Positions 1 through 64,000 of a DNA stretch of 64,000 nt are shown here, piece by piece. This stretch comes from Litchfieldia alkalitelluris (GTDB lineage Bacteria; Bacillota; Bacilli; Bacillales; Salisediminibacteriaceae). Within the stretch, counting starts at the first letter, position 1. The number at the start of each line of letters is the position of its first letter. The stretch lies in contig NZ_KZ119600.1 in the NCBI RefSeq assembly GCF_002153425.1, forward strand, positions 3,540,120-3,604,119, written 5' to 3'. The notes under the pieces were generated by a model, which was not told the origin of the DNA, did not search any database, and worked only from the letters and a program-made list of their open reading frames with translations. Position numbers and translations under genes: made by a program.

Positions 1-657
<657 letters not shown>

Positions 658-831
658 AAGTGTTTGATGTCTAGCTGCAGATTTTCATCTGGCTAATTTT
701 GTAATTCATTGACGGGATATTCTTCATCACCTCATATAATATGAAGTAACTTCTTATCCCACTTCGCTTGGCTTTTTGTTTAGTTTTCAAAGGTCAATTT
801 TGAAACAATGTCGTTTGACAGCGACTTTTAT

Positions 832-860
832 ATTATATCAATATATTTTGTCGGAGTCAA
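832..860 (-). promoter_or_regulatory. rRNA operon promoter (proximal) and leader
   Basis: On the minus strand TTGACT (855-860), a 17-base spacer and a perfect TATAAT (832-837) form a strong sigma-A promoter about 175 bases before the 16S gene. The leader between them carries the boxA-like antitermination element CCTTTGAAAACT (about 786-798), typical of Bacillus rRNA leaders. Confidence 0.85.
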
Positions 861-905
861 CAACTTTTTTAAATAGTGTTTACATCGTTTTTAGCGACAA
901 ATACT

Positions 906-934
906 AATTTAACATCTTTCTAAATATAAGTCAA
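906..934 (-). promoter_or_regulatory. possible distal rRNA promoter
   Basis: A second TTGACT (929-934) stands 17 bases from TAAATT (906-911) on the minus strand, about 75 bases upstream of the stronger promoter. Tandem promoters are usual for rRNA operons, but this -10 matches the consensus at only four of six positions. Confidence 0.45.
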
Positions 935-1039
935 CAAAAAGTTTATTTAAATAATAAGGTTTTTTGCGACGACTAAAAATATAACATACTATGATCCTGT
1001 CTTCAAGAGGTATTATATAATTTTCAGGTGAAAATCAAC

Positions 1040-1071
1040 AAAAAAAAGACCAACAACTGAAGTTAGTCTTT
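1040..1071 (-). terminator. rho-independent terminator
   Basis: Minus strand AAAGACTAAC, a 7-base loop, GTTGGTCTTT and a run of T. It ends the hypothetical gene at 1118-2014 and insulates it from the rRNA promoters. Confidence 0.8.
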
Positions 1072-1117
1072 ATTTAATATATAGATCAAATATTCCTAAA
1101 AAAATATTCCCCATTAT

Positions 1118-2014
1118 TTAATTTGCTTTATATAACGGAAAGGGATCGACATCAAACCTGTCAGCAAAACCCCAGTCATACAAATTTACCTTATTACCAT
1201 AGTAACCTGATTTAGAATCATAGCAGTCAGTTATATTTGGTCCTTTATATCGTTGTTCATGCCAAGCTCCCATTAAGTCTATCCCATCATAAGAAATAGG
1301 TAGAGTTTTTATAAATTCATTTTCCGGCGAGAAAGAAGAAAGTAAACATATACTACGAATACATTGAATATTTACCTCACTATGATTATCTGGAAATACT
1401 AAGTGATGGTGTAGATCAGTTCCTTCATATAATAACTTATATAAAATGGATAACGATCTTCCATCAAGACCAGACCATTCTGAGACTTTTTCAAGAGTAT
1501 ATTGTTCTATTAACCACCTATAGGCCTCATTGGTTTTAAAGCATTTAGAAGAAAAATGTTCAGGTAAAGGTTTTCTAGTTAAATAGTAATAGAAGAAACC
1601 AAGAACTATTGGTATGCTACTATCATTTTTAATTGAAAAATAGTTCTCGTAGTGACTGGACCCACTATTATTAGTACTATCAATAATATAAACATTAGTC
1701 TTTCTTTGTTTGACTGTTTTAATTTGTCTGATGATCTCATGTAGGCATTTTGATTCGTCTGAGTACCATATAATTACGGAATTACTACTAGTAATATTCG
1801 AAAATGAAATATTATCGCCGTATATGGCATGAATGATTTTGTTAGTGATGTGTCCATACTCCTTATAATTTTTCTTTTCATCTGAACTGAATTGCCTTCT
1901 CCCTGTAATTGACAATGGCTCACCAATAAAGATTTCCTTTATTTTATTTTCAGATATCAATGATTTTACCACGTTAATAACACCTCTATTTTTAGGTGCT
2001 ATAGTTAACACCAT
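1118..2014 (-). CDS. hypothetical protein (298 aa)
   Basis: I do not recognise this protein. It begins at an ATG preceded by AAAGGA at a good distance, and has its own terminator. The N-terminal third (to about residue 125) alternates beta strands and helices and could be a nucleotide-binding or Rossmann-like fold; the motif VYIIDSTNN near residue 108 closes such a strand. The rest is rich in aromatic residues (FFYYYL, HHHL) with no membrane segment or signal peptide. It stands alone between an rRNA operon and bioY, a common place for strain-specific genes. No catalytic motif is evident. Confidence 0.7.
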   Translation of the reverse strand: MVLTIAPKNRGVINVVKSLISENKIKEIFIGEPLSITGRRQFSSDEKKNYKEYGHITNKIIHAIYGDNISFSNITSSNSVIIWYSDESKCLHEIIRQIKTVKQRKTNVYIIDSTNNSGSSHYENYFSIKNDSSIPIVLGFFYYYLTRKPLPEHFSSKCFKTNEAYRWLIEQYTLEKVSEWSGLDGRSLSILYKLLYEGTDLHHHLVFPDNHSEVNIQCIRSICLLSSFSPENEFIKTLPISYDGIDLMGAWHEQRYKGPNITDCYDSKSGYYGNKVNLYDWGFADRFDVDPFPLYKAN

Positions 2015-2159
2015 AATAACAATCCTTTAGAATCATGAAATTATTCCACACTACAAGTTTACACAAGAACTAGCCTCAATTTTTCACCAAAGAATGAAAT
2101 GTTTGTGAATATTCTTACATTAACCTCTTGAGAGTTGTTAACCGTTTTAGAGGTTTTAG

Positions 2160-2220
2160 TTGACAATAAACTTGATAGATTTTAATATATTGTTAACAAT
2201 ATATAGTTATTGGTTAACAA
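2160..2220 (+). promoter_or_regulatory. bioY promoter with BirA operator
   Basis: TTGACA (2160-2165), 17 bases, TAATAT (2183-2188) form the promoter. Directly downstream, over the start of transcription, lies TTGTTAAC (2190-2197), 15 bases, GTTAACAA (2213-2220), a perfect inverted repeat matching the known Gram-positive BirA operator. BirA charged with biotinyl-AMP would repress bioY when biotin is plentiful. A lone half-site, TTGTTAACC, also occurs at 2135-2143. Confidence 0.92.
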
Positions 2221-2243
2221 TACTGCGAGAGTGAGGTAGAGTG

Positions 2244-2846
2244 ATGGCAAAAACAAAAAATAATATGTTTACAGTTTTAGATTTAACGAAGGCTGCAATG
2301 TTTATTGCTTTAATGGGGATTGGGGCTAATATTACAGCTTTTATTACCGTAGGAGCAGTTCCCTTAACATTCCAAACAGTTATTGCAATTTTAGCTGGTG
2401 TTTTATTAGGAAAGAAAGTTGGAGCATTTTCTATGATTGGTTATACCATCATTGGATTAATCGGTGTTCCAGTATTCGCTGGTTTTCAAGGAGGAATGCA
2501 CAACTTTCTAAGCCCTACTTTCGGATTCGTTCTATCTTTTATTATCTTGGCATTCTTTGTGGGCTGGATTCTTGAAATAGTAAAACCTTCTATACTAATG
2601 TATCTATTCGCTTGCTATATTGGCTTAATAATTAATTATGCTATCGGAGTACCATATTTATACTTACATCAACAGTTTATTTTAAATTTAGATGAGGTAA
2701 CATTTTTGTCTACCTCTGTTATTATGGCTCCTTTTTTTGTAAAAGATTTTATTCTCACTGGAATGATTGCTTTGGTTCTTCCGAGGATGGTGAAGGCTAT
2801 TAATAGGTCAAAGTCAGGAATAAACAACATTCAACATAGTGCTTAA
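2244..2846 (+). CDS. bioY: biotin transporter BioY (ECF S component)
   Basis: BioY is the substrate-binding membrane subunit of the energy-coupling-factor biotin importer and works with shared EcfA/A'/T subunits, which are not in this window. The 200-residue protein has about six hydrophobic segments, and the N-terminal region (KAAMFIALMGIGANI) and the glycine-rich GGMHNFLSPTFGFVLSF stretch near residue 82 are characteristic of the family. A GTG codon at 2241 is in frame, but GAGGT at 2233-2237 is better spaced for the ATG at 2244. The BirA operator upstream supports the function independently. Single-gene unit ended by the hairpin at 2908. Confidence 0.93.
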   Translation: MAKTKNNMFTVLDLTKAAMFIALMGIGANITAFITVGAVPLTFQTVIAILAGVLLGKKVGAFSMIGYTIIGLIGVPVFAGFQGGMHNFLSPTFGFVLSFIILAFFVGWILEIVKPSILMYLFACYIGLIINYAIGVPYLYLHQQFILNLDEVTFLSTSVIMAPFFVKDFILTGMIALVLPRMVKAINRSKSGINNIQHSA

Positions 2847-2907
2847 GATAGGTTCATTAATTAGACAAGATGACCTCCTGATAAAACACGGATAATGTAA
2901 CTCATTT

Positions 2908-2946
2908 GACTAGCTGACTGGGACCAAGTTTGTTAGTCTTTTTTTT
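2908..2946 (+). terminator. rho-independent terminator of bioY
   Basis: GACTAGC, a 17-base loop, GTTAGTC followed by eight T. Confidence 0.8.
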
Positions 2947-3014
2947 GTAAAAATGGATTTAATATAAAAAAGAGCAAAAACTACATAACGATTATATTAA
3001 GTAGGTGGGTTGAA

Positions 3015-3647
3015 ATGAGAATCAAAAAAAATTATGAAAATAGGAGAAGACACACAGTTTTAGTAATTCTAATCATATTGTTAGCCCTATCAAGTAATTC
3101 TTTGCCTAAAATTCCTAAGTTTTATAAAAATATGATTTATGTCAGTTCCTTTAATGGACTTTATTATTTGCTATGTAGACGACACCTAGTTTGGGAATTC
3201 ATCCCAAACATTGGAGTTAACTGGTTACTTCTTAGATTAGTTCATACAATACTTGTAACTCCTTTAGTAGTGCTTGTTTTCCTAAGTGAGATGCCACATA
3301 CACTATCTAAGCAATTTATTCATTTTGCACGTTGGATTACAATAAGCTTTGCTGTTGAGTATTTGATTCACAAGGAAGACTTAATTCTTTATGCTCATGG
3401 TTGGAACGTTTTTTGGTCAGGAGTAATTTATGTGAAAATGTATTTTTATAGCTATTTAATAACAAAACGACCTCTCCTTACATTATTTCTATCTTTTTGT
3501 TCAACCATTTATTTCATTACAAAGTTTAATGTCCCTTTAAAAAAGAACCACATTTCAAGGTATTTTGAACCACTAGTTGATGTGTACTACCATACATTTT
3601 TGGAAGACTTAACTGATAAAAAACGTAAAATATTCGGTCTTCCTTAA
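3015..3647 (+). CDS. small integral membrane protein, CBO0543-like
   Basis: A 210-residue protein with a basic N terminus (KKNYENRRRH) and about five hydrophobic helices. The middle (GWNVFWSGVIYVKMYFYSYL, followed by PLLTLFLSF) and the overall length resemble the CBO0543-type membrane proteins found in several copies in Bacillaceae; their function is unknown. AGGTGGG precedes the ATG. It appears to be monocistronic, with a shared terminator at 3668-3712. Family assignment is from memory of the pattern and is tentative. Confidence 0.6.
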   Translation: MRIKKNYENRRRHTVLVILIILLALSSNSLPKIPKFYKNMIYVSSFNGLYYLLCRRHLVWEFIPNIGVNWLLLRLVHTILVTPLVVLVFLSEMPHTLSKQFIHFARWITISFAVEYLIHKEDLILYAHGWNVFWSGVIYVKMYFYSYLITKRPLLTLFLSFCSTIYFITKFNVPLKKNHISRYFEPLVDVYYHTFLEDLTDKKRKIFGLP

Positions 3648-3667
3648 TACAGTGGATGAACAAATAA

Positions 3668-3712
3668 GAACCTGCTCCTTTCACAAGCGTGAACAGAGCA
3701 GGCTCTTTTATA
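3668..3712. terminator. terminator between convergent genes
   Basis: GAACCTGCTC, an 18-base loop, GAGCAGGCTC and TTTTAT. The 10-bp stem has one mismatch. It lies between the convergent ends of the membrane protein gene and the permease gene and may serve both, better for the plus strand. Confidence 0.75.
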
Positions 3713-3742
3713 TTTTTTCACTATAAATTATTGATTACACCC

Positions 3743-5089
3743 TTATAAAATAACCGCAGCTAACCAACCAAATATGATTAATGGTATATTAAAATGCAAG
3801 AATGTTGGTACACAAGTATCCCAAATGTGATGATGTTGTCCGTCCACATTTAAACCTGCAGTTGGTCCAAGTGTACTGTCAGATGCTGGTGATCCTGCAT
3901 CACCTAAAGCTCCAGCTGTTCCTATTAACGCTATTGTTGCTAAAGGACTGAATCCTAATACAGATGCTAGTGGTACAAAGATAACCGCTATAATCGGAAT
4001 CGTCGAGAATGATGAGCCTATTCCCATTGTAATCAATAGACCAACTATAAGCATTAATAAAGCTCCTAACCCTTTATTATCTCCAATTAAATCAGCGACT
4101 GAGGCCACTAATGTGTTTACATGCCCCGTCTCTCTAATTACTTCCGCAAAACCACCTGCAGCTATCATAACGAAGCCAATGAAAGCCATCATTTTCATTC
4201 CATTTGTCATCAATGTTTCTGATTCTGACATGCTATGCTTCCCTTTAAACTGTTTTACAATAAAATAAAGATAAATAATTACTAAACCAACAAATGAACT
4301 GAATATCATAGAGTCAGTAAGAATTTGTAAGACAAGAACTGTAATAATTGAAAGTATACCAATTACAACAGACGGTATAGTATAAGCAAAATCATTTTGT
4401 TTATCTTCTTGACTAACTATCTCACGGTCTTCATATGTCCTTCGTTTTCGATATGAAATGAACACAGCAACGATTAAACCAATTACCATTCCAAGTACTG
4501 GGAGTGCCATCGCTTTCGGTATCATTGAAAGCTCGATCTCCATACCACTTTCAACCATGTTTCTCTCAATTATTTCATGGAATATAAGTCCAAAACCAAA
4601 AGGTAATAAAATATATGGTGCTTTTAAACCAAAAGTCATAATAGCTGCAATTCCACGTCTATCAATCATTAAGGCATTAAACACTTTGATCATAGGTGGT
4701 ATTAATATAGGAATAAATGCAATATGAATTGGAATTAAGTTTTGTGAAGACACTGAAATTAATAATATTCCAAGTAAAATCAATACCTTTGTAAGCGTCC
4801 TAGTTTCCGTTTCTCCTTCTTTCCCAACTGCAGACACTACACTTCGAACTAATAGATTTGGTAAACCTGTAAAACTGATAGAAATTGCAAACGCCCCAAG
4901 CATTGCATAACTTAACGCTACTCCTGCATTCGCTCCTAACCCTGTGCCAAATATCGTCAATGTTTCTTCTAGTGTAAAACCAGCAGTTAGCCCTCCAACA
5001 AGTGCCCCAGACACAAGTGCAATAACGACATGAATTCTAAATAAACTTAAAACGATCATAACTAAAACTGCAATTATTACTGCATTCAT
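3743..5089 (-). CDS. yuiF: Na+/H+ antiporter-family permease, YuiF type
   Basis: A 448-residue polytopic membrane protein with 11-12 hydrophobic segments. The C-terminal motif GDAGSPASDSTLGPTAGL and the following HIWDTCVPTF are typical of the Na_H_antiport_2/NhaC-like family that includes B. subtilis YuiF, annotated variously as a Na+/H+ antiporter or amino-acid permease. The substrate cannot be read from the sequence. It lies in the same neighbourhood as yuiD-yuiA, which supports the YuiF name. In B. subtilis, as I recall, yuiE (a leucyl aminopeptidase) lies nearby; here a TRAP operon occupies that place. No lysine riboswitch precedes this gene, unlike the second NhaC-type gene in the window. 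Confidence 0.8.
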   Translation of the reverse strand: MNAVIIAVLVMIVLSLFRIHVVIALVSGALVGGLTAGFTLEETLTIFGTGLGANAGVALSYAMLGAFAISISFTGLPNLLVRSVVSAVGKEGETETRTLTKVLILLGILLISVSSQNLIPIHIAFIPILIPPMIKVFNALMIDRRGIAAIMTFGLKAPYILLPFGFGLIFHEIIERNMVESGMEIELSMIPKAMALPVLGMVIGLIVAVFISYRKRRTYEDREIVSQEDKQNDFAYTIPSVVIGILSIITVLVLQILTDSMIFSSFVGLVIIYLYFIVKQFKGKHSMSESETLMTNGMKMMAFIGFVMIAAGGFAEVIRETGHVNTLVASVADLIGDNKGLGALLMLIVGLLITMGIGSSFSTIPIIAVIFVPLASVLGFSPLATIALIGTAGALGDAGSPASDSTLGPTAGLNVDGQHHHIWDTCVPTFLHFNIPLIIFGWLAAVIL

Positions 5090-5219
5090 GATTCATTCTC
5101 CTCTCCAAATAAATGATTTTTAATATATTACAATATTTTCGCTTTATCATGCTAAATCACTAATGTATTAAAATGCTTGTTTAATATAACATTAGACTAA
5201 TATAGTGTCAATAGATTAA

Positions 5220-5252
5220 CAAAAAGTTCGGGGACCTGGTCCCCGAACTTTT
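5220..5252. repeat. dispersed GC-rich palindrome, copy 1
   Basis: CAAAAAGTTCGGGGACC, one central T, then the inverse arm to 5252. The arm is almost perfect over 17 bases (last pair broken). A second copy lies at 39156-39190. Just after copy 1 comes a partial repeat of the arm, CCGAACTTTTTGTG. The stem plus T-run could act as a terminator on either strand. Confidence 0.85.
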
Positions 5253-5272
5253 TCCGAACTTTTTGTGGACTA

Positions 5273-5310
5273 AAGAAAAGACCTAAGGAACTATATCCTC
5301 AGGCCTTTCT
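5273..5310 (-). terminator. terminator of the TRAP operon
   Basis: Minus strand AAAGGCCTGAGGA, short loop, TTCCTTAGGTCTTTT; the stem is complete if G-U pairs are allowed. Confidence 0.85.
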
Positions 5311-5328
5311 CAAACTATCTTTTCTACA

Positions 5329-6363
5329 TTACTGTTGAGCTGCTTGAATCTCTTCTTCTAACATGTTTAAGATTCTACCAGAATCCTCACCATAGTTATC
5401 AATGAAGAATTGACGAACTGGAATTGCTAGTTCACGGAACGCTTGACGCTCATCTTCAGATAAATAGTAAACTTCTGTTGGGTTTTCTGTATCTTCTTCA
5501 ATAGCAGTTAATAGTTCTTCATTCATTTGATCCTGCATTTCAAATCCAACTGATCGCATTTCTTCTACTGTTTCATCAACCATTTCACGAATATCATCTG
5601 GAAGGTCGTTATAGAAATCTGTATTTACAACAGTCATAGCGACATAGTTATTGTGATTAGAAACTGTCATATGGTCTTGCACTTCATGGAATCCAGCATC
5701 CTCAATAAAGAAGATAGGGTTTTCCTGACCATCTAGTGCACCTTGCTGTAAACTAGTGTATAACTCACCCCAGTCAAGTGGAGTAGGGTCTGCACCATAT
5801 GCTTGATAGGAATTACTAATTAATGGAGACTCTTGGATACGCATTTGGAAACCATCAAAATCATCTGGAGTTCTTAATGGACTACTACCAGTCCATTGCA
5901 TAGCACCTTCAGTCCAGAATGCTAGCGGTGTCATATTATGTTCTTCATACTTTGCACGTAGTTCTACATTTAATGCTTCACTTTCGTCCAAGATTTGCTG
6001 AGTTAAAGCAATATCATCTGGGAACAAGAAATGTAATGCGAATAATTGAGCTTCCTCAACCATTGTTCCAGTAAAACCTGGAGAAACAATAGCTAACTCC
6101 GTGTAACCATCCATTAACTGCTCCGCTTGGTCTACACCATCACCAAGACCACCATATTCAAAAACAGTGATTTCTACTCGACCGTCAGATTTCTCTGCCA
6201 TTCTTTCTGCAAATTCAGCAGCATATTCATATTGTACTTGTCCTTGCACTTCCTCTGTTACAAAGTCCCATTGAAACTCTGCACCGTCGTCGTCACCACA
6301 AGCTGCCAAGAAGAAAGCCATGGAAATAGCTGTGATGAGCAATAAGCTTTTTTTCAAATTCAT
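5329..6363 (-). CDS. dctP: TRAP transporter solute-binding lipoprotein (DctP family)
   Basis: Extracytoplasmic solute receptor of a tripartite ATP-independent periplasmic-type transporter, which imports organic acids (C4-dicarboxylates, sialic acid or related acids) using the ion gradient. The start at 6363 is chosen because GGGGGT precedes it and the protein then begins with a clean lipoprotein signal (MNLKKSLL... LAAC, Cys about residue 22), so it would be anchored to the outer face of the membrane. The family hallmark RIQESPL with the binding-site Arg near residue 175 and the LQQGALDGQENP motif are visible. It is the last gene of dctQ-dctM-dctP. Substrate unknown. Confidence 0.92.
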   Translation of the reverse strand: MNLKKSLLLITAISMAFFLAACGDDDGAEFQWDFVTEEVQGQVQYEYAAEFAERMAEKSDGRVEITVFEYGGLGDGVDQAEQLMDGYTELAIVSPGFTGTMVEEAQLFALHFLFPDDIALTQQILDESEALNVELRAKYEEHNMTPLAFWTEGAMQWTGSSPLRTPDDFDGFQMRIQESPLISNSYQAYGADPTPLDWGELYTSLQQGALDGQENPIFFIEDAGFHEVQDHMTVSNHNNYVAMTVVNTDFYNDLPDDIREMVDETVEEMRSVGFEMQDQMNEELLTAIEEDTENPTEVYYLSEDERQAFRELAIPVRQFFIDNYGEDSGRILNMLEEEIQAAQQ

Positions 6364-6419
6364 AACTAAAATTACCCCCATAATTTGATTTATTTATTTT
6401 AAGGATATCTCAAACCTTC

Positions 6420-7694
6420 TTACATCAAGCGAACTAAGAAAAGTGAGATGTCCTCAAACAGTATGACTAATACAGCAACTATCACTAACATAACGATATA
6501 TGGCGGTGTCCCACGAATAACATCGAGATAGGACTTGTTGAACACCGCACTGGCGGTGAAGATATCGACGCCAAAAGGTGGTGTTGCTGAACCTAAAGCT
6601 GCTTGGAATACTATTACTACACCTAGATGGACTGGATCTACACCTGCAGCAGTTGCTACTGGAGCAAATATTGGTGATAAAATCAAAATCACTACTATTG
6701 GATCCACAAACATACAACCAATAAAGAAGAATAGTGCAACAATAAATAGAACTGTCAATGCTGAAGGGTCTGGCCCTAAAACAGCATCAGTAAGTGTATG
6801 TGGGATTCTCGCCCTATTAATAGCCATTGAAAAAGCTTGACCTGCTGCTACAAGAATGAAAACTGCAGAGGTTACTAGACCACTAGACATAGCAATTTTT
6901 GGAATGTTCTTCAATTTTATAGTTCTATAAATTAACACTTCCAAAATCAATGCATATAAAACGGATATCCCAGCTGCTTCCGTAGGCGTGAACATTCCAG
7001 TGTAAATCCCACCTACGATAATAAAAGGGAAACCTAATGGAAGAAGTGCCTTTCGTGTTCTCTCTAATCTATCAGACCAGGTTGCCTTTTCCACTTTTGG
7101 TATTTTATAAATTTTTGCGTGTATGTAGGCATAAACCGCAAAAAATATAAAAATTAAAACTCCTGGACCAATCCCTGCAATAAACAAATCCCCAACGGAT
7201 GCATTGGAAACTAGCGCGTAAATAATCATTCCAATACTAGGTGGAATAAGTAATGCAATATCACTAGCATTAATAATAAGAGCAATTGCACTAGAATCTT
7301 TATATCCCATTTTTAACAACCGTTGACGCATTGGAGTACCAACTGCAACAACCGTCGCTTGTGTCGAACCTGATATCGATCCAAACAAAGTACAAGCTGC
7401 AGCTGTTGTGATCGCGTAACCACCACGAAGGTGTCCGACGAAAGCACCAACAAAATCTACTAATCTATTTGAGGTTTTTCCTGTTGCCATTATATCCGCA
7501 GCAAATATAAACAGAGGTACTGCTAGAAGGGCATAAGGAACAATCCCTGTCCTCATTTGTTGTATGATAATATACGGGTCCAATGAACCAAGGAAAAAGA
7601 AAACTAAGACCAAGGCCCCTGCTATTAAAGGAATCATCATTGGCAGACCCATAACGAGTAATACTACCATTACAAGAAGTATAATCCACTCCAT
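6420..7694 (-). CDS. dctM: TRAP transporter large permease (DctM)
   Basis: A 424-residue protein with about 12 membrane segments, the ion-coupled channel subunit of the TRAP system. Typical features are the N-terminal LPMMIPLIAGAL stretch, TGKTSNRLVDFVGAFVGHLRGG near residue 72, the SGSTQATV motif, and GMFTPTEAAG in the middle. It lies 23 bases after dctQ and 57 bases before the receptor gene, and the three form one operon. Full length compared with the family (about 425). Confidence 0.95.
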   Translation of the reverse strand: MEWIILLVMVVLLVMGLPMMIPLIAGALVLVFFFLGSLDPYIIIQQMRTGIVPYALLAVPLFIFAADIMATGKTSNRLVDFVGAFVGHLRGGYAITTAAACTLFGSISGSTQATVVAVGTPMRQRLLKMGYKDSSAIALIINASDIALLIPPSIGMIIYALVSNASVGDLFIAGIGPGVLIFIFFAVYAYIHAKIYKIPKVEKATWSDRLERTRKALLPLGFPFIIVGGIYTGMFTPTEAAGISVLYALILEVLIYRTIKLKNIPKIAMSSGLVTSAVFILVAAGQAFSMAINRARIPHTLTDAVLGPDPSALTVLFIVALFFFIGCMFVDPIVVILILSPIFAPVATAAGVDPVHLGVVIVFQAALGSATPPFGVDIFTASAVFNKSYLDVIRGTPPYIVMLVIVAVLVILFEDISLFLVRLM

Positions 7695-7717
7695 ATTAAA
7701 TTCCTCTCATTTTCATT

Positions 7718-8242
7718 TTATTGTTCATCATAATCTTTTTTCTCCTGGGCCAGATAAACTTCATCATTAACTATGTTCACCCATGCATTTCGTAAGAATT
7801 GTAATCCACCTAGAAACAAGCCGATTGGTATAAACATAACCATTACCCAATAAGGAAGCTCCATTGCTGCTGTTGTTCTCGTCTGATTTACCGTATACCC
7901 ATATGCATAGTACGTAAGAAGGAATAATATGAGCGCTGTTATTAATGGATTGACAATAGCTAAAACTTTCTTTACTTTTTTAGGTGCCATATCAAAGAAT
8001 GCTGACATGCTAATATGTCTTCCTTTTCTAGCCGCGTAACTAATTCCCATAAAAGTTGCCATTATAATAGCTATTTCACTTACTTCAGAAGCAAACAACC
8101 AACTACTTCCCGTTACCCTACGGCTAATTACATTCCCAAAAGTCATGACCGAAATGATGATGATGGACCAACTTAAGACGATAGTTTCGAATTTTATCAA
8201 TAAGTTATCTAGAAATTTAAGTACTTTTTTTATACCGTCCAA
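7718..8242 (-). CDS. dctQ: TRAP transporter small permease (DctQ)
   Basis: Four-helix membrane subunit (174 residues) that pairs with DctM. The segment RRVTGSSWLFASEVSEIAII with the conserved Trp and Glu, and AARKGRHISMSAFFD, are characteristic of DctQ. The start is a TTG at 8240-8242 with AGGAG and GAGGGG just upstream; there is no better ATG that keeps the first helix. First gene of the operon; the 600-base region upstream holds no clear regulatory site that I can name. Confidence 0.9.
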   Translation of the reverse strand: MDGIKKVLKFLDNLLIKFETIVLSWSIIIISVMTFGNVISRRVTGSSWLFASEVSEIAIIMATFMGISYAARKGRHISMSAFFDMAPKKVKKVLAIVNPLITALILFLLTYYAYGYTVNQTRTTAAMELPYWVMVMFIPIGLFLGGLQFLRNAWVNIVNDEVYLAQEKKDYDEQ

Positions 8243-8843
8243 TTCTCCTACCCCTCCTCTCCGAATTTGACATTTTTCATCAATATACCCATGTATTTCG
8301 ATGTGTTTAGTAGGATATATGTTATATGAAGGCTTTCTTTATCAGCTTTTCGTTAATTGTTGTCGAATAAAGTCATATGTAGTAGACGGTTATTTTTCAA
8401 CTAACTCGCCTATTAAATAGCATAAAGCAATATTCGTAAATGTACAAAAAGGATATGTGGACATATTAGAGGATTTCTCTGTAAATATTACGCTTAGTTC
8501 AAATAACACTGTCCCTATATAATATTACTCCGCTCAACTCCATATAATTACCATATTCTCTAAAATGTCTTCATTATATATTTCCCTAACCCCAGATATG
8601 CAAACCTTCATTTGTTTAAATCCAACTATGCTCTCAAAACGTGAGTAGCGTGCAGCGATCACCAACACAAAATATGTATTTTCACGGTAGCTAATTAAAT
8701 GTAATAATAAAAAAATAGTCTATATAATAATCACCTATAAAATTATGCTATAATGAACGTTGCAAAATACGTTTATACTATAGTTTAGATTCCTAATAGC
8801 TAGGGTAAATATACTATCAACTGAGGAAAGGACATCTATCGTT
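8243..8843. other. 600-base non-coding region between the TRAP operon and yuiD
   Basis: AT-rich, divergent intergenic region. The only clear element is an extended -10 promoter for yuiD, TGCTATAAT at 8746-8754 on the plus strand, with a weak -35. I see no gene, riboswitch or repeat here. A promoter for dctQ must lie at the left end but none stands out. Confidence 0.6.
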
Positions 8844-9320
8844 ATGGAATTATTCTCTAATTTTCCCTTATGGGCGGCTCTATTTGCAATTGGGTTTGCT
8901 CAATTTATAAAAGTACCACTTCAATATATCGCATCTAAAAGATTCGATTGGACGCTTCTCACCAGTACAGGTGGAATGCCCAGTTCTCATTCTGGTGCTG
9001 TAACCGCGTTATCGACTGCGATTGCCCTAGAGGAAGGTCTAGGCTCGCCACTATTTGCTATTGCAGCAACTTTTGGTATCATCGTGATGTTTGATGCAAC
9101 AGGAGTACGCTGGCATGCAGGCGAACAAGCTACAGTTCTAAACAGATTAGTGATGGATTTTAATAAGCTAGTTGAAGAGATGAGGTCTTGGCCTGATAAA
9201 AAAGAGCAGGAAAAAAGGAAAGAATTAAAAGAGCTATTAGGTCATCAACCAATAGAAGTATTTTTTGGTGGGATCTTAGGCATCGTTCTTACATTAATAT
9301 TACATGCAGTATTGCATTAG
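8844..9320 (+). CDS. yuiD: divergent PAP2-family membrane protein YuiD
   Basis: A 158-residue protein of the DUF212/YuiD family, a divergent relative of acid phosphatase/vanadium haloperoxidase (PAP2) enzymes. The motifs GGMPSSHSGAVTAL near residue 45 and DATGVRWHAGEQA near residue 91 match the family and place the phosphatase-like His and Arg residues. Hydrophobic helices flank them, so it should be membrane-embedded. A lipid-phosphate phosphatase role is suggested for the fold but unproven. GAGGAAAGG precedes the ATG. It converges with yuiC over the hairpin at 9386. Confidence 0.93.
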   Translation: MELFSNFPLWAALFAIGFAQFIKVPLQYIASKRFDWTLLTSTGGMPSSHSGAVTALSTAIALEEGLGSPLFAIAATFGIIVMFDATGVRWHAGEQATVLNRLVMDFNKLVEEMRSWPDKKEQEKRKELKELLGHQPIEVFFGGILGIVLTLILHAVLH

Positions 9321-9385
9321 TCCAAAAAGTTTCATTTATACGCCATATACAGCTTTCTTGCTTCTTGAACTTAAAACACTTACTA

Positions 9386-9427
9386 CAAAAAACTGCTGAC
9401 CTGTTATTTACAAGGCAGCAGTTTTTG
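9386..9427. terminator. bidirectional terminator between yuiD and yuiC
   Basis: AAAAACTGCTG, a 17-base loop, CAGCAGTTTTT: A-run on one side and T-run on the other, so it can serve both convergent genes. Confidence 0.85.
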
Positions 9428-9430
9428 TTA

Positions 9431-10153
9431 TTAAGAAGCATCTACAAAACGCATCTGTCTTCTATATACTTGTATCGCTTCATCTTCATTTAACTTGATT
9501 AATTCGTCATCCGTTAAATGACCTTCTCCACTCTCTACAATATATACTTCAACAGAGCGTTTACCCCATTGTTCATAAACATCATCCACGGTTTCATAGT
9601 AAAGATCTATTTTATTACCCTTGATAGCTGATCCAGTATCTGCAACAACACCATACCCATACCCTGGTATAAAAAGAATTGTCCCGATAGGAAATACTTC
9701 CGTATCAGCAGCAACAGTGGAATAAATATCCCTCTTCACCTCAACACCAGAATAAGTTATACCATATTGTGGATGGTCTTCAGTCTTCCCTGTTGATTCA
9801 GGTCCTGCTGTGTATCCTGTTGCTACTACCTCAACAGCTGGGTACTGACTCCAATCTTCAAGATCTTCTAATGCCTGAAATGTCTCTTCAGTTGTGTTAA
9901 AAGTCAGTTGTTCCATATCTACATGATGAAACACATTTATAAATTCCCTGTTCCTCAACTGACTTTCTCTTTTTAAATGTGTCCTTCCAGCTAATATCTC
10001 AGAACTTTTGTTCCATAATAAATTCCGTTCCGTGACCAAGGAATCCAGTTCATTAGCTTTAACATTTGATAAACCAAAGAAAGTTGAAAAAATAGCGCCA
10101 ATAAATAAGAACGTGAAAATAATGTACTTAAATGGCACTTTTAGTCTTGTCAT
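9431..10153 (-). CDS. yuiC: 3D-domain cell-wall protein YuiC
   Basis: A 240-residue exported or membrane-anchored protein. Residues 9-31 form an uncleaved or cleaved signal ([20 protein letters not shown]). The C-terminal half is a 3D domain: VVATGYTAG, then [22 protein letters not shown] with the catalytic-type Asp residues, as in MltA and the Sps/YuiC muralytic fold. B. subtilis YuiC-type proteins are thought to be stationary-phase lytic transglycosylases. The ATG at 10153 is preferred over an upstream GTG because AGAGGAG lies seven bases before it. The missing N-terminal LysM domain matches YuiC and not YocH. Confidence 0.9.
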
Positions 10154-10237
10154 TTTTTTCACTCCTCTCACCTTGACAGAGTTTCCAAATGACGGGACCT
10201 TTATTCAACCACTAGTCTGAAAATAACAATGATGCAT

Positions 10238-10272
10238 ATAAAAAAGCCCTAAAGGCAAAAACCTTTTGGGCT
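10238..10272 (-). terminator. terminator of yuiB
   Basis: Minus strand AGCCCAAAAGG, 6-base loop, CCTTTAGGGCT, TTTTTTA. Confidence 0.85.
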
Positions 10273-10279
10273 CGATTAA

Positions 10280-10600
10280 TTAGAACATTTGATATCCGCG
10301 GTTTCTTAACATTCGATTAGCAATGCCTGACAAAATTGCTCCAGCCATTCCCGCACTTAAGATAATGATGTCTGCAGTTTTTAATGCAATTAAATCATTA
10401 AAAAAAGTAGGAAACGCTTCTCCAGGACTCAAGAAATACTGCAGTAAACCTGACTCATCTACAATAAAGAAAATGACAATTGGATAAATAACTGCCATTG
10501 TCCACGTGGAGCGAAGCAACATATTTAATATAAATCCAATCCCGAAGAAAAGTACGAAATATAATACAATAGCTATTATTAATTGTGGTAAGCTCAACAT
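10280..10600 (-). CDS. yuiB: membrane protein YuiB
   Basis: A 106-residue protein with three hydrophobic segments; it matches the Bacillus YuiB family in length, position and the sequence YPIVIFFIVDESGLLQYF. Function unknown. The start is set at the ATG at 10600, since GGGGGTG lies five to six bases before it and the ATG 15 bases upstream has no ribosome binding site. It lies between yuiC and yuiA, as in B. subtilis. Confidence 0.88.
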   Translation of the reverse strand: MLSLPQLIIAIVLYFVLFFGIGFILNMLLRSTWTMAVIYPIVIFFIVDESGLLQYFLSPGEAFPTFFNDLIALKTADIIILSAGMAGAILSGIANRMLRNRGYQMF

Positions 10601-10700
10601 TACTTTCACCCCCATAAGGTCAAAATTAAGTTTACTCTATCTATAGAAGCTTAGTCAATTAGAAGGTCCATTCAAAGGTCATTTTTATAATAATTGCAAA

Positions 10701-10736
10701 CAAAAAAATAACCCTCAGGCGTTAAACCTGAGAGTT
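10701..10736 (-). terminator. terminator of yuiA
   Basis: Minus strand AACTCTCAGG, 7-base loop, CCTGAGGGTT, ATTTTTTT. Confidence 0.85.
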
Positions 10737-10749
10737 CATTCATCATTAA

Positions 10750-10890
10750 TCATTTTGCTACACTATTTTTCTGGCCAGTACCATGACAATTATCGCAAGT
10801 TTCGGAACCACCCAGCAACAACTGGAAATACCCTTTTCCTGTACAGTATGGACAATCACCTGTTTTAAGCTTTTGCTTTCTTAGAGCCAT
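10750..10890 (-). CDS. yuiA: YuiA, small zinc-ribbon protein
   Basis: A 46-residue protein with two DnaJ-type zinc motifs, CPYCTGKG and CDNCHGTG, which together make one four-cysteine zinc site. AAAGGAGGAG precedes the ATG at 10890, so the open frame that extends further upstream is not used. Bacillus YuiA is of the same size and position. The role is unknown; a zinc-dependent chaperone-like or structural role is only a guess from the motif. Confidence 0.88.
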   Translation of the reverse strand: MALRKQKLKTGDCPYCTGKGYFQLLLGGSETCDNCHGTGQKNSVAK

Positions 10891-10986
10891 GATGACTCCT
10901 CCTTTATGATTATTTTTTCTGAAGTTTCTGATAATATAACAGTTTTTAAATAAAATGAAAAACTGCATATACGTGCTAAATCCTCG

Positions 10987-11002
10987 ATGAAAGCGTAATC
11001 AA
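10987..11002. promoter_or_regulatory. possible catabolite-responsive element (cre)
   Basis: ATGAAAGCGTAATCAA fits the degenerate CcpA-site consensus WTGNAANCGNWNNCWW. It lies about 97 bases upstream of the yuiA start, downstream of yumB. The consensus is loose, so a chance match is possible. Confidence 0.3.
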
Positions 11003-11127
11003 CACTTCTTTCCTTTTAATATCTCCATGTTAAAAAAACTTACATACATTTTTTCTTTAACGCTTTTTATAGTTAAAGTCCCTAATCCAGTACCATCTTA
11101 TTCGCAATTGCATATAAATACATAAAA

Positions 11128-11168
11128 TAAAAAAAGCAATTCTGGATATTGTCATCCAGAACTGCTTT
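11128..11168 (-). terminator. terminator of yumB
   Basis: Minus strand AAAGCAGTTCTGGAT, 4-base loop, ATCCAGAATTGCTTT with a long T-run. Confidence 0.9.
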
Positions 11169-11175
11169 AAAATCC

Positions 11176-12384
11176 TTAAAAGAAGTTTAATTTACCTTTT
11201 TTCAATACAAGTGGCATTCCACCAAGTAAGAACAGGTACCTATTATCAATAACTTTCTTCATTGCGGAAGCTGAATGTCCATATAGCTTTGTAGAACCAA
11301 CTAGACCGATCGCTTCTTTTCCACCAAGAGAAGCCACTGTACCTTTAATATCAGGTGTAAATTCTTCCAGCTTTTCTTTACCTGCTATTAGGGCTTTTAT
11401 ATTATTCGAACAAGTATAAGATTGTTGAATAGCAATTTGAGCAGTAGGTGGATATGGGCGGTTAATCTCTTCATTGATAATTAAAGCACAATCACCAATG
11501 ACGAAGATGTTATCAAAACCAGGTGCCCTTAAATCCTTCTCCACTTTAATTCTTCCTCGCATTGCTTCAAATCCAGACTTTTCAATTACCGCATTCCCTC
11601 TAACACCAGTAGTCCAGACCACAGTACTCGCTTTAATCTCTTCACCATTATTCAATAATACGCCATCTTCTTTTACTTCTTTGATCGGAGTATTGATTAG
11701 AAACTCAACGCCTCGACTCTCCAATAAATTCATAGCGTAATTGACGAGTTCGTCATCAAAGCCAGGAAGTGCTGTTGGTGCTGCTTCAACAGAATAAATT
11801 TTTACTTTATCACGATCGATATCATATTCCTCGCAAAGTTCAGGAACTCGTTTAGAAAGTTCACCAACAAACTCAATTCCAGTGAAGCCTGCTCCAGCAA
11901 CAATAAATGTTAAATCTTCATCGTGTTTTTCTTCTTGGCTGTTATAAGATGCAAATTTATATTCGATGTGCTCCCGAATATGACGAACTGAGTTGACACT
12001 TCGAATAGCAAATGCATGCTCTTCAACCCCAGGAATACCAAATGTTTCTGGCTCCGACCCTAAACCTATTACTAAATAATCATATTCCAATTCTCCACCT
12101 TCGAGAATTACTTTCTGTTCATCTGTTTTTATCTCACTTACTGCATCTTTTATGAAATGAATTTTTTTTGTATCAATGACGCTATCAATACGCATTCTCG
12201 TTCGATCATGATGCAATGTTCCTGCCGCCGGTTCATGTAACCATGTTGTTTGGTAATGATAATTGTGCTTATTCACTAACGTGATTTCAGCATCATGATG
12301 AGCATTCGCCTTTTGAAGTCTCGTGGCTGTCATCATTCCCCCATAACCCGCACCTAAAATAACTATTTTTGGTCTTTTATGCAT
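11176..12384 (-). CDS. yumB: type II NADH dehydrogenase-like flavoprotein YumB
   Basis: NDH-2 enzymes pass electrons from NADH through FAD to menaquinone without pumping protons. The protein (402 residues from the ATG at 12384, with GGAGTGAG six bases before it) has the FAD-binding GAGYGG at residues 11-16, a second dinucleotide motif AGAGFTGIE near residue 165, and the FAD-contacting VIGDCA near residue 300. The C-terminal amphipathic stretch ([19 protein letters not shown]) fits monotopic membrane binding. It is divergent from yumC, and a Rex-like site lies upstream. A second, more divergent paralogue (yutJ) is at 17448. Confidence 0.9.
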
Positions 12385-12481
12385 GCTTCTCACTCCATTT
12401 ATTATCTTTCTTATTCTCCATTTTTCCCTACATAACAATCAATCACGCATGTGTTTTTTTCCATAAAGGAAAACCCTTCAT

Positions 12482-12499
12482 TTGTGATATAATTCACGT
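12482..12499. promoter_or_regulatory. Rex-like operator upstream of yumB
   Basis: TTGTGATATAATTCACGT closely matches the Rex consensus TTGTGA, six A/T-rich bases, TCACAA (two mismatches at the end). Rex is the NADH/NAD+ sensing repressor of fermentation and NADH-oxidation genes, and an NDH-2 gene is a fitting target. The site is about 100 bases from the yumB start. It could also be read as an Fnr/Crp-like site (TGTGA, six bases, TCACG). Confidence 0.5.
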
Positions 12500-12775
12500 A
12501 CAAGATCATAAAATAACGATAAACTTTTTAACCAATAAGGTATTACTATTATTTACACGGAGAATATGTTTTTTTCTCATATTTCATCATATGGGTATCC
12601 TGCAATTTTTTCAACCTATTTTTGACGAATTGTTGAACTTTTTTATTATTATATTACTTTTCCAGAAAAATTGTTAAGATAAACACCTATCAAAAATGAT
12701 TTATATTTTTCCGATATTTATAACGGATTAGTTATTAGAATTTTTTGATTAATTTTAGTATTTTACATTCGATCC

Positions 12776-12804
12776 TTTGCATTAAATCATTTTACATTTA
12801 TAAT
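12776..12804 (+). promoter_or_regulatory. yumC promoter
   Basis: TTTGCA (12776-12781), 17 bases, TATAAT (12799-12804), about 50 bases before the yumC start. Confidence 0.7.
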
Positions 12805-12854
12805 AAATGTGATGTGACATTGTCAAATATTTTTAAAAAGTGGAGGTGTGAGAT

Positions 12855-13853
12855 TTGTCTACAGAAAGAGATGTATACGATATTACGATTATTGGGGGAG
12901 GACCTGTCGGAATTTTTACATCATTTTATGCTGGAATGCGACAGGCTAAAGTAAAAATTATTGAAGCTATGCCTCAACTTGGAGGCCAATTATCGGCGCT
13001 TTATCCAGAAAAATATATTTACGATATTGCTGGTTTCCCTAAAGTCCGTGCTCAAGAACTTGTAGATAGTCTTATTGAACAAACAAATCAATTTAATCCA
13101 ACAGTTGTTTTGGAACAATCTGTGGAGGAGGTTGAAAAGGGCGAGGATAATATTTTCTCATTGAAAACAAATAAGGAAACTCATTATTCTAAGACAGTGA
13201 TAATCACTGCAGGAGTTGGGGCTTTCCAACCACGCCGTTTAGAAGTAGAAGATGCAGATCAATACGAAGGAAAAAATCTACATTATTTTGTTAGTGATTT
13301 AAATAAATTCGCTGGTGATCGTGTAGTATTATCTGGTGGCGGAGATTCCGCAGTAGACTGGACTTTAATGCTTGAAGATATTGCGGAAGAAATTACAATC
13401 GTCCACCGTAGAAACAAATTCCGTGCACACGAACATAGTGTAGAACAATTAGAAGGATCTGATAAAATTCAGATTAAAACACCATACGTAATTACAAAAC
13501 TCCATGGTAATGGTGAGAAAATTACAGCCGTTGACCTTAAAGAAAAAGATGGAGAAGTAGTTGAAACCATCGATATTGACACTTTAATTGTTAACTTTGG
13601 ATTCATATCCAACCTTGGTCCAATTAAAGAGTGGGGCCTTGAAATAGTTAAAAATTCCATTGTGGTTAATTCAAGAATGGAAACTAATATTGAAGGTATT
13701 TATGCATGTGGAGATATTTGTACTTATGATGGAAAAGCCAAGCTGATTGCAACAGGTTTCGGTGAAGCACCAGTTGCAGTTAACCACGCAAAGGCTTATG
13801 TAGATCCAACAGCAAAACTTCACCCTGGACATAGCTCAAGCATTATGGGGTAA
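12855..13853 (+). CDS. yumC: ferredoxin-NADP+ reductase, thioredoxin-reductase-like type (YumC)
   Basis: Transfers electrons between NADPH and ferredoxin or flavodoxin. The 332-residue protein has the FAD motif GGGPVG at 14-19 and the NADPH motif GGGDSA at 161-166. It lacks the CxxC redox pair of true thioredoxin reductases, which defines the YumC class. The VYACGD-type FAD motif near residue 285 reads YACGDIC. The start is a TTG at 12855, seven bases after GGAGGTG. Monocistronic, with its own promoter and terminator. Confidence 0.95.
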
Positions 13854-13872
13854 TTGATCGTGGGTAAGAAGA

Positions 13873-13914
13873 AGAGGCTGGGACAAAATTACACTTTTGT
13901 CTCAGCCTCTATTT
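13873..13914 (+). terminator. terminator of yumC with AGAGGCTGGGACAAAA arm
   Basis: A 16-bp stem, AGAGGCTGGGACAAAA and its inverse, with a 6-base loop. A related hairpin lies at 41668-41711, so this may be a dispersed element. Confidence 0.85.
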
Positions 13915-13968
13915 GTAAATTAAATGATGCGCTATTGGAAAGCACATTCCATTCTGAACAAGTCTACT

Positions 13969-14328
13969 TTAACAATCTTCCGGCGTTCCAGCATTTGTTG
14001 CAGTTCTAAAGGAAGAACCACATCCACAGGAAGCGATAGCGTTTGGATTATCGATCGTAAATCCTCCACCCATCATGTTTTGCTTATAATCTATAACAAC
14101 ACCCTTTAAGATAGCTGCACTTTCCTTATCGACTACAACATTTACACCATTTTGCTCAAATGTCGTATCCTCTTCCTTAACTTCCGCATCAAACCCCATT
14201 CCGTATGAGAGACCGCTGCAGCCACCTCCTTTGACACCTACACGAAGAAGAACATTTTCACTTTCCTCTTCCTTCATTTTCTTAATTTGTGCTGCTGCTG
14301 ATTCAGTTATTTCAATCACATTATTCAC
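13969..14328 (-). CDS. sufA: A-type iron-sulfur carrier SufA (YutM)
   Basis: Scaffold or carrier protein of the IscA/SufA/ErpA family that delivers Fe-S clusters to target enzymes. The three ligand cysteines are present: Cys37 in GGGCSGLSYGM, and Cys101 and Cys103 in SCGCGSSF near the C terminus. Length is 119 residues, slightly longer than usual, with a short tail ending in Cys119. It stands apart from the suf operon at 61.3-64 kb, as in B. subtilis, where it is known as yutM. Confidence 0.93.
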   Translation of the reverse strand: MNNVIEITESAAAQIKKMKEEESENVLLRVGVKGGGCSGLSYGMGFDAEVKEEDTTFEQNGVNVVVDKESAAILKGVVIDYKQNMMGGGFTIDNPNAIASCGCGSSFRTATNAGTPEDC

Positions 14329-14449
14329 CCCTTTAACATTTGGAAGTTATCTATAGTATATCGTTTCCCCTTTTCAGCTTCAACAAAAGCAGATTTCCCT
14401 TATTAATAATCCTCCAGGAAGGATTAACACATACTACCAGCTATTCTAT

Positions 14450-14479
14450 TTGTCACTATTGAAAAAAAGATGGTAAGAT
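14450..14479 (+). promoter_or_regulatory. mqnE promoter
   Basis: TTGTCA (14450-14455), 18 bases, TAAGAT (14474-14479) with an extended -10 TG. The leader of about 110 bases carries a small hairpin (TTTCG, ttttA, CGAAA) and the phrase AGGATTAACACATA, which also occurs just upstream of the promoter (about 14419 and 14506). Confidence 0.55.
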
Positions 14480-14596
14480 AGATTAAGAGTTTCGTTTTAC
14501 GAAAAGGATTAACACATATTATATTTTATGTTATTTTCAAAATGCTGTTAAACATAAAATGCTTGTATTTACTTATTGATTGGGGGAAGGAAGAAT

Positions 14597-15691
14597 ATGA
14601 GTACATTGCTGTTAGATAATAATCTTCAGGAAATAAAAGAAAAAATCGCCAATGGTGAAAGACTAACTATAGAAGATGGTCTTAAGCTATATGACACTCC
14701 TGACTTATTATCTGTTGCACAATTAGCTAACCACGTGAACACAGAGAAGAACGGAGACAACGTTTACTTCATTCAAAATATGTACATTAATCCTACGAAT
14801 GTATGTGAAGCAAGTTGTTCATTCTGTGGTTTTAAAAGAAAACCAGGTGAAGAAGGCGCGTATACAATGGATGAAGAAGATCTTCTAAAATACGTGTCAG
14901 ATCGTTGGAATGATAATATCCGCGAATTTCATATTGTTGGGGGACATAATAACGAGGTCCCATTTGACTATTACTTAGACACTATTCGAATATTAAAGAA
15001 ACATTACCCACAATGTACAGTTAAGGCTTATACAGGAGCTGAAATTGAGTTTTTCTCTCGTATTTCTGGATTGTCAATGAAAGAAGTTCTAGAAGAGCTA
15101 ATCAAAGCTGGTCTAGATACTTTACCAGGCGGAGGCGCTGAAATACTTACAGAACGCTACCGTGCAAAAATGAGTCCTGAAAAGGCATCGACGGACCAGT
15201 GGTTAGAAGCACATGAAATTGCCCATGGACTTGGCTTAAAAACACATGCCACTATGCTTTATGGTTCCATAGAGTCAAAAGAAGAACGATTAATCCATAT
15301 GGATCGTGTTCGTCAATTGCAAGATAAGACTAACGGGTACATGGTGTTTATTCCCCTTGCAATGCAGCCTAAGAGTATTAATGCTGGGCTAAAACGCCGA
15401 ACAACTGCCTATGATGACTTAAGAACAATCGCTATTAGTCGCTTAATGTTGGACAACTTTGATCATATTAAAGCTTATTGGATCAATATTGGTCCTCAAT
15501 TAACTCAAATGGCCTTAACTTTTGGTAGTTCAGATATTCATGGTACGCTTATTGAGGAAAGAATCTCTCACTCCGTAGGTGCTTTAACTTCACAAGGCTT
15601 AACTCGTGAAGAATTAATCTACATGATAAAAGGTGCAAATAAAACACCAGTTGAGCGCGATACTTTCTATAACGTAATTAAGAAGTACTAA
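14597..15691 (+). CDS. mqnE: aminofutalosine synthase MqnE (radical SAM)
   Basis: Radical SAM enzyme of the alternative (futalosine) menaquinone pathway, which joins the MqnA product to SAM-derived adenosine. The cluster motif CEASCSFC (Cys70, 74, 77) is at the right place. HIVGGHNNEVPFDYYLD, AYTGAEIEFF and RLMLDNFDHIKAYWINIGP are typical of the MqnE/MqnC group and closer to MqnE. Length 364 residues is normal. The ATG at 14597 follows GGGGGAAGGAAG; a TTG in frame at 14576 lacks a site. No mqnA, B, C or D lies nearby, and B. subtilis uses the classical Men route. MqnC or a CofH-like enzyme are less likely alternatives. Confidence 0.85.
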   Translation: MSTLLLDNNLQEIKEKIANGERLTIEDGLKLYDTPDLLSVAQLANHVNTEKNGDNVYFIQNMYINPTNVCEASCSFCGFKRKPGEEGAYTMDEEDLLKYVSDRWNDNIREFHIVGGHNNEVPFDYYLDTIRILKKHYPQCTVKAYTGAEIEFFSRISGLSMKEVLEELIKAGLDTLPGGGAEILTERYRAKMSPEKASTDQWLEAHEIAHGLGLKTHATMLYGSIESKEERLIHMDRVRQLQDKTNGYMVFIPLAMQPKSINAGLKRRTTAYDDLRTIAISRLMLDNFDHIKAYWINIGPQLTQMALTFGSSDIHGTLIEERISHSVGALTSQGLTREELIYMIKGANKTPVERDTFYNVIKKY

Positions 15692-15697
15692 CACAAA

Positions 15698-15744
15698 TAA
15701 AAAAACGAGGCTGTGACATTTACGTCCAAGCCTCGTTTTTTTTT
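15698..15744. terminator. bidirectional terminator between mqnE and dapF
   Basis: AAAAAACGAGGCT, loop, AGCCTCGTTTTTTTT; A-run and T-run flank the stem, suited to the convergent gene pair. Confidence 0.9.
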
Positions 15745-15747
15745 ACC

Positions 15748-16611
15748 TTAATTTCTTTCTTGTTTTCTAAAATAGGTTCCTTCACATATCGTTTCTGCAG
15801 GGCCTTTCATCCATATATGATCATTGACATTCCAAGTAATGTATAAATCGCCGCCAGCTAGATGAACGCAAACCTCTTCACCTTTATCTGAAAAATCGTT
15901 TAATACTGATGCGACAACAGCAGCACAAGCGCCTGTACCACAAGCTTGCGTCACCCCAGATCCCCTTTCCCACACTCGAAAATGCATTTCATCTCTTGAT
16001 ACGACTTCAATAAATTCCACGTTTACACTTTCAGGAAACCTCTTATGCTTTTCGACTTTAGGACCTAATGCCGTTAGGGGTGCTTTTTCAATATCATTAA
16101 CAAAGAAAACTGCATGTGGGTTCCCCATTGATACTGCTGTCATTTCATACTCTTGACCAGCCACTTCTATTTTTTCACCTATAACTTTCGTTTCTGAAAC
16201 ACCTGTGACTGGGACTTCCTCTGGTTTCAGGCGAGGGATCCCCATGTCTACAGTAATTAGCTCTATTTTATTGTTTGAATCAGGGTGAACCGTTGCGTGA
16301 ACATTACCGCCCAAGGTCTCTATAGACATATTACCAGTTGTTATTAGTCCATTTTCATAAGCGTATTTGGCTACACATCGCAATCCATTACCACAATTCT
16401 TTGCTTCAGAGCCATCTTTGTTGAAGATTCTCATTCTTAAATCAGCCACATGTGAAGGACCAATTAGAATGAGACCGTCAGATCCTATTCCTGTAAAAAT
16501 ATCAGCAACTTCAATCGCCAATGAAGGTAACTCTTCTTCTTTTAGAACCTCTTCAAATTCATTAACAAATATATATTGATTTCCTAGTCCATGCATTTTT
16601 GTAAACTTCAT
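15748..16611 (-). CDS. dapF: diaminopimelate epimerase
   Basis: Converts LL- to meso-diaminopimelate for lysine and peptidoglycan synthesis. The two catalytic cysteines are Cys73 in KNCGNGLRC and Cys224 in QACGTGACA, each in the conserved glycine-rich loop. The N-terminal MHGLGN motif is also present. 287 residues, a usual length. It is followed upstream by two small genes and lies in the yutL position of the B. subtilis cluster. Confidence 0.97.
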
Positions 16612-16631
16612 CTCTATCTATCCTTCCTGCA

Positions 16632-16868
16632 TTATCTCAATGATTCATTTGTCCAAAAATAATCCTCGTCCGCTTCTAAAATAATCATTGTTTTCCTACA
16701 ACATGGTAAGTTTAATCGCTGTTTCACTTTATCCTTGGCTAACTCTAAGGAATCGAGAGCCATATGTGTCAGTACATTATTAGTCCCACAATATGGGCAT
16801 TCATGTAAATATATTTCACCCATTTGTTTTTCGTATGGCCATGTATGATCAAATGGTATTGGTTTCAT
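16632..16868 (-). CDS. small cysteine-rich conserved protein
   Basis: A 78-residue protein with CPYCGTNN near residue 24 and a PCCRKTMI pair near residue 55, which together could bind one zinc ion. GGGGG lies seven bases before the ATG. I do not recognise a function. It lies 20 bases upstream of dapF on the same strand and may be transcribed with it. Confidence 0.7.
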   Translation of the reverse strand: MKPIPFDHTWPYEKQMGEIYLHECPYCGTNNVLTHMALDSLELAKDKVKQRLNLPCCRKTMIILEADEDYFWTNESLR

Positions 16869-16910
16869 CGTATTCCCCCATTTATTATTATTGAAGTTAT
16901 TTTATCACAA

Positions 16911-16942
16911 TTATTAAAAACTGCCGGCATAAACTGCCGACA
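16911..16942 (-). terminator. terminator of yuzB
   Basis: Minus strand CTGTCGGCA, 5-base loop, TGCCGGCAG, TTTTTAAT. Confidence 0.85.
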
Positions 16943-16947
16943 GTGAT

Positions 16948-17184
16948 TTAAAACATTGGGTTATCTTCTATAAACTGATATATATTGGTCAGCAATTCCT
17001 CATTCGTATCTCCTGTGACAACTTCCCCATTCACAAGAGCGAACTTCTTCCTAGCACATTGACCACAAAAGCTAAGGCATCCGTATTCAATTACATCTAA
17101 ATTTGGATCCTTTTCTAACTCTTCCTTCACAGCTTGTGTTCCACTAGCTAAATTGCTAACACAAAATTCGATGATTGGATTCAA
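16948..17184 (-). CDS. yuzB: YuzB family protein (DUF1450)
   Basis: A 78-residue protein with CVSN near the N terminus and [19 protein letters not shown] in the middle, the pattern of the DUF1450/YuzB family, which has a thioredoxin-like ferredoxin resemblance (CX..CxxC) and may bind a [2Fe-2S] cluster. Function is unproven. The start is TTG at 17184 with AGAGGTGG six bases upstream. It sits next to the divergent NDH-2-like gene yutJ, as in B. subtilis. Confidence 0.85.
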
Positions 17185-17447
17185 GTTAAACCACCTCTGT
17201 GTTAGTCAAATTTGTATCATTTACATCTTCCTATTTTACCATCTGTTTGTCAACATCTTAGGACTGGCAATGAATTTTTTACAAAAGAAAAATTATTCTA
17301 AAATATATTGTTATTTCGACAAATAGCTGATATGATTTACATGGTACGAAACTTATTATTATATGCACGTTGTTTATGATATATACATAAAATATATATT
17401 TGCTTAAAAGAACCTTTAAAAATGCTCTTTGAAGAGGAGGCCATCCA

Positions 17448-18518
17448 ATGCGGAATCTACTCATACTTGGCGGTGGTTATGGAGGACTTCGTGTAATACA
17501 TAAGCTTTTAGCAGTAAAAAATCTTAAGAATACAACCATAACCTTGATTGAAAAGGAACCATATCATAGTTTAAAGACAGAATTTTATGCATTAGCGGCA
17601 GGAACCGTTGCCGACACACATTTACGTGTTTCTTTTCCAAACGATGTCAGATTAGAACTGAAATTTGAAAGCGTATCAAATATTATGTTAGAAAAGAAAA
17701 TGGTCCAGTTAGGAAACGGAGAGTCTTTACCTTATGATGACCTTATTATTGGTTTGGGTTGTGAGGATAGGTATCATGGCGTACCAGGTGCAGATAAGTA
17801 TACGTTAAGTATTCAAAGTATGCGCCGTGCTAGGAAGACTTATCAAGTTCTTCAAGGAATTAGGGCTAACGGTTCTGTAGCAATTGTTGGAGGCGGGTTA
17901 AGCGGTGTTGAACTTGCCAGTGAATTAAGGGAAAGTCGCCCTGATTTAAATGTAAAGATTTTTGACCGTGGCAAAAATATATTATCTATGTTTCCAGCGA
18001 AGCTGTATACATACGTTCAAAATTGGCTCAAAGATCACCAAGTAGAGATTATTAGTGAGGCCAACATAACAAAGGTTGAACCTGAGACACTATATAATCA
18101 CGATCAAGCCCATGCTATGGATGCGATTATCTGGACAGCTGGTATTCAAGCAAATAAATCGGTTCGTGAATTAGATGTTGAGAAAGATAATATTGGACGA
18201 GTCAAAGTAACGAAATACCATCATATTCCAGGATATGAGGACGTTTTTGTTGTAGGTGATTGTGCAGCACTAAACCACGCTCCAAGTGCACAGCTTGCAG
18301 AAGCACAAGCTGAACAAATATCCATGCTACTTGTAAAAAAATGGAATGACGAGCCTTATCCTGAGGAAATGCCTAAAATTAAACTAAAAGGGGTTTTAGG
18401 TTCATTGGGGAAAAAGCATGGGTTTGGACTTATGGGAGAAAAAGCACTTACTGGTAGAGTGCCTCGTGTCTTAAAATCAGGAGTACTATGGATGTACAAG
18501 TATCATTCAGGTCATTAA
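17448..18518 (+). CDS. yutJ: NADH dehydrogenase-like flavoprotein YutJ
   Basis: A 356-residue member of the NDH-2 superfamily. The FAD motif GGGYGG is at residues 8-13, the second dinucleotide motif VGGGLSGVELA near residue 147, and VVGDCA near residue 268. It lacks the longer C-terminal membrane anchor of YumB. GAGGAGG lies eight bases before the ATG. Its electron acceptor is unknown. Neighbours yuzB and yuzD are small thiol/zinc-like proteins conserved in this order. Confidence 0.9.
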   Translation: MRNLLILGGGYGGLRVIHKLLAVKNLKNTTITLIEKEPYHSLKTEFYALAAGTVADTHLRVSFPNDVRLELKFESVSNIMLEKKMVQLGNGESLPYDDLIIGLGCEDRYHGVPGADKYTLSIQSMRRARKTYQVLQGIRANGSVAIVGGGLSGVELASELRESRPDLNVKIFDRGKNILSMFPAKLYTYVQNWLKDHQVEIISEANITKVEPETLYNHDQAHAMDAIIWTAGIQANKSVRELDVEKDNIGRVKVTKYHHIPGYEDVFVVGDCAALNHAPSAQLAEAQAEQISMLLVKKWNDEPYPEEMPKIKLKGVLGSLGKKHGFGLMGEKALTGRVPRVLKSGVLWMYKYHSGH

Positions 18519-18531
18519 TTAAATAATTTAG

Positions 18532-18580
18532 TAAGCAGTCCATGATAACTTAAATCTAGGACTGCTTTTTCTTTTTTTAT
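18532..18580 (+). terminator. terminator of yutJ
   Basis: AGCAGTCC, 17-base loop, GGACTGCT, TTTTCTTTTTTT. Confidence 0.85.
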
Positions 18581-18603
18581 GGCAAAAAAAGTTGTGCCAC
18601 TTA

Positions 18604-18915
18604 TTATTGAGGATCATACTCTTCAATTTTTTTATAAACATCAGGGAGTCTTGGGTTCCCCTCCGCCACAATCTCATCATCAATCACAACAAGGGGATAG
18701 AAATACTCGTCATTTAATATTTTTTGTGCATATATCTTTTGTTCCTCATTAACTGGAGCTTCAATATCGCAATAAACAAATTGAAATGACTTTTCAGGGT
18801 ATTTTCTGTTCACCGCCGCTTCCAACCATTCCATTGTTTCCAAAGCACTTGGTAAATGTATACAACTGGCACATTTCTCTTCTGCACCGTATACTGTAAT
18901 AGTAATTGGATTCAT
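18604..18915 (-). CDS. yuzD: YuzD family thioredoxin-like protein (DUF1462)
   Basis: A 103-residue protein with a thioredoxin-like layout: strand ITITVYG, then CASC at residues 16-19, and a cis-Pro type loop (YFYPLVVIDDEIV) near residue 70. This matches the YuzD/DUF1462 family. The CxxC suggests a thiol-disulfide role; no partner is known. Divergent from yutI (nfu-like). Confidence 0.88.
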   Translation of the reverse strand: MNPITITVYGAEEKCASCIHLPSALETMEWLEAAVNRKYPEKSFQFVYCDIEAPVNEEQKIYAQKILNDEYFYPLVVIDDEIVAEGNPRLPDVYKKIEEYDPQ

Positions 18916-19103
18916 GTAATTCGCCTCTCCTTTTAAGGACTAACAGTACTGACTATATCATATCATATAAAGTAATCCAGATATTAGTTTGCAGTATTGT
19001 CACATTTTTAACTATAAAGATAGAAAAAATAAGACGTGTTCATGGATTTTTTCCTTCATGGATATTATAATGTTTGTAAGAGTAAAGAAAGGAGTTGTTA
19101 AGA

Positions 19104-19340
19104 ATGGCAGAAACTACAATTGAAGCACAAGTACAAGAAGTTCTTGATAAATTACGTCCGTTCCTACTTCGTGACGGCGGAGACGTTGAACTAGTTGATG
19201 TGGAAGACGGCGTTGTTAAAGTTCGATTAATGGGGGCTTGCGGTTCTTGCCCAAGTTCAACTATCACATTAAAAGCTGGTATTGAACGCGCTCTTCTAGA
19301 GGAAGTACCAGGAATAACTGAACTAGAACAAGTATTTTAA
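19104..19340 (+). CDS. yutI: NifU C-terminal-domain Fe-S carrier (YutI/Nfu)
   Basis: A 78-residue stand-alone Nfu domain that binds a [4Fe-4S] cluster at CGSC (Cys46 and Cys49), bridging a dimer, and hands it to client enzymes. [22 protein letters not shown] is the classic family signature. AAAGGAG at 19087-19093 fits the ATG at 19104. One of several Fe-S assembly genes in the window. Confidence 0.94.
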
Positions 19341-19355
19341 TTAATAATTTCTAAA

Positions 19356-19404
19356 TCAAAGACTATCCTGAGCTGTTTTTTCAAACAGTCTGGATAGTCT
19401 TTTT
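19356..19404. terminator. terminator between yutI and the dehydrogenase gene
   Basis: AAAGACTATCC, loop containing an inner CTGTTT/AAACAG stem, GGATAGTCTTTTTTT. Convergent genes on both sides. Confidence 0.85.
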
Positions 19405-19410
19405 TTGGCT

Positions 19411-20376
19411 CTAATTTACTGTTGCTTCTGGTTTCTTCCCACTTAGGACATCAATGATATTACGACTAGCAAGCTTAGCCATCTCCTGTCTTGTCTCTAC
19501 ACTGGCACTGCCAATATGAGGAAGGGCAACGACGTTTGAAAAACCTAGGAGGGGATGGTCATTACTTATTGGTTCTTCTCTGAATACATCCAATCCAGCT
19601 GCAGCAATTTCCTTTGAGCTCAGGGCGATTATTAAATCATCTTCGTTCACTAATCCACCCCTAGAAGCGTTAATAAAAATACTACTGTTTTTCATTTGCT
19701 TAAATGCCTCTATATCAAACATTTCCTTCGTTTTTTCCGTTAAAGGGGCAAGACAAACCACAAAGTCCGAACGTTCTAATAAATGTTGAAAGCTAACATA
19801 TGTAGCACCGAGCTCCTTTTCAGCATCGCTGTTATGCGTACGGTTATGATAAAGTATCTCCATGTCAAAACCTTTAGCCCGCTTTGCAACGGCTGCACCA
19901 ATTCTCCCCATTCCTATTATTCCTAACGTCTTATGGTGAATATCAGTTCCAGCTAACAGCATTGGAGCCCAGTTTTTCCAATTACCAGCTTTAATATATT
20001 CTGCACCTTCCACAATCCTTCTTGCAGTTGCCATTAGTAAACCAAAGGTCAGGTCAGCAGTTGTATCAGTCAATACATCTGGCGTGTTGCAAACTACGAC
20101 GCCTTTTTCTGTTGCAGCTTGAATATTAATGTTATCGAAACCAACAGCCATATTAGAAACAACCTTTAAATTGGGAGATTGATCTAATAATTTTTCATCA
20201 ATTTTATCCGATAACATCGTATACAAAGCAGTGGCTGTTTTAGCTTTCTCTATGAGTATTTCACGTGGGATAGGTTCCATTTCATGTGGCCACATTTCCA
20301 CTTCACCTATCTCCATTAAAGGGAGTAACGCCTCCTCAGGTACTTTCCGTGTAACATAAATAAATGGCTTTTCCAT
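19411..20376 (-). CDS. D-2-hydroxyacid dehydrogenase (glyoxylate/hydroxypyruvate reductase-like)
   Basis: NAD(P)-dependent reductase of 2-oxo acids, 321 residues. The dinucleotide motif GMGRIG occupies residues 155-160. The catalytic triad is Arg239 (NASRGGLVNE), Glu268 (DVFREEP) and His287 (LPHIGSAS). Closest by eye to the YvcT/GyaR group acting on glyoxylate, hydroxypyruvate or gluconate. An Asn-Arg after the Rossmann strand (YHNRT) suggests NADPH preference. It sits alone between yutI and yutH, where B. subtilis has the thr genes as I recall. Confidence 0.88.
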   Translation of the reverse strand: MEKPFIYVTRKVPEEALLPLMEIGEVEMWPHEMEPIPREILIEKAKTATALYTMLSDKIDEKLLDQSPNLKVVSNMAVGFDNINIQAATEKGVVVCNTPDVLTDTTADLTFGLLMATARRIVEGAEYIKAGNWKNWAPMLLAGTDIHHKTLGIIGMGRIGAAVAKRAKGFDMEILYHNRTHNSDAEKELGATYVSFQHLLERSDFVVCLAPLTEKTKEMFDIEAFKQMKNSSIFINASRGGLVNEDDLIIALSSKEIAAAGLDVFREEPISNDHPLLGFSNVVALPHIGSASVETRQEMAKLASRNIIDVLSGKKPEATVN

Positions 20377-20424
20377 GTTACGATCCCCTCCTTAATACCA
20401 TTATACTTATTAACTTTATTGAAA

Positions 20425-20463
20425 TAAAAAATAAACACAGCTTATCCTAATCGGTGCTGTGTT
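20425..20463 (-). terminator. terminator overlapping the end of yutH
   Basis: Minus strand AACACAGC, 14-base loop, GCTGTGTT, TATTTTTTATTT. The 5' arm and loop overlap the last codons of yutH. Confidence 0.75.
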
Positions 20464-21490
20464 GAGAATGAATGATCCAGTGTGGAAGTTTACTCACTAC
20501 CTTTAATTGCTCAAATCGTTGAAACAAATACTCAAATAACAATTCAAAATCTCCTGAACCCTTAAATAATTGGTAACATTTTTGAGCAATGATTTCTTTT
20601 TCTATTTCATTTCCTACTTGGTAATACTTTTCGATGTTCTCGAAATAATGAAGTGGAAATAACAGCCTAGAAAACAATAGCTTTTGATCTAGTAATGATA
20701 AGGGTTGCACTTTTTCATATTCATTTAAGAATGTGTCTATTAGATTGATACGTAAATGAAGGTATTCTGGAGAAACCCATATATTACGAATATACTCTGC
20801 TATGTCTCTCGTATAGTGATCAAATGTTAGATCTGTTGGCACTTTAATTTGTGATGTAGCACCTTCCCAAATCGTTAACCAGGTTGATTCCTGAAAGCGC
20901 TCATGGCAAATAGTCTTATGGACTCCCTGATAAGAAAAATCGTCGATTGCCATATCAGCAATCATTTGAATAGCATTTTCACTTACACCTAAAAAATATG
21001 GAAAGGACAAACAAAATTCTTTTTCAAGCTCTGTTTTCTCACTACTTTTAGTAACAGTTACATACCAGTTTTCTAATTGATCGAGACGTCGTTCCCACCT
21101 TTCCTTCCAAGGAAGAAACTGATTAGATAAATTTTTATCACTTGGGGTGTAATGATATCCAAGCTGATGAAATTGTGCTAGGCGATAACCTAATTCCCCT
21201 CCCATGTCCCCATTAAATTCAGGGAGTTGGAAAACAATATAACTGACGCCGTTATCCCAAATTGTACTACTCCTTTTACCTTCAGGGCTTATATAGGCAG
21301 CTACGTCATAGTCACCTTGATTGTTCAGCCATTGACCCATAAATATTTTTTCATTAACCATCTTTTCAGGATAATTGATTGGACGAAGTAAATAGCCCAG
21401 ACCTTCTGCAAAAATAATGTGGTCACTTCCAATTTGCATGATTTGTTCTGGATATATTTTAAATTGATTATACAGTTCTCTTTCTATCAT
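20447..21490 (-). CDS. yutH: spore coat-associated protein YutH (kinase-like fold)
   Basis: A 347-residue protein of the CotS/YutH family of spore proteins with an aminoglycoside-phosphotransferase-like fold. Visible family traits are FHQLGYHYTPS near residue 110 and VHKTICHERFQESTWLTIWEG near residue 190, which replaces the usual catalytic HGD loop, so kinase activity is doubtful. The ATG at 21490 follows GGTGGTG; an in-frame ATG seven codons upstream lies inside the ribosome-binding region. Expected in the mother cell during sporulation. Confidence 0.85.
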   Translation of the reverse strand: MIERELYNQFKIYPEQIMQIGSDHIIFAEGLGYLLRPINYPEKMVNEKIFMGQWLNNQGDYDVAAYISPEGKRSSTIWDNGVSYIVFQLPEFNGDMGGELGYRLAQFHQLGYHYTPSDKNLSNQFLPWKERWERRLDQLENWYVTVTKSSEKTELEKEFCLSFPYFLGVSENAIQMIADMAIDDFSYQGVHKTICHERFQESTWLTIWEGATSQIKVPTDLTFDHYTRDIAEYIRNIWVSPEYLHLRINLIDTFLNEYEKVQPLSLLDQKLLFSRLLFPLHYFENIEKYYQVGNEIEKEIIAQKCYQLFKGSGDFELLFEYLFQRFEQLKVVSKLPHWIIHSQHSTD

Positions 21491-21829
21491 AAAAACACCA
21501 CCTTCCTCCATCCCTGATTACCCTTTTATAGTCTATGACCTAGAATCACAACACGTTCACTTCTAATGGAATATTTTAACGAACATCACACACACTAAAG
21601 GATATTCTGCACAATTAATTGACTAAAGCTACACAATTGAACTAGCTTCAGGCTACTCGAATTCCGTAATCGGCTAGCAAGGTTCTTATTGCATTATATC
21701 GCTTTACGCCTTATCCAATGCTAGCTATTTCGATTAACAGTGTACAACTTCTATCTCATTTACTATTTATATGTAACATAGGCTAATGAACTGCATATAC
21801 TTTTCAAAAGATGCAGAAAGGGGATTTCA
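21491..21829. other. non-coding divergent region between yutH and yutG
   Basis: About 340 bases holding the upstream regions of two divergent genes. I see no convincing riboswitch, repeat or small gene. GCTAGC occurs twice (near 21674 and 21730) flanking an imperfect fold, without a clear role. Confidence 0.5.
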
Positions 21830-22321
21830 ATGAAAAAGAACAGTGAATATTATACGCAAAAAGCTCGTGAGTGGTTGCTCGAACGTGGAGTGACTATTGA
21901 AGATATTGGTGATCTTGTATTTTTCCTTCAAGAAGCATACGTAGATGGACTTACGAAGGAACAATGTATTGAACACATTGAAAAGGTTTTGCAGAAAAGA
22001 GAAGTTCAAAATGCCATTATGACTGGCATTCAGTTAGACCGTTTAGCCGAACAAGGTAAGTTAGATGATCCTATTCAAGGAATTATTGAACGAGATGAAG
22101 GGCTATATGGTGTAGATGAAATTATCGCCCTCTCTATAGTTAATGTTTATGGATCAATCGGTTTTACCAATTATGGTTATATTGATAAGAAAAAGCCTGG
22201 TGTTCTCCAGAAGCTAAATGATAAGAATCAGGGATGTCATACATTTTTAGATGATATTGTAGGGGCAATTGCAGCTGCCGCATCTAGTAGGCTTGCCCAC
22301 AGTGTCGAAGAAACAGAATAA
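21830..22321 (+). CDS. yutG: YutG, phosphatidylglycerophosphatase A-like
   Basis: A 163-residue member of the PgpA family. The motifs VDEIIALSIVNVYGSIGFTNYG near residue 93 and GCHTFLDDIVGAIAAA near residue 145 carry the metal-binding Glu/Asp positions seen in PgpA. It has less hydrophobic character than the E. coli membrane enzyme, like B. subtilis YutG. Probable phosphatase, exact substrate unproven. AAAGGGG precedes the ATG. Confidence 0.88.
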   Translation: MKKNSEYYTQKAREWLLERGVTIEDIGDLVFFLQEAYVDGLTKEQCIEHIEKVLQKREVQNAIMTGIQLDRLAEQGKLDDPIQGIIERDEGLYGVDEIIALSIVNVYGSIGFTNYGYIDKKKPGVLQKLNDKNQGCHTFLDDIVGAIAAAASSRLAHSVEETE

Positions 22322-22337
22322 CGAAAGATATTATATA

Positions 22338-22386
22338 AAAAACACCACGAAATTGGTCAATTGAACGATTTCGTGGTGTTTCTTTT
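22338..22386. terminator. bidirectional terminator between yutG and yutF
   Basis: AAACACCACGAAAT, 14-base loop, ATTTCGTGGTGTTT; the stem has 14 perfect pairs. Confidence 0.9.
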
Positions 22387-23155
22387 AAAATTTCCATTCA
22401 TATAGGGAGTCAATGGACCAGGTTGGTTGAACCTCAATTTCCTTTAGGTGCTCCTTTGAAGTAACACCTGTATGTACAATAATCGTATCCATACCAGCGT
22501 TAATGCCAGCTAAAATATCTGTCTGATAGTTATCTCCTACCATCACCGTTTCTTCTAATGACGTGCCTAAAACTTCTAGTGCTTGATTAACGATAATCGA
22601 CTCAGGTTTTCCAATAAATATAGGCTTAACCCCAGTAGATACATGAACAACAGAGGTCAGGGAACCGTTACCAGGAAGAAGCCCTCTCTCCGTTGGAATA
22701 GCAACATCTCCATTTGTAGATATAAATAGTGCACCGGCTCTCACAGCAAGACATGCCTTTGACAGCTTTTCATAATTAATATCTCTGTCAATTCCCATTA
22801 CAACAACGTCTACATTTTTTTCAACTTCTACTAATTGTAATCCATTCTCCTTTAATGCTTCTTCAAGCCCTTCTTCTCCAATCATATATACACGGGCTTC
22901 AGGGGACCGTTCATGGATGTAATTTGATGTTGCCATACTTGTGGTAAAAACATGTTCTGCGGTCGCTGGAATGTCGAGCGTAATTAGTTTTTCTGCAACC
23001 TGCTCAGGTGTTCTTGAAGAATTATTTGTTACAAATAAATAAGGCAAGTTTCTATCTGCAAGATTCTTTACGAAATAAGATGCTGCTTCTATTTTTTCTT
23101 CTCCTCGATACATCGTTCCATCGAGGTCTATTAAATATCCTTTATACTCTTTCAC
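22385..23155 (-). CDS. yutF: HAD-family phosphatase YutF (NagD/p-nitrophenylphosphatase type)
   Basis: Haloacid dehalogenase superfamily phosphatase with a C2B cap. The nucleophile motif DLDGTMYRG starts at about residue 11, motif II is FVTNNSS near residue 41, Lys in FIGKPE is motif III, and VGDNYQTDILAG is motif IV. The start is a GTG at 23155, seven bases after AGGAGGAG; the longer open frame would place the ribosome site inside the gene. 256 residues. Likely dephosphorylates small phosphorylated metabolites. Confidence 0.92.
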   Translation of the reverse strand: MKEYKGYLIDLDGTMYRGEEKIEAASYFVKNLADRNLPYLFVTNNSSRTPEQVAEKLITLDIPATAEHVFTTSMATSNYIHERSPEARVYMIGEEGLEEALKENGLQLVEVEKNVDVVVMGIDRDINYEKLSKACLAVRAGALFISTNGDVAIPTERGLLPGNGSLTSVVHVSTGVKPIFIGKPESIIVNQALEVLGTSLEETVMVGDNYQTDILAGINAGMDTIIVHTGVTSKEHLKEIEVQPTWSIDSLYEWKF

Positions 23156-23175
23156 ACTAACTCTCCTCCTGTTCA

Positions 23176-23212
23176 ATAAAAAATACCGTCACCCTTGTAT
23201 GAGTGACGATAC
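23176..23212 (-). terminator. terminator of the SufR-like gene
   Basis: Minus strand GTATCGTCAC, 9-base loop, GGTGACGGTAT, TTTTTATT. Confidence 0.8.
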
Positions 23213-23220
23213 TCCAAATA

Positions 23221-23850
23221 TTACTTTGGACTGATTTTATAATAACAGTGCCCATCTTGTCCAGTTGCCATGCAATTGATCACTTGAACTTCTGCATTTA
23301 AAAGTTCTGTTAATAGGTTCTTTTCACACTCACAGACCACTGGAAACTCCTTAGCCACTTCAGCTATGGGACAATTAAATTGTTTTAATACATAAGTCCC
23401 ATCAGGTTCTTCAGTTACCTCCGCCATAAAGCCATTTTCATTTTGAAGCCTAGCAATTTCATATAGTTTTTCTTGGAAGTCTTTTAAAAACATTCGCTTT
23501 TCGTATTTCTTCTTGATTCGCTCTGTTCTCATGTCAAATAATGCTTTTACCTTTGTAGCACCATCCAATTCCTCTAAGTTTTTTAGTAGCTCAATTGCAA
23601 GTGTCGCATAATCCCTTGGAAACATCTCCTGACCTGAATGGGACAATTGATAAACATTTGTTGGGCGTCCCATCGCTTGCCTTAATAAAGTTGTCTCAAC
23701 AATATCATCTCTCTCTAATGTGTTAAGATGTCTCCTTACTGCCATTTCTGTTATATCCAATTCATGAGCGATTGCTGAAACGGTTAGCTGCCTTTCCCTT
23801 TTTAACAGACTCAATATTTGTTCTCTTGTTGAGGTGGTTTTAGTTGCCAT
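23221..23850 (-). CDS. HTH regulator with C-terminal cysteine cluster, SufR-like
   Basis: A 209-residue transcription factor. Residues 8-70 form a winged helix-turn-helix (REQILSLLKRERQLTVSAIA, then ITEMAVRRHLNTLERDDIV). The C-terminal part holds cysteines at about 160, 173, 175, 193 and 202 within NCPIAEVAKEFPVVCECE and CMATGQDGHC, the layout of SufR-type Fe-S sensing repressors. SufR represses suf genes when it carries a cluster. The window contains a suf operon and other Fe-S genes, so a role in Fe-S homeostasis is plausible but not shown. The ATG at 23850 is chosen over a GTG three codons upstream. Gene is flanked by yutF and yutE. Confidence 0.75.
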   Translation of the reverse strand: MATKTTSTREQILSLLKRERQLTVSAIAHELDITEMAVRRHLNTLERDDIVETTLLRQAMGRPTNVYQLSHSGQEMFPRDYATLAIELLKNLEELDGATKVKALFDMRTERIKKKYEKRMFLKDFQEKLYEIARLQNENGFMAEVTEEPDGTYVLKQFNCPIAEVAKEFPVVCECEKNLLTELLNAEVQVINCMATGQDGHCYYKISPK

Positions 23851-23990
23851 CTTCCTCACCTTCCTTCCCCTTTATTTTACATAATTAAATATAAGCAGAG
23901 AATAAGATTACATAAATGTTTACAAATTTGACTAAATCAGTTCACTGTTTGTTCACTATTTCACATAATTACTTGAAAAAGGAGTGTGCG

Positions 23991-24440
23991 TCACTCCTTA
24001 GTAGGGAGAAAAGCAGAAACTGGTCCCAATTCACTTTTTAAATACAATCTAATTTTTCCAGAATACTTTAGTAATATCTCTGATTCATTTCGTAATGATT
24101 CGGCTAACTTGTCGTGGTCAATACTTATGTAATCTTGTAATAGGACCTTTCTCCAAGGTATGATCCTCTTTAAAGACAAACCATCATTTTCAGAAATTAC
24201 TCTTTCATCAACTAATATGTCTACGACGTCTTCATAACTTCCAGGATCGCGCATAATAAAACCATCAATCATCTGGTTCCCAACGTCTATAATAATTTCA
24301 ATTGTCATATGAGCGATACGTTCTAAAGCTAATTTATTTATTTCATGATCCCATTCGTGTGCTGAAAATAACTCAAGCTGTTTTTCCAGGACTTTTAATC
24401 GCTTCTCGATTAAATCACGATCTACAAAGTACATTTTCAT
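23991..24440 (-). CDS. yutE: YutE, HepT-like domain protein (DUF86)
   Basis: A roughly 149-residue all-helical protein of the DUF86/HepT fold. HepT toxins are RNases with an R-x4-6-H motif and are paired with a MntA nucleotidyltransferase antitoxin. Here the matching stretch is WRKVLLQDYISI, with Arg but no His, and no antitoxin gene is adjacent, so this is probably not an active toxin. YutE occurs at this place in many Bacillus genomes. Several in-frame starts (GTG, ATG, ATG) crowd together and the exact one is uncertain. Confidence 0.82.
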   Translation of the reverse strand: MKMYFVDRDLIEKRLKVLEKQLELFSAHEWDHEINKLALERIAHMTIEIIIDVGNQMIDGFIMRDPGSYEDVVDILVDERVISENDGLSLKRIIPWRKVLLQDYISIDHDKLAESLRNESEILLKYSGKIRLYLKSELGPVSAFLPTKE

Positions 24441-24652
24441 CACATCCTACTCTAAATCTACACTTACAGATATTTTACCACAAAAATTTATATATCTAGA
24501 GAGAATTTTGTCAAAAAGTTGTTAACATTTATTTTATAGTGTTTATTTGGTATGATTATGTAGTAATTCTTTTTATTCATAGACGGATTTTTACTTTTTA
24601 TCATGCTGTTTTCTTAATGTAAACATCCCAAAAACGTAAAGGGGCGAATGAT

Positions 24653-24919
24653 ATGTCAGAACGGTTCTTTTTATATGATGAAAATGAAGACACTAAATCG
24701 AGGTATGTTAGTTTTATGGGGGAACAACAACGCTACGATATTATTTTAATATCTACCAATCGTTATTATGGGAAAAAATTAGTCTTAGATGTACAATCTA
24801 ACCGTTTTGCTATTATAGGGCAAGATGACTTAGAAGAGCCTGGGTACATAGAAGAAGCTTTTAATCTGAAGGACGATGAAGGCCAAGAGTTAAGGGAATT
24901 TCTTTACGAAGTAATATAA
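24653..24919 (+). CDS. DUF3055 family protein
   Basis: An 88-residue soluble acidic protein. The sequence FFLYDENEDT, YVSFMGEQQRYDI, and RFAIIGQDDLEEPGYIEEAF matches my recollection of the DUF3055 family of Bacillaceae. Function unknown. AAAGGGG precedes the ATG. It is followed by a terminator hairpin that carries the ribosome binding site of the next gene. Confidence 0.75.
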   Translation: MSERFFLYDENEDTKSRYVSFMGEQQRYDIILISTNRYYGKKLVLDVQSNRFAIIGQDDLEEPGYIEEAFNLKDDEGQELREFLYEVI

Positions 24920-24930
24920 TGATTTAAATA

Positions 24931-24970
24931 AACCTCCTCTCCACATACTATTTGGAAAGGAGGTTTTTTT
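24931..24970 (+). terminator. terminator hairpin containing the next gene's Shine-Dalgarno sequence
   Basis: AACCTCCTCTCC, 11-base loop, GGAAAGGAGGTT and seven T. The stem has one mismatch. The 3' arm holds AAAGGAGG (24956-24963), placed eight bases before the GTG at 24972. The same hairpin can end transcription and bury the ribosome binding site. Confidence 0.85.
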
Positions 24971-24971
24971 G

Positions 24972-25241
24972 GTGACGAAAAAGGAAGAAAAACACTACAC
25001 TGACTTTTCTACTGTTGAAAAAAACAGAAATGAAGTTATTCCAGAACAAACCCCCGAAGGGCCATATGGCTCCCCTTACGAAGGGAGCTTAGAAAAAACC
25101 ACACCTTGGCAAGAAGGACAAAGGTCAGTAAGCGGGTTTGCTTATGAAAATCGTAACCTACACCAAGACCTTGAACGAAAAGACCCTAATGCTCATAAAA
25201 CACACGATGATAAACGGGTAGATAGTGAGGAACCATTTTAA
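24972..25241 (+). CDS. small hydrophilic conserved Bacillus protein
   Basis: An 89-residue, highly charged protein with no hydrophobic core (TEQTPEGPYGSPYEGS, TPWQEGQRS, ENRNLHQDLERKDPNAHKTH), probably disordered. Similar proteins are annotated in Bacillus only as cytosolic protein. GTG at 24972 is preferred to the TTG one codon earlier by spacing to AAAGGAGG, though both are possible. Confidence 0.7.
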   Translation: MTKKEEKHYTDFSTVEKNRNEVIPEQTPEGPYGSPYEGSLEKTTPWQEGQRSVSGFAYENRNLHQDLERKDPNAHKTHDDKRVDSEEPF

Positions 25242-25359
25242 ATTTAAATTGGCTGCCCTGAAAAATTATTACTATTTTTATTGCCATTTAAAAACACTTC
25301 ACTCGCTTTCCGTTGGTCGAACATGAGCATCGTCGCTATTTTCATGCTTTAACTAGTTA

Positions 25360-25386
25360 AGTGCCCAATATTATTTATTGGGCACT
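25360..25386. terminator. hairpin downstream of the esterase gene
   Basis: AGTGCCCAAT, 7-base loop, ATTGGGCACT, a perfect 10-bp stem between convergent genes. No strong T-run follows on the minus strand. The AGTGCCC/GGGCACT core equals that of the palindrome array at 30246. Confidence 0.55.
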
Positions 25387-25451
25387 CTCTATAGTTATGG
25401 TTTCTTCATTCTCTTATATACCTCATAAAGTATTGCCGAAGCAGCCTCCAA

Positions 25452-26957
25452 TTATTGAAGCTGGTCTGTGTTCAAAGTATATTGACTTAGATAATCCCAA
25501 ACGATCTGACGGTTAATATCAACATTGTTTGGCTCACTGTGACCATGTCCAGCAATTGCATACTGAATAATATCAGCATGATCACCACTGTATGAGTATC
25601 TAGTGACGTTAGCATTCACTGTTTCTCCATCTACTCGGCCATCATTATCTATGCCTAACTTATCTGCCCACCAAGGACCTACATCTAAGAAGTGGTGGAA
25701 AGCAGGTTCACCAAAGTTCGCACCAAAGTTGTCTGTCCCGCCTTGGAATGGAATAACAGTATCTGCTTCTCCCATTACGTGAATAATGGAAATTGGTGTT
25801 GTTGGAGACTCATCATTTAATTCATATCCTAATGTCATAGTAGCTCCAAGCGGTGCAACTGCAGCAAGTCTATCTGACAGGTTCACTGCTAGGTTGAATG
25901 AGAACATCCCACCACTAGAGAAACCAGTAGCATATACGCGATCAAGATCAATGGTGTATAGTTCATCAAAATGATCAATCATTGCAGATACAAAACCTAC
26001 ATCGTCCACTTGATCTCTATAAATGTACTGAAGGGCGATAGAATATCCTGGATCCCATTGAGTACCTGCAACAGGTAACGGATTACCGAAGAAACCTGGA
26101 AGATAGCCTGAATTCGGGTCATCTAATGGCAATACTGTTGAACTTGGGAAAACTGCAATAACGCCTTCTTCTTCTGCTATATCCCGCCAAGCTCCTTGTA
26201 CATTACCGCTACCACCCATTCCATGGAAGTAGAATAGTAATGGAACATCACTTTGACCATCATAACTAGAGGGTATATAGTATTGGAAATTTCGGTCGTA
26301 TTCAGCATGACTGAATCCGTCACTTAAAACCATAGCACCTGTTTTTTGAACATTGAATTGTAAATCTACTGACTCGACTCGGCCATCAATCGTTACTGTA
26401 AGCACTTCCAAATTAGCAGATCCATTTAAATGAAGGCTGCCATCTACAGTAGCGTGATCTCCGTTGATAACGCTTTCAACAACATTTTCATTATCGGAAA
26501 TGTATGTGAAATGAGTGACAGCAGAACCATCAATGGTTTCATTACGTCTTTTAATATCAAGAACTTCAACTAGTGCATTGAATAAAGAACCGTCAACAGC
26601 TTCTACCTCAAGTTCCGAAGATGTTTGAGATACTCTATATGGAGGACCAGGTTGTGCAAATCTAGACATTAATTCTTGAACAGATAAACCTATATTCTCT
26701 TCCGTTACCTCTTCGCCAAGCAAATTAGTAATGATATTATATTTTCCAGGTGTGATACCTAAAGCTTTAGCTTCCTGAACCATGTCATAGCCCGAAGATC
26801 CACTTGCTTCCTCCGCACTCATATCATTATCTGTTATTTCCTCTTCAGCTGCTACTCCCCATGCTCCGACTCCCAACAACATCACTAACATAACTGCCGC
26901 TGTGACTATAAAACTTAATTTGCCTTTTCTTCGCATCTTCTTCTCTCGCATATTCAT
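25452..26957 (-). CDS. secreted polyhydroxybutyrate-depolymerase-like esterase
   Basis: A 501-residue exported alpha/beta hydrolase of the LpqC/PHB depolymerase (esterase_phb) group. Residues about 10-38 form a signal peptide (LSFIVTAAVMLVMLLGVGAWGVAA). An N-terminal extension of about 190 residues precedes the catalytic domain. There the oxyanion region is FHGMGGSG, the nucleophile elbow GFSSGG, the acid VMGEADTVIPF and the base GHGHSEP. It could act on polyesters, feruloyl esters or lipids. The start at 26957 follows TTGGAGGCG. It interrupts the yutE-yutD gene order and looks like an acquired gene. Confidence 0.82.
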   Translation of the reverse strand: MNMREKKMRRKGKLSFIVTAAVMLVMLLGVGAWGVAAEEEITDNDMSAEEASGSSGYDMVQEAKALGITPGKYNIITNLLGEEVTEENIGLSVQELMSRFAQPGPPYRVSQTSSELEVEAVDGSLFNALVEVLDIKRRNETIDGSAVTHFTYISDNENVVESVINGDHATVDGSLHLNGSANLEVLTVTIDGRVESVDLQFNVQKTGAMVLSDGFSHAEYDRNFQYYIPSSYDGQSDVPLLFYFHGMGGSGNVQGAWRDIAEEEGVIAVFPSSTVLPLDDPNSGYLPGFFGNPLPVAGTQWDPGYSIALQYIYRDQVDDVGFVSAMIDHFDELYTIDLDRVYATGFSSGGMFSFNLAVNLSDRLAAVAPLGATMTLGYELNDESPTTPISIIHVMGEADTVIPFQGGTDNFGANFGEPAFHHFLDVGPWWADKLGIDNDGRVDGETVNANVTRYSYSGDHADIIQYAIAGHGHSEPNNVDINRQIVWDYLSQYTLNTDQLQ

Positions 26958-27366
26958 AACGCCTCCAATCATAGAATTCTGTTCTTCATTTTACAAGCAT
27001 TCGATAGCCCTGTAGCCCTGTAGTACTGCAACTTGTCCGTCCTTAATTCCCACTAAGACTGATTTCATCCTCACAAATCCTTCCAAACCACCTTTATAAA
27101 ACTGAATATTCAGTCTTTTTTATAGAAACTCCTCCCCTCATTAAAAACCGAATGTAATTTAGTACAAACTAAAGATAATATATTAGATTTTCTTACACAA
27201 CGTACATGATGTTCTAAAATAACATTCTTATTTCCTCATTTATACTGAATGTCCAGATGAGTAAACACTACAACCAACACCAACAGTGGCTTTTTGACAG
27301 GTTTTTAATCTAGTCGTTCTGTACTTCCCATCGTTTTTCATGTCAAGGTCTTCTTTACATAAAAAA
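26958..27366. other. non-coding region between the esterase gene and the transposon
   Basis: About 400 bases. AGCCCTGTAGCCCTGTAGTA near 27007 contains a short tandem repeat. No gene, terminator or named operator is evident. The right end, TAAAAAA (27360-27366), is a possible target-site duplication of the element that follows. Confidence 0.5.
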
Positions 27367-27449
27367 GGCTGTTTTCGTATAGATTGTTGCTTTCTTGACC
27401 ATATACTTATAAAGGGTTGATATAATGGGGTTTAAGGAGGCGTTCGGGT

Positions 27450-28079
27450 ATGTGGAAAGATGTATATGAGGGTTTCAGCGAATTAACGAAAACAGAGCAA
27501 ATGGCTCTTTTTGACGCTATGAAGCAGGATTTGTTTCCAGAAGAACCAGATAAAATCACAAAACTACTCAAAACCATTCATGAGGCACGATTTTCTTCGG
27601 GGATTGCTTGTGTGCATTTTGGAAGTATGTCTGTTAAGCGTAATGGTAAGTATCGTACTCGCCAACGCTATCTATGTAAGGATTGCAATAAGACGTTCAA
27701 CGATATGACCAATACGCCATTTGCAGATTCACGATACCCTGAAAAATGGGTTAAGTACATCGAACTAATGGTTAATGGATTTACACTACCCAAAATTGCT
27801 GAACAACTTCAAATACACATTTCCACTGCATTTTATTGGAGACATAAAATCTTGAACGCTTTAGGGAGTCTTGGTTTTAATCAATTGCAAGGGACCGTAG
27901 AAAGTGACGAAACCTTCTTTCGTGAGTCTTTAAAAGGTCGACGTGAAATCACTCATAGAAAAGCCAAGAAACGTGGTCAAAAGGACAAGAAAAGAGGTAT
28001 TTCTAACCTTAAAATTGCTGTTGTAGTAGCACAAGATAGAAATGGTAATACCTCTATTGGTTCCGTTGGCTTGAATTAG
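27450..28079 (+). pseudogene. IS1595-family transposase, truncated
   Basis: The 209-residue frame starts with an ATG after AAGGAGGCG and an extended -10 promoter TGATATAAT (27418-27426). It has the IS1595 zinc-ribbon region (NGKYRTRQRYLCKDCNKTF), but the first CxxC is changed to CVHF. A helix-turn-helix (GFTLPKIAEQLQIHISTAFYWRHKIL) and the first catalytic Asp region (GTVESDETFF) follow. The protein stops just after VVVAQDRNGNT, where relatives continue for about 100 residues with the remaining catalytic residues. The next 130 bases hold an open stretch in another frame (KDLAFDKRVEQMLI) of unknown origin. Inactive. Confidence 0.82.
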
Positions 28080-28174
28080 GCAAGGATTTAGCGTTTGATA
28101 AACGAGTTGAGCAAATGCTTATTTCAGCGTGTCAAAAGTCTAATTATATAACAGTTGAAATGTTGAGAAGTGCA

Positions 28175-28204
28175 TAAAAAAAAGACCCCAAATTTGAGGT
28201 CTAA
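28175..28204 (-). terminator. terminator of the passenger gene pair
   Basis: Minus strand AGACCTC, AAATTT loop, GGGGTCT, TTTTTTT (one G-U pair). Confidence 0.8.
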
Positions 28205-28211
28205 CGGATTT

Positions 28212-28505
28212 TCAATAGTTTTTCTTGTTCTTGTTGATATAAACAAAAATGCTACCAAATACACTCAAAGAAACCGTAAAATATAACAATATGTCGGGTA
28301 TTATTTTTGTTGGAACTACGTCTATCAAATGAAGAACAATTAGTGCGACAATACCTAAATATAAGAAATTGAACAACATATTATTTGTTTTATATTGAAT
28401 TTCTTTGCCTCTTTCATCTTTCCCTTCTGCACTTGATTGGAATTTCAATAGATACATTTGACTAATGAATATTAAAACAACAAATAAAATTTTTAACCAT
28501 AACAT
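28212..28505 (-). CDS. small membrane protein paired with an HTH regulator
   Basis: A 97-residue protein with three hydrophobic segments (residues about 2-18, 45-65, 72-90) separated by a charged loop (SSAEGKDERGKEIQYK). Such proteins commonly follow a small Cro-like regulator in Firmicutes, as here: the regulator's stop at 28511 lies a few bases before the ATG at 28505, with GGGAGGGG between. Function unknown. It is carried inside the transposon. Confidence 0.7.
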   Translation of the reverse strand: MLWLKILFVVLIFISQMYLLKFQSSAEGKDERGKEIQYKTNNMLFNFLYLGIVALIVLHLIDVVPTKIIPDILLYFTVSLSVFGSIFVYINKNKKNY

Positions 28506-28510
28506 CGTTA

Positions 28511-28711
28511 TCACCCCTCCCTATAATCAAAAACATCTGTCAATGGTTTTTCAAAAGCGTTTGCAATTTTAAAGGCAAGAATTAAAGAAGGATTATATTT
28601 ATTTTTCTCAAGGGTAGCAATCGTTTGTCTACTAACCCCAACCCTTGTTGCAAGTTGTTCTTGAGTCCATCCTTTTTCCGCCCGATAAATTACTAATTTA
28701 TTGTGCAACAA
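28511..28711 (-). CDS. small HTH XRE-family regulator
   Basis: A 66-residue protein that is almost all Cro/C1-type helix-turn-helix: KGWTQEQLATRVGVSRQTIATLEKNKYNPSL, ending PLTDVFDYREG. This is the YozG/YgzD-like type. The start is a TTG at 28711, five bases after AGAGGTGG; the GTG further upstream is part of the ribosome site. A tandem palindromic operator lies just upstream, so autoregulation is likely. Cotranscribed with the membrane protein gene. Confidence 0.85.
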   Translation of the reverse strand: MLHNKLVIYRAEKGWTQEQLATRVGVSRQTIATLEKNKYNPSLILAFKIANAFEKPLTDVFDYREG

Positions 28712-28732
28712 TAGAACCACCTCTGACCTCCA

Positions 28733-28774
28733 TTGTAATCTATTTCTTACAAATTGTAAAATTTTTCTTACAAA
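28733..28774 (-). promoter_or_regulatory. tandem 21-bp palindromic operator
   Basis: Two directly adjoining 21-base units (28733-28753 and 28754-28774), each with TTGTAA at one end and TTACAA at the other, differing at about three bases. On the minus strand the unit next to the gene overlaps a -10-like TACAAT. Probably bound by the HTH regulator just downstream. Confidence 0.7.
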
Positions 28775-28837
28775 TTTTTATAAGTTGAATTTTCGAGAGA
28801 ATTTGTGGTAAAAGCAACAATCTTTTAGAAAACAGCC

Positions 28838-28876
28838 TAAAAAAAATCCCTTGTACCATAAGCACAAGAGATTTGG
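28838..28876 (-). terminator. terminator of yutD, abutted by the transposon
   Basis: Minus strand AATCTCTTGT, 9-base loop, ACAAGGGATT, TTTTTTTA. The T-tract runs straight into the transposon end at 28837. Confidence 0.85.
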
Positions 28877-28948
28877 TTCAAAAATTAAACGATAACTTCC
28901 TCACTATCTCAAAAACTAGGATAAAAACAAGTTGGAATATAAATTAAG

Positions 28949-29251
28949 TTATCCTTCACTTGTATCACTGCTCGCTGATTGCTTTACTTTTTTCAATATA
29001 AAGTAAGCACAGCCGAAATTACAGTATTCATAAATATATTCAGGTAGAGCTGTTATTTTTGAATCAAAAGTGGCTTTCTTGTTTTGCTCATCAAAAAAAC
29101 CTTTGAGTCGAAGTTGATCATATCCCCAATCCCCAACAATATAGTCATATTTATTTAAGACATCACTGTATCTATTTTTAAATTCTTCTTCATTCCATCC
29201 GTTCTTTACATCTTCAATTACTTCGAAACTTACTCCTTGGATGCGAATCAT
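28949..29251 (-). CDS. yutD: YutD family protein (DUF1027)
   Basis: A 100-residue conserved Firmicutes protein with the signature FKNRYSDVLNKYDYIVGDWGYDQLRLKGFF and EYCNFGCAYFILKK. Function unknown. GCGAGGTGG seven bases before the ATG at 29251 sets the start. The protein lies, as in B. subtilis, next to a spore lipoprotein gene and lipA. Confidence 0.92.
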   Translation of the reverse strand: MIRIQGVSFEVIEDVKNGWNEEEFKNRYSDVLNKYDYIVGDWGYDQLRLKGFFDEQNKKATFDSKITALPEYIYEYCNFGCAYFILKKVKQSASSDTSEG

Positions 29252-29402
29252 TTGATAGCCACCTCGCTTTATTATTACTATCATGACTTATTTTTCAATA
29301 AATTTCAATAAAAAATCATTCCGACTACCCTAAAAATACCCACTAATTACCACAAAAAATAAAAATAACATAGGTCAACCTAATAAATAGGAGGTGGTCT
29401 TG

Positions 29403-30113
29403 ATGAAAAAACGTATTTCATCCATCCTAGTCACAAGTTTATGTATAACTATTATGAGTGGCTGTGGTACCAATGAAGAAAGCGCAGACGGAGCAAGGGG
29501 ACAGCAGTTAGATTTTTTAAGAGGATACCAGCAACCTGAAAAGCACTTTGTCATAAACCGAAGCGCCAATACTGACTTCGACCAATATTCTCGATTTGGA
29601 TTTGGGCGATATACTGATAACATTGCTTTAGGTAACAATGATGAGCAACCCTATGCAGTGTACGACCGTTCCCTAATGGCCGAAACGATTGGTCAACTCA
29701 CTGCTTCTCTTAGGGAGATTAATGAAGCTGCTGCATTAGTGACTGACCATTATGTTTTAGTCGCTTATGATTCAAGGGATAATAACGGCGATAATGATGA
29801 AAAAAATAGAGACTATATAGCTACTCAAGTGAAAAATACGGCTTACTCTATTGTGCCTGCATATTATGACGTATATGTGAGTGACGAGCCAACGATGATG
29901 ATTGAGCTCGAAAAATTCAGAGGGTTATCACCTAAAGATCAAGATTATAGAGGTTCCTTAAATGCTACCATTGAGGAGATGAAACAATCGCCACAAGGAG
30001 AAACAATTAACTTCAGTGACGATCGTATGTCCCAATCTGAAGATCTAGAGAACATTGATGACAATCAAGATATTAATACTAATCGAGCAGGTAGCATGAT
30101 GTTCAGGGATTAA
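29403..30113 (+). CDS. yutC: YhcN/YlaJ-type sporulation lipoprotein (YutC-like)
   Basis: A 236-residue lipoprotein. The signal ends in the lipobox IMSGC (Cys about residue 21). The centre (AALVTDHYVLVAYD, and AYYDVYVSDEP followed by MMIELEKFRG) matches the YhcN/YlaJ spore lipoprotein family. The C terminus is acidic and rich in Asn/Asp. AGGAGGTGG lies before the ATG at 29403. Location between yutD and lipA supports the name yutC, which is given from memory of gene order. Expected on the forespore membrane. Confidence 0.82.
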   Translation: MKKRISSILVTSLCITIMSGCGTNEESADGARGQQLDFLRGYQQPEKHFVINRSANTDFDQYSRFGFGRYTDNIALGNNDEQPYAVYDRSLMAETIGQLTASLREINEAAALVTDHYVLVAYDSRDNNGDNDEKNRDYIATQVKNTAYSIVPAYYDVYVSDEPTMMIELEKFRGLSPKDQDYRGSLNATIEEMKQSPQGETINFSDDRMSQSEDLENIDDNQDINTNRAGSMMFRD

Positions 30114-30125
30114 CACTATATTGAT

Positions 30126-30152
30126 ACCGGGCAAAAATCGCCCGGTTTTTTT
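30126..30152 (+). terminator. terminator of yutC
   Basis: CCGGGC, 7-base loop, GCCCGG, TTTTTTT. Confidence 0.9.
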
Positions 30153-30154
30153 AT

Positions 30155-30226
30155 GGTATCTTTGGTATCTTTGGTATCTTTGGTATCTGTGGGATCTGTG
30201 GGATCTGTGGTATCTTTGGTATCTGT
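30155..30226. repeat. 9-bp minisatellite, eight copies
   Basis: Eight uninterrupted copies of a 9-base unit, GGTATCTTT with variants GGTATCTGT and GGGATCTGT. Being a multiple of three it keeps a reading frame (Val-Ser-Leu repeats), but there is no ribosome site and no support for a gene. Confidence 0.9.
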
Positions 30227-30245
30227 TCTTCTAATCAAGATTAGT

Positions 30246-31659
30246 ATAGTGCCCGGGGCGGTTTTATGCGCAGTGATTCGGGCACTATTTCTTGGTTATA
30301 GTGCCCGAAGACTATTCAGCACTCGTGTTTCGGGCACTATCCCTTACTCATAGTGCCCGAAGCTCCTTCAGTACTCGGGCTCCGGGAACTATTTCTTACT
30401 CATAGTGCCCGGAGACTATTCAGCACTCGGGCTTCGGGCACTATTTCTCGCTCATAGTGCTCGGAGCACCTTCAGCACTCAAGCTTCGGGAACTATTCCT
30501 CGCTCGTAGTGCCCGAAGCTACTTTAGGAATCGGGCTTCGGGCACTATTCCTTATTCATAGTGCCCGAAGACTATTCAGCACTCGGGCTTCGGGAACTAT
30601 CCCTTACTAATAGTGCCCGGAGATACTTCAGCACTCGGGCTTCGGGCACTATTTCTTACTCATAGTGCCCGGAGACTATTCAGCACTCGGGCTTCGGGCA
30701 CTATTTCTCGCTCATAGTGCTCGGAGCATCTTTAGCACTCGGGCTTCGGGCACTATCCCTTACTCATAGTGCCCGGAGATGCTTCAGCACTCGGGCTTCG
30801 GGCACTATCCCTTACTCATAGTGCCCAGAGCTACTTCAGTACTCGGGGTTCGGGCACTATTTCTTGATCATAGTGCCCGGAGCTACTTCAGTACTCGGGG
30901 TTCGGGCACTATTTCTTGATCATAGTGCCCGGAGATGCTTCAGCACTCGGGCTTCGGGAACTATTCCTTACTCATAGTGCCCGGAGATGCTTCAGCACTC
31001 GTGTTTCGGGAACTATTCCTTACTCATAGTGCCCGGAGATGCTTCAGCACTCGTGTTTCGGGCACTATTTCTTGATCATAGTGCCCGAAGCTACTTCAGG
31101 AATCGGGCTTCGGGAACTATTCCTCGCTCATAGTTGCCCGAAGCTACTTTAGGAATCGGGCTTCGGGCACTATTCCTTATTCATAGTGCCCGGAGACTAT
31201 TCAGCACCTGGGCTTCGGGTACTATTTCTCGCTCATAGTGCCCGAAGCTACTTCAGGAATCGGGCTTCGGGTACTATTTCTCGCTCATAGTGCCCGAAGC
31301 TACTTCAGGAATCGGGCTTCGGGTACTATTTCTCGCTCATAGTGCCCGAAGATGCTTCAGTAATCGGGCTTCGGGCACTATCCCTTACTAATAGTGCCCG
31401 AAGACTATTCAGTACTCGGGTTTCGGGCACTATCCCTTACTAATAGTGCTCGGAGCACCTTCAGCACTCAAGCTTCGGGCACTATCCCTTACTAATAGTG
31501 CCCGGAGCTACTTCAGTCTCGGGGTTCGGGCACTATTTCTTGATCATAGTGCCCGAAGCTACTTCAGTCTCGGGGTTCGGGAACTATTTCTTGATCATAG
31601 TGCCCGGAGCTACTTCAGTCTCGGGGTTCGGGCACTATTTCACTCTCATAGTCCCAGCC
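30246..31659. repeat. array of 27 tandem 52-bp palindromic units
   Basis: Units start at 30246 and recur every 52 bases; unit 18 has one extra base and the last three are 51 bases. Each unit begins ATAGTGCCCGAAG (or CGGAG) and, after a loop of about 14 bases, closes with CTTCGGGCACTAT, so each can form a 13-bp hairpin. A linker of about nine bases (such as TTCTCGCTC or TTCTTGATC) joins units. A partial unit, ATAGTCCCAGCC, ends the array. Units 20 and 21 are identical, as are 4 and 9, which points to recent duplication. It lies between the 3' ends of yutC and lipA. Open frames within it are translations of the repeat. It is not a CRISPR array. Confidence 0.95.
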
Positions 31660-31671
31660 AGAGAATCTTTA

Positions 31672-31710
31672 AATAAACAGAAAGAGGACATCAACAGACG
31701 CCCTCTCTCT
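31672..31710 (-). terminator. terminator of lipA
   Basis: Minus strand AGAGGGCGTC, TGTT loop, GATGTCCTCT, TTCTGTTTATTT; the stem needs two G-U pairs. Confidence 0.75.
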
Positions 31711-31717
31711 AACTCTA

Positions 31718-32626
31718 TTATTTCGCTTCCCTTTGCTCATCAAAGCCATGTTCCTCTGCTGCATTAACCTGCTCATCAGCATGATAAGAAGAGCGAACTA
31801 ATGGACCAGACTCACAATGCTTGAAGCCTTTACTCATAGCAATTTCACGTAATTCATTAAATTCTTCTGGAGTCCAATATTTTTTTATCTTTAAGTGACT
31901 TTTCGTTGGTTGTAGATATTGACCAATCGTCATAATGTCTACGTCAACAGACCTAAGATCATCCATCACCTGTATAATTTCTTCTTTCGTTTCTCCAAGA
32001 CCTATCATTAGACTTGATTTGGTTGGAATCTTAGGTTGCATTTCTTTTGCTCTTCTTAAGAATTCTAAGGATCGACGATAAGTTGCCCTGGCACGAACTT
32101 TTGGTGTCAGCCTCTCAACCGTCTCAATATTGTGATTAAGAATATTTGGGCGAGCATCCATTAAAATCTTAAGGTTTTCCTCTTTTCCACCCATGTCTGA
32201 TGGCAAGACCTCAACAGTAGTAAATGGACTCTTACGACGGATAGCACGGACAGTTTCAGCAAAAATTTCAGCACCGCCATCTTTTAAGTCATCTCTCGCT
32301 ACAGCAGTAATAACTGCATGCTTAAGACCCATTAGCTTCACTGACTCAGCTACTCGTTCTGGCTCTTGACGGTCTAATTCATTAGGAAGACCAGTATTTA
32401 CAGCACAGAATCTGCAAGCACGTGTACAAACATCCCCAAGAATCATAAAGGTTGCTGTCTTTCTTTCTGCCCAACATTCATGAATATTAGGACAACGTGC
32501 TTCTTCACATACAGTATGTAGTTTTTTCTCACGCATCATCTTTTTTAATCCTGTATAAGAATCATTAGTATTCAGTTTTATTTTCAACCATTCAGGTTTA
32601 CGGATATATTCTTCGTTGTTTGCCAT
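31718..32626 (-). CDS. lipA: lipoyl synthase
   Basis: Radical SAM enzyme that inserts two sulfur atoms into protein-bound octanoyl groups. The auxiliary cluster cysteines are Cys40, Cys45 and Cys51 ([12 protein letters not shown]) and the radical SAM triad is Cys67, Cys71 and Cys74 (CTRACRFC). The C-terminal SSYHADE serine that ligates the auxiliary cluster is also present. 302 residues, full length. GGAGCGTG precedes the ATG. It stands between the palindrome array and lytH, in the B. subtilis order. Confidence 0.98.
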
Positions 32627-32948
32627 ATCAATTCACGCTCCGTTCTATTCCCATAAAACACATTTCATTATTATTTATAAGACACGTTGTAGAAGGACAC
32701 TACTAAAAGTATTCCATAAAGCTTGAGAATCATTAGTAACTTTACCATGAAAAAAAGTATGGCGCAAGGCAACTGCCTAGGGCTAATACGGTGTCTATCC
32801 TTGTGATCAAAGGCATTATCCCCAACTTTTTTGATAATTAAATGTTATCTTGCTCACTTAGATAGTGGCATTGTTAACATTTGTCAGAATGAGTGAATCG
32901 ATTTTGCAAAAAATATGCAGGGATGACGATGAAAGGAGAAATCTTCGT
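32627..32948. other. divergent non-coding region between lipA and lytH
   Basis: About 320 bases with the short inverted repeat AGGCAACTGCCT near 32767. An open frame runs into lytH from 32865 but has no ribosome site. No clear promoter elements could be assigned; lytH homologues use a sporulation sigma factor. Confidence 0.5.
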
Positions 32949-33941
32949 ATGAAAACATTTAAACCGATTTTTTTCCTACTACCTCTTTTATTCATCTTGC
33001 CACTACATTTTTCAGCAGAAAATACGGATGATCTGTCTCCTGAGGAAATATATCACGAACGGATGGCTTTATATTTAAAGGCAGAGACAATGACTCAAAT
33101 ACCATGGTACTACTATGCTGCTGTAGATAGTTATGAAAGGGGATTAAGGCGGGCAAGAAAAGATTTACCTGAGGAAGAGGGTTTGATTGCCATTTATTAC
33201 ACTCCAGAAGAATGGGTTGGGGCACAAAACCCAGATTTGGATGACACTAACCCAACTTCCATTGCCATGTTTGGGGGAATTGGTTTAGATGGTAATGGAG
33301 ATGGAAAAGCAGATATCACTGATGATGAAGATGTCTTATACACTTTTTCACAGCATATGGATAAGTACGGGGCGAAAGAAGAGGATATAAAAATAGCTTT
33401 ATGGGACTATTATCAGCGAGATAAGGCTGTCGAGCTTGTAACAGGACATGCAAAAGTTTATAAAGAGTTCAACACCCTTGATCTAAGTGATAGATCATTC
33501 CCAGTACCGTTGCGTTATAACTATAGTTATCGAAGTACATGGGGTGATGGACGAGGCTGGGGAGGACGAAGAATTCATGAAGGGACGGATATATTCGCAG
33601 ATCATGGTACTCCAGTTAAGTCCACCACTTATGGAATTGTGGAACTAAAGGGTTGGAATAAGTATGGTGGATGGCGCGTTGGTATCCGTGATATAAACAA
33701 TGTGTACCACTACTATGCCCATTTGAGTAGCTTTGAGAAAAACATGGAACGTGGAACGATCGTTGAACCTGGAACAGTCATTGGGTATGTCGGAAGCTCT
33801 GGTTATGGAAAACCAGGTACACAAGGAAAGTTTCCGCCTCACCTACATTATGGCATGTATCGGGATAACGGATTAATTGAGTGGTCCTTTGATCCATATC
33901 CAAGGCTTAGAGCTTGGGAAAAACAAGATAGGAAAAAGTAA
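32949..33941 (+). CDS. lytH: sporulation L-Ala-D-Glu endopeptidase LytH (YunA), M23 family
   Basis: Trims the peptide side chains of spore cortex peptidoglycan. 330 residues with a signal peptide (residues 1-23, FFLLPLLFILPLHFSA). The N-terminal half is a helical domain; the C-terminal M23 metallopeptidase has zinc ligands His and Asp in IHEGTDIF and the catalytic histidines in YYAHLSS and PHLHYGMY. The ATG at 32949 is chosen since AAAGGAG precedes it by ten bases and the signal peptide starts there. Neighbours lipA and yunB match B. subtilis. Confidence 0.92.
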   Translation: MKTFKPIFFLLPLLFILPLHFSAENTDDLSPEEIYHERMALYLKAETMTQIPWYYYAAVDSYERGLRRARKDLPEEEGLIAIYYTPEEWVGAQNPDLDDTNPTSIAMFGGIGLDGNGDGKADITDDEDVLYTFSQHMDKYGAKEEDIKIALWDYYQRDKAVELVTGHAKVYKEFNTLDLSDRSFPVPLRYNYSYRSTWGDGRGWGGRRIHEGTDIFADHGTPVKSTTYGIVELKGWNKYGGWRVGIRDINNVYHYYAHLSSFEKNMERGTIVEPGTVIGYVGSSGYGKPGTQGKFPPHLHYGMYRDNGLIEWSFDPYPRLRAWEKQDRKK

Positions 33942-33946
33942 AGAAA

Positions 33947-33986
33947 AAAGAGTATCCCATCAAATACAACGGGATACTCCTTCTTT
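33947..33986. terminator. bidirectional terminator between lytH and the SNF transporter gene
   Basis: GAGTATCCC, 12-base loop, GGGATACTC, CTTCTTTTT; A-rich on the other side. Confidence 0.85.
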
Positions 33987-35336
33987 TTATGCAAAGAACA
34001 TATTATAAATATTTAACCCTAGGATAACTAATATACCTAGTGGTGCTACAATTCTTAAGAACCAAAGCCATAGAAGACCGATAATGCTGTCTGTTAAGCC
34101 AGTTTCTCTTAATGCATCAACTTTATTCCATCCCCACCCTACAAATAGAGCAACAATTAAGCCACCTAATGGTAAGGTATATTGATCCGTAATCGTATCA
34201 ACAAGGTCTAAGAATGGAAGTCCAAAGATCGGTTGAGATAATGGTCCACCTTGACTCAACGCAGATGGTACTCCGAATAATGTGACTAAAATACCTGCTA
34301 CTAATGTCGCTTTCCTTCTACTCCAAGTGAATTGTCGCATGACATAAGAAACACTTACTTCAAGTAACGAGATTGCTGATGACAGTGCGGCAATCGCTAC
34401 TAAGAAGAAGAATACAATAGCAACGAAAGTTCCAGCGCCTCCCATTGCATTAAATACTTCTGGCAATGCGATGAAGATTAATCCAGGACCATCTCCTGGC
34501 TCTCCACCAAATGTGAATACAACTGGGAAGATAACAATACCTGCAATAATTGCAAATAGGGTATCTAAAGTAACAACTGTTCCAGCTGCACTTGGGAGCC
34601 TCGCGTCCTTTGGTAAATAACTACTATAGGCAATCATAGCACCCATACCAAGTGATAAAGTAAAGAATGCCTGACCGATTGCTGCTACATAAACACTTGG
34701 TTCAGCAAATGCACCCCAATCTGGAGTGAATAGGAAGGCTAAACCTTCTCCAGCACCATCTAGTGTAAGAGAGTATCCAGCTAAAATAATTAATAATAAA
34801 GCTAATAGTGGCATGAATATTTTATTTGAAAGTTCAATACCTTTTTTAACACCAAAGAATACAATACCAACTACTACAGCCATAAAGATTACTTGCCATA
34901 CGACAGGGCCTGCAGTTCCACCGATGAATGCTCCGAAGAAATCACCATATTCTCCAGCACCCACTGCTTGTGCAGATCCTGTTAAGTAGCTGAAGAAGTA
35001 ATAAACGACCCAACCAGCAATAACACCGTAGAAAGATAAAATTAAGAATGAGGTTAAAACACCTAATACCCCACCAATTACCCAAGGCTTCCCGGGAGCA
35101 ATATTTTTGTAAGAACCAATAACGTCTGATTGCCCCTTTCGCCCAATGGAAAATTCAGCAAGTAAGACAGGTAAACCTACTAAGAAAATACAAAGTACAT
35201 AAATTATTAAAAATGCCGCTCCACCATTTTCACCTGTTACGTAAGAAAAACGCCAAATATTCCCTAAACCAACTGCTGATCCAACTGCGGCTAATATAAA
35301 GCCCATTTTCGTTGCCCATTGTTCACGTGTTGCCAT
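33987..35336 (-). CDS. sodium-dependent symporter, SNF/NSS family
   Basis: A 449-residue, 11-12 helix transporter of the neurotransmitter:sodium symporter family, which imports amino acids with Na+. The TM1 signature VGSAVGLGNIWRFSYVTGENGG with the unwound GLGN segment is diagnostic, and SLGMGAMIAYSSYLP in TM6 forms the substrate site. Similar to B. subtilis YocR/YhdH. Substrate unknown. The ATG at 35336 follows GGGGGAAGGAG; a TTG three codons upstream overlaps that site. The gene is not part of the usual yut-yun order. Confidence 0.93.
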   Translation of the reverse strand: MATREQWATKMGFILAAVGSAVGLGNIWRFSYVTGENGGAAFLIIYVLCIFLVGLPVLLAEFSIGRKGQSDVIGSYKNIAPGKPWVIGGVLGVLTSFLILSFYGVIAGWVVYYFFSYLTGSAQAVGAGEYGDFFGAFIGGTAGPVVWQVIFMAVVVGIVFFGVKKGIELSNKIFMPLLALLLIILAGYSLTLDGAGEGLAFLFTPDWGAFAEPSVYVAAIGQAFFTLSLGMGAMIAYSSYLPKDARLPSAAGTVVTLDTLFAIIAGIVIFPVVFTFGGEPGDGPGLIFIALPEVFNAMGGAGTFVAIVFFFLVAIAALSSAISLLEVSVSYVMRQFTWSRRKATLVAGILVTLFGVPSALSQGGPLSQPIFGLPFLDLVDTITDQYTLPLGGLIVALFVGWGWNKVDALRETGLTDSIIGLLWLWFLRIVAPLGILVILGLNIYNMFFA

Positions 35337-35783
35337 TGAATGCAACTCCTTCCCCCTAGTAAAATTTACTCACTTTTTTCTGTATATTCTGACTTTTAAG
35401 CACGCAAAAATGTTTTTGTTCTTCTCCCCCCCCCTTAAACACCATAGGATTACTTTCATAACATGTCTTATGGCATATTTTTTATCATTATATTCGTCCT
35501 ATTGCGTTTTATTATATATATCTAATGTCGAAATGTCAAAGTATTTTCTGAATATTATATATAACTCAGAAAACTTTTTACTAGAATGCTACCATACTAT
35601 ATGTTTTTAAGGGATTATCAGTATTCAAAGAGTGTTATTAGTGCTGTATGGATATGTGAATATATTTTTTCAAGAAAGTAAAATTTGCTCTATTTAGTAG
35701 ATTGACTGACAGTTTTCCACAATTAACACTATTTTTTTGAGAAGTAGAAGATATCTTCTTTAATGAGTACCCAAAGCTACGCT

Positions 35784-35975
35784 AAATAAGTGGAGTTTTT
35801 CCCTCTAAACTGCAAAAGATAGCTTGCTTACGCAAAATAAGGGTAGGTTTTCCCTTTAAGCACACACATAACTCAAAATATCTTGATTATCAAGTAAATA
35901 GCGGGAATTTCTCCATCTATTTTAACTATTTTCGGTGCCATTTTTTTAATAAGGGTAATTTCTCCACTTATCATA
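35784..35975. repeat. four degenerate repeats spaced 51-61 bases apart
   Basis: Related phrases start at 35784 (AAATAAGTGGAGTTTTTCCC), 35835 (AAATAAGGGTAGGTTTTCCC), 35896 (AAATAGCGGGAATTTCTCCA) and 35948 (AATAAGGGTAATTTCTCCAC). Each has a GG-rich left part and a CC-rich right part that can make a weak hairpin. They look like an eroded tandem array with a period close to that of the array at 30246 but another sequence. Confidence 0.55.
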
Positions 35976-36017
35976 TCAACGCATGTTACTGATTGATTTC
36001 CTCACTTATTAACAAAC

Positions 36018-36046
36018 AAAAAGCGCTGCAAAATACAGCGCTTTTT
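36018..36046 (-). terminator. terminator downstream of the NhaC-family gene
   Basis: AAAAAGCGCTG, 7-base loop, CAGCGCTTTTT, a perfect 11-bp stem with T-tract on both strands. Lies about 110 bases after the stop codon. Confidence 0.8.
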
Positions 36047-36154
36047 GATTTCCATATTCATATACATTCGTCACGTAAATTATAGTTTTGCGATAGGTAT
36101 TGGAACCTGTCACCATAAATCAGGACACTTTTTTTAAAACACTATTACTTTTCC

Positions 36155-37717
36155 TTATGCTTGTTGATATACAGTTTTTATTACCATTTTTAGTATGACA
36201 ATTGCTAGAACAAACACTGCCAAAGCAACTAGAAGTGATAATACCAAGCTGCCTGTAAAACCTAGTACTAGGAAGCCTGCGATAGAAATTGCTGCAACGA
36301 TCAAAGCATATGGTAATTGTGTGATAACATGATCGATATGGTGACTTCCTGCTCCTGCAGAGGAAAGAATTGTTGTATCAGAGATTGGTGAACAGTGATC
36401 ACCAAAAATTGCTCCAGCAAGAACTGCTGCTAATACAGGTAGTAATAAAGTCACGTCAGTTTGAGCAGCAATTTCCGCTGCAATCGGTAGCATAATCCCA
36501 AACGTTCCCCATGACGTACCAGTAGAAAATGCCATAAATCCAGCAATGATAAACAACAATACTGGTAATAGACCTAACGGGATATTTCCATCAATGATGC
36601 TAGCCAAATACTCACCCGTACCTAGTCCATCAATAATTTCAATAATAGTCCATGCAAAAACAAGAATATAAACTGCTGGAAGCATAGATTTAATACCAGT
36701 CCAGATTCCATTTCCAATTTGACTGCCCCTAACTTTTCGTACAAATGATAGAGCAACAGTCACAATGATACTAATTAACCCACCATATAGAAGAGCTGCT
36801 GCAACATCAGTGTTCTCAAAAGTTGCTAATAATGTTACTTGTCCTTCTGTTCCATCTATACCTGTCATAATCATGAAAAAGACCGTCGCTGCAATTAATG
36901 TTGCAATCGGCACAATTAAGTCACTGACGCGCCCTTGTACTGCAGCTACAGCTTCCTTGTTTTCCCCTGGAATTCCACCACGGTTTTCATCATATAATTC
37001 TCCAGTCTGCTGTGCTCTTAATTCATGTGCACGCATTGGACCAAAGTCTAATTTAAAGTACGCTACTGCAAAAACTAGTAGAATAGCAAAAATAGCATAA
37101 AAGTTCATTGGTGCTATAATCATAAATGCTTGTAATGCTTCATACTGTGTTACACCGTGTGTAATTAAAATAGAACCAATGATTGTGATAATGTAAGCGC
37201 CCCAGCTTGATAAAGGTGCAATAACACACATCGGTGCAGCTGTGGAGTCTACTAAATAAGCTAACTTCGCACGGGAGATACGGTGTCTATCTGTTAAAGG
37301 TCTGCTCACATTTCCAACTGTTAAACTGTTGAAGTAATCATCAATAAAAATAATTATTCCTAAAAAGCCTGCTACAAATTGAGCTCCTACTCTAGTTTTA
37401 ACTTTAGTAAGGGCCCACTCACCAAACGCACGGCTTCCCCCAGTGATCGTGATCAAGGAAGCAATAACACCTAACATGAGTAATAATAGAATAATATAAA
37501 ATTCCCAAGTGTTAATACCTTCTGAAGTGAAGAAAATTGCTCCTACAGTGGAAGCTATTTGAGTGATGCTATCCAGCACCATATTTCCACCTTCATAATT
37601 AATCATCAACGCCCCAACAACAATCCCTAATCCAAGGGAAGGTAGTACACGTCTTGTTATCATTACCATCACCAACGCTAGCACTGGTGGCAGTAAAGAC
37701 CAAATACCTAATTCCAT
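36155..37717 (-). CDS. NhaC-family transporter under lysine riboswitch control (probable lysine transporter, LysW-type)
   Basis: A 520-residue membrane protein with 11-13 helices of the NhaC superfamily. FSTGTSWGTFGIMLPIA and AIFGDHCSPISDTTILSSAG are the family's core motifs, and DDYFNSLTVG near residue 125 is also typical. By homology it would be called a Na+/H+ antiporter. The complete lysine riboswitch upstream, with its terminator, argues instead that it moves lysine, as predicted for other L-box-preceded NhaC-like genes (comparative genomics, from memory). The second of two adjacent ATG codons (37717) is better spaced from AGGAGGAG. Monocistronic. Confidence 0.88.
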   Translation of the reverse strand: MELGIWSLLPPVLALVMVMITRRVLPSLGLGIVVGALMINYEGGNMVLDSITQIASTVGAIFFTSEGINTWEFYIILLLLMLGVIASLITITGGSRAFGEWALTKVKTRVGAQFVAGFLGIIIFIDDYFNSLTVGNVSRPLTDRHRISRAKLAYLVDSTAAPMCVIAPLSSWGAYIITIIGSILITHGVTQYEALQAFMIIAPMNFYAIFAILLVFAVAYFKLDFGPMRAHELRAQQTGELYDENRGGIPGENKEAVAAVQGRVSDLIVPIATLIAATVFFMIMTGIDGTEGQVTLLATFENTDVAAALLYGGLISIIVTVALSFVRKVRGSQIGNGIWTGIKSMLPAVYILVFAWTIIEIIDGLGTGEYLASIIDGNIPLGLLPVLLFIIAGFMAFSTGTSWGTFGIMLPIAAEIAAQTDVTLLLPVLAAVLAGAIFGDHCSPISDTTILSSAGAGSHHIDHVITQLPYALIVAAISIAGFLVLGFTGSLVLSLLVALAVFVLAIVILKMVIKTVYQQA

Positions 37718-37842
37718 CATTTCTCCTCCTATCGAGCTATAAATAAGTTTATTTTGATAGGTTTAACATGAAAAGTATATGAACGGTCATAAAAAACTGG
37801 ATGCTTGTCCAGCTTTGAACAGTGGATTAATAAACTAATGAG

Positions 37843-37890
37843 CACACAAAAAAAAGCAACAAAGGGTATTTCCCCTTGCCACTTTATGCA
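37843..37890 (-). terminator. terminator of the lysine riboswitch expression platform
   Basis: Minus strand GCATAAAGTGG, loop, CCCTTTGTTGC and eight T. The stem is imperfect, but the position right after the aptamer and the long T-run suit premature termination when lysine is bound. Confidence 0.65.
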
Positions 37891-37914
37891 CCAAGAAAAA
37901 GTTCCCATCAAATA

Positions 37915-38125
37915 GTTGGTAAGTAGTCCTCCACTATAGTTATCCACTAAAGTGACAGTGCTGTACTTATTCAATACAGCCCCAGCTAGAAAAACCTAGA
38001 CAAGTTTTTCTGCTTCGGCAAAGTTCCCTTTCAAAAGCTTTCAACGTCGTCTCAACTCCAGCTTTATACTTATTAACTTCGCGCCTCTACCCCATCAATG
38101 ATGAGGTACTTCATACCGATTCAAT
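37915..38125 (-). ncRNA. lysine riboswitch (L box)
   Basis: The minus strand carries the conserved L-box blocks in order: GTAGAGGCGCG (near 38080-38090), AGTATAAAGCTGGAGT, GACGTTGAAAG, GAAAGGGAACTTTGCCGAAG, CTGGGGCTGTATTGAATAAG and CACTGTCAC, closed by GAGGACTACTT, which pairs with AAGTACCTC at the 5' side. The order and spacing match the B. subtilis lysC leader as I recall it. Bound lysine would switch off the downstream transporter gene. Confidence 0.95.
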
Positions 38126-38142
38126 TGTTAAACACGGAGACT

Positions 38143-38171
38143 ATTGTATCAGAGACCATGTGACTAAACAA
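38143..38171 (-). promoter_or_regulatory. promoter of the lysine riboswitch transcript
   Basis: Minus strand TTGTTT (38166-38171), 17 bases, TACAAT (38143-38148), just upstream of the aptamer. Confidence 0.75.
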
Positions 38172-38217
38172 GACTGTAAAATTTTCCATCACAAAACTGT
38201 CATTATTCTTTTTTAAA

Positions 38218-39099
38218 TTATGGTCTAATCTCAAATATATCTTCCTCATTCCAATCTAAGTCAGGCAGATTTGGTCGTTCTTCATCTTCAGGGAGCTGTG
38301 GTTGTTGCGGAATAATGGCTGGATTCATTCCATCTCCTCCTGAACTGAAAAACTCAGGTACTTCTCCTGGAATCCAAGCCATGGCAACTGGAATACTTGT
38401 CGTTACTTTCTCTGTTTCCGTAGAAAATGGAATGACAATTCGCACGTCTACTTCAAGATCAATATAAATACTAATCCAAGTGTTGTTGATCCCCGTTGTA
38501 ATTAATTCATCACGAAAATCAGCCTGCACATCCCCAATTGCTGATAAACGAACTGGAATTCTAGGTCCTAAGTGAGCTAATAGGGCGTTATTGGTAGCTT
38601 GGCCAAGGGGAATCATATGAATAATTCCGTCTTCAGTAAAAGTAGCCCCTTCCCTTTCCACGTCCACATCTGTCGGTAATGTAATATCTCGAATTCTACC
38701 ATGCTCAATCGCATTGAGATAATCTTGTACACGTCTCACAGTTTCCCTTAATACGCGACCATAAATGGCAGCATTTATATCTACTGAGGTCACATTACCA
38801 TTATTATCGTATTGATATTCTATAATTTCTTCCATCCCTGACTCTTCAAGTATCTTTTTTGATATGGCATCATTAATAGCCAAGGTTCCAATTCTTTGTG
38901 TTTCGGTTCGAGCAATATCTACTAATGTAGGCCTAATCCCCTCTTCTACTATGACAAATCCCATGACAGTAAAAAAACTAAAAATAGAGAAAGATATCAG
39001 AAGTACATAACGAAAAGGCAGTGGTCCCTTCCTTTTTTTAGGCTTGGCCCTTAAAAATGGGCTCTTTTTTTGGGGCCTAATTGGTCCTCTCATTCTCAT
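38218..39099 (-). CDS. yunB: sporulation protein YunB
   Basis: A 293-residue membrane-anchored protein. Residues 1-27 are strongly basic, followed by a membrane helix (FRYVLLISFSIFSFFTVMGFVIV). The outer part (INAAIYGRVLRETVRRVQDYL, and IPLGQATNNALLAHLGPRIPVRL) matches YunB, a sigma-E-dependent protein needed for full sporulation in B. subtilis. The Pro/Glu-rich tail is an extension. GGGGGGG precedes the ATG. lipA-lytH-yunB order is conserved, here with two transporters inserted. Confidence 0.92.
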   Translation of the reverse strand: MRMRGPIRPQKKSPFLRAKPKKRKGPLPFRYVLLISFSIFSFFTVMGFVIVEEGIRPTLVDIARTETQRIGTLAINDAISKKILEESGMEEIIEYQYDNNGNVTSVDINAAIYGRVLRETVRRVQDYLNAIEHGRIRDITLPTDVDVEREGATFTEDGIIHMIPLGQATNNALLAHLGPRIPVRLSAIGDVQADFRDELITTGINNTWISIYIDLEVDVRIVIPFSTETEKVTTSIPVAMAWIPGEVPEFFSSGGDGMNPAIIPQQPQLPEDEERPNLPDLDWNEEDIFEIRP

Positions 39100-39155
39100 G
39101 TTGTTTGTACCCCCCCTCTGTTTGCATTATATGCAGACAAGGGGTATTTCTAGCA

Positions 39156-39190
39156 CAAAAAGTTCGGGGACCAGGTCCCCGAACTTTTTG
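39156..39190. repeat. dispersed GC-rich palindrome, copy 2
   Basis: CAAAAAGTTCGGGGACC, a central A, and its exact inverse: a perfect 35-base palindrome with one unpaired centre. Copy 1 is at 5220. It lies just after dfrA and is probably its terminator on the minus strand. Both copies are followed by a partial repeat of the right arm. Confidence 0.9.
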
Positions 39191-39201
39191 TGAACTTTTA
39201 T

Positions 39202-39687
39202 TTAATTCTTCCGTTCATATACTTTAAATGTATGTGGATATGGATTTTTCTCGTCCATTTCCCCTTCTTCAGTAGAAACTAACTCCCATTTTTCCATATC
39301 AAAAGCTGGGAAAAAAGTATCCCCTTCAAAGCTTTCATGAATCTCAGTCACATACAATCTTTCTGCAAGTGGCATTAATTGCTCATAGACAGTAGCACCG
39401 CCGATAACGAAGAACTCTTCCTCTTCCCTAGCTAAACCATTTACTTCATCTAGTGAATGAATGACCTCGACTCCTTCAGCAGAAAAGTCATCACTTCGAG
39501 TTAAAACAATGTTTCTTCGTTTTGGCAAAGCTTTACCGATAGAATCAAAGGTTGTTCTTCCCATCAATACTGGATGACCAGAAGTGACTTTTTTAAAGTA
39601 CTTCAGGTCATTCGGTAAGTGCCACGGCATATCACCATCTTTTCCAATGACACGATTAGAACTCATAGCCCATATCATTGAAATCAT
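39202..39687 (-). CDS. dfrA: dihydrofolate reductase
   Basis: Regenerates tetrahydrofolate from the dihydrofolate made by ThyA. 161 residues. The signature [19 protein letters not shown] with catalytic Asp near residue 27, the NADPH-binding [20 protein letters not shown], and [13 protein letters not shown] are all present. Its ATG overlaps the stop of thyA by four bases (ATGA), indicating translational coupling. Confidence 0.97.
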
Positions 39688-40478
39688 ACAGATACCTCAC
39701 CCTTAATATGTGGATGTGGATCATAGCCAACTAATTCAAAATCCTCTATCGTAAAGTCCTCAATGGATTTTAATTCAGGGTTCAACTTCATCTTTGGAAG
39801 TGGTCTTGGATCTCTTGTGAGCTGTAAGCGAACCTGCTCCACATGATTTTTATAAATATGCACATCTCCAAAGGTATGTACAAAATCACCTAACTCCAAA
39901 TCACATTCTTGGGCAATCATCATTGTTAGCAAAGCATACGATGCAATATTAAATGGAACACCAAGGAACACATCTGCACTTCTCTGATATAACTGGCATG
40001 ACAGCTTCCCATCAGCAACATAAAACTGGAATAAACAATGACAAGGAGCTAAAGCCATTTTATCAATTTCACCAACATTCCAAGCATTAACAATGAGACG
40101 GCGGGAATCTGGGTTATTCTTGATTTGTTCAATTACATCCTTCAGTTGATCAATAGATTCCCCGTCAGGAGTTGGCCAAGAACGCCATTGTCTACCATAG
40201 ACTGGACCTAAGTCCCCATTTTCATCTGCCCATTCATTCCAAATGCGAACATTGTTCTCTTGTAGATACTTAATGTTAGTATCCCCTTTTATAAACCAGA
40301 GAAGTTCATGGATGATAGCACGTAAGGCAAGTTTTTTTGTAGTGACTACTGGAAATCCTTCGTTTAAATCAAACCTCATTTGATAGCCGAATGTGCTGAT
40401 TGTCCCCGTCCCTGTTCGGTCTTCCTTTTCTGTTCCATTATCTAAAATATGCTGAAGTAAATCTAAATACTGTTGCAT
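39684..40478 (-). CDS. thyA: thymidylate synthase ThyA
   Basis: Methylates dUMP to dTMP with methylene-tetrahydrofolate. 264 residues, the same length as the E. coli enzyme. The catalytic Cys146 lies in [10 protein letters not shown], the dUMP-binding arginines in [11 protein letters not shown], and the folate motif in [20 protein letters not shown]. Forms an operon with dfrA. Confidence 0.98.
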
Positions 40479-40533
40479 ACATCATCACCTTCCAGTCCTT
40501 AATACTATTAAAAGATTTTACCTCTTATTTTTT

Positions 40534-41637
40534 CTATGAGGCTTCTTCTTGATTTAGTGAAGTCTCACAAGATACAATCGTGACATTTAATTCACTCATT
40601 AAATCAAAATCATACGGTTCTACGTTTTCTCCATTCTCCTTGAGAACTCTTATAACTGGTCTCGAAGTCATCTCACCATTTTGCTTTGAAACGACACCTT
40701 CTTTTCCGTCACTTAATTCTACCTCTAACCCATTAGGATAAAGAGCTATTGTTCTCGCAAAAGTCTCTACCATATCTTTGTCAAAAAGGGTATTAGCACC
40801 TGCATATAATATTTCCAAAGCTTCATGTGGTAATTTTGCATTTCTGTACACTCGATTAGCAGTTACTGCATCAAAAACATCTGCAATACCAATGATTTTC
40901 GCATAGAGGTGGATATCTTTCCCTTGTAAGCCCCTAGGATACCCTGAACCATCTAAACGTTCATGATGCTGATAAGCACAATGGGCCGTTAGCAAGGAAA
41001 TAGTATGGGCCCCGCGGAGCATATCAAAACCTACCTTTGAATGCTCTTGAATTAATTGAAACTCTTCATCCGTTAACTTTTCCTGTTTATTTAATACACT
41101 TACTGGAATAGCAATTTTACCTACATCGTGTAGAATTGCTCCCATTCCTAATTCATGTAACTGCTTTTCATTTAACCCAAATTTTTTCCCGAAAGCTAGG
41201 GAGTATACTGCTACATTCAAAGAATGGTGAAATACATATGAATCATAGCAGAATACATCAGAAAGCATTGAAATAGCTTCATTGTGTCCCCTAATATCCG
41301 ATAATATATTGTTCACGATAGTTGAAAAAGATGGACTAAGGTTGTCCAAATCAACAGACTTCCCTAGTACATTTTGTCTAGAAATTACTTTGAAATTCTC
41401 CTGAATCTGCTTAATGGATATAATCCTTGTATGATCACTGATTACATCATCCACAAGAATATCATTCGTATCCCCATCATCAATATAAACAAACGATATC
41501 CCTTTATCCTTTAAACGATCGATCATCGTACTGGAAAGAGAGACTCCGCTGTTTAAAAGAGCTTGTCCATGCTCATTATAAATTGTTTTTGCTAAAATTT
41601 CATTCCCTTGTAAAGAATGAATGGAACGTAGTCTCAT
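40534..41637 (-). CDS. HD-GYP domain protein (probable c-di-GMP phosphodiesterase)
   Basis: A 367-residue protein. The N-terminal part (to about residue 100) resembles a DUF3391-like segment. The HD-GYP domain follows: HHSLNVAVYS near residue 134, HDVGKIAIP, HSKVGFDML, HCAYQHHERLDGSGYPRGL, and AKIIGIADVFDAVTANRVYR. All metal ligands and the GYP motif are intact, so hydrolysis of cyclic di-GMP is likely. No membrane segment. No regulator or GGDEF gene is adjacent. Confidence 0.92.
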   Translation of the reverse strand: MRLRSIHSLQGNEILAKTIYNEHGQALLNSGVSLSSTMIDRLKDKGISFVYIDDGDTNDILVDDVISDHTRIISIKQIQENFKVISRQNVLGKSVDLDNLSPSFSTIVNNILSDIRGHNEAISMLSDVFCYDSYVFHHSLNVAVYSLAFGKKFGLNEKQLHELGMGAILHDVGKIAIPVSVLNKQEKLTDEEFQLIQEHSKVGFDMLRGAHTISLLTAHCAYQHHERLDGSGYPRGLQGKDIHLYAKIIGIADVFDAVTANRVYRNAKLPHEALEILYAGANTLFDKDMVETFARTIALYPNGLEVELSDGKEGVVSKQNGEMTSRPVIRVLKENGENVEPYDFDLMSELNVTIVSCETSLNQEEAS

Positions 41638-41667
41638 TGAAGATCCCGCCCTTAATTTATTGGAAGA

Positions 41668-41711
41668 GGAGGCTGGGACAAAAGTATAATGGATAATGTC
41701 CCAGGCTCCCT
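41668..41711. repeat. hairpin with the GGCTGGGACA motif
   Basis: GAGGCTGGGACA, loop of about 17 bases, TGTCCCAGGCTC with one bulge. It lies downstream of yunC and resembles the yumC terminator at 13873. Neither strand has a strong T-run, so termination is doubtful. Confidence 0.6.
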
Positions 41712-41716
41712 GTCAT

Positions 41717-42019
41717 TTATGTTAATTTGAGTAGTGCTTCTTTTCCTGTCATTCCTTTATAGATACCTTGGTTTTCTGCTTCAATTGTTACAGATTCTAG
41801 TGGGGCTTCGATTAATTCATCTATTGTTTTTACACCAACTGCTCTTCCTGCAATCACTTTGCGTGCCTTTAACTTTTCATTTAGTAAAGCCACATCTAAA
41901 GCGCCACACATGATGTAGCCTTTATCATTTGTAACTACAAGTAGATTCGTTTCTGGTAATTTAACAGAGACTGCCGTAAAGGGCTTTCCTTCTAAAAACA
42001 CTGGATATAGTTCGACCAT
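41717..42019 (-). CDS. yunC: YunC family protein (DUF1805)
   Basis: A 100-residue protein matching YunC: YPVFLEGKPFTAVSVKLPETNLLVV, GYIMCGALDVALLNEKL, and GRAVGVKTIDELIEAPL. Structures of this family show a small barrel, function unknown. GAGGTGGAG before the ATG at 42019 sets the start, 14 codons inside the longest open frame. Gene order yunB-C-D-E is conserved, with folate and HD-GYP genes inserted between B and C. Confidence 0.92.
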   Translation of the reverse strand: MVELYPVFLEGKPFTAVSVKLPETNLLVVTNDKGYIMCGALDVALLNEKLKARKVIAGRAVGVKTIDELIEAPLESVTIEAENQGIYKGMTGKEALLKLT

Positions 42020-42132
42020 GTTGCTCCACCTCTTTTCATTTACTAAGGCACAGAGACACATTCAGTGCTATGCCACTAATAGCCTATGAAAAATGAGGTC
42101 GATGGTGTAAGTCCAATCTGCTGACAAGTTAA

Positions 42133-43536
42133 TTAGTAGTTACCTTTAAGCTTCCAAGCGAGAATGTCCCTAAGAAACTCAGGCATATAATACTGTTTTT
42201 CCTTAATACTACTAAGAGCTGGATACAAGTGGCCAAAAGTAAACATATCCAGTGTTGCTAATTTATAAAGTCGATCCTTTGATAATGACTCTCCATTAAT
42301 TAAAATATCTTTGTCTTGTATATAAGTGGATGGTCTTTCATGATCAATGACAACTCCATCAAAAACCATTGCTCCAAGAATCTTACCACGAAAGCCAAAT
42401 CCTTTTAGTTCATATTCTATCATGTCCTTTTTCTGAGCTTGTCTAATAATCTCTAACAATCTCTCACCCGAAATCATTACTGTTGCAGGATTGATGGGGT
42501 GCGGACAAATTTTATGCAAGTCCTTTAAAGTAATTGGACCAGCTTCTAGATCTTCTAACAGGACACCAGCACACAACATGCTAATCTCACCTTTACACCA
42601 CTCTTTCAACCCCTGGCAAAGCAACCTTATAATTGGAGTTTCCTTATGCCAGTCCACTTCCATTTTTTCATTCAAGACTGTAACTTCTTCATTAAGCTTT
42701 ATAAGTGCTTCTTCCGTTAGCTCCTTTAGTAAATGTTCTGTAGAAGCATCCGGCATATTTGTATCGATCTTTTCTGACCTTACTTCGATATTTGATAGCT
42801 CCAATAAATCGGCATCGGTTGTTGTATCTATGCTCATTTTTATATTCCCTGTATACTTTCCAGATCTTCCTGACTGATTAATCCATGTATTCCCGATTTT
42901 TTTCCCTTCTGGTAAAACATGATGCGTATGAGCACCAAGAATAAAATCAAAATCATTGAATGCTTCAGCTAGCTTCTCATCTTCAAATAGACCAAGGTGT
43001 GATAAACATATTAGAATATCCACCTCTGGCCGAAGCATGGAAACAATGGGTGTGAGTGTTTCCTGTGGGTCTGCAATATTCCAACCTAAAGTTTTATAAA
43101 ATGTATAAAAAGGTGCAGTTACTCCCGTCACTCCAACCTTAATTCCACTCTTCGTCGTTATGATTCGATAGGGCTCAGCCCATTGAGGGCGTTCTCCACT
43201 CTCATGAAACAAATTTGCGAGTAATATAGGAAAGTTAGCATGATCATATAAGCTATTTAACTCTGCTTTTGAAAAAGTCATTCCCTCATTATTTCCAATT
43301 GTTACTGCATCATAATGAAGTTGATTTAGAAGTGATGTATTCCCTTTTCCTAACAACCCTTCCGTCATGGGGTGTACCCTATCAGCATGATCTCCTATAT
43401 CAAATAGAAGAACATCTTCTCCATTCTGCAGTGCTTCTTCACGAGTTCTAATTAACCAACTTACAACAGAGGGCCAATTATCAAGCGAACTATGTAAGTC
43501 ATTCGTATGTAAAATGCGAAGTTGTTTTGTTGACAA
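42133..43536 (-). CDS. yunD: 5'-nucleotidase-family metallophosphoesterase YunD
   Basis: A 467-residue UshA-like enzyme without signal peptide, so cytosolic. Metal-site motifs are LHTNDLHSSLDNW near residue 9, FDIGDHADR near 46, GNNEGM (where GNHE is usual) near 81, SHLGLFED and GAHTHHVLPEG. The C-terminal domain ends at about residue 465. It probably hydrolyses nucleotide phosphates or diesters. The start is TTG at 43536 after GGGGGG. Neighbours yunC and yunE. Confidence 0.9.
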   Translation of the reverse strand: MSTKQLRILHTNDLHSSLDNWPSVVSWLIRTREEALQNGEDVLLFDIGDHADRVHPMTEGLLGKGNTSLLNQLHYDAVTIGNNEGMTFSKAELNSLYDHANFPILLANLFHESGERPQWAEPYRIITTKSGIKVGVTGVTAPFYTFYKTLGWNIADPQETLTPIVSMLRPEVDILICLSHLGLFEDEKLAEAFNDFDFILGAHTHHVLPEGKKIGNTWINQSGRSGKYTGNIKMSIDTTTDADLLELSNIEVRSEKIDTNMPDASTEHLLKELTEEALIKLNEEVTVLNEKMEVDWHKETPIIRLLCQGLKEWCKGEISMLCAGVLLEDLEAGPITLKDLHKICPHPINPATVMISGERLLEIIRQAQKKDMIEYELKGFGFRGKILGAMVFDGVVIDHERPSTYIQDKDILINGESLSKDRLYKLATLDMFTFGHLYPALSSIKEKQYYMPEFLRDILAWKLKGNY

Positions 43537-43566
43537 GAGTATCCCCCCACATATTCGTTCTCAGCT

Positions 43567-44391
43567 TTAAGACCCAGTAATTCCTTGATATATAAGCCTG
43601 ATACCTATGATAACAAGGAAAATTCTTAAGAGATTTACAACTGTTTCACTTGCCAGCTTTCTGTTAATTAAAGCTCCAAGTTGGCCTCCAAACCACGCTC
43701 CAGGTAGAAGCGCCAATGCATAAAGCCAATCTACATTACCTAGTGCAATATGTGATGCAGAGCTTAGAATAGATGATAAAAAGATCATCATCATGGACGT
43801 GGCTACTGCAAGATGTGGAGGAAATCCAAATAATATGATCATGGCTGGAACCATTAATGAGCCACCACCAATGCCGAATAACCCTGAACACGTCCCTACA
43901 AAAAAGGCAATTGGAATTGCGATGATCCGTTGATAGCCATATTCAATTGTATTTCCTTGCTGTGTAATGTAAATTCGATTTACGCCATTAGGCCTCCGTC
44001 TTAATGGTTTAATATGCTTTCGCATCATTAAGATGAATGAAACTATAACAATAAATATTCCAAATAAGATAAGAAAAGGATCTGTTTGAATGCCTTTATT
44101 TAACCAAACACCAAACAGAGCTCCAGGACCACTTCCTGAGAAAAATATTAGTGCACTTTTGAAATCAACTGTTTTTTGTTTTAAATAAGCTAGTGTAGAA
44201 GACAAACCTGTAAATATCATAATTAAGAGGGAAGTTCCAACAGCTACTTGTGGTGTGATTCCATTTAAAATAGTACTGTAATTTCCCAAAAGCATCAGTG
44301 CAGGAACAATAATAATTCCACCACCAAGTCCCATAACACTGCCTAACATAGCTGCAAAGAGACCTAACACTACTAGTACAAGCCATTCCAT
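43567..44391 (-). CDS. yunE: TauE/SafE family anion exporter YunE
   Basis: A 274-residue membrane protein with eight helices in two repeats; each repeat contains a glycine-rich motif, LGGGIIIVPAL near residue 22 and FGIGGGSLMVPAM near residue 172, typical of the TauE/SafE (sulfite exporter) family. The substrate may be sulfite, sulfonate or another small anion. Lies 31 bases after yunD. Confidence 0.92.
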   Translation of the reverse strand: MEWLVLVVLGLFAAMLGSVMGLGGGIIIVPALMLLGNYSTILNGITPQVAVGTSLLIMIFTGLSSTLAYLKQKTVDFKSALIFFSGSGPGALFGVWLNKGIQTDPFLILFGIFIVIVSFILMMRKHIKPLRRRPNGVNRIYITQQGNTIEYGYQRIIAIPIAFFVGTCSGLFGIGGGSLMVPAMIILFGFPPHLAVATSMMMIFLSSILSSASHIALGNVDWLYALALLPGAWFGGQLGALINRKLASETVVNLLRIFLVIIGIRLIYQGITGS

Positions 44392-44482
44392 TATGTAACG
44401 CCTGCTTCCTTATTCAATCATTAACTATCCATTTATAATGTCGGCATTAAAGTATTCGCTCTTTTTCGACATTCGTCTCCTA

Positions 44483-44647
44483 TTATCCATCAAATAGTCC
44501 TAATTGTCGAGGTGCCAAGCCACTATACTTTAGACCTAATCTGTCGACAAACCGTTGTGCATTTGAGGCTGCGTGCCCTCCAGAGTTATTAATAAATATA
44601 ACAAAATAGATATTCACTTGTGTAATAATTTGTTTTAACATTACTAT
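44483..44647 (-). pseudogene. yunF: remnant of yunF (DUF72 family), C-terminal part only
   Basis: The minus strand reads a 54-codon stretch ending FINNSGGHAASNAQRF and LGLKYSGLAPRQLGLFDG, followed by a stop. This is the C-terminal signature of DUF72 proteins (F-NN-hydroxyl/Gly-G-A--NA), the family of YunF, which follows yunE in B. subtilis as I recall. Upstream of 44647 there is an in-frame stop and no more homology, so the rest has been lost by deletion. Confidence 0.75.
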
Positions 44648-44860
44648 CTAGAATAATAATCTATAAGAATCAAATTACTGCATAGGAACATTATCATACA
44701 TAAACAGACTTGAGTTCAAGTTCAAAGGATGAGTTTAAAAATAGCAACATTTAATTGAATGAAGCTTTTTCCAAAAATAGAACACTAAACTTTCCGTTTA
44801 TTAACCTCACTACAAGGGAAAACTATTATTGAATCTAAATTCAGAATAGGAGAGATTTTA

Positions 44861-46792
44861 TTGGCTTTTTCAAAATCATTATCACCCATAAATATTGGGA
44901 CTGTTAAACTTAAAAACCGCTTCATTGTTCCTGCTATGGGGTCCCACTTAGGAGAATCTAATGGACAAGTTTCACAACGAACTATCGATTACTATGTTGC
45001 TAGGGCAAAAGGCGGCTACGGGCTTATCTTTACGGAGTTTACCTGCATTGATCCAGTTGGCATGGCTATGCCTGGTCAGTTAGGTATCTGGGACGACTCA
45101 TTTATCCCAGGTCATAAACGGTTGACAGAAGAAATCCATAAAAATGATGGGTTAATTTTCTGTCAATTACAACATGCTGGACGCCTGTCCTACTCCATGG
45201 TTACTGGTAATCAGCCAGTTGCACCTTCCCCCGTTGCAAGTCCAGCAAACAAGGAGATTCCTAGAGAGTTAAAGACAGAGGAAGTATATGAATTGATTGA
45301 GAAATTTGCCAATGGAGCTGTTCGAGCGAAAGAAGCTGGATACGATGGCGTAGAGCTTCATGGTGCACATCAATACATCATCGCACAATTTATGTCACCA
45401 TATTCGAACAAACGAATGGACGAGTTCGGGGGACATTTTCATAATCGCATGAGATTTGCAACGGAAATCGTTAAGAAAATAAAAGAAAAATGTGGTGATG
45501 ATTTTCCAGTTAGTGTTCGAATTAGTGCAGAAGAATCCGAGCATGACAGCTGGGGTGTTAGGCAAGCTAGAACAGCTGCAAAAACACTAGAAGAAGCTGG
45601 GACAGATGTAATTAGTGTTTCGATAGGAGGTGCTCACGGTACTAGCTATAAAACATTGGCTCCTCAAGCGATTCCTCCTGGATTTAATGCCGAAAATTCT
45701 GCATTAATTAAGGAAGTCCTTCAAATCCCAGTCATTGTAACAGGACGTATTGTTGACCCTTATATTGCAGAGGATATCCTTGCTTCTGAATCTGCTGACA
45801 TCGTTTCTTTAGGTAGACCTTCTTTAGCTGATCCTGAATTCCCAAATAAAGTGAAAGAGAACCGGATTGACGAGATAATTCCTTGTGTAGCTTGTCTCCA
45901 GAGATGCGCAAGCGGAGGCGGCCGTGATGAATGGGATAAAGGGGTTTCCTGTACTTATAATCCATTTACAGGGAAAGAGGGAATTCTTAAGTTTATTTCT
46001 CCTGAAAAGCCAAAACAAATCGCAATTATCGGTGCAGGTCCTGCAGGGCTTGAAACAGCATGGGTAGCTGCTAAGCGTGGTCATTCTGTAACTGTTTTTG
46101 AAAAAGCAGATCGACCAGGTGGACAAATTGCAGTTGGTGCAAGACCTCCATATAAACAGGAAATCTTGAAAGCTGTCCAAACGTATATGACACTAGGCAA
46201 AAAACATGGTGTAACTTTTAAATTTGGCGTGGAGGCAACTCCTGATACCGTTAAAGACTTCGATGAAATTGTCTTGGCTACTGGTGGTGTACCCGTTCAG
46301 CCAGCTTTTGAAGGTATCGATGAAGCTGGTGTTGTACAAGCTATCGATATCCTAGAAGGAAAAGAATTAGCAGGTGATAACATCGTCATTATCGGTGGTG
46401 GACAAGTTGGTGTCGAAACGGGAGAAATGTTAGCTAACCAATTTCGCCGCGTAACCATTGTGGAAATGAGCGATGAAATTGCAAAAGAAGAACATCGTGA
46501 TATTCGCTATTTAACCCATCAGCGATTAACTAAATATGGTGTTAATATCTTAACAAACACTAAAGTAAAATCCCTTACTAAAGGAAGTCTAACTGTAGAA
46601 CAAAAAGGGGTTGAGCAAACTCTAGAAGGTTTTGATTCAATTATTCTCGCAGTTGGTACAAAATCATATAATCCTTTAGAAAAACCAATGCAGGAAACAG
46701 GTAAGAAAATACACACCATCGGAGATGCAAATAAAGCAGGAAATATAACAGATGCTATTTACGAAGGTGCAAAACTAGGAGTTAGTATATAA
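44861..46792 (+). CDS. NADH:flavin oxidoreductase, 2,4-dienoyl-CoA reductase/enoate reductase type
   Basis: A 643-residue three-cofactor enzyme. Residues 1-335 form an FMN-binding TIM barrel of the old yellow enzyme family ([33 protein letters not shown]). A [4Fe-4S] cluster is held by Cys342, Cys345, Cys349 and Cys364. The C-terminal part binds FAD and NAD(P)H ([15 protein letters not shown] near 384, [13 protein letters not shown] near 507). Similar to FadH and BaiCD; likely reduces an enoyl compound. The TTG start at 44861 follows GGAGAG. Not in an operon. Confidence 0.9.
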
Positions 46793-46839
46793 CTTTTTTA
46801 AAAATACCTAAAGGCACAACATCTTTTTATATAAAAATG

Positions 46840-46872
46840 ACTACCCTGATTTTTTATCAGGGTAGTTTTTTT
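46840..46872. terminator. terminator of the flavoenzyme gene and likely ancestral end of the suf operon
   Basis: ACTACCCTGAT, TTTTT loop, ATCAGGGTAGT, TTTTTTT. Before the island integrated, the suf operon would have read into this hairpin from the other strand. Confidence 0.85.
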
Positions 46873-46895
46873 ATTCCTTATATATTTAAAATGAA

Positions 46896-47050
46896 TTAAC
46901 CAATCGAACCTTCCATTTCGAACTTGATTAAGTTTGCTCGAAATGGGACGTAATGATTAACAACAAAGCCGCTCAAACCTTTGATATATAGCCATTCTTC
47001 AAATGGTTTAAAATGGATTATAATATCAAGTTGGCACGAAATAGGCACGG
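46896..47050. other. left attachment site (att) with arm-type repeats
   Basis: 46896-46930 repeats the last codons and stop of sufB. It is followed inside the island by CTCAAACCTTTGATATATA (46972-46990) and by TTGGCACG (47031-47038) and AGGCACGG (47043-47050). The same two kinds of motif occur at the other end, so they are probably integrase arm-binding sites. An open frame of 60 codons ending in KFEMEGSIG is the displaced sufB tail, not a gene. Confidence 0.75.
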
Positions 47051-47201
47051 GATTACAGTCGAAAAGCACATATAACAAAATTAAATGTTTCTAATTCTAT
47101 TTATACAGCAGCCTTTTAAGAAGTGACTGCTGTTTCTTTTCTTTTATTTTTAAAAAGTTTCGCTAGTGCATAGATTTTCTTTATTACGACTAGTCCTATT
47201 T

Positions 47202-49949
47202 TTATTTATCATCATCATAAAGCAAAGGTAGCTCAGCAACTTTACTTTCTTGTTCATAAGACAGTCCTGAAAAATGGTCTTTATCTAATACAACCTGTGC
47301 CAGTTGACTAAACATATTACGTCCATCTTTATCAGTATAGAATTTTAGACCTTTTATTTTTACATTCGAAACTTCATCTTCGAATACTAATTCAGCTTCA
47401 TGTTCCGTAATATAGGTCAACAGTTCTTCTTTCCATTGCTCTCTTTCCATGCGTCTAGAGTCTCCACCTTTAGGTTCAATAAATACTTGTATATAATATT
47501 CAGCATTCCTAAGGTACAAAATAAAGTCAGGCTGAAAACCTTCAAACCTCACTTGCTCAGATTGTTGGAACTGGTGCAACTTAAGATTTTCACCTTTACG
47601 TGTTTCTCTATTCATTTGCTCATCCATACGAAATAAATAAGTTTCTGGATATTTCCCTCGTAATTCTTGTACACGCTCGCCTATCTTTTGAATCAAATCA
47701 TATTCAAGTTCATTAACAATTGCTAGGTTATAAACAAACCAGTCTTTCTCATCACCTAACATCTTACGTGGCTCAACAATCTGACTACGATTCCCCTTTA
47801 AAGAGTCGTATTTTGGAACACGCTTTCTATAATCAGTAAGATATTCTTTAATTGGATAACCAATAAAATTGTTACTACCACGTGCACTTGAATATCCTTT
47901 AATTATCTTTGTTTCAATATCGCTTAGATAAGACATTACAATGTTTAACTTATCTTTGCTAGTCAAGTCACTTTCTGCAAACTCAATCGGCGCTTCTACC
48001 CGTAGCGTTAACTTTTTTATATTTAACCAATTCTCACCATACAAAAATTCTTCTTTTGATTTCAACTCTGGTAAGTACCTCTTCATCGAATCAAACCGAA
48101 AGAATGTAAGCTTTTGCATAGCCTTTTTAAAGTACCTGTCATCTAATTTAACTACAATTGGATGTGTTTTTAAACTTGTCGATTCTTCTTTATAATCTAC
48201 TTCTCGAGAAGAGTACGACCAAGGTAGCGTTACGTCATTTATACTTTGAACCCCGTATTTTGACAAGTCAGTGTAATAAGAGTCAGGTACAACAATGGTC
48301 TGATTATAAAAGATTTTTCCATGTCTCCAAACGTCAGTTCTTTTAAAACTTGATTTCACCTTTACTTCGAGTGGAGGGTTTTTCTCATCTGTTCCACTAG
48401 GTAAATCCAATGCTTCTAGTGAATTAACTAAATTTTTCAGATACTGCGGCTCATTGATTGTATGATAGTGAAGAGTTTCAAGCAATAAGCTGTCATGTGA
48501 ATCGTCTTCAAACCTTCTTTTATAGGAAGACTGCCCCTCTAAGATAAATGGATTATATCTAGCACCACGTCCAATTAACTGTGCTTCAGACATCGTAGAC
48601 TTTTTATCACCTTTAGCATTTTCACTTATTCGTACAATATCATAAAGATTTAACACATCCCAACCTTCAGTTAGCTTTGCAACTGCAAATATAACACGAT
48701 ACAAGTTATCTTCATCTTCTAAAGAATTGAGTGCCTGATATTGCCCTTTTTCCAGCATACCTGCTCCACGGTCAGAGTCGTTTGCATTTAACACTCGTCT
48801 AGGTTCAAATTCTCGTTTGATTGTACGTAATATAGTTGGAAGTTCTTCACTATGTTCCAAGTAATACTGATAAGCATAATTCAATGTTGAACTTTCACTA
48901 TCATCCAACTTTTGTTGACGTAGTATAAACTGGTTAAGTACCTCAACAGTCAAACCTTCAATCATCTCGTTAAATACTTCGTTAGAATAGTTAGAGGCTT
49001 TAATATTTTGAGACTTAAACATTATAACAGGTTTAAAAATTGGAATCCCTTTAGCCAATGCTGTGTATCTTCTATATTCACTCAACAATACTACGTTTAA
49101 CATCTTATCTCTATCATCTGCAGAGCCTTCAATACGCTTTACGTTTTTAGAAAAGCCCTGAAACATAAATTTGTCTAATGTATAACGATAAATAACTTTA
49201 TCCTTATACTTCTCATAAATATTCCTATTTTCCAAATCAATAGTAGCGGTAAACTCCATTAACCTGTTGTCTTCTCTTGCATTAAGTATTCTTTTAATTG
49301 CAGCTTCCCAAGTCTTTTCCTCATCTTTTTCTTTCTTGGTTGAAGCAGAATAATGGTGTGCTTCATCCCCAAGTATTACAACCTTGTTTCGACCATATTC
49401 TAATTCAGACATTGAATTTTCTGCAGGAATAAATAAATCGTTTGATAAAGACTGTACCGTTGAAAGCTTCAAATAAATCACATTCTGAGACTGTTCAACA
49501 GGAAACCTAGTTACAGGTATGATATTTATACGTTCACCATTAATCTCCATTGTTTGCTGGAATAAATATTTATTTGACGCTTTATTTGTGAGATTGTCAA
49601 TAGTCTTATTTAGTACACTATTTGTATTTACTGTAAAAACAAAATTTTGATATCCATATTCTTTAAACATAAATAAGATGAGAGCAGCCATTAAATCTGT
49701 TTTACCAGAACCAGTTGCCATGTTAAACAGTACATGATTGATATTACGTGCATCATTAAACGTTTGAGTGTAATGGAAAAATCTAATTGCATTTTCCTGA
49801 TAATCACGTAAATCATGTATTAGATTATTATTAACATATTCAGGAACCTGAAAAGCTATATTTTCATTAAATAATGACGCATCGTGTCTTTTAAGCTCGT
49901 CTAGTAATGGTAAAGATATTTGCTTCTTTTTCTTAGGTTTTGAAGACAT
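47202..49949 (-). CDS. res: type III restriction enzyme, Res subunit
   Basis: ATP-dependent endonuclease subunit that works with Mod. 915 residues. Superfamily 2 helicase motif I is MATGSGKT (residues 77-84), motif II DEAHH near 195, motif VI QLIGRGARYNPF near 475. The C-terminal nuclease of the PD-(D/E)xK type has Asp808 in FQPDFIL and Glu825/Lys827 in IEPKG, all intact. It starts two bases after mod, with its ribosome site inside the mod stop region, so the two are coupled. Ends near the left att site. Confidence 0.93.
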   Translation of the reverse strand: MSSKPKKKKQISLPLLDELKRHDASLFNENIAFQVPEYVNNNLIHDLRDYQENAIRFFHYTQTFNDARNINHVLFNMATGSGKTDLMAALILFMFKEYGYQNFVFTVNTNSVLNKTIDNLTNKASNKYLFQQTMEINGERINIIPVTRFPVEQSQNVIYLKLSTVQSLSNDLFIPAENSMSELEYGRNKVVILGDEAHHYSASTKKEKDEEKTWEAAIKRILNAREDNRLMEFTATIDLENRNIYEKYKDKVIYRYTLDKFMFQGFSKNVKRIEGSADDRDKMLNVVLLSEYRRYTALAKGIPIFKPVIMFKSQNIKASNYSNEVFNEMIEGLTVEVLNQFILRQQKLDDSESSTLNYAYQYYLEHSEELPTILRTIKREFEPRRVLNANDSDRGAGMLEKGQYQALNSLEDEDNLYRVIFAVAKLTEGWDVLNLYDIVRISENAKGDKKSTMSEAQLIGRGARYNPFILEGQSSYKRRFEDDSHDSLLLETLHYHTINEPQYLKNLVNSLEALDLPSGTDEKNPPLEVKVKSSFKRTDVWRHGKIFYNQTIVVPDSYYTDLSKYGVQSINDVTLPWSYSSREVDYKEESTSLKTHPIVVKLDDRYFKKAMQKLTFFRFDSMKRYLPELKSKEEFLYGENWLNIKKLTLRVEAPIEFAESDLTSKDKLNIVMSYLSDIETKIIKGYSSARGSNNFIGYPIKEYLTDYRKRVPKYDSLKGNRSQIVEPRKMLGDEKDWFVYNLAIVNELEYDLIQKIGERVQELRGKYPETYLFRMDEQMNRETRKGENLKLHQFQQSEQVRFEGFQPDFILYLRNAEYYIQVFIEPKGGDSRRMEREQWKEELLTYITEHEAELVFEDEVSNVKIKGLKFYTDKDGRNMFSQLAQVVLDKDHFSGLSYEQESKVAELPLLYDDDK

Positions 49950-49951
49950 TG

Positions 49952-51964
49952 TTAAGCCTCCTCTCCATAGAAACTCTTATTAAATTCGTAGTCAGAATCA
50001 CTAATGAGTTCCCTAACATTCGAATCATCTATTTCACTCAAATTATAATATAGTTGGTTTTTCTCAATAATCTTAATAAGTAATTTACGGTTTTCTTCAG
50101 TGCCACGACTCCAATCAATTTTGGTTAAATCAGCACGGAAATCTATATCCGCTTTCTCCTGTGTGTCCGACCCTTGTATCATACGGTCATAAACAACCTT
50201 TAATTCACTAATCGAATTTGCTTTTATTATATCAATCAGATAACCGATATTTTTGGGGAACAATTCAGTGTAAACAAAACTTCCTCCACCATTCCATTTG
50301 ACAATCTTAGAAATACCCGATTGGTCTTCACCGCTTACAACATCTTTTAATCTGTTCCAAGGACTATTCTCTTCATAGTCAAGCTGTTCAATAGTAATAT
50401 ATTTCCGTTCAACCTTATGTGCAACAGCAGCCGTTGTGCCCGAACCACCAAAGAAATCGAGTACAATATCACCTTTGTTACTAGCCATCTCAATAATTCT
50501 TCTAATAAGCTTTTCAGGCTTTTTACCACCTTTTAGGGTAACTCCCCCTTCTTTTGCAATCCCTTCGTATGGAGTGTCCATCCAAATATTACTTAACTGT
50601 ATACTCGGCACTTTTTTACCATCAATTTCTCTAACCTTTTTAGAGTAGAAAGCAATTTCCTGCCCATTATGAACTATTACGTCATAATGAGTTTCTCTTT
50701 GAATTTTATAAATTGTATCTTTATCTCCCTTTGAAATATTTCGCATAGAAACAATTTCTTGACCTGCATCATTTCCAATTGCAGTATATCTAAAAACTGA
50801 ATCAGCATTTTCTAAAGCGAAATCACTCATTTTTTTTTCTAATACATCTTTTCCGAGTTCATCAACAAATGCTTGTTTGTTTTCATAACCGAAAAGTGTC
50901 GGTAGGTAGTCATTTAAACTTACTATTTCCCACTGAGAGATATCATCTTGTTTATTTTTAACATAATATTTATAGTTAGAGTCATAGGATGTTTCAACAA
51001 ATTGAGGATTATATGTCCAATTAGGCTTATCTTTTGCAAATCCAATGATGTATTCTGCAGTTTCAAATACACCTGCATTAACACTAGCGAAACCAGAAGG
51101 TGACTTTGTTTTTACTGTAATTTTATTAATAAAGTTATTCTTCCCTGGTTCGTTAAAAATGTCTTTCATTAATCGGTGCAATTCAGCCACACCGTCATCA
51201 CTAATTTGTACAAAAATAGCCCCATCTTCGCTTAATAATTCCTTAGCCACTTCCAGTCTATTTTTCATAAAAACTAGCCATGTTGAAAGTTTGAAATTTG
51301 AATTGTACTTAAAGGTATCTTCCTTTTTCTTGGCTTCAAAATAATATGGAGGATCTATGTATACAAGTTTTATTCTGCCTCGATATTTTTCCTTTAATGT
51401 ATGTAATGCTAAAAGATTGTTTCCCTTTATTACTAAATTTTCATCATTGAAATCAGACACAGTTTGTTCTCCATGTTCATCAAATTTAGTAACATTAATT
51501 AATATTTTTTTATCTAACATTACATCTATTTCATCCTTTTCAATTACTTCATTGAAAAAGGATTCGTCATAGCCTATATCCTCTTTACTCATTGCAGCAC
51601 TTAGAAAACCATCTTTAAAAGGGAAATCCAAAACAACATCTTGCTGTTCAGATAAATACTTTCCACCTGAATTGAAACCAATTTGATTTTCATATTTAGT
51701 GTAACTAGTTTCCCAATAGTCTCGGTATTGTAACATGTCTACAAATTGGTCAAATAAGAAGATATCTTTTTCTGCAATTTTCTTGAAATAATGCTCATTT
51801 ATGTAATCATCTTTCATCAAAGCTGAGATAAGTGTTTCATCATAGTTACGTAAATCATTTACTAAAGCAGTCCGTTTCAATCCACCTTCTGCAATGTACT
51901 TTTCACCAAATGATTCTACGATTTCGATTATTTTATCAAACACTTTAGGTTGAATTTTTGCCAT
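49952..51964 (-). CDS. mod: type III DNA methyltransferase, Mod subunit
   Basis: N6-adenine methyltransferase that also supplies DNA recognition for Res. 670 residues. Motif IV DPPY lies at 204-207, before motif I (DFFGGSGTTAA near residue 497), the beta-class order found in type III Mod proteins. The region between them (about 215-480) is the target recognition domain; its specificity cannot be read. Complete and without frameshift or repeat tract, so no phase variation is apparent. First gene of the mod-res unit. Confidence 0.93.
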   Translation of the reverse strand: MAKIQPKVFDKIIEIVESFGEKYIAEGGLKRTALVNDLRNYDETLISALMKDDYINEHYFKKIAEKDIFLFDQFVDMLQYRDYWETSYTKYENQIGFNSGGKYLSEQQDVVLDFPFKDGFLSAAMSKEDIGYDESFFNEVIEKDEIDVMLDKKILINVTKFDEHGEQTVSDFNDENLVIKGNNLLALHTLKEKYRGRIKLVYIDPPYYFEAKKKEDTFKYNSNFKLSTWLVFMKNRLEVAKELLSEDGAIFVQISDDGVAELHRLMKDIFNEPGKNNFINKITVKTKSPSGFASVNAGVFETAEYIIGFAKDKPNWTYNPQFVETSYDSNYKYYVKNKQDDISQWEIVSLNDYLPTLFGYENKQAFVDELGKDVLEKKMSDFALENADSVFRYTAIGNDAGQEIVSMRNISKGDKDTIYKIQRETHYDVIVHNGQEIAFYSKKVREIDGKKVPSIQLSNIWMDTPYEGIAKEGGVTLKGGKKPEKLIRRIIEMASNKGDIVLDFFGGSGTTAAVAHKVERKYITIEQLDYEENSPWNRLKDVVSGEDQSGISKIVKWNGGGSFVYTELFPKNIGYLIDIIKANSISELKVVYDRMIQGSDTQEKADIDFRADLTKIDWSRGTEENRKLLIKIIEKNQLYYNLSEIDDSNVRELISDSDYEFNKSFYGEEA

Positions 51965-52023
51965 CCTGTTAATTCTCCTTCTATAAAATTTAGTAAATAA
52001 ATTATACCACTATTGAATAACAA

Positions 52024-52048
52024 GAGCCCATCTCATCGAGAAGGGCTA
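52024..52048 (-). terminator. hairpin downstream of the helicase unit
   Basis: AGCCCATCTC, ATC loop, GAGAAGGGCT with one A-A mismatch; the minus strand continues CTTGTTATT. It separates the helicase unit from mod-res. Confidence 0.65.
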
Positions 52049-52113
52049 TAGTTTAACCATTTATCACGAGCTATAATACTCTTCCAGACTTCCTACTTTA
52101 TTACTTTTATTTT

Positions 52114-52560
52114 TTATACAACCTTACTTTCATTTAATAAAGAGTTTTTAATCAAGTTTTTTAACTCCGCTGGGAAAGTACTTAATATTAACCGAACCTC
52201 AGTCTCATTTTCAATCTGCCTTAATCCAGCTGCAATGTCTCTTAAAAGTAGTTCTTCCTCTTTTTTTCTACTCCATGTCACTGCGGTTTTCTTACCCTTT
52301 TTTTGTTGTATTTCCTCAAGGCATAAATCTTTATTGTAAATATACAGATATTCATATTTTACCGATTTATCCCCAAAGAGTTCCTGATCATAAAATACAA
52401 CATTACAAAGAATTTTATCGAAGTTTCTTTTAAGTTTTATTTCTGAGTATTCTTCATTATAAATATTTGTTGCAAGCTCAACAGGGCTGACACCTTTATT
52501 TAACCTAAGCTTGACTAGTTCTTGGACAGTATGTTTTATGTTATTTTGCGGTGATTCCAT
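52114..52560 (-). CDS. unknown 148-aa protein coupled to the helicase gene
   Basis: I do not recognise this protein. It is soluble and mostly helical, with a middle segment of beta character (NVVFYDQELFGDKSVKYEYLYIY) and a basic stretch (KKGKKTAVTWSRKKEEELLLRD) that could touch nucleic acid. No nuclease or zinc motif is visible. Its start overlaps the end of the helicase gene by 20 bases, with GGAG ten bases before the ATG, so the two are made together. It ends 150 bases before mod, behind its own terminator, so it is not part of the restriction system. Confidence 0.75.
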   Translation of the reverse strand: MESPQNNIKHTVQELVKLRLNKGVSPVELATNIYNEEYSEIKLKRNFDKILCNVVFYDQELFGDKSVKYEYLYIYNKDLCLEEIQQKKGKKTAVTWSRKKEEELLLRDIAAGLRQIENETEVRLILSTFPAELKNLIKNSLLNESKVV

Positions 52561-54409
52561 TTAATATCAACTCCACTTCTTCCTTTAGCTGACCAAATAA
52601 GTAACTTTCTGCAGCGTATAAATCATCTATTTCCATTTCATCCCTGCTTGAAAATTTTCTTTTTAATTTTGTGTTAATATATATTACTAATATTCCATCA
52701 TTTTTATATGATTGTTTTATGAATGGAATTGTCGTTTTAAAACTTGAATAAAGAGAATTGTCTTTTGCTTCAATACCACTGTCTTGAAGAACTTCTACAG
52801 CCAGTAGTTGAATTTTCTCATTTAACAATCTTCTTATCATTTTCCTTCTTTCAAGAGGTCTCTTTTCATTATATAGTTGATTGATTTCATGTGATTTAAT
52901 CCTAGTTCTTTTTCTTTGAATTTTTTCTAATGCCTCTTCAATATCTTCTTTTTCCCAACCCATACCCTCTAATTGTTTTCTTTTTTCATCCAACTCTTCT
53001 TGTATAGCCTGCTTTGCATTTTCAAATGCTTTATTAAAATCAATTTTCGAACTAAACGAATCAACTGATTCTACTAATTCACCCTTTACAATTACTTGTC
53101 CAAATATGCTCTCTTTACGTTCAAAGTCTTCATCAGATACATTTATTTCTCTTACCCGATTATATTTTCCTACGTTTTCTACTTCCTCTTTGAAATAAGC
53201 CCATAATTTCTCTAACCCGAGTTCTTCATGATATAATACCAATGCATTATTATCAATTTCATGACTTCTAACCTCATCTTCTGGAATAGCTCTTAATACT
53301 CGTCCTATTATCTGAGCGAACTGGTTGAGACTTTTATATGGTCTAAAAAGGGCTGCAATGGTTAAGTACTTATGGTCATAACCTTCACCCATCATTCCCA
53401 CGTTGATAACCACTTTACATTTATGTAGTTCTATTGCTTTAAATCTACTTTCTTGCTCATCGTTAGGCATATTACTATGAATAAGAATTGCTTCAACGCC
53501 TTGTTGTGAATAAAGTTCATATAACCTTTCAGCATGTTTTATACTGCACGCAGCTGCCATTATTTTGTGAGGAACGTCAGGAGATATGGAGTTCAAATCA
53601 TTCAGATGTTTAATACTTTCTTTTATTATCTCTAAAGAGCATTCGTCAGAAAGAGCAACGGATTTTCTAATCCACTCATCCTCTTTCAAAGTTTTTGCCG
53701 CTTCAATATCTAACACTTCTCCATTTTCCATCCTAAAAAATATTTCTTCAGAATTTAACGTTTTATTTCTTAACCATTTTACATACCTTTGTTCCATTAC
53801 TTCAGATAAAGGGGTTGAATGTATTCTTTCCCCGGGAACGATTACACCATCACCTCTATAGGGAGTCCCAGTAACATGCAGTACCTTAGCTTCTGTAAAA
53901 TAGTTTATAGCATTTTGCCAAGTATTCGCAGGTGCGTGATGTGCTTCATCGATTATAATCATATCAAAGTGGTCTGGCTTTACTCTATTTATTAAAGAGT
54001 TTTCATAATTTTGATTAAGCTTTTGTACATTTGTATATATAATATCTGCACTATATAATTCACTCTCTAATACATCATTTTCATACGGTAAAAGAACAGG
54101 ACTATCTGCAATGTCAAAGATGACATTAGTATTGACTAAAAAATTATCATCTAGAGCATCCATTGTCTTAGAAATACTCCTACGTGTAACCTTATTTGGA
54201 GTTATGATTAAAACTCTTCCCATAGAAACGCCATATGGAGCAATCGATATCAATCCACTTTTACCTGCACCAGTTGGCAACACTACTAAAGCTTCTCTAT
54301 TCGGGTATTGACTGTTAAAGTACGAACTTATTTTTAGATAAGCTTCTACTTGAGGTAGTCTTAATTTGTCGTTACCCTCAATATAAACTGTCGTGTTCAT
54401 AAAATACAT
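52541..54409 (-). CDS. DEAH-box superfamily 2 helicase, putative defence component
   Basis: A 622-residue helicase. Motif I PTGAGKS is at 45-51, motif II DEAH at 154-157, motif III VTGTPYRG near 181, motif V NVGMMGEGYDH near 335 and motif VI QIIGRVLRA near 364. The two RecA-like domains (to about 420) are followed by a coiled-coil-rich region (FENAKQAIQEELDEKRKQLE) and a C-terminal domain (about 530-622) of unknown fold. There is no nuclease motif. The RecA core resembles type I/III restriction and defence helicases. First gene of a two-gene unit; GGGGGG precedes the ATG. Confidence 0.88.
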   Translation of the reverse strand: MYFMNTTVYIEGNDKLRLPQVEAYLKISSYFNSQYPNREALVVLPTGAGKSGLISIAPYGVSMGRVLIITPNKVTRRSISKTMDALDDNFLVNTNVIFDIADSPVLLPYENDVLESELYSADIIYTNVQKLNQNYENSLINRVKPDHFDMIIIDEAHHAPANTWQNAINYFTEAKVLHVTGTPYRGDGVIVPGERIHSTPLSEVMEQRYVKWLRNKTLNSEEIFFRMENGEVLDIEAAKTLKEDEWIRKSVALSDECSLEIIKESIKHLNDLNSISPDVPHKIMAAACSIKHAERLYELYSQQGVEAILIHSNMPNDEQESRFKAIELHKCKVVINVGMMGEGYDHKYLTIAALFRPYKSLNQFAQIIGRVLRAIPEDEVRSHEIDNNALVLYHEELGLEKLWAYFKEEVENVGKYNRVREINVSDEDFERKESIFGQVIVKGELVESVDSFSSKIDFNKAFENAKQAIQEELDEKRKQLEGMGWEKEDIEEALEKIQRKRTRIKSHEINQLYNEKRPLERRKMIRRLLNEKIQLLAVEVLQDSGIEAKDNSLYSSFKTTIPFIKQSYKNDGILVIYINTKLKRKFSSRDEMEIDDLYAAESYLFGQLKEEVELILNGITAK

Positions 54410-54789
54410 TCTTATCCCCCCAAACTCTTTTCCACTAATGTAATAATTATATCATTTAGTAGTTAAAAATTGGGAAAATATTCAGTTAATATATATACAA
54501 ATTTTTTAAAACATTTTTTCTAGAAGCTACTTAGTCTAAGGTACGTACACGGATTAGATAAACAGCGACTGGACTAAAAGAAGGACAGCTATATTACATA
54601 GCTGCCAAGAGTAGGGATGTTTGAGATTAAATATCAATAAGCATTAAAATAAATGTATATTTTCATTTAACTATATAAATCCTGCCTTCTTTTAATAAAT
54701 CCAAAAAAATACACGTTACTATCACGCAGAAAAATTAAGGTTCCCCCACCGGTCACAAAATGCGCTGTAAAAAAACCAAACAGGGGGGG
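54410..54789. other. non-coding region inside the island with terminator at 54574-54606
   Basis: About 380 bases. GGACAGCTAT, 5-base loop, ATAGCTGCC with TTCTTTT on the minus strand (54574-54606) ends the protease-side transcript. Nearby CTTAGTCTAAG and GTACGTAC (about 54532-54548) are adjoining palindromes. A run of seven G (54784-54790) touches the stop of the next gene. This is the boundary between the satellite-like genes and the cargo. Confidence 0.6.
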
Positions 54790-55362
54790 TTAGGCGAGTT
54801 CTTTCAAAATCAACTCTTTTATTTTGTTTTCAATATCAGCTTTGCTCTCTGCTCTTCCATACTTGGTTTCGTATCGTTCCACCATTTCAGCGGTCAACGA
54901 CAAATTAAAGTGAACTTGACAAAGCGATTGCTTCCTACGTTGCTCTTCTTGTTTCTTCTTCTGTTCCTCATCATGTTTACTTACCTGCTTCACTCTCGTC
55001 CAAACCAAAGCTCGGACAAACTCTTCAAGCGATAACCCAGCCTTCTTAGCTTCTTTTATTAGTGGTTCCTTTACTTCCTTATCAAACGTAAACGTCAGCC
55101 AATCTTGAGGCTCTTCGGTTGTATGTGGCTGGGTCAGTTCCGTTACCTTCTCAAATCTTTCAATAGCCTGTCGACAAAAAGGTTTGTATCCTCCGAACCT
55201 TAATTCACGACAAGTGTTAACAATCGCATTATATTCAAATTCTGTTACTCTCAGCTTAATCTTTCCGTCATAAGCCTTCTCCGCACTTGTTTTGGTGAAC
55301 CACTGCATTCCTCTTTTTATTGTTGGTTTCTTTGATTGTAATTGTTCTTTTGTGATTTTCAT
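54790..55362 (-). CDS. hypothetical island protein, possible ribbon-helix-helix type
   Basis: A 190-residue basic, hydrophilic protein of unknown family. Two segments (KIKLRVTEFEYNAIVNTCRE near residue 34 and LTFTFDKEVKEPLIKEAKKA near 88) each look like a strand followed by a helix, as in CopG/Arc-like DNA-binding folds, and a third (VHFNLSLTAEMVERYETKYG) lies near 150. A Lys/Gln-rich linker separates the latter two. It starts three bases after the protease gene ends. DNA binding is inference. Confidence 0.6.
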   Translation of the reverse strand: MKITKEQLQSKKPTIKRGMQWFTKTSAEKAYDGKIKLRVTEFEYNAIVNTCRELRFGGYKPFCRQAIERFEKVTELTQPHTTEEPQDWLTFTFDKEVKEPLIKEAKKAGLSLEEFVRALVWTRVKQVSKHDEEQKKKQEEQRRKQSLCQVHFNLSLTAEMVERYETKYGRAESKADIENKIKELILKELA

Positions 55363-55365
55363 TAT

Positions 55366-56034
55366 TTAAATACCTACTTTCAATTTCAATAAATTTAAAT
55401 GTGCTACTGAAGCTGCTACTTTGTTGTTATTTAATGAACACAATCCTGTGCGTTCAGGCTCTCTAGTTAAACTTGAACCAGATAGTACCCCTTTTCCCTC
55501 AAACAGGATTCCATCCACAAACCCTAATTCCAGCGCCTGTTGCACGGTCAACCATGTTTCCTCATCCATAAGAGCTAAAAGCTCTTCTTGGCTTCTGCCT
55601 GTCTTTAAATGATAAGCGTTAGCAATTGTTTGATTTACATTCTTTAATACACCCGACATATGTTCCATGTTCCGATAATCTCCGCTAGCGCCATTAATCC
55701 AAGCGTTATGTATCATCAGTTGGCTTGTGGCTGACATCATCACTCGATCACCTGCCATTGCCACCACACTCGCAGCAGACGCAGCTAGCCCAACGATGTT
55801 TACTGTTACATGACCACCATTCATGCTATACGCCTTTAATGCTGAATAGATTTCACTACCTGCAAAAACATCACCACCGCCAGAATTGATTTCTACTTCA
55901 ACTGATTGCCCATTTGCTTTTGCTAATTGCTCATGTACGCCTCTTGGACAAGTCGCTTCTATTTCCAACCACTCATATACCTGATAATCTGAATTGTTAA
56001 CAATAACTCCTTTAACCTCTATTCTCTTTGCCAT
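55366..56034 (-). CDS. ClpP-like head maturation protease (phage type)
   Basis: Serine protease of the ClpP fold used by tailed phages to process capsid scaffolds. 222 residues. INSGGGDVFAG near residue 49 is the substrate-binding region, the nucleophile is Ser86 in GLAASAASV and the catalytic His109 is in LMIHNAW; the acid is likely in the TGRSQEEL region. In phages it lies between portal and major capsid genes. Here neither is present; its neighbours are small unknown genes. It may act on a helper phage capsid or be a leftover. Confidence 0.88.
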   Translation of the reverse strand: MAKRIEVKGVIVNNSDYQVYEWLEIEATCPRGVHEQLAKANGQSVEVEINSGGGDVFAGSEIYSALKAYSMNGGHVTVNIVGLAASAASVVAMAGDRVMMSATSQLMIHNAWINGASGDYRNMEHMSGVLKNVNQTIANAYHLKTGRSQEELLALMDEETWLTVQQALELGFVDGILFEGKGVLSGSSLTREPERTGLCSLNNNKVAASVAHLNLLKLKVGI

Positions 56035-56050
56035 ATACTCGTCCTCTTTC

Positions 56051-56335
56051 TCAATAAAATGTGGGAGTGGCTAGCTGTTGTTGTTTCATTACGTCTTTAG
56101 CCTCTATTTCCAATTGACGGTTCTTCAATTGTTCTAATTCAAATAAGGCTTGTTCTTTAGGTGTCATCGATTTGTGTGGTTTATCCGCTTTTTCATTTTT
56201 TTCTGCTAGTGCTCTTTTCAAGAACCAATTATCCCGATACCCTTGTACTTTTTCAGGTTTCAATCTTCTATAATCTCTCATATATTCTCGATAATAAGCT
56301 CGTTTCGCTTCTTTGATTAATTCACGTTCATGCAT
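56051..56335 (-). CDS. small phage-type hypothetical protein
   Basis: A 94-residue, highly charged protein rich in Arg, Tyr and Lys at its start (LIKEAKRAYYREYMRDYRRL) and helical throughout. GAGGTG precedes the ATG at 56335. I do not recognise the family. It lies 16 bases upstream of the protease gene and is likely cotranscribed. Confidence 0.6.
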   Translation of the reverse strand: MHERELIKEAKRAYYREYMRDYRRLKPEKVQGYRDNWFLKRALAEKNEKADKPHKSMTPKEQALFELEQLKNRQLEIEAKDVMKQQQLATPTFY

Positions 56336-56477
56336 TACAAACACCTCGTTTACCCTTTTATTGTTTATCTTTAATCTTATTATTCCAATATGTTTAATTC
56401 ATTATTCTTTTAGATATCCTATTAATAAGCGCCAATGATGTGGGTTTTACTCAATCTTCTATTACCTCCAAACACAA

Positions 56478-56509
56478 AAAAACCAGTCCCGATTAAAGGA
56501 CTGGTTTTT
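56478..56509. terminator. bidirectional terminator inside the island
   Basis: AAAAACCAGTCC, 8-base loop, GGACTGGTTTTT, a perfect 12-bp stem. It separates the primase-side genes from the protease-side genes. Confidence 0.9.
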
Positions 56510-56634
56510 AACTAACAAGTTGATATAAATCCTGATTAGAAAAGGAGAGGAACGAACTACAAGCCTCATTATTATAGGTTTATTGCTCTATTTTAATACT
56601 GGCTCCCAATTCTACATACAAAGGCTTTTTCCTG

Positions 56635-56850
56635 TTAATCAATTTTCCTTGTAGGTAATTTAAACTCATATATCTTTGCTCCTTTTGGTTTGCAAGAACC
56701 ACAGTAAATCAATTCATTCATTTGTTTCCAATCTCGTTCCATCACTGCAATTCTCAACACTATTTCAAATAATTCATCAGACGGATAATAATCTTCTATG
56801 TAATATGAGAACTCAGCATTGCATTTATTGCAATAAATAGTATGTTGCAT
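56635..56850 (-). CDS. small zinc-ribbon protein of the island
   Basis: A 71-residue protein with CNKCNAEF near residue 8 and CGSC near residue 49, a likely four-cysteine zinc ribbon. AGAGGAG lies before the ATG at 56850. Function unknown; small zinc proteins of this kind are common in the early regions of phages and satellites. Confidence 0.65.
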   Translation of the reverse strand: MQHTIYCNKCNAEFSYYIEDYYPSDELFEIVLRIAVMERDWKQMNELIYCGSCKPKGAKIYEFKLPTRKID

Positions 56851-57151
56851 TAATATCACTCCTCTGTTACAAAATCATAATCAAGGTGTAACCACTATAC
56901 TCGCTTACTCTCTTTTGGGTTTTGACCTTCAATAGTTACAAGTTACATGTTATTTTCAAATTCGATTTTGCAATTTCTCCTATATTTATTACAAATCACT
57001 TAACATTAGTAATAAGAGAAGTAATTATATTTAAAATATGTTTTGTAACTTGTAACTATTTAAATAAAAACATAGTAATAACAAGTGTTTGACTTGGTTA
57101 CATTTTGGATACATTCTGGTTACTCATTATAGGACTTGTAACTTTTTATTC
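56851..57151. other. non-coding AT-rich region upstream of the zinc-ribbon gene
   Basis: About 300 bases. TTACAAGTTACA-like phrases recur (AGTTACAAGTTACATG near 56936, TTGTAACTTGTAAC near 57042, TGGTTACATTTTGG near 57098). These could be replication or regulatory sites linked to the primase, but no consensus is known to me. Confidence 0.4.
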
Positions 57152-59014
57152 CTAATTTGTTCTTCTCTCTATCTCTTTAGTTTCTTCTTTAGCCATATAT
57201 ACTCTCGCAGTTTTACCGTTTATTTTTTTAGGATAGACATCTAAATCAAATTCTTTTTTCAAGGTTTCTCGAAAAATACGAGAACTTATTGCAGAATCTG
57301 CACCGTAATTTTCTTCAGCCCAAACTTTATATTCTTCATAAGCCTCAGGCGCTCTTTTGCCAATAAAATGAGATTTATGATAATCATGAAGAAACGCAAG
57401 ACAGTTGTTATTAGTTTCATGATAACCTATATTAAATTCCTTCACTTTATGACATTCGGTAAAACTACAATTTTCATATAATCGTTCATAAGCTTCAATA
57501 ATCAACTTTAGCCAATATTCTAGCGCTTCTTTAGTTGTTAATTTCGCAATAAATTTTGGGTCTTTTTTTGTAGGAACACCAAACATTGGACACCAGTCTA
57601 CTCTCCGTTTATATGCTTCACTTTTTTCAAAACTTTTTAGTAAGTGATTAGATGTAAATATTAAAGATGTTGTCATAACGACATCTGATGACTGTTTGAA
57701 TAACTTCCTTATAGCTAAAAAATCGCAAGTGCTAATATTCTTTAATTGCTTCATTTGTTTATGATTAATTGGTGTATCATGAATATCATCTCCGAGGTTA
57801 ACAAGTTTACCTTGCATAGAGTAAAAGTATTGTTCCTTTGTCATATCCTCGATAGAAAGAGATGAACAATTTTCCGTACCAACAATTTTTCTAATAATGG
57901 TCAATAATGTTCCTTTTCCGTTTCCTCCACCACCTACAAAAATAAAAAATTTTGCTAAACTGCGTTTGAAATCTGGATCTGTAATCAGAATATGAGCTAA
58001 TGTTTCAAGAATATAATTTTTATAAGAATTATCCCCTTCTGTTAGAAAATCAAGGTATTCTTCTACAATAGGCACAGGTTCTGCGTCTTCATTATATTTA
58101 AGGTTAATAAAATAAGGTGTAAACTCTTGGTATTCAATTGGTATAAACCTACCTTGTCTTAGAATGCCGTTTTGCAATTTTATATCCCACCCGTTTTCAG
58201 GGTCTTTTATATTAAACAACTGATATTCCATTTGTTTAATAATTTCATCAATAAACCTAGTCGGCTTCCCTAAAACTTCACGTGTAACAATAGGAATAAA
58301 ATCACCATCATTAGTCGATAGAAATTTTTGACCATCGTAAGTATATAAAATCCCTCCATACTTATGAACCTTCAATCGCTGAATTAAATATTGAGCAATT
58401 TCAAAGGGGTCATCGCTTCTTCCCATATTGACCTTATCACGAATGATATTTTGAAACTCTTTTTCATCTAAAGGAGTTGCAAAAATATGATTATTAATAA
58501 ATCGCATTATACTTTGCCATTGCTCTAAATGGTGAATTTTCATTCTGTGCTGAAATAGTGCTTGATTCCGTCCTTCACCTTCATCCATTCCAATTAGGGA
58601 GTCCAATTTCCTATAATTGAAGAAGATATCAGGTAAGTCTTCACGGAATCCCTCATTTTGAATTTTTCGCATTTCCCCATCTTGTTTAATGCAAATCCCA
58701 TTCGGTGTATTTTTTATATGCTTATATTCCACTTCAAAACCAAGAGGACAAACTTTTTTGCTACCTTTAAAACCATTTGGTTTTTTGAAATAGAAATGTG
58801 CCCCTCTCTTAGTCCATACAATTTGCGTTTTAATATTAAACATGCTGATAATTTTTTCAATCACACTTTTTTCAATATTGTCAACGTCAATAACTAAATC
58901 ATTTTCTGTCAAAAGATAACCTGCGTCATTAAAAGCGTCAGGAGTATCAGCTATGTCAGCATTTTTTACTGCATGTTTGTCACCTTCATTAAACTCGATA
59001 TACTTTGCTTGCAT
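57152..59014 (-). CDS. primase-helicase (D5-like, SF3 helicase domain)
   Basis: A replication protein of the island, 620 residues. The N-terminal part (to about 200) has prim-pol-like features (LTENDLVIDVDNIEKS, RGAHFYFKKP). The C-terminal half is a D5-type superfamily 3 helicase with Walker A FVGGGGNGKGTLL and Walker B region LVNLGDDIHD, then a sensor region (SLIFTSNHLL). Such fused proteins start replication of phages, P4-like elements and PICIs. The ATG at 59014 follows AAAAGGAG by ten bases; two upstream ATG codons in frame lack sites. Just downstream of the excisionase-like gene. Confidence 0.88.
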   Translation of the reverse strand: MQAKYIEFNEGDKHAVKNADIADTPDAFNDAGYLLTENDLVIDVDNIEKSVIEKIISMFNIKTQIVWTKRGAHFYFKKPNGFKGSKKVCPLGFEVEYKHIKNTPNGICIKQDGEMRKIQNEGFREDLPDIFFNYRKLDSLIGMDEGEGRNQALFQHRMKIHHLEQWQSIMRFINNHIFATPLDEKEFQNIIRDKVNMGRSDDPFEIAQYLIQRLKVHKYGGILYTYDGQKFLSTNDGDFIPIVTREVLGKPTRFIDEIIKQMEYQLFNIKDPENGWDIKLQNGILRQGRFIPIEYQEFTPYFINLKYNEDAEPVPIVEEYLDFLTEGDNSYKNYILETLAHILITDPDFKRSLAKFFIFVGGGGNGKGTLLTIIRKIVGTENCSSLSIEDMTKEQYFYSMQGKLVNLGDDIHDTPINHKQMKQLKNISTCDFLAIRKLFKQSSDVVMTTSLIFTSNHLLKSFEKSEAYKRRVDWCPMFGVPTKKDPKFIAKLTTKEALEYWLKLIIEAYERLYENCSFTECHKVKEFNIGYHETNNNCLAFLHDYHKSHFIGKRAPEAYEEYKVWAEENYGADSAISSRIFRETLKKEFDLDVYPKKINGKTARVYMAKEETKEIERRTN

Positions 59015-59045
59015 TCGTGAAATTCTCCTTTTCATACTATCAGGT

Positions 59046-59336
59046 TTAATCGATATCCACATTTCCACCTTTTTTTCTTACATCTATTGACCAACGAGTG
59101 ATATATTCCTTAACCTCTTGACGATTAAATACCCACTTCTTACCCACTCGCATTGAAGGAAAATCCGGATTGTAAATAAATAATTTTTCTACCGTTGGTC
59201 TGCTTAACGAGAGCAATTTACACAATTCCTTTGTATCTATAAGGAACATATCTTCTTCAATTTCTTCAACTCGTTTACGGACTTCTTCTAAAGCCAACTT
59301 CTTTAATTCATTTTCATCTAAAGAAATATTAAGCAT
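59046..59336 (-). CDS. excisionase-like HTH protein
   Basis: A 96-residue protein whose second half is a MerR-like helix-turn-helix of the excisionase/AlpA family: DTKELCKLLSLSRPTVEKL followed by FPSMRVGKKWVFNRQEVKEYI. AGGAGGG precedes the ATG at 59336. In satellites and phages such proteins direct excision and can activate early genes. First gene of the minus-strand island operon, divergent from the repressor. Confidence 0.85.
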   Translation of the reverse strand: MLNISLDENELKKLALEEVRKRVEEIEEDMFLIDTKELCKLLSLSRPTVEKLFIYNPDFPSMRVGKKWVFNRQEVKEYITRWSIDVRKKGGNVDID

Positions 59337-59375
59337 TTGCTTTTCCCTCCTAGTTTTACACGTTAAATTAACTTT

Positions 59376-59557
59376 AAACAATTGTTTATAAAAATATTTT
59401 GCAACATGTTACAATAATCATTATTTACAATTTCTACGGTTAAAATAATGTACTCTTTCGGACAAAAATGAGACAAAAATAGGACAAAAAACTGACATTT
59501 AGTGGTTCTTACATTTCATAAGCATTTGTTTATAATTAAGAGGAAATGTTGTATAAT
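59376..59557. promoter_or_regulatory. divergent regulatory region with palindromes and 11-bp repeats
   Basis: Contains the palindrome AAACAATTGTTT (59376-59387), the near-palindrome TTGCAACATGTTACAA (59399-59414), four GACAAAAA-like units at exact 11-base steps (59461, 59472, 59483, 59494) and the repressor promoter -10 TATAAT (59552-59557). TTGTTTATAA occurs on both sides (59383 and 59526). These are probable binding sites of the XRE repressor and possibly replication iterons. Confidence 0.65.
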
Positions 59558-59580
59558 GTAAATAAAAGGGAGTGATATAA

Positions 59581-60009
59581 ATGGATTTTAAAGATTACCT
59601 TAAGACAAAAAGAAAAGAAAAGAACTTATCAATGAACAAACTCGGGCAAATATCTGGAGTTTCAGCTATGTACATTTCACAAATTGAAAGAGGGAGACGC
59701 GTTACCCCAACGCCCAAAATAATTGCTAAACTGGCAGAAGGATTAAAGGAACCCTATGATGAGCTAATGAAGGTGGCAGGATATATGCCTGTGGAGGAGT
59801 TTATAGAAGATTTAAGTGAAACTATTCAAGGAAACAGCGTTCCAACTCACAAAGTAGTGCCACAAGAAGCCTCAGAAGATGGAGAAGAACAATTTGACCT
59901 TGATTATATACTAGACTCCCGTCATAAGATATTTTTTCAGGACAGGCTCCTTACAAAAGAAGAAATCTCAAAGGTTAAAAGCCTTATCGAAATCGTCCTA
60001 AAGGACTGA
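59581..60009 (+). CDS. XRE-family repressor of the island
   Basis: A 142-residue Cro/C1-type regulator. Residues 5-60 form the HTH (NLSMNKLGQISGVSAMYISQ, IERGRRVTPTPKIIAKLAEGL). An acidic linker and a short C-terminal domain (about 105-142) follow; there is no RecA-dependent cleavage or metalloprotease motif. In PICIs the comparable Stl repressor is relieved by a helper-phage protein rather than by SOS cleavage. AAAAGGGAG precedes the ATG. Divergent from the excisionase gene and 16 bases before int. Confidence 0.85.
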   Translation: MDFKDYLKTKRKEKNLSMNKLGQISGVSAMYISQIERGRRVTPTPKIIAKLAEGLKEPYDELMKVAGYMPVEEFIEDLSETIQGNSVPTHKVVPQEASEDGEEQFDLDYILDSRHKIFFQDRLLTKEEISKVKSLIEIVLKD

Positions 60010-60025
60010 AAGGGGAAAAGTTAAG

Positions 60026-61183
60026 ATGGCAAACATCAGGAAATTAGCTAGCGGGAAATGGCAAGCACGTGTTCACAAAGACGGAAAATTAGTAAGTATC
60101 GGTACATTCAGAACATCAAAAGAAGCAAAAATTGAAGCAGCAAAAGTTGAAGAACGTATTTATTACGGTCAAACCTTGAATGATAGAAATATGTTGTTTA
60201 AGGAGGTTCTAAACGATTGGTTGGAACATAAAAAAGCCAATGTTAAAGAGTCAACCTTTGTTCAACTTGAAGTGATTATCAGAAATCACATCTTACCCAC
60301 ATTTGGGGATAAAAAAATAATGACGATAAAAAGAACTGAAATTAAAAGATGGATTGCTACATTTGGAGAACTAAACGAAAACGGTAAAGAAAAATATTCA
60401 TTTGGTTCGAGGTTGAAATACCTTTCAGTTATGAAAAGTATCTTACATTATGCGGTTTATGAACTTGAGGTACTTGAAAAGAATCCTGCTGATAAATTAA
60501 AGGTTCCTGTTAAAGACTCTGTTGCATTAAAAAAGGAAAAAGTGAAATATTTCACCCTTAAAGAATTAGATCAGTTACTGGATTTCATGAAAACATATAA
60601 ACATCAACGCTTCCCTGATTATCAACTTTATTATACGCTCATGCTCTTTTTAAGCAGAACTGGTTTGAGGATAAGTGAAGCATTAGCCTTAAGATGGGAA
60701 GATATTAATGGAGATAAAATAACGATAGACAAACAAACTAGTCGTGATGATAATAACAATGTAAAATTGACAACATTAAAGAACTCCTCATCATATCGTA
60801 CCATTAAAATTGATAACGTTTTAGTGCGAGAATTGAAGAAGTTCAAAATGAAGCAAAATGAATTGCTTTCAGGAAATCCAAGTTTCCGTAAAAATGAAGA
60901 CAGCATTATCTTTCAAAATTTTAACGGGCATTATTTAACACCTTCTACTATACGAGAAACCATGCAAGATTACTGCAAAAAAGCTGGTGTTGATTATAAA
61001 GGCACCCACGGCTTTAGACATACTCATGCAGTTCTGGCACTTGAATCAGGTTCAAACCTTATATATGTATCAAATCGTTTAGGGCATAAAACCATCAAAA
61101 CAACAGCGGACACTTACCTTGATATTACTGAAAAAATAGAAGAAGACGAACTTCATAAGTTCGCCTCCTACACTAAAAGGTAA
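60026..61183 (+). CDS. int: tyrosine recombinase (integrase)
   Basis: Site-specific integrase of 385 residues. An N-terminal arm-binding domain (about 1-48, GKWQARVHKDGKLVSIGTFR) is followed by a SAM-like core-binding domain (55-165) and the catalytic domain with Arg215, His328, Arg331, His354 and the nucleophile Tyr364. All are present, so it should be active. It lies next to the right att site; TTGGCAC repeats, likely arm sites, begin seven bases after its stop. Cotranscribed with the repressor. Confidence 0.95.
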   Translation: MANIRKLASGKWQARVHKDGKLVSIGTFRTSKEAKIEAAKVEERIYYGQTLNDRNMLFKEVLNDWLEHKKANVKESTFVQLEVIIRNHILPTFGDKKIMTIKRTEIKRWIATFGELNENGKEKYSFGSRLKYLSVMKSILHYAVYELEVLEKNPADKLKVPVKDSVALKKEKVKYFTLKELDQLLDFMKTYKHQRFPDYQLYYTLMLFLSRTGLRISEALALRWEDINGDKITIDKQTSRDDNNNVKLTTLKNSSSYRTIKIDNVLVRELKKFKMKQNELLSGNPSFRKNEDSIIFQNFNGHYLTPSTIRETMQDYCKKAGVDYKGTHGFRHTHAVLALESGSNLIYVSNRLGHKTIKTTADTYLDITEKIEEDELHKFASYTKR

Positions 61184-61189
61184 TTTCAC

Positions 61190-61293
61190 TTGGCACAAAC
61201 TTGGCACGCCACCAAGTTGGCACGGTGTAAAACCCCTCAACCCTTTGATATATAAAGGTTACCCAATAGAACCTTCCATCTCGAACTTGATTA
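61190..61293. other. right attachment site (att) with arm-type repeats
   Basis: Three TTGGCAC repeats (61190, 61201, 61217), then CTCAACCCTTTGATATATA (61236-61254), then the 35-base sufB 3' end (61259-61293) that matches the left att. The three core differences between the two ends fall at third codon positions of sufB. Confidence 0.75.
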
Positions 61294-62656
61294 GGCGGTT
61301 CATCTCTACTGCATACTCCATTGGAAGCTCCTTAGTAAATGGTTCAATGAAGCCCATTACGATCATTTCAGTTGCTTCTTGCTCAGAGATACCACGGCTC
61401 ATAAGATAGAACAATTGCTCTTCAGATACTTTAGATACCGTTGCTTCATGCTCAAGTGTGATGTTATTATTTAAGATTTCATTGTATGGAATTGTATCAG
61501 AAGTAGACTGATTATCCATAATTAGTGTATCACACTCAATATTTGCTTTAGATCCTTCAGATCTGCGACCAAAGTGGCAAATACCACGATAAGTTACTTT
61601 ACCACCGTGCTTGGAAATGGACTTAGAAACGATTGTTGAAGAACAATCAGGAGCTAAGTGAGTCATTTTTGCTCCAGCATCTTGGTGTTGACCTTTACCT
61701 GCGATTGCAATGGAAAGAACGTTACCGCGTGCACCACGGCCCTTCATCACTACTGCTGGATATTTCATTGTTAGTTTAGAACCGATGTTTCCATCAACCC
61801 ATTCCATCGTTGCATTTTCTTCAGCAACAGCACGCTTTGTAACAAGGTTAAATACGTTAGGTGCCCAGTTTTGGATTGTTGTATAACGGCAATAAGCATC
61901 CTTTTTAACAATGATCTCAACAACAGCACTGTGAAGAGAGTTTGTTGTATAAACAGGTGCTGTACATCCTTCTACATAGTGTATAGAGCTATCTTCATCA
62001 GCAATGATTAACGTACGCTCGAATTGCCCCATATTCTCTGAGTTAATTCGGAAGTATGCCTGTAATGGCTGATCTGTCTTTACTCCCTTTGGTACATAGA
62101 TGAAGGAACCACCAGACCATACAGCTGAATTCAATGCTGCGAATTTGTTATCTGTTGGAGGAATAACTTTTCCAAAGTGCTCTCTGAAAATTTCCTCGTC
62201 TTCTTTCAAAGCAGTATCAGTATCTTTAAATATGATACCTTTCGCTTCAAAGTCTTCCTGCATGTTGTGGTATACTACCTCAGATTCATACTGCGCAGAT
62301 ACTCCAGCCAAGTATTTTTGCTCCGCTTCAGGGATACCTAGCTTATCAAACGTATTTTTAATTTCCTCTGGAACTTCATCCCACGAACGCTCAGATTTTT
62401 CAGATGGCTTAACATAGTAAGTGATGTCATCAAAATTAAGCTCCGCTAAGTTTCCACCCCATTGAGGCATAGGCATTTTATAAAACTGTTCAAGTGATTT
62501 TAATCGAAAATCAAGCATCCATTGCGGTTCATCTTTCATACGGGAAATCTCTTCAACGATCTCCTTCGTCAAACCTTTCTTTGAACGGAAAATCGAGACG
62601 TCTTTATCAGAAAACCCATATTTATATTCACCGATTTCAGGCATTTTTTTAGCCAT
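61259..62656 (-). CDS. sufB: Fe-S cluster scaffold protein SufB
   Basis: Core of the SUF Fe-S assembly complex SufBCD. 465 residues, full length. The family motifs [32 protein letters not shown] (Cys near 240) and [11 protein letters not shown] near 373 are intact, and the conserved end [10 protein letters not shown] is kept even though the island integrated exactly there. AAAGGAGGG precedes the ATG. Last gene of the suf operon; its natural terminator now lies 14 kb away at the far side of the island. Confidence 0.97.
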
Positions 62657-62859
62657 GGATCATACCCTCCTTTAAAGTTCTAAGCGACCAACACTGTATT
62701 TTTCAACAGTCAGCTCAGCCTTTCCTTCGTTTCTATCAATGTCTATGTCACGTCACAGCTAATCGACTACTATATCTTATATAACCATTTTACATCACAT
62801 AGGTGTTGGAAACCAAGGATATCACAGTAATTTGTTCAAACTGGAAGAAGATTTTACTC

Positions 62860-64000
<1,141 letters not shown>

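Follow-up and report, generated by a model that had tools for sequence, protein, structure and literature searches.

The partition site sopC of the F plasmid is an array of 43-bp repeats with an inverted repeat, and in REPIN/RAYT systems two short conserved copies lie in inverted orientation around a variable middle, with several families in one genome. BIMEs are characterized as extragenic, regularly spaced elements of alternating orientation, which form tandem arrays and reach a high copy number, each REP being itself a palindrome (PMC2817692). For Stenotrophomonas, inter-REP segments of varying length and a pairing that is preserved by complementary changes are described (PMC2817692), and the tags of REPs are given as GTAG or CGTC (PMC3733652).

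The window, i.e. the whole stretch of 64,000 nucleotides from Litchfieldia alkalitelluris that was analysed, harbors a tandem array of 27 units at 30246-31648 (TRF score 1490, no strand assigned), in which a 12-bp arm TAGTGCCCGAAG is followed by a loop of 17 bp, the inverted arm CTTCGGGCACTA and a linker of 11 bp, with a period of 52 bp. The 26 unit-to-unit steps measure 52 bp in 23 cases, 51 bp in two and 53 bp in one. Both the 27 units and the duplications claimed in a preliminary description of this DNA were recovered, the latter by comparison of the units: unit 20 is identical to unit 21 and unit 4 to unit 9, and units 4-5 are similar to units 9-10. The location between two convergent genes, which had also been stated there, was confirmed. 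The gene on the left encodes a YhcN/YlaJ-family sporulation lipoprotein and is yutC-like (29394-30113, plus strand; PF09580, 1.7e-24), and the gene on the right is lipA, encoding lipoyl synthase (31718-32626, minus strand); both face the array with their 3' ends. A hairpin CCGGGC..GCCCGG followed by a T run (30127-30152, plus strand), which was read from the sequence without a terminator scan, is probably the terminator of the left gene, and the array is therefore not required for this function. An AGAGG..CCTCT hairpin with a T-rich stretch after lipA (31676-31712, minus strand), read in the same way and weak, is a possible second terminator. Between the left terminator and the array lie about eight copies of a 9-bp tandem repeat of the TGGTATCTT type (30154-30226, no strand assigned), which is distinct from the array.

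A coding role was rejected, since 52 is not divisible by 3 and none of the arrays is overlapped by a gene with a score above 40. Rfam at gathering scores matched only 16S rRNA and a lysine riboswitch (37916-38097, minus strand) in the whole window, with no match at the array. The single hairpin around 25360, to which the array had been linked, reads AGTGCCCAATA..TTGGGCACT and turned out to be a lone terminator-like hairpin that has neither the CGAAG part nor the 52-bp frame. An assembly artefact is unlikely, as a related genome that consists of a single contig (G002) has such arrays too.

Throughout the window's genome, the arm ATAGTGCCCGAAG occurs 153 times in forward and 116 times in reverse orientation, and a DNA search with the window array gave 83 matches, which were grouped into about 26 places. 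From arrays of at least four units, leaving out smaller remnants, we cut 444 units with such arms (type A) from 25 arrays, the units being chosen by an arm filter (up to 3-4 mismatches of 12), which favours conserved arms. By DNA similarity, 43 more places were identified in the same genome, some of them short remnants; the arms are related to type A at 20 of these and unrelated at 23. Types B and C, which have arms such as TTTAATTGCCCGAAGC and TTTATTTTACCTTTAC and a period of 52 bp, adjoin A arrays or stand apart; searches with one C and one B array matched further places in the own genome, and the same two queries had no match in eight relatives at E 0.001. Type D (TATCTCACGCGAG and TATCGAACGCGAA) is unrelated in sequence and again has a period of 52 bp; the corresponding search revealed 23 places in the own genome according to our grouping and none in the eight relatives. 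The tally by search is 26 places for A, 20 for B/C and 23 for D, and arrays reach up to about 50 units in one register.

Some of these types meet within one array. At 832968-833072, an A array gives way to a B array, and CCCGAA keeps its column of the 52-bp register across the junction. Hybrid units combine an A left arm with a B right arm at 1375029 and a C left arm with an A right arm at 1841239, both in register within about 1 base by eye; a further one joins C and A at 4468147, where the A and C dyads are about 4 bp out of line, and another at 133566 comes after a 51-bp step. Other sequence lies between the A and B/C arrays at 1093418, 1206698 and 4658218.

In 180 kb of this genome, taken as nine arbitrary samples of 20 kb, there are seven tandem-repeat clusters, five of which have a period of 51 or 52 bp; these arrays, three of period 51 and two of period 52, amount to 3429 bases or 1.9%. 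Extrapolated by arithmetic, the whole genome would contain about 135 arrays of either period (Poisson ~44 to 316), to which period 52 would contribute about 54 (Poisson ~7 to 195), and the number of A, B/C and D places found by search agrees with this. Period-51 arrays with tight hairpins (loop ~5-7), located at L093 (218870-219475), L054 (1604046-1604214) and L098 (4300118-4300268 and 4301295-4301659), look like a class apart from the 52-bp frame.

In samples of the relatives, 51/52-bp clusters account for 6/12 in G002, 3/11 in G005, 1/2 in G003, 2/3 in G006, 2/2 in G008 and 0/3 in G001, and in G002 the period is 104 in two additional clusters and 157 in a third. A targeted stretch of G004 contains a 52-bp array of 3.2 copies and of other sequence 3' of upp (L177, 815-982), where the own genome has an A array (L059). 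No 51/52-bp array was found in the 36 kb of G001 DNA examined or in two short targeted stretches of G007 (9.5 kb). In total, seven of the nine genus genomes carry 51/52-bp arrays, and 19 of the 40 tandem-repeat clusters in 760 kb of seven genus genomes have a period of 51-52 bp (14 exactly 52, five 51), compared to none of four clusters in other genera of the family, for which 15 genomes were sampled with 20 kb each (300 kb). A type A array used as query had no relative in the eight other genus genomes even at E 0.1. Since 51/52-bp arrays recur in the genus and the type A array has no relatives there, the frame is common to the genus and the sequences are not. Among GTDB contigs, from which records of the own genome are possibly absent, the arm-pair pattern retrieved a single stretch, a lone Paenibacillus palindrome. 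A phage or plasmid origin was rejected, with no occurrence of the arm-pair pattern in viral contigs and no blastn match to plasmids and phages.

From this we conclude that the arrays are a real and large class within one genus, which is undescribed as far as our searches show; a search of open-access literature gave no account of 52-bp arrays in this group. The preliminary description had proposed a search for the arm palindromes across the genome and its relatives; 25 A arrays were found here, and 51/52-bp arrays of other sequence in six of eight relatives. The array that it described stands, not as a single special locus but as part of a genome-wide and genus-wide class.

The constant frame is made up of a pair of inverted half-sites, each about 14 bp long, together with a loop and a short linker, and totals 52 bp. 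Over all clusters with type A arms, 435 of 451 loops have a length of 17 bp and 437 of 443 linkers one of 11 bp, seven loops being scored as 3 due to an extra arm-like match within the loops of one array (L042). Steps of exactly 52 bp make up 414 of 426 in type A, with seven of the other twelve resulting from the same extra match, and 281 of 293 in the other types. In the loops and linkers of 419 A units, we counted 1902 substitutions. Bacterial indels and substitutions occur at a ratio near 1 to 10, so that many more length variants would be expected than were seen. At 10.4 bp per turn, 52 bp equal five helical turns by arithmetic. If the half-sites are taken to extend from about 3 to 17 bp on either side of the linker dyad, their midpoints are ~20-21 bp apart across the linker (two turns) and ~31-32 bp apart across the loop (three turns). 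We infer that the half-sites may share one helix face, a phasing that depends on the chosen half-site borders and has to be seen beside the existence of period-51 arrays.

Between the consensus sequences of the 25 A arrays, identity is 91% in the arms, 41% in the loops and 42% in the linkers, compared to 25% for shuffled loops, after a best-fit orientation of the arrays, which raises the loop figure. The loops of the A arrays are thus related, although far diverged. Within arrays, diversity was determined as the frequency at which units deviate from the consensus of their array, as a function of the distance to the linker dyad, which was set by sequence complementarity alone. This covered 48 arrays of period 52 in which five or more units were usable, after units matching the consensus at fewer than 30 of 52 positions had been dropped. 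Half of these arrays are A-like, and the 24 others (15 from the own genome, four from G002, two each from G005 and G003, one from G008) were taken without an arm filter, but 11 of them are related B/C arrays of the own genome. At positions 4-16, a range picked after inspecting the diversity profile, the diversity of the A-like arrays is 0.045 versus 0.151 in loop and linker (lower in 24/24), and that of the other arrays, from five genomes, is 0.056 versus 0.145 (lower in 21/24, the remaining three being without half-site contrast). The observed contrast of half-sites minus the rest is -0.089, compared to a minimum of -0.043 in the null of 2000 sets of random axes. A mirror test about the dyad gave a weak signal in the A arrays (mean rank 0.395, z 1.8) and a clearer one in the other arrays (mean rank 0.291, z 3.6). 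Because the units within one array share their history, the contrast implies that the half-sites are under selection in place or subject to a bias that acts on them alone.

The two arms of a unit do not change together. Among 5772 arm-pair cells of type A, 879 are changed on one side and 31 on both sides, compared to 84.6 two-sided changes expected by independence, and 17 of the 910 changed arm pairs are compensatory, i.e. restore Watson-Crick pairing. Many of the one-sided changes are the A/G and T/C variants that are common at one position and result in G-T or A-C oppositions. Changes confined to one side are tolerated, and two-sided changes fall below the chance level, a pattern that fits a reading of each arm singly as double-stranded DNA. 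Compared to shuffles, one unit of type A from the window array folds with a z of -6.1 and one D unit with a z of -3.4; one B unit, the arms of which do not pair, folds no better than its shuffles (z -1.0). The hairpin as the conserved unit was rejected because of the few compensatory changes and the shuffle-like folding of the B unit. Indeed, the preliminary description was right that the arms differ without changes in the partner, which now extends to 444 units in 25 arrays, and that this points to homogenisation as DNA rather than RNA pairing (17/910). What is conserved is, however, the spacing and the inverted half-sites instead of the hairpin.

Regarding gene context, which was assigned by a home-made gene caller at array sites that were mostly targeted and are non-random, 30 of 41 arrays are located in co-directional, 11 in convergent and none in divergent gaps, a zero that depends on one weak ORF next to the array at 1227015. 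The other gaps of at least 100 bp comprise 135 co-directional, 26 convergent and 49 divergent ones. With stricter gene scores, at which 2 to 5 sites at fragment edges were left unclassed, the divergent sites are 1/39 (background 40/186), 2/39 (31/161) or 1/38 (23/133); by arithmetic, the first of these comparisons has a chance near 1 in 1000. Divergent gaps are avoided as array sites, not excluded, and the arrays are mostly located 3' of at least one gene. The suggestion that the array lies where it does least harm is mostly borne out by these numbers, divergent sites being 0/41, 1/39 or 2/39 compared to 17-23% of the other gaps of at least 100 bp. In all seven relatives that have lipA and the YhcN-like gene as neighbours, a short stretch without an array separates the two genes; in the eighth relative, G001, the YhcN-like gene was not found beside lipA. 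Among the genomes compared, the array at lipA is present in the own species only. As the site is without an array in these 7/7 relatives, the window array is either new in its lineage or was lost elsewhere.

Type D arrays occupy a terminus-side region of the own genome (1.85-3.55 Mb) that is avoided by A, B and C. In this interval, which was picked after inspecting the data, lie 2 of 46 A/B/C places, both small, versus 11 of 23 D places (Fisher 4e-5; p 0.018 in a neighbour-label permutation after merging near sites). The sign of the GC skew switches between samples at 2.0 and 2.55 Mb, and we therefore assign the interval to the terminus side and the adjoining left arm.

An element with OrfA (98 aa) and OrfB (281 aa), which we take to be IS3-like, or its ends are found in or between 52-bp arrays at L046 (831154-832555), L053 (1375125-1376523) and L061 (~4658215 and ~4658401). 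Its end TGTCAAGAAAGTAGA is present exactly at four places, all array-associated, and with up to two mismatches at three places elsewhere, in DNA that was biased towards arrays. At two places, the element directly follows a half-site that ends in AAATAAA or AATTAAA.

The explanation that we favour, and to which the sequences lend about an even chance, is that the arrays are phased DNA half-sites for a putative multivalent DNA-binding protein, which are spread and rewritten quickly. A putative dimeric or polymerising DNA-binding protein of the genus would occupy the half-sites cooperatively and build an extended nucleoprotein patch at the 3' ends of genes, which could serve chromosome organisation or the separation of neighbouring genes. 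The units would multiply within an array by unequal exchange or slippage, arrays would arise at new 3' ends in each lineage, and the half-site sequence would be replaced in place as specificity drifts. We infer the protein, the common helix face, the role and the manner of spread; the fixed spacing and the constrained half-sites, which are features of phased sites, were both observed. In this form, the DNA-binding array of the preliminary description is kept as the best reading, with the single locus and the hairpin replaced by a genus-wide spacing and inverted half-sites. Several points speak against phased sites: the unrelated half-sites of A/B/C, D, E and the relatives need several proteins or a loose specificity, three of the five arrays in the own-genome samples are of period 51 with a tighter hairpin and fit more poorly, no 51/52-bp array was found in the examined parts of G001 and G007, and the dyads at 4468147 are offset by about 4 bp.

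The main rival, which could hold together with protein binding, is a selfish REPIN/BIME-like element: an enzyme would recognise the arms as ends, and the units would hop between genes and then multiply in tandem without benefit to the host. Overall, we consider this somewhat unlikely. It would account for the lineage-specific occurrence with the array-free lipA site in 7/7 relatives, and for the dozens of extragenic loci with arms kept and loops free. In its favour are also the PF01797 proteins, which are present in all nine genus genomes, and some of which, having ~180-290 aa and low scores, we take to be RAYT-like. Three RAYT-like genes of relatives (L149, L153 and L157) adjoin palindrome arrays of 91 or 101 bp; these arrays form another array system of the genus, for which the adjoining gene offers a candidate enzyme. 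The flanks of five genes in the own genome and seven in two relatives were examined. However, the 350 bp on each side of the four RAYT-like genes of the own genome, PF01797 proteins being the only ones sought, contain other palindromes, such as GTTACCTGGTAAC flanking one gene, or none, and never the arms found in the 52-bp arrays. Of 35 family genomes, 26 have PF01797 proteins, including 17 of the 26 genomes outside the genus, yet the 15 samples of 20 kb from other genera are without 51/52-bp arrays. Furthermore, arms are conserved inside resident arrays, which is needless for idle copies, the few compensatory changes speak against hairpin recognition, and the lengths between arms are nearly invariant. 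Filing the arrays under REP/RAYT was rejected after the PF01797 search in genus and family and the examination of flanks, as no link to the arms emerged; a REP-type family with an assigned transposase would, by the preliminary description, have contradicted its reading, and the four RAYT-like genes of the own genome are without these arms. If the arrays are selfish, they represent a repeat system outside the REP/RAYT scheme.

We regard it as clearly unlikely that the arrays are neutral minisatellites of a duplication-prone lineage, which inherited period and symmetry from one old array. The genus samples do contain other tandem repeats of many periods (20-21, 41, 74, 101, 128, 161 and more), A and B/C arrays are in one register where they join, and the window array has multi-unit duplications, all of which speaks for such an origin. 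Half-sites are, however, about three times less variable than loop and linker of the same arrays, and an inherited period should have drifted while the loops fell to 41% identity, but no drift was seen. In G001, units of 160/161 bp are repeated in two to three copies with 99-100% identity at L169 (5382-5689) and L180 (13739-14261), which suggests recent tandem growth or spread of these repeats.

It is very improbable that the array acts as RNA or as single-stranded hairpins, i.e. as 3'-end stabiliser, terminator or processed small RNA, since the location mostly 3' of at least one gene and the good folding of the A unit and moderate folding of the D unit (one each) are opposed by the scarcity of compensatory and two-sided arm changes, by the B unit, a type with constrained arms as well, which does not fold beyond its shuffles, and by the terminators of their own that both neighbour genes seem to have, as read from the sequence.

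Compared to BIMEs, the 52-bp arrays are likewise extragenic, of alternating orientation, regularly spaced, tandem and of high copy number. In contrast, the arm is no palindrome here, its changes are rarely compensated, the lengths are fixed and the four RAYT-like genes of the own genome are without the arms; by eye, a tag GTAG or CGTC was not found at one end of the A, B/C and D units. The inverted conserved short arms, the variable middle and the several families in one genome resemble REPINs, whereas no RAYT-like gene was found flanked by the arms and the arrays extend over up to about 50 units in one register. Like sopC, the arrays are tandem, have units of comparable length with one dyad in each, and are read as protein sites; they differ in occupying dozens of chromosomal loci with several sequences per genome, and no partition genes were noticed by eye among their nearest neighbours. 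CRISPR arrays also have partly palindromic repeats at regular spacing, but the middle is here common to the units of an array and there are no unique spacers. Head-to-tail copies and multi-unit duplications are shared with minisatellites or VNTRs, whereas one period common to arrays of unrelated sequence and the constrained half-sites are not.

Bacterial repeats are normally recognised by their sequence, whereas here the frame, 52 bp with two inverted half-sites, is constant and the sequence varies by array, region and species. If they are bound by protein, the arrays would add a large layer to chromosome organisation in one genus that has not been described before, and bacteria would offer a model of how satellite DNA and the proteins binding it evolve together. 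A possible, though for now tentative, extension of the phased-site explanation is a bacterial satellite-DNA system of about a hundred arrays in a five-turn frame, which would make up 1-2% of the genome and would be bound by fast-evolving, genus-specific proteins. Specificity and half-sites would change together, each species or chromosome region having its own set of half-sites, in a manner that we liken to eukaryotic satellite DNA and the proteins that bind it.
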